From positions 21,990,861 through 22,054,860 of the forward strand of contig NC_089792.1 of assembly GCF_040412425.1 (NCBI RefSeq): DNA of 64,000 bases, written 5' to 3'. The stretch comes from Macrobrachium rosenbergii (lineage: Eukaryota > Arthropoda > Malacostraca > Decapoda > Palaemonidae). The notes beneath the pieces are model-generated. The model was not told where the DNA came from, ran no database searches, and saw only the letters and a program-made list of their open reading frames with translations. The position numbers and the translations under genes are program-made. The first letter of the stretch is position 1. Each line of letters starts with the position of its first letter. This document shows positions 1 through 64,000 of this stretch, piece by piece.

Positions 1-398
1 TCTGTTCTGAGGCTTTCTCTATCTGCCCTCCAAGAGTAAGTCTCCCATAGTTATGACCAAAGGTTTGTTCTGTATATGAACAAATGACAAATTTTAAATC
101 AATTTTTATTTTTCATAACTAACAAACCTGCGGTCTTAATGTATATGGCCCACCTCAAGCCACCCCTCATTTAGTTACCTGGACTAATGGAAACTGATGC
201 GTTGTAGCCAGGATGGGTTAAGGTAGGTCGGCTATGCCCTCCTTTCCGCCATCTTTGCTGACTCCTGTTGCCACCAAATCCCTTGTACCTTTTTTAACTG
301 GACTCATGCAGGCGCTGGAGAATTTTCCCTTTCATTAAGACTGCAGGTTTGTTAGTTATGAAAATACAAATTGATTTAAAACTTGTCATTTTGTCTTC
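1..398 (+). mobile_element. DIRS-type element terminus (F): ICR plus right inverted terminal repeat
   Basis: The segment at about 83-130 is repeated as its reverse complement at about 343-396 (both contain the motif AACAAACCTG or its complement CAGGTTTGTT). Directly before the first arm, positions 20-80 carry a second, different end-like sequence (ACCAAAGGTTTGTTCTG). This is the order seen in the fuller DIRS copies of this window: an internal complementary region that joins both element ends, followed by the right terminal repeat. The body of the element would lie left of the window. The same right end recurs alone near 18335-18390 and, inverted, near 48542-48610. An alternative is a MITE with long inverted ends; no coding sequence is present to decide. 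Confidence 0.5.
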
Positions 399-2865
399 TA
401 GCAGGAGTCACCAGGGTTCCAAAAGCCATGAGCACCACTGTGGTGTACACAACCAGGGATGCTATGCCAAGACCACAAGTATGGAGCATGTAGCATCACA
501 CACATGATGAAAGCATTATTGCAGTAATTTTTGCCTATGAGATCCCCAGGGGAAGCAGCAGTCCACTGACTGTCTGCTTGTTAGCCAACTTTAGATCTTA
601 GAGTCTAGCACATAGTATAACATCTTACAAGTGAGGGATGCGCCTCCTGAGACATAGAAGGATAGCACTTTACTCTGAGGATGACCAAGAGAACATCTTT
701 ACTTTTTTTTAGGGTTAGAAAAGCACCTGTGACCTCACAAGCAACCCCTAATATGCTCACTAGTGCTAAAGGCTTAAAACACAATCAAGAGGGTTGTTGA
801 TACTATTAGTGCTGTTATTCCAGTTTTAACAGACTTTCTTGTAATCTTAAGAAGTCGTAGGTTGTCAGTTTCAGCAATTAAGGGTATGAGCCTTCCTTTT
901 CACAGGTGTTTGACATGAGGTCTTCTTTAGATTTGAAGAAATTGTGTCAATCCTTCAAGGAGGCTTTTCCACAGAAGTTGATAGAACCACTTAGTTGGGA
1001 CCATTTCCCAGTTCCTAAGGGACTTTTTAATTGGATCCAATCTCTCTTTAGATTGTACATTTTACCCTAGTAACAGTTTTATTTGTAGCCTATGCATTCT
1101 CAGGTAAGGTTACTTATGAAAAGAATGGGATTCTAGAAGTCTTTTCTTTGCAGCTGATTTTATGGCAAAGACGCTGATTTCAGGTACTAAGGATTTTCAT
1201 TAATACCCCTTGCTGTCTTGTTGCTCTTTCCCCATGCCGAAAGCTGAGGACCATCTCTTATGCTCATTTAGTAATTAAACTGTATAGCCAGAGCATTGAG
1301 GACCTCAGACAGAGTACAGCTGACTACATACATACTAAGTAACTTAAATCAGCCTAATGCTAGTTTAGGAATACTGTATTCTGGCAGTGATGATTTTATT
1401 GAGCAAAGCTCTTGGAAGACCCTAGTACTTAAAAAATTTAAAACACTGAAAAAAATAGTAGTAGCAATAATTATTGTTTTGAAAATCAATAATTTATGAA
1501 TTTCAGATTAATTTGGATATAAATGGTTACTTTTGAAGTAGATAACAAGATATGCTATATTACCTATTGCCTCACAGGTTTTCCTATAGGCATACAGAAA
1601 TGTTATGGATGCTTAGGTAGAACAGATTAAAGTAATTGTTCACAAACTTGAATGAATTAATAGGTGTTACCTGGCATCATAATAGTATCATTGATGGCAA
1701 TGAGTATACTGCCAAGGTCAGAGCTCTCTCCACTTTTTTTTTGAAATCTAAGAGAATATCAATATTATTTATTGGCAGGCACTTGTAAGTGCTAGTATAC
1801 TTTTTTGAACTTATATTTCAGGAACATTACTCATAGGTGATTAAACTCATACTCCTAGGACAAGTAGTAGCTGTGGGACAGCTACTACTGGTCGTAGGTG
1901 GTTACTGCTTCAGTCAAGATTAAAGAATCACTATTTTTTAAAGAATCACTATTTTTCAAACACTTCATCCCAACTTTACATTATGTCTCATTGTGGTACT
2001 CTGTAAGGTGTGAATATTTGGATTATTTACTGTTACTCCTTACAATTTGGGTACTGCTTCTTTTCTACCAAATTTCACCAGCGTTGTATATTTACATTCC
2101 TCTTTGCTGTGATGTTATTTTCCATGGGCATGATTGCTTTTCTCAGTTTCTAAAGCTCTTCAACTCACAATCAAATGATTCTTGGCTCAGCTGCTTGACC
2201 TATACAACCTGAAGTTTGGTTTGGGCTGTATTATTAGTAATGGGTTTGTTATGAAACAAATGTAATAATTTAAAAAAAATTAAATACAAACCTAGAAACA
2301 ATCACAGCTCAGCTTCTAACGTAGCCCCCCCTCTCTCAGTTAATTGTCCAGACCACAAAAAGAGAAATTTAACTAAAAGACTTTGAGATCTGCTAGGACA
2401 TATATAGTTACCTTTTAATGTTTTTTCCTTTGTTGGCTAAACAAGGGATAAGTGTGTTTGGGATTTTATGGACCACAGAACTGGGGCATAATACAAGTAA
2501 TGGCTTTGTATTGAAAAAATTACATTCTTAGGTTATGGACCCACTGTTTTCGTACTTCCAAATACATTGATGTGAAAGACTTTTTATTGCTACTGTGTGT
2601 CTTAAGACAAAAGCAGTTGAATGGTACTGTAAATTATGTAATGTATAACTGGCAATGTTAGTAGTATATATTTAGTAAATAATCCTGAGATTTATCTCAT
2701 ATTGCAGGTAGAGATGTGCTTTTGTACACCACTGGAAAATTATTCACTTCAGTATTTATTAAAAGAAGACCTTACTATTAGTTTCTGTTAAATAGAGTTT
2801 ATGCCTTTGGTAGACAGTTAGTGCAAAGACCAATGCATAATATAAAAGGATTATATTTTTTTCAG
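399..2865. other. Non-coding, probable VPS35 intron
   Basis: AT-rich sequence without a recognisable exon, transposase or repeat array. Short open frames at 1296-1499 and 1898-2212 have no recognisable domain. It lies upstream of the first visible VPS35 exon, whose acceptor is at 2864-2865, so it is most simply intron. Confidence 0.5.
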
Positions 2866-3073
2866 AATCCACTCAGGATCTGCCCTGGGAAAGGAGCTCA
2901 GCCGTCTGCTGCGGCTCCCTGCAGACAACTACAACAATCTTCTCACAGTCTTGCAGCTGCAGTACTACACTCCCCTTTTAGGTCTTTTAGATTATAGTGG
3001 AAGAAAAATACTCAGTACTTACCTTGTCACTAATGCAGTAGAAAATGAGACGGAGATTCCTACACAAGAGCAG
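2866..3073 (+). CDS. VPS35: VPS35 exon (first in window)
   Basis: Acceptor TTTTTTCAG ends at 2865 and donor GTATGA starts at 3074. The first base completes a codon from the previous exon; 69 codons follow, beginning [15 protein letters not shown] and ending TQEQ in phase 0. This matches the middle of animal VPS35. Confidence 0.93.
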
Positions 3074-6000
3074 GTATGAAAGTGTATTTTGAAAAAGGGT
3101 TTAATTGCACTGTTTAGGGGTAAATACTCTGGTAAGTCTCTCAGGCTTGGTGATTGTTTAGTAAAATTTTGTACTTCAGAAGGTTTGAAATTGCAGAAGC
3201 AAGTTTGCGTGACATAAACCAATTGTTTTTATACAAACTCATCAGTCATATAGAAACCTTCATTCATGGTTGAATGGTCTAAACACTTGCCTTCTGAAGT
3301 CTTGAAAACAAGAAGCAGAATAGCTAAGTGATGTCATTCATGTGCATTTGTGAACATTGGATGATTATAACTGCCAAGATTAGATTTTTAACAAGAAGAT
3401 AGGGATGGGAGTTGAGAAATTCAATATAGGGTTGATGGATTTGCCATGAATACTTAATTTGATCATATCAATCATCAGTCATATTGAACTCAGATTACTA
3501 ACAGGTGAGAAATGGAAGTGGCCCAGAATTTGCAAAAGACTCATGATTCCAGTGGATCATTGTATCCAAAGAATTTTCTTGGGTACTGTGAGTAGTTGAA
3601 CATCCAGAAAATAGGCAGATAGTTTGTACATTTTCATATCTCAGCACAGGCACAGATATGAAGTAACTATTCGGTTGAGATGTATGTGCTTGTAACCCCA
3701 GAAGACTATGGCTCATGAGGAAAAATTATGAATTAACAAGGGCAGTAAGTAGGAAGAAGGAGAATAAAGTAAAATATCTTTCGCCACTAGTAAAAATTTA
3801 TCTGCTCGATTACCAGTCCTAGTCTGTTCAACCCCATGATGTATTGAAGGTAAAAAGAGGCATAAGTCAACTGACATCTCCATATACTCGCATTTATGAT
3901 TGCCAAAATCTTTTTCTTTTGGAAAGCCTTTGATATGACCATGATCTCAAGCACAGTCACTTTCACATGATCAGCCTCTTCTTCTTCTTCTGAGACATCG
4001 AAATATGCATGCAGGGTAATCAGACTCACCCAGTTTGAAAAAGAATCTAAAAATTTTCATTTTACTTATGCATAGATAAGAAGAGCCTAAAATAATCACA
4101 TCTCAAGTGCCTGGTCCTCTAAAGTTAGTGTTGAATGGCTCTCATGGGGTCTTATGCTTTGTTGGAGTACAAGACTTGAATGGCAGATGGGGTTGCATAT
4201 GGTCGTGAGTTCTTGGTTGAAAAATCGGGAACAAATGATAAGCCTGGTGATGACCAACCACTGGTATTGATTATGGTGCCAGATAGAACATTCATCTCAC
4301 TTCACACCTTGAGAATGCAAAAGCTAACAGGAAAGCAGCCTTCACACCAAGATGCAGTATAAAAGCCTTTCACATTAGATTTTAAGGAGCCCTGATGAAG
4401 TGTCATCCTAGAATAACCAGAGGCATTTGAGTTTCATTAGGACTTGGCTGTTAAATAAAAAAAAAAAATTGTTTGAACACGCTTTTATTAAAATGCACCA
4501 AAAAGTAAAAAATAATTTCTTGAGACACCAGGATTTTCTTACAATTAATCTTGTCTAAAAAATAAAAGTGTTGATGCCAAACATGGAAGAAAATGCTACA
4601 AGAAATAAATTTTTTTTCTTGTAGCATTTCCTTTCATGTTTGGCAACCATGCTTTTATTTTTGTAGGCATGATTAATTTTAAGAAAATCCTGGTGTCTCA
4701 AAAAATAATTTTTTCCTTTTTAGTGTGTTTTAATAAAAGCGTGTTTTAAAAATTTTTCTTTTTTTATTTTATTTTATACTTTTTGGTTTTGACAGAAATT
4801 GTAAATGATTTATGATTATAGCTAATAAAACTGAACATGATATCCTGTTGAGCCAAAAAAAGTTTGAAAAATCCAGAGAGTTATAATATTAACTTTATAT
4901 TCTATAAAGTCAAAGAAGGTATGAAAAATCCGAAAAATTTCATACAAATCCTGAGATACTGGGAAAGGTCAGTGTAAGGTCACTAGAGGTCACTACTGAC
5001 CTAATATCATGTAAGGTTGTATTGTCACCAAGATTGAGTAACCATGTAAAATTTCAAGTTCATCAGACGAAGGGAACAGGTTGAAAATTGAGTTACAAGT
5101 TATGACCAAAACAGATAGACTGACAGACACGGAAGTCATGTTAAATAAAAGCATGTAAAAAAACACAATTATGAGATACTAGTTATGAACAGGAGAACAA
5201 GATGTATTTCTGGATCGGGGTCCCGTGTCACCCGGTGAAATAGTCCATTCAGCACTTATTTCTAGGTAATTCCGTTGCTAGATACCAGAGAAAGCTAAAT
5301 GAAATGCTGGAGTTACTACCCCAGAGCGAGCTCCACTAGATGGAGTCGTGTATGGAAAAGGGTGAACTACAAAAACACGGAACCTTATCCTATAGAGATT
5401 CCCAATGTCAAAAGTCCCAACGAGAGAGGTGCCGATACAAGCCCATGCCCTACTCGCGGACTGTATACAAGGCAACACTAGCCGCATTCCATTTTAGCAC
5501 GTTTTTTTTTCACACGTAATTTCGTTGTGATCCTTATTTTGTGCTCTATTTTGGATTTTTTATGGCATCCTCGCAAGGTTCTTCTTCAATTACTTGAGTA
5601 CCAGTGTTTTGTTGTTTTTTAGGCGATTGAGGCTTCTTATTTTCCTTTAGTTTAATAATTAAAGGAATTTATAACGCCCGCCTCGATCTCCTCTCACGCT
5701 CTCTTGACCTCTCTTGGTCTTGGCTCGGCATATTTGTTTTGTGTTTTTTATTTGTATCCCTTTTTATTTGGGATGTTTTACCATTAATGATCCCTATCTT
5801 TAGTGGGTTTGATTAATTTTTGTTTGTTCTGTACCCATTTACTACGAGAAGTGCTGTTTACCGTTTAGGCTACGAGCTACCCCCTCGGGCCCATTCGCTT
5901 TTTTCATGACTTCATTACGAGAGTGATTTTATTATGGTAGTGATGTTTAGCGTTTAGGCTACGAGCTACCCACTCAGGCCCATTCGCCTTTTATCATGGC

Positions 6001-9000
6001 TTCTTTACGGGAGTGATGTTTAGCGTTTAGGCTCTTAGCTACCCCCTCGCCCATTCGCTTTTTATCGTGGCTTCAATACGAAATGTTGTTGAGCGTTTAG
6101 GCTCGAGCTTCCCCTCGAGCCCATTCGCTTATTATCATGGCCTCATTATGTTTTGTTTTTGTCACTCACTTCTCTTAGCCTTTGGGGATCTTATTTTCAT
6201 TGGTACTGTTACGGTTTTACTTTGTTTTCATAATTTTGTTTATTTTGTGAATTTTGTGTTCCCTTCCTGATCAAGTGCTGTCTTGCTGTTTAGGCTACGT
6301 GGTTCCCCTCGGGCCTATTCGCTTTATTTTGGCTTTATTTTGCCTTGTTTTAGACTCACTTCTCTAAGTGTATGGGAACATGATTTTCATTGTTACATTT
6401 AATTTTTGACCTTGTGCTTGGATGCTTTTGAATTTTGGGATAACACATTTAACTGGAGGTCGGTCATGTCCCTTCACGTCCATGTCGTGTTGGGCCTGCC
6501 TATCCTCCTACATGTACCTTACAGACAATTTTTGTTTCATATAAACCTATCGGTTCTCCGCCTCTTGTGGCTTATTAATAGTTAATCTTTCGGTGTTTGG
6601 GCTCTCTCCGGGCGAGATTCTCGGTGGATCGGTAGGTTTCATATACGCCTATCGATTTCCTCCGCCAAACTCCGTTTCCGGGCGAGATTCTCGGTAAATT
6701 GGTAGGTTTCATATACACCTATCGGTTTTTCCTTCGCCAAACTCCGTCTTATATAAATTATTGATAGTTGTTCCTCCGGTGTCTGGGGTTCTAATTTTTC
6801 CCCCTCCTGGAGGCCGGCCGCAAGTCTCGTAACTCTTCGCCTCAAGTTGGTTACGGAGAGTTTTCTGAAGACGTTATGCCTTCTGTCTCGCTTCTCGGAC
6901 CTGTGAACATCGTCCCGGAGCGATAAGTAGGTGCGGAATAATTGAGACAAGCCTTTTTCCGCTTAGCTCGGAATTAGGTGAGGCAAACTTTTCCTTTAGG
7001 GGATTCGTTACCTTCTCATCCCTTTTCGACGGTTCCTGGTCTACCGTCCCTAAGGTGAAGTCAGTAAAAAAAGTAAAAAAAAAAAAAAAAAAAAGACCAC
7101 CCTTTTTTAAACCAAGAAGACCCGCTCCGCCCCCCCCTCAAGGACGTCTCGGATCTCTAATCCGGTGCCATCTACGAGTTTGGCCTCGTCTTCTGAAAGG
7201 GACACGGCCCAAGCAAAGCAAGGCGGTTACCCCCTCCTTCCTTTGTTGAAAACTCTTTTACGGGTCTCCTTATAAGGAGCTCGTTATGAGGGTCATTGTC
7301 AACCTATTAACTAACTATCTACGTCATGGTCCATGCCTTCCCTTTCCCAGGAGCTTAAATCCCAAGAGATTAATCTCAAGACTCATTGTCAATGGATCAC
7401 CTGTTAAGTCCTGCTCCGTTCTGGAATTCTATCGTTCCGGACATCTCCACCTCTTTTCCCCTCCAGTCTGGGGAATCTTGGTGCCTTCCCTTTATGCTTC
7501 CCAGCATGAAGGCACCCTCCTGTCGGGGGTGTGGGCACACGGAGGTTGGTGGAAGGGCATTTCTTCCCTTCCGGTCTGGTATCCTCTTATCCGGGTTTTA
7601 CCAGACTGTCAGAACGAGCATGGCATCTGTCTGGCAGGATCCATAAGTGAGCCCTCAGCTAGGGGCTGGACACATCGTCTCCCTGAGGACTCTAACGGAG
7701 TGGCAGGCGGAGAATTCCAAGTTCACGCCAGCTGTGGGGTCTTACCGTGCTCTCTTGGAGAGCCCTGTTTCTTACCCCTTGTGCTCCGAATGTAGCCCCT
7801 CTTATCAACAGGCTTGTTTTGAAAATGTATCGCTGAGGCATTTCCGGGAGACAGATATCACAGATACATTCACAGTGAATCTTCTAACCCTGGACTACGC
7901 TTCTAATTTATTCAGCATACAGCTCCCTAAGCTTCCGGAGTCAATTTTCGGAAGCTGAAACAGGGTGTAAGTCAGGCTTGCCCGTTCCGCCTTGAGCTGA
8001 AAAATCTTATGAACGGTTTCACCTGGAGAATTAATCTTTTCCCAGGTGGGCGTTGTTACGGCCCATCTGGGGCTACTATTGTTACCCAGAGCCTCCGTTC
8101 TCATGGGTGTCTACCCTCGAGCAGAAACGGTCTGATCTTGCTGGGACCTGCCCTAAGTCCGGCAAGAAGTTCATGTAGTTCAAGAGCCCCCCTGCTCAGG
8201 CAGTGGTGCAGGCTCTTCAGGTCTCTGCCCCTAGACAGCCGTCAGCTCTCACTCCCAGCCTCCACCTCGATGTGTGCGGGTTCAGCCAACACATCAGCCC
8301 CTTGTAACGCCCCGTGTGTCTCTGCCTCCCCACGGGAAAGAGATAGCAATGCCCGCCGGGTTTTCTTTGCTTCATACGAAAACCTAAGGAAAAATTTTCA
8401 CTAGACATTTGGCAAGAGGCTCTGACCCTCAGGGTTATCATAGGAGCAGGGATGCATCCTACTCCTCTCCGAGAAATTGGGAAGGCTTTCGCTTCACGGG
8501 GAGGCAATCAAGCCTCCTCCCTGTAGTATTTCTCATATGGGTGGGAGGCTGTACCATTTTCGGGGCCACTGGAACTTCAGTTCCTGGGCCCAGAGTATAG
8601 TTATCAGGGCCCGGGTGGAGCTGGACTGTTGTTCCCCAATCAGGTTCAATCAGCCTCCGGCCAGAGTTCTGGGGTCTTTGCGAATGGCCTGTCAGGCTTT
8701 TTCAGTCTGCCAAGGAAGTTCCCTTCCACTGGAAAATTTTTTCCGGCGTGTCCTGTTTGTTTTCCTTATTCATGCAAGTCTCGGTTGCTTACAGTCTTGT
8801 GGGTTCGGATCCTACTGCGCCGTGGAGCCGTAACCACCTCTATAGACCTTCCGACGCTTCCTTTCACATCTTGGTTGCAGAAAGGTCCTATCCCTTCTTG
8901 GGATTCAGACTCGGGAGCAGGCGTGCCCTTCAGGTTCATGCCCTCCTCAATGCGGCTCCAGAGTCTTCGCCAGTTTGAACAATACCGTAGTTCAACAGCT

Positions 9001-12000
9001 CCGGTATTAGGAGGCTATGCTAGCTGCATATCTAGTTGCCTGGCTCATTTGGGCACCCAGCGTCGGGAATTGCCTGAGGGCGCCGGTCATTATAATCGGT
9101 TTCTAGTCTTTGGGCTTCTAAGTAACCAGGAAGGAATCCCACCTGATTCAGGAGGGTAGCCTTCCGTAGTTATGAATCCAGTGGAAGTGGAAAGAGATAG
9201 CAAGGGCATCTTATCATTTCATCATCTCAAGCATACCTCTCCCGTGCCCAAGAAAAGGTCCTGGTTTTCTCCAGTTTGCTTCAGTGACGGTTCTCCTTCT
9301 GAAGTCAAAGCTGGAGTTTATGACCGGGTATGGTGGAGTCAGGGACGTGTCTCCTTGATTCCTCCTACTTGAATAGTGGCCTCCGGCCTTGCACAACTGT
9401 CAAGTGCTTACCAAGTCAGTTCCTCTCCAGCTTTCCTCCGGCCTCAGTATTCCACACACGTCACCTCTCTGGCGGGTGAGGTGGTTATTTTTGGCCCAAT
9501 GGAGTACATGGTACTTAGTCGGTCACGTTCGACAGTTCCATATCAACGCTTTGGAGGGCGGTGACAGTCTTCCTGTCCTTGGAAACTCCCCAAGAGGTTT
9601 CCTTTTAGGCTGGTTCTGAACAAAACAGCAATAGTGCGCTGCGTAAACAGGTGGTTTTGGACTCGAATTGCTCCGTTCAGGTTATGGTTCATTCTTCTCC
9701 ATAACCAACAGACGCAGGTGCCTCTGTCTACCACCCTTCTCGTAGGGGTCCAAAAAGGTCACTGCTTTTTCCCTATCCAGGGCCTCCCCTGGTGTCGGAA
9801 TAGTCCTTAGGCGGAGCATCATTCAGGTAGTCTTGTGACCTTTTCCTGGGCCTGGAAGTAGGTCTGTTTGCAACCCAATTCAGCCACAAACTATCAAGCT
9901 GTCCCGTCTGGTATAAACTCAGCCTCGCCAGCCCCTCAAACTCTGATGTCCTGGCTTTGCGGTCTTTGTGAATCTTACAGTTGAGGAGGAAACTGATATT
10001 GGTCCTGTTATTACTGTTTTCCTGAAATCAGTTAAGGGATCCTACTCTACTGCAGTATGGTTCTGCAGTTAAGTAACTAGCACTCTTCACATAGTTTTCG
10101 AAGCTATAGTACTGATGCGACCGCATTGGCCTCGAGGAAAGTGTTTTGTTGGAACCAGACTCACAGGCCCTTAACTTTCATCCCTAAGGTCTGTGTTCGT
10201 CTAAGAACAGTACTCCGTCCACATTCGGTTTCCTGGTCTTTGAGTAATGTATCGGAGTTAGCTTCGGTAACCAACAATCACCTTGTTCTTATCTTTCCTT
10301 GTTAAGGAAGTCCCAAAATTTTTAATCAGCTTAGCTTCTAGTGTTAGTTTTCCTGTACTGTCTGCCCTGTCTGGCGGAACCAATCAGTTTGGTTTGTCTG
10401 GCGGAACCAATCAGTTTGGTTTCCCCTCTTCAGGGGTAGTGTTGTGAATTCCTCACCCTAACTTTCTATCTACATTGAAGGTCCTCATTTTCGGTGGTCA
10501 CCTTGGAAAGTACTCCCTTTTACAAGGTCTGTTTCTGTGTCCAGTTTTCTCCTTGCAGGCTTTTTAGACAGGACCTCGCAATTTTGTCAGGTCCTCTCCT
10601 TTAAAAAAGGGGGGGGCACTGTCATTGGGTCTGCTATTAGGCAGGAAGTATTTTCTTAATACAAGCCTATTCAGGTGCTATTCTAAGCTCATGATCTTAG
10701 ACGGTGACCACTTACATTATTTTCATTACATGAACTTAGAGGACCTTACTTATGTTCAGGGTAGAATTCTCCTAGTTTTCAACGTTTCTATTTAAGTCTT
10801 TAATAGCATAAGAATGATGTTTATTTCTCTGTTACTATTTCATCCGGGTGACACGGGACTCGATCCAGAAAAAGGATTTTGACAAAGGAAAATCTATTTC
10901 TGGAGAGGGGCCCGTGTCACCCGGTGACCCACCCTGTTTTTCATTCTCTCCCTCCCTTGATAAACTTCATTCTAGTGAGGTGGGTGCTAACATGGAATGC
11001 GGCTAGTGTTGCCTTGTATACAGTCCGCGAGTAGGGCATGGGCTTGTATCGGCACCTCTCTCGTTGGGACTTTTGACATTGGGAATCTCTATAGGATAAG
11101 GTTCCGTGTTTTTGTAGTTCACCCTTTTCCATACACGACTCCATCTAGTGGAGCTCGCTCTGGGGGTAGTAACTCCAGCATTTCATTTAGCTTTCTCTGG
11201 TATCTAGCAACGGAATTACCTAGAAATAAGTGCTGAATGGACTATTTCACCGGGTGACACGGGCCCCTCTCCAGAAATAGATTTTTCCTTTGTCAAAATC
11301 CTTTAATTGATATCTGGGAGAAGTGAAACAATAATATTTAAAGCCAGAAAACTAAGCAAAATAAAAATGAAAAGAAACACTAGTATTTCATATATAATAC
11401 ACAAGATGTACCAGAAAAACTAAATTATGCTGTTAATTATTATGCCGTCTATTACCAAACCTAATGTAAAGAATCTGAATTACTGATTATGCACATTGCA
11501 GAGCAAGAAAACACCAAAATTTGGTAATAAGGTAAGAAGCTGAAAAACAACAAACTGTAAGAAAAACTTTATGATCACTCACTTGAAATGAAAAAGGGAA
11601 TAAAATTAGTAAAATGAAAAGAAAATAAAGAAATAAATATAAAATGAACATGTTGAAATAAGAATGTAGTATTACTGATATTAACTTGAAATAAGAATGT
11701 AGTATTACTGATATTAACATTGAATGTAAATTTTCCTTAGGTTGATGCTGTGCTCTCAATGATAGCATCATTAATTTGTGACCAGTCAGATCAACCCCTA
11801 GTTGAACCAGATCCTGAGGACTTGGCTGAAGAGCAAGGCCTACTTGCAAGGTAAGGGACAATATAAATTTGTTTCTGGAATCATAATTTGGGTAAATTAA
11901 TGACATATTTCTGTAGGGTTTTGAAATAAATGATTGACTTTGTCTTATTTTCTCATTAACTATGCAAATGAATTGTATACTATTTGGTTAATTGAACTTT

Positions 12001-15000
12001 GTAATTCACTGTTCAGATGACATTTTGGTATGGTAATTTAATTTTTGAAGAACACATCTGTGGAATTAATTGATAATTTGTATGAGGTTTGTATGTCAAT
12101 GGTATCCTAGTCTGGGTGGTAAATGATCATTTTCCAAGCTAAGACGACTATGTATTTAAATTTTACAGATTCTTGCATCTGTTCAAATCAGCAAATAGTG
12201 ATCAACAGTATCTGATTCTGACAACTGCAAGAAAACACCTTGGGAGCTGGAGGTAACAAAAGGGTGGTATACACTTTGCCACCCCTTGTGTTCCAAGCAT
12301 ATCAGCTAGCTTTCAAGTATTATAGAGAAAGAGAAGAGGTAAGAAATATAAAGTATATTACTTTGTTTACTGGCTTCCTGAATTATTTTAGGTAAGAAAT
12401 CTGGGGGTACTTCAGAGTGAAAGGGTTATGGATTTCCAGTAATTTTTGTTGATTGCGTATTGAAGATAACGTAGCTTGAAAAGCACTAGATTAATTGCCT
12501 TCCAACTGTCAATAATATATCCCAATAACTGAACTTTACAGCACTCAGGTTAAGTAAAAATTATTGTCTGCCAAGTCGCAACCATTGTGTGCAGCACAGT
12601 GGTACTCAGGCCACATTATTCAGATTTAGTCACTCTTTGAAATAATTTAATGTGATCCAGTGTGGCAACACAATGTTTTTCATACTACTATCACTTCTAG
12701 AACTGAGCATTTGCATTGCCAGTACAGTACACAGTTTATTGTTAAGTCTGCCATACCAAGAAACTTCAACAATTGTGGAAACATTACTTTAGTCTATATC
12801 CTTATGTTCTTAAGCACAACTATACTGCAATGATAAATTGTATGAGAGTTGAATCTAAACAACAACTCCTCACTACTTCCAAGGCAGCATAATGGTAAAA
12901 AAAAGTTTAACATCTTATACAGTACTGTATGTCTATCTCACTCTCAAAATAATTCATACTGTATATCTTTGTACAGGTAAACTACCATACATGCTTTATA
13001 TATTTTTTGTTTTCAGGATGATAAATGGAGCAAGAAAGTCCACAAAATATTCCAGTTCAGCCATCAGACAATTACTGCTTTGGTGAAGGCTGAATATGCT
13101 GAACTACCACTGAGGCTCTTTTTACAAGGAGCTTTAGCCATTGATAAAATAGATTTCGAAAACCACGAAACTGTTGCTTATGAGTTTATGTCTCAGGTAA
13201 GTGATTGACTTGTTTATCATTAATGATTTTTTTTATGCGTAGAATACTCAGGATTTGCGTACTATTGTAAACCAGCACTGATACCATAAGTGGTCATTGC
13301 TGATTTATTTTTATTGATGCAAACAAAAATGTAGATCAGTCGGCACAGGTATGAGTGAACTGTTAGGTCAAAATGGCATATATTTTCTGACTTTCTGATG
13401 TTTATCTCTTGTTTTTTCTATAAAATATTTGTTTAGTGATCTTTATTGCTGAAGAATAAGCAACAAATTTCTTTTTCAGGCATTTTCTCTGTATGAGGAT
13501 GAAATAAGTGACAGCAAAGCACAATTGGCAGCCATGACACTCATCATGGGAACATTCCAGCAGACTACTTGCTTTACTGAAGAGAATCATGAACCATTAC
13601 GAACTCAGTGTGCATTAGCAGCATCAAAACTCTTAAAGAAGCCAGATCAAGCCAGAGGGGTCACTATCTGCTCTCACCTGTTTTGGTCAGCCCGTTCTGA
13701 AGCTACTAACAAAGAGGAAGTAAGTTCATATTGATGTCCTCAGTTAAAGAAAGCCATTATAAAGAAATCTAGATTGTGGGCTTGCAATAAAGTGTTGTTA
13801 AAGACAGAGCATAATTTATTTATTGACTAATATTGCCAAGGCTAGGTAGAACATTTTATTACACAAGCTTATGTTCCTCAGGTAGTTTAGTTTAAATTTT
13901 TGTCTTTTTTATACCTTTTATTTATATAAAGTTTCAGCAAGACAGCAAGAAAATTCAGTTATTTTACTTTGTCATTAAATTCAGGTTGAGGAGGTTATCT
14001 GCCACAAAAGCTTCCATAATAATATGGACTAGTGGAGTAAGCATACAGTAACCATACCATACAAAATCTGAGTCTTTGAAATTGCAGTTTGTGCATATTC
14101 TGACAAAGCACTGTGCTGAAACTAAGTCCCAGCTTGTTCTATGGGAAAATTATGAGGCAGCTGATTTGAAAAAAAAAAAAGTTGTAATAGTGAAATAAAT
14201 ATATCCAATGTATATAAATTTTTTTATATGGAACAGATCTAAATTTATTCAATTAGTATTCATGGTATATATTAAATGTTTGAGATTCTAATGACGTCAT
14301 TTGCAAACACACATGCCTCTCTTGAGATTCTGACACCTGCAAATGATGCCATCCATGCAAAACTTTCAGATATCTGCAATTGCTCTTTTCCTAATATTTT
14401 TATCGGTTCCCTCCTTGAACATAATACAGTAAAATACATGTATCCAGCTACAAAGTGAATTTGTGATCCCCAGAATCTTAAAGTTCTATCTTTCTAGATG
14501 ATAAAAATATAGATACGCTGTTGATGTATGTATTCAATCAACCCTTTTATATACAGTAATTATTACTGTTATTGGCTATAAGAGCAGCATCATTTCACTA
14601 ATATCTGCATCCATTATTGACCTTGCTTTTAATCTGTTCTTTCACTGTCCCCTCCCCTATATAAGCTGGAAGCGTACACAGCTGTTGGACTGTGTAGGGT
14701 GGTGAAAATGACCTCAGTGAAGGTCTTAAACCACTAACTGGTCTGAATCCTGTAACTCTTATATATTCAGAGCATTTTTTTTTATCTTTGCCTGTATCTA
14801 TTTATTTGAGTGCCCCTTTCCCTTCGTTCAAGTAATACTCTTAATTTGTTATATTAAGTGGTCTATACTATTGTTCTGCTCTTTTCCTGCTTTGTTGAGC
14901 TTCTCCAGTTATAGTTGTTGTATAATTTTGTTTTGCTCTCCAACACAGTAAAACTTCCAAGATCCAGGCTAATGGGTGGCAAGAACACATACAGATTTTT

Positions 15001-16328
15001 GAAAGATCTGGCTCTTTGAAAATTTTAAAAATAAAGTAGCTTATTTTGTATATACTTATAAGACTCAGCACACTTTTACCTTGGTTTCTGTAAGTTTCTG
15101 TTAATGACAAAATTAATATAAAATACAGCAGAGTTACACCAAAAATTAATAATAATTATAATCATTGTAAAATATATGATGGTAATTGTACTGTTTTCAA
15201 TAGTGTAATGAAGGTATTTACTAAATGTTATGCAAAATACTTAAGTCACAATTAAGATTTCTTAATTCATAATCAGAATTATATTTATTAAATGTTATTA
15301 CTTTTTTATCATTAAACCTTACAAACATTAACAGGTTTACAAAATTGTGAACAAATAACACCAAAGGTCACATCAGCTGACAGATGAAAATGCTGAGAGA
15401 TATATGTCAAGATTAAAAACTTTCTTCCGTCATATATTTTATTATGAAACTCATCAACATTTGCAAATTAACCTACTTTATGTGGGTCTTCATTAGCATT
15501 TAAAAATCAATAATGCTTGGATTATAGAATAGACATTAAACAGGGTACTCAGATTCTTCAGTGATAATTGATTATTAATAAATCTAAAGGTGGAACCATA
15601 TCTTCATCATCTGTCACTCATATGTGTATATTTTTTACCAAATGTTTGTATTTTTCCAGCTAAGGGATGAAAAGAGGGTTCTAGAGTGCTTGAAGAAGGC
15701 TGTTCGTATTGCTAATCAGTGCATGGATCCTTCTGCTCAGATTCAACTGTTTGTGGAGTTATTGAATCACTATATTTATTTTTATGAAAAGGGGAATACA
15801 CAGGTGAGATTTGACATTTTAAGGAGTCTTTATTAATATAGATAAAATTTATGACTTATGATTCTTATTTGATAGACTTAGGCACACTTAATTTGATTTT
15901 AACCATAGAAACTAAACTTCACAAGACTATTTATGGACATTAGTTTGATTCCATGCTGTATCCATTAATTTAACAGCACTCATTACTTAACAGCACTCAT
16001 TACTGTAACAACCTAGAATTTCATCTTTTGCTTCTTATAATAGATATTAAGTAAGTTTGATCTTTAACTCTTGTGAATCATTAGTAACTTCAACACATCA
16101 CTGATATGTAAGCTTTTGTTCATGTAATGTTTATTTCATTTTGTCTAGGTTACTGTGGCAATGCTCAATCAGTTGATCAGCAAAGTAAAAGAAGACCTGG
16201 CAAACTTGGAGACAACTGAGGAAACCGACCAAATATCACGACATTTGACCAACACTTTAACGCATTTAGAGCTTAGGCTACAGGAGCCTTCTGGAGAAGG
16301 TCCTAATTATGAGGGCCTACAGCTCTAG
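2866..16328 (+). CDS. VPS35: VPS35, vacuolar protein sorting-associated protein 35 (C-terminal half, 7 exons)
   Basis: VPS35 is the alpha-solenoid backbone of retromer. With VPS26 and VPS29 it recycles cargo from endosomes to the trans-Golgi or plasma membrane. The spliced product here is about 400 residues, against about 790 for the animal family, so the N-terminal half (the VPS26-binding part) is outside the window and the C-terminal VPS29-binding solenoid is present. Highly conserved stretches are visible, such as [45 protein letters not shown] and ANQCMDPS. Exons are 2866-3073, 11741-11850, 12169-12338, 13017-13196, 13480-13719, 15660-15803 and 16149-16328, all with GT-AG borders. The 8.7-kb first visible intron is mostly a DIRS element. 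Exon 12169-12338 holds an apparent 1-nt frameshift. The identity is secure; the functional state depends on that base. Confidence 0.96.
4453..4777. repeat. Large imperfect palindrome (foldback element)
   Basis: Positions about 4453-4607 are the near reverse complement of about 4613-4777. Shared blocks include ACACGCTTTTATTAAAA, GAGACACCAGGATTTTCTT, GCCAAACATG and AAATGCTACAAGAAA, with only a few bases of loop. It sits in the VPS35 intron just before DIRS element A. A snap-back copy of a transposon or a foldback element would explain it; no transposase is visible. Confidence 0.75.
4778..5206. other. AT-rich intron sequence, probable old repeat
   Basis: Lies between the palindrome and DIRS element A. 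It contains the internally repetitive stretch GGTCAGTGTAAGGTCACTAGAGGTCAC (about 4965-4995, quoted here in outline only as repeated GGTCA words) and no open frame of interest. I do not recognise a family. Confidence 0.3.
5207..5500 (+). repeat. Left inverted terminal repeat of DIRS element A
   Basis: Runs from TTTCTGGATC through CCCGTGTCACCCGGTGA to TAGCAC. It is the reverse complement of 10984-11277 with only scattered differences. The right copy is about 27 bp longer at its outer end (11278-11304). Confidence 0.9.
5861..6330 (+). repeat. Irregular tandem repeat inside DIRS element A
   Basis: Units starting CGTTTAGGCTACGAGCTAC and continuing with CCCTCGGGCCCATTCGC and a TTATCATGGCTTC-like block begin near 5861, 5951, 6024, 6094 and 6288, at spacings of about 89, 73, 70 and 194 bp. 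It lies in the leader before the pol region. Confidence 0.75.
6608..6760 (+). repeat. Two-copy tandem repeat of about 75 bp in DIRS element A
   Basis: The block GGGCGAGATTCTCGGT, then GGTAGGTTTCATATAC, then CGCCAAACTCCGT occurs twice in direct succession (about 6611-6672 and 6679-6749). It belongs to the same leader region as the repeats at 5861-6330. Confidence 0.7.
7286..8620 (+). pseudogene. Decayed coding region of DIRS element A before the RT core
   Basis: Open stretches in overlapping frames (7386-7646 continuing past one stop to 7958, then 8009-8404) show coding-like GC content and suggest one ancestral reading frame broken by stops and shifts. It lies where DIRS elements keep the end of the gag-like frame and the start of pol. 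I see no motif that assigns individual domains, so the call rests on position and composition. Confidence 0.4.
8621..9170 (+). pseudogene. Reverse transcriptase remnant of DIRS element A
   Basis: One frame reads [19 protein letters not shown] at about 8850-8905, which corresponds to the DIRS RT block with a DAYFHIP-like core. ALLNAAPES at 8940-8966 matches the LPFGLxxAPxxF block. Slightly downstream, another frame reads [12 protein letters not shown] near 9026; this is the YLDDW catalytic block with both aspartates lost. The following stretch (LGF, then TRKESHL near 9110-9145) resembles the LGFxVNxEKSxL block. Several frameshifts separate these pieces, so no active enzyme can be made. The domain order fits the RNase H remnant that follows. 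Confidence 0.72.
9380..9770 (+). pseudogene. RNase H remnant of DIRS element A
   Basis: A frame starting at 9389 contains LTKSVPLQ, a W-rich stretch and [16 protein letters not shown] lies at 9539-9556. This is the HINxLEL signature found at the start of DIRS RNase H. The usual catalytic acidic residues before and after it are not clearly kept. It follows the RT remnant directly, as in intact DIRS pol. Confidence 0.6.
9880..10830 (+). pseudogene. Probable tyrosine recombinase region of DIRS element A (very decayed)
   Basis: This is the expected place for the DIRS recombinase, between RNase H and the ICR. Short coding-like stretches can be read in the + frames, but stops are frequent and I could not find the HxxR motif or the catalytic tyrosine. 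A small direct duplication, GTCTGGCGGAACCAATCAGT, is present near 10371-10420. The call is mainly positional. Confidence 0.35.
10835..10927 (+). repeat. Internal complementary region (ICR) of DIRS element A
   Basis: The first half (to about 10871, with CCGGGTGACACGGGACTCGA then TCCAGAAA) is the reverse complement of the outer left end 5207-5244. The second half (AAAGGATTTTGACAAAGG through GCCCGTGTCACCCGGTGA) is the reverse complement of the outer right end 11248-11304. The halves meet in a run of five A bases. This join defines both outer ends of the element independently of the ITRs. Confidence 0.88.
10984..11304 (+). repeat. Right inverted terminal repeat of DIRS element A
   Basis: 10984-11277 is the reverse complement of 5207-5500. 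The extra 27 bp (11278-11304, ending TGTCAAAATCCTTT) are absent from the left ITR but present in the ICR, so they belong to the element. Confidence 0.9.
11741..11850 (+). CDS. VPS35: VPS35 exon
   Basis: Acceptor TTTTCCTTAG ends at 11740 and donor GTAAGG starts at 11851. It encodes [18 protein letters not shown] and continues with [18 protein letters not shown]. Two bases of the arginine codon are left at the 3' end. It starts about 440 bp after DIRS element A. Confidence 0.93.
12169..12338 (+). CDS. VPS35: VPS35 exon with an apparent 1-nt frameshift
   Basis: Acceptor TTTTACAG ends at 12168 and donor GTAAGA starts at 12339. The first part reads [19 protein letters not shown] and ARKHLG. Read straight on, the frame then hits a stop at about 12255-12257. 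One frame over, the sequence continues with the conserved [20 protein letters not shown] up to the donor. The shift falls in the GGG of CTTGGGAGCTGG (about 12240-12245), where one G too many would explain it. The phases of both neighbouring exons fit the shifted reading. Confidence 0.88.
13017..13196 (+). CDS. VPS35: VPS35 exon
   Basis: Acceptor TTTTCAG ends at 13016 and donor GTAAGT starts at 13197. Sixty codons in phase 0 begin [12 protein letters not shown] and end [14 protein letters not shown]. This is one of the most conserved parts of VPS35. Confidence 0.95.
13480..13719 (+). CDS. VPS35: VPS35 exon
   Basis: Acceptor CTTTTTCAG ends at 13479 and donor GTAAGT starts at 13720. Eighty codons begin [18 protein letters not shown] and include [20 protein letters not shown] and HLFWSAR. 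This is nearly identical to the family over most of its length. Confidence 0.95.
15660..15803 (+). CDS. VPS35: VPS35 exon
   Basis: Acceptor TTTTTCCAG ends at 15659 and donor GTGAGA starts at 15804. Forty-eight codons run from [17 protein letters not shown] through [20 protein letters not shown] to [11 protein letters not shown]. Confidence 0.95.
16149..16328 (+). CDS. VPS35: VPS35 last coding exon
   Basis: Acceptor TTGTCTAG ends at 16148. It encodes [20 protein letters not shown] and ends GPNYEGLQL followed by TAG. The family ends with a similar IYEGL motif, so the stop is authentic. Confidence 0.95.
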
Positions 16329-17630
16329 ATTTTTGTGGCAGCTTCCATAAAGCTATATTTTTTTGGTTACTTTCACTGTATTTAATCTCAGTCCACAAGC
16401 CAAATGTTGTTGCAGATGTTACAGATATATTGTTATATTCCTGATGTGTAGTGTTAGTAATTGTGTACAGGTGCATTTTTGAGGTGTATCCATTTTTGAG
16501 TTGTTGTACATATTGGAAATGGAAATTGAGATATTCATGAGGAAGATGGTGCTGTGATGGAGTTTTGTAATGTTAGAGAAATTATACTGTACTCATTGTA
16601 AAGAAGAAACCATATTGTTTTATGCTTATTCCACTGGAGTGCCTAGTAAGAAAGTAATTATATTTCAGATAGTATTAGTGTAGCACTTTCATTCTCTTGT
16701 CCAATTATCTGAAGGTTAGAATGATAACTTATTGTTTGGTAAAACTTGTAGCTTTAGAATTGCCTATTGGTGGAGCAAACAAAATTTCTTTAAAATTACC
16801 ATAGTTTAAAATGCCAAATTTTGTCAGCAACATATTCTTTTGACAGAATTATCTTGTATCATAAAATCCTTTCTCATCCCATTTGACATATTATGTACAT
16901 AAAACTGTTTTGCTACAGAGGAAATAAGCAGTACATGCCATATTGCCTGTGAAATGAACAATCTACAGTTTTGTGGAGTACATAATATATTAGTTGTGTA
17001 CTGTAGCAAAAATTGCTGCTTAAAATTTGTTCATTGTATAATTTAGACGGGTATTGTGTAGTACTGTGGGTGATAACTGTTGTATATCTTCAGTGATACT
17101 AATACTGTATTTGCCCGCTTATCTGAAACTATGGTCTATACAAAGGTGTATCTCTTTTATGTGATACCTTACGGTTTTGAGAAGTGAAAATGGATTTCCA
17201 GATCTTCAAGATGTTAGGGTCAAGAAAATGCACCAGTTGCTCATTCCAAGACTTGATCTTATTGTGAAGTTAATTTATGGTCTCTACTATTCTTGCATGA
17301 ATTTATTTTGGAGTAAGCAATGCCTCCTTAAATGTAAGTTTATTTGTTCCATAAATTTTATGGCACACTTGGATTCCTGTTCAGTTAGAACAGTACTAAG
17401 TAAACTATATTTAACACTATTGTTTCATTAACTTTTTTTGTAATTAAAAGAATCAAGGATTATATTTTTTTTATAAACATTTGGTGATAACTGGCCCCAG
17501 TGTTGTGAAAGAGAATTGTACTAGAATACAGTATTAGCCACAAACTTTTTTTATTGGTCTCAAACTAACTGTTGCTATTGCCCACAGATTTGTAAACCAT
17601 TTATATTGGTTTAGTGAGAAATATGATGAG
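16329..17630 (+). other. VPS35 3' UTR and downstream AT-rich sequence
   Basis: Continuous AT-rich sequence after the VPS35 stop, without transposon signatures. ATTAAA-type words occur near 17440 but no single poly(A) signal can be chosen with confidence, so the transcript end is not placed. Confidence 0.45.
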
Positions 17631-17639
17631 TAGATGAAT

Positions 17640-18390
17640 GTCCTGATTGGTTGCGTGGCCGTTTAGGGTTGTCTCTATTAGCATGGTCATGGCCATGCGC
17701 TGGGCTGTTGTTCCAAGAACAGCCACGGCCATGTGCTGGGCTGTCGTTCCTTGAAGAACAGTCACAGCCGAGAGGTCAAGAGTATGGACGATCATGGCCA
17801 TGTGTTGGGCTGTTGTTACATGAGGCACGGCCATGGTGGAATAACCAAGAGTCACGGCCGTGTGACCAAAAGTGCTGCTCGCTAACCCTCCAGGGAGAAT
17901 GTGAACGTGAATGAGACAGAAGGAATGGGTACAGCACGGACGAGCTTGGACGGCCGAGAAACAGCTGTAGGAGAAGAGGAGCGAAGGTCCGATGACTACC
18001 TGTGATACTTCTTGCTAGGAGAAATGATGAAATCCTTCTTCCTCCAACGTCTGAAGGGAATGGGTGAAACGGAAGATGAAGACGAGGAAGATCTGCAATA
18101 TCTCTTCTTCAAAACTGGAAGCTCAACACGGCCACACTTCTTGAGAAACACACCTTCAACTCTGTCAAAGAGAGCCTGGACAAGAGAATCCAAGGAGCAG
18201 ACATAGGTGAATTATGGAGGGACGTCAACGGACATGGCCTGGACGGAGATGGCAAGGGGGATAGGTGCTGGGAGAGCTGCTGACAGATGGGATGACGTCA
18301 CGGAGACTGTAGCATTCTCTATGTTAAGATCGAAGGTTTGTTAGTTATGAAAAATACAAATTGATTTAAAATTTGTCATTTTATAGAGAA
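17640..18390 (+). repeat. GC-rich repetitive segment ending in a DIRS-F-like right end
   Basis: Words such as CACGGCCATG and TGGGCTGTTGTT recur irregularly between 17685 and 17865. The segment ends at about 18335-18385 with GGTTTGTTAGTTATGAAAAA and the following ACAAATTGATTTAAAATTTG block, the same right end as at 353-398 and in the same orientation. It may be an internally deleted or non-autonomous DIRS copy. I do not recognise a protein in it. Confidence 0.4.
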
Positions 18391-20483
18391 GAATGTAACT
18401 TCAAAACCTCTGAAACCTCTTCAGTTATGACCTACTCAAGCTCAAAATGGCTTGGCAGTAGATAGCTGCAAATTTCCTGGTCAGTAATATAATCTTGCAT
18501 TATGGAGCTTCCATTTGGAGATTATTTTGTGTTCTCTGTCCAGAAGATTTTGCAACCCATATGCTACCTCTGCCAGGTCTTCGATTGAATGGCATGAATC
18601 TCTTTTCTTTGGTAGAGTTGTCAAAGCCCTAAAGGAGCTTTGATGTCTTTTCCACCCAGCAAACTCAGGCCTGTAGAGTGGGATGTGACTCATGTTTCAC
18701 ATGAGCTAGTCATCAGGTAGAGACCTCTCACTTATGACTGATGACTGCTTTACTGCTCACCTTAGTCCTCTTAAGTGCAGTTCCTCTGGTCCCAAGGTCT
18801 CTTCTCCAGGATGGAGGGGCTCCAACTCCTGCAGCGCCCCTACTCCATTGCGATGTATGCTTCCTCCTCGGCAACTGGTTTTACTTCTTAGAGTGTCCCC
18901 CTTTCCACTGGTTTCATTTGTTACCCCTCCTGGAGGAGAGAGGGATCCCCCTAATGATGTTCCTGTAAGTTATCTGCTATGGAGAAGCAACCTACTAAAG
19001 GAGAGAAAGAACGGGTGGCCCCTAACACTGAGTGACATCAAGAGCAAACCATCTTGCTGTCCTTAAATATCAGATATTAAAGTCTCCCTCTACTCTGGGA
19101 CTTTGGTGTGGGGGGAGTGTTTATCAGCACAGGGGTCTCAACCACTTCGTATGCCTAGAATACTCTCCCCAACTACTTGAAGTCAGGGGAGGGGAACCCA
19201 CATGGGTCGCCACATTGGAATCTCAAATGTTCTTGAAGGGTGTAGTCTCCCTACATCATTGTACCTTCTCCATCTGTCACAGGTAGTGAAGAAGAGAACA
19301 CTGAAGGACAAGAAGACAAACATACAGAATGTGGGTCTACCGCAATCAGGGCTTGCCTTTGCCCACACAACGACAAAAATTGGGTTTCGAAACCTCCACG
19401 AAGCCCTAAGCAAAAACACAGAAGGGGGCAACAAAACAAGTGGACACTACACAACACGCTAGGTCGTACAAAGGAGGGTGCCCATGTGGCTGGGTCACAA
19501 AAGAAAAAGCACTGAACTGCATCCCTTCCATAAAAAAACGACTAAAAACTGCAGAGATCTCAAATGCAGGGCTACTGGAGGAGGGTAAGGCATTGGAAGG
19601 GCAAGACGCTGTTGTGAAAATGAACAAAGGGCACCAACACGTGACACATGCACAATCTAATCACAACTATGCAAGATGAAATGTCAACAGACAACCATAC
19701 AGCTATACACAGCTGTTAGCAAAATGGATGACCTACCCACATCTCTGGTCAAAGGTTAATTTGCCCGATGGGCATTTGTTTTTGAAAGTCAGCAGAGCGG
19801 CATAGTGTGTCATGGCCCTGAGTACTCCATCTATTGAAAGTGCAGTTTGTATTCCCGTTGGAGCAAATATGTATATTTCTGATATTTAGTCATGTATATT
19901 ATAGAGAGTTTGAAGGTTAAAAAGATGAGGCTAGTGGCTAGAGTTCTTTATTTTCCTTTTTGTAATTTTTAAGGAAATGCTTATCCCTGTAATGCAAATT
20001 AACATACTGAATGAGAAGTTCAAAAGTACTGTTACCAAACTGTTTTACATAGCTGAGACAAAGCCTTTACACTACAAGGCTTATTGTTTATTGTGGAATT
20101 TAAGCCACACCAATTTATATACATGAAAAGCCTTAATATTCCTCACTGTTAGATCAACAATGTTGCCTGACAGTTAACTTCCTAGTGACCAGACTTTAAA
20201 GTTGCCTTGCAATACTTCTACATGATTTCACAGGAAAGTATTATTTACCCAGCAAAATACTTCTAACACAGATCACACAGTCAGATTAACTGGCCGTTCA
20301 TTGCAGACATGTAAGGTAATGTGAGACCTGCCTGACTCTGGTGTCCATTACAAGATCTGCAAGCTCTTTAGGAATTTTGAGTTTCTTAATGAATGTACAG
20401 TATATATTTAAATCTAATGCATAAAATGGCTGAATAAAATCTCCAGCGACAGACTAAATATTTAAGTCTATATACCTAATACC
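18391..20483. other. Intergenic sequence without recognised features
   Basis: Contains several overlapping open frames of 60-110 codons on both strands (18734-19066, 19183-19462 and others), with moderately high GC between 18.7 and 19.7 kb. This could be an old transposon, but I find no diagnostic motif. From 19.9 kb it is AT-rich and featureless. Confidence 0.35.
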
Positions 20484-22678
20484 TTAACCCTGGAACGCCG
20501 AGCCTCTAACAAAAACATCTCCGTCCTCTTTAAACGTTTTTATTAAAAAAATGAAAAAAGTTTTTTCAAAAATCACAGCAAAATTAGTTTTTAAGATTAA
20601 GTTCATTTTTGGCTCCTTTTTGTCATTGCCTGAAGTTTAGTATGCAACCATTAGAAATGAAAAAAATATCATTATCATATATAAATATTGAAATATATGA
20701 CTCAAAAAATTTTTCATATATAATTTTATACAAATCGCATGGGTTATTAGCAAAACGGTTAAAGCTAACGGGTTATTTTGTTTTTCTTCATGGACTGTAC
20801 ACTAAATTGTGATGATTTTGGTATTTAACAAATTGCAAAACGATCAAAGCAACACAGAGAAAATATTATCACAAAATGATGCATGAAAACAAAAAAAGAA
20901 ATGAAAAACCAGAATGCCAAAAAATTTTTTTTTTTTTTTTTTAAATTCACCATAAATCGAAATATTGTGCAAGAAACTTCCTGTTTGTTGAGAAATGAAG
21001 CTAATTGATTGAATATTACTAGACTGTAAGTGTTTTAGCTATAAATTGCAGTTTTCGACCATTTCCCTCATGAGTTAAAGTTGACCGAAAGTCAAATTTT
21101 TCTATTTATCGTGATTTATATGAAAATATTTCAAAACTGATAAAACCTACAACCATGAGCTATTTTCTGTTGTATTCTACAAAATTGTGCACATTTCCAT
21201 ATATAAAAGTTTATGTAACGACTAATGTAAAACGATGCAAACAACATACGACAACGTGTCCAAAGAATTTCTGAGATGTTGTCCATGTTACCGTGAAGAA
21301 TCTTTGGAAAATTTTTCAAAATTCACCATAAATCGAAATATTGTGCTAGAGACTTGAAATTTATTGCAAAATGAAGGTAAATGATTGAATATTACTAGAA
21401 TGTAAGAGTTTTAGCTTACAATTGCGTTTTTTTACCATTTGGTCGAGTTAAAGTTGATCTGTAAGGTTGAAATTTTTTCAACATCGTGATTTATGTGAAA
21501 ATATTTCAAAACTGATAAAAGCTACAACCATGAGCTATTTTCTGTTGTATTCTACATGAAATTGCAAGCACATTTTCATATATGAAAGTTTATGTAACGA
21601 CTAATGTAAAACGATGCAAACATTACGACAACGTGACAAAAGAATTTCTGAGATGTTTACGCCGATTACTGATGCCATTTCGTGGAAAAAGTTTTTTTAG
21701 AAATTCACCATAAATCGAAATATTGTGCTAGAGACTTCCAATTGTTGCTAAATGAAGGTACATGATTGAATATTACTAGAATGTAAGAGTTTTAGCTTAT
21801 AATTGCGTTTTTTACCATTTTGGTTGAGTTAAAGTTGACATAACACAATGAAATTTTGGCAGTTATCGTGATTTATATGAAAAAATTTCAAAACTGATAA
21901 AAGCTACAACCATGAGTTATTTTCTAAGTATTTACAGAAATTGCATCACATTTCCATATATAAAACTATGTAATGACTAATATAAAACGGTGCAAACATT
22001 ATGACAACGTGGCCCTTTGAAAGAATTTCTCTCCGTAAGGAAAAGTTTTTCAAAAAGTCACCATAAATCGAAATATTGTGCTAGACTTCCAATTGGTTGC
22101 AAAATGAAGGTAAATGATTGAATATTACTAGAATGTAAGAGTTTTAGCCTTCTTGCAGTTTTTTGACCATTTCAGTCGAAAAAGTTGACCAAGCATTGAA
22201 ATTTTGGCAGTTATTGTGGTTTATATGAAAATATTTCCAAACTGATAAAAGCTAAACCATGGGTTGTATTTTGCTGTATTTTACATGAAATTGCACACAT
22301 TTTCATATATAAAACTTTATGTAACAAGCTAATATAGAACAGTGCAAAAATTCCATTGTCCTGAAAGAATTTCTGAAATTTTCGGCCATTATTTAATTCT
22401 GCCTGCTCAAAAAGTTTTTTTCAAAAATTCACCATAAATCGAAATAATGTGCAGAGACTTCCAATTTGTTGCAAAATTAAGGTACATAATTGAATATTAC
22501 TAGAATGTAAGAGTTTTAGCTTGCAATTGCGTTTTTCGACCATTCATGCTCGAGTCAAAGTTGACTCAAGGTTGAAATTTTTTGTAGTCGACCAATTCTG
22601 CATCGGTATGTCCACTTGACACCCAACAGACAATTTTAGTCAACGTGATGATACGCCCAGTAGGCGTTTGAGGGTTAA
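20484..22678. mobile_element. TTAA-flanked piggyBac-like non-autonomous element carrying satellite repeats
   Basis: The left border reads TTAACCCTGGAACGCC (from 20484) and the right border GGCGTTTGAGGGTTAA (to 22678). These are inverted ends starting CCCT, with a TTAA at each side, the target site and end type of piggyBac elements. The 2.2-kb interior contains no transposase and consists mostly of about 370-bp tandem repeats. The ends match over only about 13 bp with two mismatches, so the family call is tentative. Confidence 0.5.
20940..22600 (+). repeat. Tandem array of about 370-bp units
   Basis: The phrase ATTCACCATAAATCGAAATA or a close variant starts units near 20945, 21321, 21705, 22057 and 22428, giving periods of 376, 384, 352 and 371 bp. 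Each unit continues with GAATATTACTAGA(A/C)TGTAAG, an AAAGTTGA block, ATGAAAATATTTC, and a CATATAT-containing block. The last unit is cut short. The units differ by many small indels, so the array is old. Confidence 0.85.
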
Positions 22679-22683
22679 TGGAC

Positions 22684-23110
22684 ACTTAAAAACCATCTTG
22701 GTCCTCTTTAAACACCATTTTATTGAAAAACATGAAAATGCAAAATAATTTCAAAAATTAGTTTGTTCCTTTTCTTGGTCTACTTTAAGAATTTATCAAG
22801 CTCTTTCAAAAGCTTAGTCTATTAATGAATAAACTAGAAATTCTTGCATACGCTAGCTGACTCTACAAGTGGTATGTGGGTCTATACAGGCGGCTAAATA
22901 ACAAGAGCATGGGTTATTACCAACACCCAGGCATCTTCTCTGAGGCATGGACTGCTCAGATGATTCATGGGTTTGCATTTTCTGGAATGCAAAAAACACA
23001 CACACAGCACAATATGACACAAAATCACACAAAACAAAAAAAGAGAATGAAAAACCAGAATACCAAAGCACAAAGTGGGCAGAAAGTGCTTAAAACAACT
23101 GGCTTCTGAG
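22684..23110 (+). repeat. Second partial copy of the 20.5-kb element's left part
   Basis: GTCCTCTTTAAAC near 22700 and GAATGAAAAACCAGAAT near 23044 repeat, in the same order and orientation, sequences at about 20521 and 20900 inside the TTAA-flanked element. No terminal repeat is visible on this copy and no satellite units lie in it. Confidence 0.5.
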
Positions 23111-24179
23111 CAAGAAAGACAGCGATTGTCTTGCTTGGAAGGCGGTTAAGAGAGAACTGAAGCATCACAGCATCCGCTTGGGGGAAACAAGGTCGGGCTC
23201 TGCCCACCTCCTCCCCACGGGCTATCTCCCATTGTCACCATAACCTTGTGCTATTAATAACCAGACTCCAGCTAGGCGCTTGAGAAAATCCTCTTACATT
23301 AAGACCAAGGGTGTGTTCTGTACATGAACAACTTGAAATTCTTGCATAAGATTGTTGACTAAAATTACCAATTGCAGACTAACATACTCAAGTCCATAGG
23401 TTTCAATGTTGTCCATATTTATGAAGAATCTTTGCAACATCTCTACATACAATTTAAAAATCTGAATATTTAAAAACTGGGTTTGAACGACTAGATAAGA
23501 TAATCTAACACAAATCACTGTACTTTCTGGCAATATTCTTATATCTTAGGTGAGGAAGAGTCATTTTGGTAACGGTTCTGTTAATTTGGAGTTTTAAACT
23601 TTTATCTGTAAAATTATGAGTGCATTTTTCAACATAATGTGCCAGTACGTACTGCGAGAAACATAAATGCCACAAAAGAGGAACACAACACTAACTGAAC
23701 ATATAAACAAGCCAAGAATATCATAATTATAAAACTGATGCCATTTCCTGGATATACCTTCATTTTAGAAATGTCACCTCAAGGAATATTTAGTTGCAGG
23801 AATAAAATGGCAGCTTTGGTGTTATTTTGCTCAATTTACTGCACTACAGTTTTATCTTCAAGAATTACTGTAATAAAAACTTTGTGCTTGAACAAAATGT
23901 TTCATCATAACACAATCATATATCGCCTTATTTCTTTCATGCACAAATCCTAGTCTGCAGATTACTGGCTGCTTCATCATAATTTTTAAGACTTCACAGA
24001 CTTAACATCACCAGTTTCAGGATTCAAAACTTCTTCACATCACCTTTAGGTTATCACTAAAGTCATTAAGGAAGCCCTTGCTTCTTCCTCTCCAAGAACA
24101 GTTACTTTCTCTACAGTGGAAGAAAACTTGAATGAAAATTCTATAGGGAGACCCTAGATCTCTTGAATAAGTAAAAGTG

Positions 24180-26520
24180 GACTGTAGGTGGCATTAACTC
24201 CCTCTTGCAGGCAGCCTCCTTCATCATGGAAACTTCAGCTGCATTTATTCTTCTTGACTTTCAGCTGCAGTCTTGTACCACTCAGTACCAAGACCTTACA
24301 TTCCCAGACAACTCCTCACAGTACCCTTACTGGCAGCAACAGATACACAACTTCAAAGCAGAAGTCCTTGCATCCCCTTCTATTCAGATAAAGAAAGATG
24401 ATCTGAAGAGATTTCACTAGAGAGGATTGAAGATAAAAAATATTGGCTTCTATCTTGTACAGTTTTTACATCACTGGATAAACTGGGACACTTAGGATGG
24501 AGTCATGAGACACCAACATTATTTTTTCATGGCTACTGCTTCTCTTCCTTGATGACCTCCACAACATGTTTCAGAAACTAAGAAAGAGTTCAGGCCTTGC
24601 AAGTGAAGGGAAATGCAGGTGGGGGGGGATTCAGGATTGAGAACCAGACTATCAAGAAGCAGTTGACAAGTCACTGGGCTTCCACAGTCCTATCTCCATT
24701 GTCCTGGAAGAAAGATATTGGAGGATATTCATTTAATTCTGCCTGCTCAACAAGTTTCCTTACATGATGTTTTCAAGATGGCAACAGTGAGTCGGTGAGG
24801 AGGTCCATCAGGAGAGAGAATTTCCTGGCTTTCCTGGACTTTCAAGATCCATACTTCCTCATGCTGATTCACCCTGCCTCAATCAAGTACCTTCAGTTTG
24901 TCTGGGAAGGGAGAGCATACCAATTCTGCATCATATGTTTCAGCTTATCAACCGCACCTCAAGTTCCTTACTGACCAAAGCCACAGTGGCAGCTTGAGCT
25001 CACCAACTCAGATCTGCCGTTGCAGTTACCTTGATGACCAGCTGGTTACAGTTCTTTGAAAGAGGAGTTGCAAAAATGTCTGTCAGCGCTCTACCACTCC
25101 TTGTACACCTAGATCAATTGGGTGAAGTCATACTTTCCTCCCTACCATGGCAGCAACCTCCTTGGCATGGTCATTGATATAAAAGAACTGGTATGACCTT
25201 CAGATGACAGGACCAAGAGGTTATCTAAAGTAATTCAGCACTCTTGAATTCTTCATCCAATAGCCAAGTTTTGGAAGGTCTTAACTGCAAACTGGTGCCA
25301 TTGGTAAAATTAGTTCCTCAAAGCCAGTTCTAGACTCACTCCCTTCAACTTTAGCTGGATAGATGGTGGTCAGCTTCAACTATGTCTCTGAATCGCCAAG
25401 ATCCAGTTGGAGCAAGTTCTGAGGGACTTTTGGTGTGGAAAGATACATACAATTTGTTCCTTCCGTGCTTGACATACTGATGTTCACAAATGCTTCATTG
25501 CATGGTTGGGGCTGTCACCTCCTGGACCTCCAAAGAAAAAATATCAACATATAAACATTCTCAAGTTATTGGTTTTTAAAGCATGCTAGTATTCATATTA
25601 TCCTTACAAGCAAGAATCACTGGCATTATGTCAAACAACATCACAACCGTAGTGTACATCAGAATTCAGGAGGTACTCCCTGAAGCCCTTTGTCATCTGG
25701 CAGTGGAGATCTTGCTTGCATCATGGACCAATGTGACTAGTTAATCTGAGGTTCACCAAAGTGGAGCTTGAAATATAGCCACTGCCTTGAGCAGAAAATC
25801 AAATTCTCCCAGCAGAACAGTCTATGAAAACCATGGTCTGCTAGACCCTGTGGACATTGTGGTAAAATACTATACAAAATATTCCCCTATGCAATTCTCT
25901 CTCAACGTCAGCTTATAAGGTACCTTCATCAAGAAACCTGTACCCACAGCTTGTTCATTTCCATTTCAAGCCAGGTCTAAAATTTTTCATCAACAACTTG
26001 ATGAAGATTTCTTATAAATCAATATACTGTTGAGATAATTTTATTTCAATCTGATACTACCTTACGTTAGCTTGGAACAAGGAATGATATTTAACCAAGG
26101 TAAATTCATGATTTGGTTACAATATCTGTATTAACTTTGCTTACTTATTCTACAAGGATGTTTAGAAAGCAAAACTGATAAAGAGCCTAACTATAAGATA
26201 ATTCTAATTTACATTATTAGTACACTGGAGTACGCTGAGGATTTGCCTGATGGAGATAGGGTTAAATCTTCTGATTACCTATATGTAATGAAATAGAGTG
26301 AGAAGTAACAAAGAATGCCATCTCCTTCAGGAAATCATGTGGACACTCGTCCTTTTAGCATTAGCTTGAACAAGCATCCACCATACTGCTCTACTCCGCT
26401 GGACCCAGCAGCTTGGGGTATATACTATACATAAGGGTGTACAGTTGGGATGATCTGGACATATATGCCTTCTTCCCTTTGGGATGGTAATGTAAGTACT
26501 AGTGAGCTGAATGAGTTGAT
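24180..26520 (+). mobile_element. DIRS-type retrotransposon B, decayed pol, no ends identified
   Basis: Lies between VPS35 and FBXO22. In + frames, SLDFQDPYF and then KYLQFVWEGRAYQF, CFSLSTAPQV (about 24835-24975) form the RT core of DIRS elements. ASLHGWGCHLLDL (about 25490-25530) and NNITTVVYIR (about 25630-25660) match the DIRS RNase H blocks, the second with the catalytic aspartate changed to asparagine. LDPAAWGI near 26395-26420 matches the DPxAWGxDA block that follows RNase H. A spacer of about 500 bp between the last two blocks suggests an insertion. A sequence resembling a type-F element end lies near 23295-23330, but I cannot join it to this pol. Confidence 0.72.
24830..25740 (+). 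pseudogene. RT and RNase H remnant of DIRS element B
   Basis: RT blocks with SLDFQDPYF and STAPQV, then RNase H blocks with ASLHGWG and ITTVVYIR, lie in order on the + strand but in different frames with several stops. The catalytic YLDDW block is not readable. The copy is dead and unrelated in detail to element A, whose RT block reads DASFHILV. Confidence 0.68.
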
Positions 26521-27781
26521 GAATAAGAACATGATCTGTGAGAGGTTCTTCTTGGAGGTCAATGCCTTGGCTATTGCCAAGTTATGGTAAACTTCAAGTA
26601 CCAACCTTTACCAAGGGAAGCAGGCTTGGTTTGCCAGCTGACTATTGATCTTGCTCATCTTCATGCTCTTTTCAAGTCTTGTTGTTTTTGCTCTTGTCTT
26701 GGTCACTTCAAAGTTCTTCTCCCACCTAACTAGCAATTCAGGCAACATATGAATTGACAGGTTGCAAAGAAACAAGCTTTATAATTTTTTTTTTTACACC
26801 AATCCATTATTCACACAAGAAATGCACTCCTCCCTCCCCTATAAGCTCCTTTCTCATTTTCAACAAAAAAGTGAGAACTGAAGCAAGAGGCAATAGAAAT
26901 GGGCCAGGTGGAGCATGAACAGTGATTTTCTGGATCTTGACTGATCTTACCAGGATTTCCACACCACATACACAAGGCAATATATGATTAATGAGCCCTA
27001 CAATAAACTTATTTTATACTGTATAAACATGGTATTCCTCACAAAATACATAACGCCACCCATTTCATGGAATATGGTCCCCATAAAGGTGCAGGTTGTG
27101 TACTCAAATGAAAAACTTCTAGTATTGCAAAACTAAACATAGTAACTGTATCACAATGCAACAATCATGAACCACAAATTGTCAACACATTGTTACACAT
27201 TACCCTCTGAGATATAAATGTTTATTTCCACCAATTCCAACTACCATCAAAGACACATGATAATTATTCAAAAAAATTTAGAGCCATACTATTCTTCACT
27301 CTCACTTCAGGATTCAGTCCAATTACCCAAATACTGCAATTTTAAAAAACCTATAGTGACCTTGCACAATAAAAGAACTTAATACTCCTTAAAGTCATCC
27401 TATTATAAACATGTATTTACTGTCTGGACAGATAAAACTGACAACCACTTTTGTCAATTTTGCATTGAATTTCAGGTACTACACTGAATACAAGGTAATT
27501 TGATGGATATCTTGTAGCAAAAATTAGTAAAAGCTTTTAAATATTTCATATTACAATGAAATAAATTTTGAGAATCATTAAAACTATCATACATGTGGCC
27601 AAATTTCTAATTTTATGCTTGAAACAAGTTTTTCTCAATACTCATGGACGTCTTCAAACAGAAATGTCTGAAAAAAAATTTTTCCAGTACACTTACCTAC
27701 CCATACCTAAGTCCATATATACAAAGGTAGACATAAAATACAAGTTATGTACAAGATGAAGCATAATACAAAATACTGATA
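26521..27781. other. Intergenic sequence and probable FBXO22 3' UTR
   Basis: AT-rich. On the - strand below the FBXO22 stop, an AATAAA (TTTATT on the + strand, 27221-27226) could serve as a poly(A) signal about 555 nt after the stop, but such hexamers are common by chance here. No other gene is seen. Confidence 0.35.
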
Positions 27782-58461
<30,680 letters not shown>

Positions 58462-58729
58462 CTGGAGAGAAAAAAAGAGAGATAAAGGAAATGAAAAATG
58501 ACAAATTTTTCAAGTAATTTGTATTTTTCCTAACATATAAACCTGAGGTCTTTACATAGGGGATTTAATTTCAGCGCAAGCTCCAGCCGGCCATTTCACT
58601 AAAAACAAGGTGGATATTGGTAGTTGCCTACCGATAATAGGGAGGAATTTTCATTGTCCAGTTGGTACACATTCACTTCACCTTTTGGACCAGGAAGCAA
58701 AATGAGGGGTGGCTAGGGGTTGGCCATTT

Positions 58730-58850
58730 ATGTAAAGACCTCAGGTTTGTATGTTTGGAAAAATACAAACTCCTTACAAATTTGCCATTTGTTCCCATTT
58801 GTTCCTACATGTATACAAACCCTTGGTCTTTACATAGGAGAGACTTACTT
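58730..58850 (-). repeat. Internal complementary region (ICR) of DIRS element E
   Basis: 58732-58792 is the reverse complement of the right terminus 58498-58560. 58793-58845 (TTCCTACATGTATACAAACC, then GGTCTTTACATAGG) is the reverse complement of the left terminus at 61208-61251. The two meet near 58793. Confidence 0.68.
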
Positions 58851-59289
58851 CTTGGTGGGAGGAATCTGAGCAAAGCTCTGGACTGGTAGTTTGTCTCACC
58901 TTGGGGCTCTTTCCTGGTCATGTATGATCAAAGGAAGGAGACCCATACCTCTAATCTGTTGAACATGTGTGATGTTCAACTGTCAGGTCATTGATTCACA
59001 GATATGCTTGGATGAACCCATACTGTGGGGAACAATAGAGCTGAAGATAACCAATGGGTCTGTTCATTGTCAGTCCCTCTCTCCCCTTACTAGAGAGAGG
59101 GTAATAGTTGCATCTATTAATCAAAAAAAAAAAAGAAAAAAAAGGATAAATTATAGAAAGGATACCCACTCATGCATGCCTATCCAGCACGTGACAGCCA
59201 ACCCAAAGTTGGAAGTTAATCTCCTTTTATTGCCTTTCCAAGGCAATGCCACAACATACTGTTTGTCAATTTCAGAATAAGTTATAGTA

Positions 59290-60460
59290 CTCTAAAAGTT
59301 CTCCAATACTTTCTGTTCCTGTTCCATTATTTCACGGCAGTCAATCCTAAATTGTCTAAACTCCATAGTTTCAAGATCTTCCCTTGGATTCTTTAAATGA
59401 GTAGCCCCTTCAGCCATAATTATGTTGTTGATTTCCACTGCCAGTTTTAGAATGGAAACATGAGTCTCCTTGGTGGGAGGAGAACTACACGTTCCGGTTA
59501 CCACGTAACCAAATATGGTTGGTAGCAATACTAAATTTTCAAATTTCCTTAACCCTGGATGTAAGATGTACACATTGTGAGGCCGTATTAACAATTCTAT
59601 TGCCGATTGTTTCTCTACAGGTAGATAAAATCTTTATCAGCCAAGCTGATTTTCGCTCTACACAACGACCTTAAGTTCTTCTTAATGTTGAATTTCTTTG
59701 TATATTCCGGTAGTGCGTCTATTACTATACAATCCATATTTATTAATCTACCCTGGTGAAGTACAGCGATGTTTGTTCACCATTTCATATTCCTTACCTG
59801 GTGTAGAAGTTAAGTAACCTCTCCGTGATATATTTTCAACTCCCTTGCTTTCATAGTGGAGTCCCTCAAGAGCAGATTTCTTTATAAATGATCTCTTGGC
59901 ACAGGTATCTAATAACCCTATCTTTCACACAATGTGACCTCTTTTTACCCTTTAGGGTTACTGTGGCTGTAGGTAAGATCGACTTCCTAGTCGTCTTATT
60001 TCCCTGTCCGGTATTCACAAAGAGTGTTCCAACTTGTACCCCACCTACCTTAGATTTATTTGATTGGTTTCTGATTGCATATAGAACTACAGAGAAACAG
60101 TGCAGCATTATCAAACCTCGCCTGTCACAGTTGGAACTGAAGTGTTTATTCGATGCGCATATGAAACACAAACCCAGAGTTCTGAGTCGTTCAATATTTC
60201 CTCCTCTGGTTACATAGGATTTACAATGCATCCATATATGATTGCCTCAGCAAAGTGAACATCCTTTACCCTGGTTTACCTTGGCTTTGTTTGTATTTTC
60301 TTTGGGCCTTACCAATGTTTCTTTTGTTCTCACAGATTGCCCTTGTTCTACTGTGAAAGCAGATACAGGTAACTGATTTCTAATCACTGTACCTGTCACC
60401 TTCTCTACAAGAGAGGGATGGTTGTAGAAATCAAGAACCAGATTGTACAATTTCCATAAC
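59290..60460 (-). pseudogene. BEL/Pao-like gag-protease fragment inside element E
   Basis: On the - strand. A first zinc knuckle, CSLC then H and C four residues later (about 60215-60255), is followed by LRTLGLCFICASNKHFSSNC at 60139-60198. This pair, with the RxRLRxLGLCFxC linker, is typical of BEL/Pao gag. Then TATVTLKGKKRS and RVIRYLC (about 59900-59990) match the start of its aspartic protease. After stops, IELLIRPHNVY and LLPTIFGYVVTG (59490-59600) match the DLLIGxD and G-W/Y-x-x-x-G blocks. RT and integrase are absent. One knuckle contains a stop, and frames change, so it is dead. Confidence 0.68.
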
Positions 60461-60471
60461 GTTTTGATTAC

Positions 60472-60812
60472 AGTACAGTGAACCCCATATTACTGATCCC
60501 CACACACCCCTGCTAATAGGTCAAATCATCAATGCTTAAAACCCTCTAAAAACACTTAGAACTGCCCATTTTGATAGCTTAAACCAAGAAAAACCCTGTA
60601 AAAATGCTTATACCTGAGTATTTTAATAGTTTTATCACAAAAAGTGCATTTATTCATGAAAATTATTGAAAATAAAGTCATTAGTGAATATTTCTCAGTG
60701 AAAAATACAATGAATTGGAATTTTTCAGCTGAATGATGGCTAGATTTGTTCCAAGAGAAACCCGAAATGCGTGAGTCCAAAACCATGAGAACGCTGAATA
60801 AAGGGTTTACTG
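60472..60812. mobile_element. pogo-like MITE (ACAGTAAACCCC family)
   Basis: Starts ACAGTGAACCCCATATTACT and ends AGGGTTTACTGTA. Interior blocks AAACACTTAGAACTGCCCAT, TGAGTATTTTAATAGTTTTA and TGAATATTTCTCAGTGAAAA are shared with 52434-52925. It lies inside element E, next to the BEL/Pao-like fragment. Confidence 0.8.
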
Positions 60813-61335
60813 TATAACCAAAACTTCAAGTTAGAGAGGGAATTAAAGACAAAGGCTCATAGGCTAAAACAAGTTGATAACAACTCACTGCTAACTGTGT
60901 AGGAATAACTATGCAGCAAGAAAGAGCAAAAAAATTAAAATGTAACAGAATAGAACTTGTTGCATTATTTCAAAATAAGCAAAAAATATCAAAAGATAAA
61001 TTACATTAAAAACAAAAAGAATAATTAAGAATTAAGTCAAATGGCAGGCAGCCCAAGAGACAGGTCTGCCTCAGACACAGACAAAAGGTAAAGTGGATGC
61101 ATACCAACTGGATGGAGGGGATTCCTCCCCTACCATCGGTAGCCAACTACCAATATCCACCTTGTTTTTAGTTAAACAGCTGGTTCCAGCTTGCACTGAA
61201 AGTAGATCGCCTATGTAAAGACCATGAGTTTGTACACATGTAGGAACAAACTTGAATTTTAAAATTTTAAGGTGCCAGTTAAAAGAAACTAATGTCTATG
61301 TAATTACTGGGTAAGTTACTTGTATAAAAACCACA

Positions 61336-61337
<2 letters not shown>

Positions 61338-61394
<57 letters not shown>
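61338..61394. repeat. (CT)n microsatellite
   Basis: About 28 CT units; a shorter CT run follows at 61505-61528. The flanks of the two runs (AAACCACAG before them, ATACATAT and TTTAATAAA after) are alike, so the pair reflects a small local duplication. Confidence 0.9.
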
Positions 61395-61397
<3 letters not shown>

Positions 61398-61554
61398 CAA
61401 TATACATATCCTTTAATAAATAAAACAGCAAAATATCAATAAAACGTTATTTCACTTACAGAATCCATTTATATGGTGCTTACATTTGATATAAAAACCA
61501 CAGTTCTCTCTCTCTCTCTCTCTCTCTCAGTATACATATATTTTAATAAAAATA

Positions 61555-61740
61555 TGATATTTTAATGATAAAATAAAGTTTGTTCATACTTACCTGGCAG
61601 ATATATATATAGCTGTATTCTCCGAAGGTCCGACAGAATTTCAAATTTCATGGCACACGCAGTGGCCGGTCAGGTGGTTAGTACCCATTCCCGCCGCTGG
61701 GAGGCGGGTATCAGAACCATTCCCTTTTCTATTCAGATTT
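61555..61740 (-). repeat. Right terminal repeat of DIRS element D
   Basis: Starts TGATATTTTAATGATAAAAT and continues GTTCATACTTACCTGGCAGA. Its outer 50 bp are repeated inverted in the ICR. The inner limit is not known because the matching left ITR lies outside the window. Confidence 0.65.
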
Positions 61741-61791
61741 TCTAACGCCACTGTCTCCTGAGGGGAGGAGGGAGGGCAATATAAATATATA

Positions 61792-61885
61792 TATCTGCCA
61801 GGTAAGTATGAACAAACTTTTATTTTATCATTAAAATATCATTTTGTTCATGAGACTTACCTGCCAGATATATATATAGCTGAAT
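61792..61885 (-). repeat. Internal complementary region (ICR) of DIRS element D
   Basis: Positions to about 61841 are the reverse complement of the right terminus (61555-61604). From 61842, TTTTGTTCATGAGACTTACC and TGCCAGATATATATATAGCT represent the unseen left terminus. Confidence 0.75.
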
Positions 61886-62289
61886 ACCACCTTTGGAGGG
61901 GGTAGAGACAGCCAAGAATTAGGAAAAAACCAATTATTGGTAAAATTATTTTGGTTCCTTATCTGATAGCGTAGCTGACTGAGTGGTTACTGTCACTCTA
62001 GTCTGCTTCTGCTTTACTAGAGACCCCAGCGAGGTAGTGACCTATATAGCTGGCGACTTCTAGATGATCTGTCAACGGGGCGTGACCACAATGTGACTAG
62101 ATCATAGCCCATACAAAGAGGACAAAAGAGCATTACTAACCACCTAACCAACACCTAAAGCGTTAGTTTGCAAAGGATTGGGAAGACTGCCTCCAGTAGT
62201 CGACCCAACAACCACAAAAAACACAATTAAAAAGGGATAGGATCAGAGTTACCCCTGTCCCCAAGGTTGCTGAAGCAGCAATGTATGGT

Positions 62290-63270
62290 CCCAGCGAAAA
62301 GCAATTTTACATGCTACCTAAACATCTTGCCAGAGTGTGAGGCAAACACCGAATTGACTTCTCCAAAATGTGGCACTAAAAATGTCACTGAGTACCATAT
62401 TTTTCTTGAACGCCATGGAGGTAGCAACTGCCCTCACCTCGTGAGCGTTAACTCTCAACAACTTGAAGTTGGAGTCGTCACAACTAGAGTGTGCGTCCTT
62501 GAATGACGTCCCTAATGAAGAATGCCAGTGCATTCTTCGACATAGGTTTAACTGGTTGCCTCACAGAACACCATAAAACATCCAATGGACCACGAGTGTC
62601 CTGTGTTCTTTAAGGTAGTACTTGAGAGCTCTAACTGGACATAGAACTCCCTCAGGTTCCTGTCCAATAAGGTCTGCTAAACCTTTAATTTCAAAGTGTC
62701 TAGGCCAAGGGTTAGAAGACCTATCATTCTTAGTCAAGAACTTAGGGCTTAAAGAATAGACAGCATTGTGTTCCTTGAAGCCAACATGACGGCTAGATAT
62801 TGCCTCGAACTTCTCTCACTCTCTCTTCGCCGAGCAACTAAGGAATGCCGTTTTCGAGTAACATCCTTAAGAGATGCAGAGTGGAGAGGCTCAAAAGGAC
62901 TAAACATCAAAAACTTGAGCATTACGTCCAAGTTCCAAGCAGGGGAAATCAGCTGAGGAACCTTGGACGTCTTGAAAAGAGCTCGTAAGATCGTGGAGGT
63001 CCTTATTGTCAGACAAAGCTAATCCTCTGTGTCTGAATACAATCGAAAGCATGCTCCGATAACACATGATAGTCGGAACTGCTATATCGAGTTTTTCTCT
63101 TAAGTAAAGGAGAAAATCCGCAACCTGGCTCACAGTGATAGAGGAAGAGGAAAAGCCCTTCTTTCTACACCAACCTTTGAAGGTTGCTCACTTCGCTAGA
63201 TATATCCTTTAGATGAAGAACTTCTGGCTCTAGCGATGGCCCGTGCCACCTGGCCAGAAAACCCCCTTCG
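62290..63270 (-). pseudogene. Tyrosine recombinase of DIRS element D
   Basis: DIRS elements integrate with a phage-integrase-like enzyme whose active site is R-HxxR-Y. The N-terminal part reads QVADFLLYLREKLDIAVPT and IMCYRSMLSIVFRHRG (63025-63130), the SAM-like fold. FEPLHSASLKDVTRKR (about 62840-62890) leads to the first Arg region, which is scrambled by frameshifts (ARRRESER). LCPVRALKYYLK (about 62600-62640) follows. Then AHEVRAVATSMAF gives HEVR at 62432-62443, intact. In the last box the sequence reads FWRSQF and, one frame over, ASHSG near 62320-62350, where ASHYL with the catalytic Tyr is expected. So it is inactive as read. Confidence 0.82.
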
Positions 63271-64000
63271 CTCTGACCAAGTTTTCGATAGTCTGAAAGC
63301 AGTCAGGTTCAGAGCGGGGAGATTCAAAGATATCTCGTGAAGTGGGTTTGTATGAGCAGGTCTGCTCTCATAGGAAGGGTCCTCGGAACGTCTACCAACC
63401 AGAAGAGAAACTCCGAGAACCAGTGGTTGTAAGGCCAAAACGTGGGGATGAGAGTCATCCTCGTCCCTTGTGAGGCCGCAAACTTGCGTGACTTCTCCCA
63501 GAATTTAGAACGGGGAAAAAGGCGTAAACATCTATTCCCGTCAATCCCAGGGAAGAGCAACTATCGCAACTGCCCCAGGGTCGAGTACAGATGAGCTTTA
63601 TAGAGGAGCCTCGCTGTTCTTGAGGTCGTGAAAATATCCACAAGATGGCGACCCCAAAATTTCAAAAATCTTGGCAAACCTCCTGATGAAGGGTCCATTC
63701 CTTCGGCAGGAGTTGATGGCGCCAACAGAGCAGGTCTGCTCGAACATTTTCGACCCTGCAACAAAACTTGTGAGAATCGAAATGTTGCGAGCATAGGCTC
63801 AAAGAATAATCTCTCTTGCAAGGCTGAACAGGGAACAAGTAGTATTGTCCGAGTTTGCTAGAACTACACGATTGCAAACTTGGACCTCAAGAATTGGCGA
63901 GCTAAAAGATAGCCGCCAAATCTTTGAAGTCGATGTGCCAGGACACCTGTTCCTCTCTCCAGGTTCCTAACACTTCCTCTCCCTCTAGTGTTGCCCCCAA
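63271..64000 (-). pseudogene. RNase H and connecting region of DIRS element D
   Basis: On the - strand at about 63925-63960 the sequence reads GTWREEQVSWHIDFKDLAAI, the GxWxxxExxxHINxLEL block of DIRS RNase H. KLGQYYLFPVQ near 63845 is the shifted DNTT block. VRADLLCWRHQLLPKEWTLH (about 63690-63750) is the LAD-LSR block with QEW after it. DIFTTSRTARL (about 63600-63635) matches DLFATxxNxxL. Further on NHWFSE, LLVDVPRTLP (63380-63440) and RAIARARSSSSKGY (about 63196-63240) lead into the recombinase. Stops interrupt it several times. Confidence 0.72.

Follow-up and report, generated by a model that had tools for sequence, protein, structure and literature searches.

A putatively non-autonomous element family with DIRS1-type ends in the genome of Macrobrachium rosenbergii

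DIRS1-like elements, 28 of which were annotated in PMC3266345, are described as carrying ITRs, an extension on the right and, near the 3' end, an ICR composed of two halves, each complementary to one of the ends. Several of these elements have TTT ends, an AAA junction, an extension of 26–30 bp and ICR halves of ~40 and 60 bp, and AcDIRS2 is listed there with a TTT start, an AAA junction, an extension of 28 and an ICR of 39–60 (PMC3266345). Reading the ICR as a circle junction is not new, having been published as a model for DIRS-1.

Here we describe an element identified in a 64,000-nucleotide stretch of the M. rosenbergii genome (hereafter, the window), which a first-pass annotation had read as a complete DIRS, and compare it with copies from the host assembly. 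We consider the element to be best explained, at a probability of roughly 0.8, as a non-autonomous member, carrying a 1.9-kb internal deletion, of a large family with DIRS1-type ends; it would be mobilised in trans and may employ its ICR as a splint.

Anatomy and borders of the element

The layout of the element in the window is the published DIRS1-like layout (Table 1). Across the 257 columns compared, a single base and a single indel separate its two ITRs, which, as in DIRS1-like elements, comprise a conserved part and a divergent part. The right ITR had been reported to exceed the left by 27 bp, which our alignment reproduces.

Table 1. Coordinates of features of the element within the window.
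Feature	Position	Strand	Basis or remark
Left ITR (starts TTT)	5207..5500	+	Inverted match with 10984–11277; border recurs in other copies
GGGG run, left end	5217..5220	+	ICR counterpart is CTC in the window; CCC is common among the copies
Imperfect repeats, left interior (units of ~54–70 bp)	5850..6330	+	Direct repeat families D1 and D2
Deletion scar	6534..6540		BLAST of the window element against copies aligning on both sides
Interior without intact gene	6801..10800	+	No plus-strand ORF exceeds 210 aa
TATCTAGTTGCCTGG (YLVAW)	9029..9043	+	Identical in 12/12 aligning fetched copies and the window
Left ICR half (complement of left end)	10835..10871	-	One substitution and two 1-nt indels
Circle junction, five-A run	10869..10873		In 30/30 ICR loci (L001–L030); also in L059, L060 and L061
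Right ICR half (complement of extended right end)	10871..10927	-	98% over 58 columns
Right ITR	10984..11277	-	Inverted copy of 5207–5500
Right extension (27 bp, ending ...CCTTT)	11278..11304	-	Right border recurs in 18/20 fetched copies

The ICR had been proposed to equal the two element ends joined, and each half is indeed complementary to its own end, with scores (59 and 107) above the maxima of 25 and 28 obtained when the interior was simulated 300 times under a first-order Markov model. Each half also scores higher against its own end than against the other end (57 versus 47 for the left half and 109 versus 47 for the right half). The base-by-base fit that had been stated does not hold, given that ICR and ends differ at a total of four positions in the window copy. 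The difference between the right half and the right end is one 1-nt indel within the A run, such that 26 of the 27 extension bases are present in the ICR rather than all of them; the extension is confined to the right end and its ICR half. The two halves meet in a run of A, where the TTT ends overlap by one A that lies inside the five-A run. The halves additionally form an imperfect palindrome with arms of 36 nt.

The borders that the first-pass annotation had placed at 5207 and 11304 recur across copies fetched from the host assembly. The right border falls at the base matching 11304 in all fetched copies except L033 and L044, which are cut short, and the left ITR matches from the base of 5207 onward in each of the 12 other copies read, 11 of which end there; L035, L059, L060 and L061 also begin at this base. 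The odd copy is L043, in which a right-type extension lies outside the left border, and, this copy aside, none of the genomic copies checked pointed to other borders. Flank pairs, as judged by eye, comprised only T runs in 11 of 13 cases, whereas those of L038 and L040 are TA repeats in which a target duplication would be invisible; the absence of target duplication, as originally claimed, thus holds in all 11 informative pairs. An ICR that was instead a MITE-like sequence inserted next to an unrelated element found no support and is contradicted by the roughly constant spacing of ICR and right end across fetched copies and ICR loci and by the tracking of its own end by each half, and we assign this explanation a negligible probability.

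A decayed interior and the spread of the family

The complete DIRS anatomy initially proposed for this element stands for the ITRs, the extension and the ICR but not for the interior, in which ~1.9 kb is missing at 6534 and no protein family was detected. Of the 11 copies with alignments flanking this position, 10 (L033, L038, L039, L042, L045–L048, L050, and L061) have ~1.90–1.95 kb extra and one (L040) has a shorter insert of ~0.74 kb; at the scar, adjacent alignment blocks in most cases share 4–7 bp. The joint length of the three longest plus-strand ORFs in the window interior was reached in 1 of 300 simulations, and the longest ORF in the family part among the copies read, two of which (L035 and L038) contain stretches read as N, is 306 aa (L059).

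No Pfam family was identified in the window element, either with single ORFs or with six frames carrying X at stops, and pieces of the element returned only two chance-level matches to unrelated families (E 0.05 and 0.2). Specifically, RT, RNase H, methyltransferase, and tyrosine recombinase were not detected by Pfam in the six frames or the pieces. Because no protein family was found, we file the element as non-autonomous with DIRS1-type ends rather than as a complete DIRS. A single protein relative (P0002; 64% identical over 78%) was recovered, which is an ORF without a Pfam match on a 2.4-kb contig of a different assembly and which returned only itself when used as a query. Residues 201–330 of a read-through frame of 820 aa had no match in a homology search, and a comparison with solved structures by sequence yielded five antibody chains, none with an E value below 0.19, which were rejected. 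Neither viral_contigs nor genome_contigs contained a 25-base pattern from the element end, and the right end with the ICR had no counterpart in phages.

Motifs that we take, by eye, to be fragments of RT (~8840–9190), RNase H (~9440–9560), and tyrosine recombinase (~10010–10350) can be read in the interior, and YLVAW presumably replaces the catalytic YLDDW motif, which would render the reverse transcriptase centre dead. Locus L031 carries a decayed DIRS RT (RVT_1, E 0.004), which the presumed relics of RT, RNase H, and recombinase matched no better than shuffles did. The interior may be a decayed DIRS pol, an identity that is based on motifs read by eye and that the comparison with L031 does not support.

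Exact ICR cores were found 730 times in the host assembly (3.18 Gb). Eleven copies at separate sites have interiors that diverge by only 0.7–4.7%, and the copies read include short deletion derivatives, down to ~1 kb, that retain both ends. Together with the differing flanks, these observations suggest that the family spread after its decay. They also argue against an ancient, dead DIRS without recent movement, the repeats of which were kept alike by gene conversion; although the absence of an intact gene fits such a history, we consider it highly improbable. The altered YLVAW site is common to all 13 aligned copies, the window counted, and, when read as a dead RT centre, suggests that the family was probably mobilised in trans. 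The spread of apparently dead copies, including derivatives of ~1 kb, may merit recording; among the open-access papers searched for non-autonomous DIRS, a single one came up, and it touches on deleted copies only briefly.

Variation in the ICR and in the ends

Hundreds of copies with a variable ICR and near-invariant ends provide a natural test that requires no experiment, and this variation may bound the share of an end that derives from the copy's own ICR. The C run was CCC in 46 ICRs, CCCC in 52, and other in 2 (100 listed of 416), while the corresponding run at left termini was GGGG in 92 and GGG in 8 (100 listed of 147, counted by eye; p = 4e-10). Similarly, the A run was 5A in 69 ICRs, 4A in 30, and other in 1 (100 listed of 730), while right termini comprised 155 with 5A and 2 with 4A (exact patterns, n = 157; Fisher p = 4e-12).

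ICRs and ends were also paired within the same copy. For the C/G run, pairing covered 40 of 42 left ends on contigs C1–C8 (among the 100 listed), and 22 found a listed ICR: 3C ICRs occurred with 4G left ends in 10 copies and with 3G in one, and 4C ICRs occurred with 4G in 11 of 11. The fetched panel comprised 13 left ends, each from a copy with a non-4C ICR, and GGGG was present at 11 of them. For the A run, copies with a 4A ICR had right ends of 5T (17), 4T (2), or 6T (1), with three unreadable (L004, L015, and L026), and copies with a 5A ICR had 5T in 7 of 7. Pairs were also drawn up for 29 right ends from the list of 100; all of these ends are 5A, so these pairs cannot reveal 4A ends, and six were associated with a 4A ICR and 17 with a 5A ICR. 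The first 30 ICR loci were picked by likeness to the window ICR; a family-wide mismatch of ICR and ends was rejected, because the genome also contains 200 exact ICRs with 4C, the form that agrees with the left end.

Published models hold that the missing cDNA ends are copied from the element's own ICR in every cycle, and the first-pass annotation had taken the fit of ICR and ends as a mark of such templating. The specific match of each half to its own end accords with this model, as do the agreement of ICR and ends in nearly all copies over the outermost 10 nt (left) and 18 nt (right) and the occurrence of rare variant ends with fitting ICRs (3G with 3C, GGG of L040 with 3C, and both 4T ends with 4A). 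However, 10 of 11 pairs that have a 3C ICR show a 4G left end, and of the 20 copies that have a 4A ICR and a readable right end, 17 show 5T, so that full templating is hard to hold at the tested positions unless ICR variants post-date insertion, and we regard it as unlikely. Since ICR run variants are mostly absent from ends, the greater part of each end is probably not templated by the ICR.

A rival to this conclusion is mutation within the ICR itself, whereby a palindromic ICR would drop bases from short runs after insertion and mismatches would be uninformative on replication. The 36-nt arms provide the necessary palindrome, the loss of one C would bring the arm lengths nearer to equal, and run states are scattered over a tree of 32 copies with poor resolution, on which they change 8 and 11 times. 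Given such frequent changes, descent of the ICR variants from a source copy is at most putative. Against in-place mutation, other ICR positions seem by eye no more variable than the matching end positions, the A run sits in the loop outside the arms, and 4A was present in 26 of 72 ICRs without the exact 4C pattern versus 4 of 28 with it (plus one odd variant), which suggests nested descent. On balance, we view mutation in place as possible but rather doubtful.

Alternatively, an intact partner might supply the ICR on which ends are completed, leaving the ICR of dead copies free to drift. In favour of this, roughly one in two listed ICRs has the 4C run that agrees with the left end, and no copy read appears able to act alone. 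Against it, no such partner was found among the copies read: of the three fetched 4C/5A copies, L059 and L061 lack a long ORF and L060 lacks most of its interior; we find such templating in trans improbable.

Left and right ITRs were separated by a distance of 0.0187 within copies versus 0.0238 between copies (13 copies), a likeness that random re-pairing attained 2 times in 20,000, although columns 259–260 and several indel columns differ inside single copies. That the two ITRs of a copy vary together suggests that the repeats are copied from each other.

We tentatively propose, at somewhat less than even odds, that the ICR is a splint and not a rewriting template, that inherited ICR variants bypass the ends through many rounds of transposition and that the ITRs are rewritten mutually in each round. 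Proteins of a putative related intact DIRS element would act in trans on family RNA, and cDNA synthesis would copy one ITR from the other. The ICR could then pair with both single-stranded ends, holding them in place such that a circle or recombination-ready junction, TTTTT, might form, which a tyrosine recombinase would integrate at a T run. Under this view, any copying of a copy's own ICR into its ends would be limited to the last 10 nt of the left end and the last 18 nt of the right end.

Comparison with known DIRS systems

The A-rich junction, the lack of target duplication, and the sizes of the parts, all of which are in range, liken the window family to the DIRS1-like elements in PMC3266345, and the window ITR of 294 bp is near the maximum of 316 given there. 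In contrast to the overlap of three in that set, the window junction comprises five A with ends that overlap by one, and the full-length copy L061 measures 7.9 kb versus 3974–6283 bp. Those elements were annotated with gag, pol, and recombinase (PMC3266345), none of which was found in the window family.

Decapod DIRS1-like families (PMC2685390) share the layout of the window family and possibly have a similar kind of host; they were described from pol, whereas no computed protein similarity was obtained for the window family. As in Dictyostelium DIRS-1 (PMC5633606), the ICR of the window family is complementary to both ends. The two differ in host, sequence, and coding capacity and, unlike in Dictyostelium DIRS-1 as modelled there, the comparison of copies in the window family opposes the templating of most of the end by a copy's own ICR.

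Anatomy, borders and insertion sites

The first-pass annotation described an internal complementary region (ICR) equal to the two element ends joined, and this anatomy was confirmed for the inverted terminal repeats (ITRs), the extension, and the ICR halves; the fit, said to hold base by base, is close but imperfect, with three ICR/end differences in the left half and one in the right. Local alignment of the ICR halves with their own ends gave scores of 59 and 107, whereas simulated interiors (n = 300) reached no more than 25 and 28; both halves matched their own end better than the opposite end. The two ITRs differ by one base change and one indel over 257 compared columns.

Features of the element, in window coordinates
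Feature	Position	Relation
Whole element	5207-11304	
Left ITR	5207-5500	repeated inverted at 10984-11277
Right extension, 27 bp	11278-11304	continues right end beyond ITR
ICR		between interior and right ITR
ICR left half	10835-10871	complement of left end
ICR right half	10871-10927	complement of right end including extension
Run of five A	10869-10873	contains both TTT ends, 1-base overlap

Screening of the host assembly (3.18 Gb, 78 contigs) revealed 730 occurrences of the ICR core (pattern exact except for one optional base), and 20 copies were fetched as segments of ~8.5 kb. The right border fell at the base matching 11304 in 18 of these 20. The left ITR aligned from the base of 5207 onward in 12 of 12 other copies, with its outer limit there in 11; copies L035, L059, L060, and L061 likewise start at this base. 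The exception, copy L043, bears a right-type extension outside its left ITR (~280-360 of the oriented copy), such that both of its ends are right-type. Flanking DNA varies from copy to copy, and several copies sit in TA repeats. Thirteen flank pairs showed 3-4 T at the left end and 3 to ~13 T at the right, which would mean targets of 1 to ~12 T if the junction supplies five.

Other repeats and ORFs were observed in the window. Between direct repeats of ~1.18 kb (33716-34891 and 40113-41284; 97.6% alike) lies a stretch (37356-38273) that matches retroviral protease weakly, short of the curated threshold (E 0.0028); together these are likely an LTR retrotransposon. A 317-bp imperfect palindrome left of the element (4453-4769) is perhaps a fold-back element. 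Also present were a 2.7-kb tandem array (49418-52181; period ~53 bp, ~95% alike), ~375-bp repeat units (20936-22583; ~80% alike), a minus-strand ORF with a FIST_C match (27782-28243; E 1.4e-5, below the curated cut-off), and a transposase-fragment ORF (55008-55511) that matches DDE_1 at E 1.4e-8 and, weakly, HTH_Tnp_Tc5, and that we take to be Tigger/pogo-like.

Incompleteness and coding capacity of the interior

Description of the element as a complete DIRS was not borne out: no Pfam family was matched by its six frames (X at stops) or single ORFs, and ~1.9 kb is missing relative to 10 of the 11 copies aligning on both sides of window 6534-6540 (L033, L038, L039, L042, L045-L048, L050, and L061, with ~1.90-1.95 kb extra there). 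L040 carries ~0.74 kb extra at this site, and L036 and L043 retain pieces of the segment, which was most simply lost from the window copy. L061 measures 7.94 kb; shorter derivatives include L059 (~4.5 kb), L060 (~1.5 kb), and L044 (~1 kb, right end damaged), and the left part is absent from several fetched copies. In L031, L034, L037, and L049, family similarity is restricted to the 3' 550-750 bp, including the ICR and right end; the rest is DNA without likeness to the family, and the break points match window 10553-10757.

Pfam searches with sequence pieces returned two hits to unrelated families, at chance level only. Family sequence in the copies read held ORFs of up to 306 aa, the maximum being in L059; L035 and L038 were read in part (N stretches). 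In 300 simulations of the window interior, its top three plus-strand ORFs taken together were reached once and its longest ORF 11 times, which fits decayed coding sequence. Motif fragments recognized by eye are presumed to derive from reverse transcriptase (RT), RNase H, and tyrosine recombinase; computed comparisons gave these motifs no support. TATCTAGTTGCCTGG (window 9029-9043), which we take to be YLVAW where YLDDW stands in RT, is identical in the window and in all 12 fetched copies aligning there, and the interiors of 11 long copies diverge by 0.7-4.7%. If the YLVAW reading is right, the source would already have lacked RT activity, and the family would have spread on borrowed proteins. 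A second RT relic with an LDDW motif, presumably DIRS-type, adjoins a family copy at L031:5308-7500; it matches RVT_1 at E 0.004, short of the curated threshold.

Relation of the ICR to the element ends

If ends were copied from their own ICR every round, ICR variants would be expected in the ends; at two run positions, they were mostly missing. Exact patterns of right termini comprised 155 with five A and two with four A, whereas the ICR run had five A in 69, four in 30, and another length in one of the 100 listed of 730 matches (p = 4e-12, on an assumption of independence that does not hold for the copies). Left termini comprised 92 GGGG and eight GGG (100 listed of 147), whereas ICRs comprised 52 CCCC, 46 CCC, and two others (100 listed of 416; p = 4e-10, with the same non-independence). 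Among same-copy pairs in the matches listed, GGGG ends accompanied 10 of 11 CCC and 11 of 11 CCCC ICRs. GGGG was present in 11 of the 13 left ends of the fetched panel (exceptions: L040, GGG; L038, GGTG), and none of these 13 copies had a CCCC ICR. The 20 readable copies with four-A ICRs had right ends of five T (17), four T (2), or six T (1), and all seven with five-A ICRs had five T. Within-copy association was weak or absent (A run two-by-two p = 1.0). The rare variant ends (one GGG among the listed pairs, L040, and two four-T ends) all have ICRs of the kind that templating predicts, but cases are few. Templating of the ends by the ICR, as first proposed, is unsupported at the testable positions.

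The favoured reading of these data, given somewhat less than an even chance (about 0.45), is an ICR that would pair with both ends and keep them together, serving as template for no more than the 10 outermost nt of the left end and the 18 outermost nt of the right end. We hold this reading at that level because rivals remain: the run variants might reflect in-place mutation within the palindromic ICR, or ends might be templated on the ICR of a partner element, and the tree built from 32 copies lacks the resolution to tell whether ICR variants were inherited.

The ITRs of 13 copies with both repeats co-varied. Left-to-right distance was 0.0187 within copies versus 0.0238 between copies; a distance as low as the within-copy one arose in 2 of 20,000 random re-pairings. 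Variants at columns 35, 203, 236, and 252 occurred in both ITRs of carrier copies, except for L043 (column 35, right ITR only). Within-copy differences at columns 259-260 and several indel columns run counter to this pattern, and column 297, near the inner border, is T in 13 of 13 left and G in 13 of 13 right ITRs. Between these limits, left and right ITRs appear to be rewritten from one another, as the DIRS model predicts.

Comparison with published DIRS1-like elements

Linear single-stranded cDNA intermediates of DIRS were reportedly the subject of a 2020 study. PMC3266345, covering 28 elements, describes a DIRS1-like layout of ITRs with a conserved and a divergent part, an extension, and two ICR halves, with a 3-bp circular junction and without target duplication. 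The model put forward in the first-pass annotation is given in that paper and is known, and the window element shares the layout described there, its junction being a run of five A in which the two ends overlap by one base.
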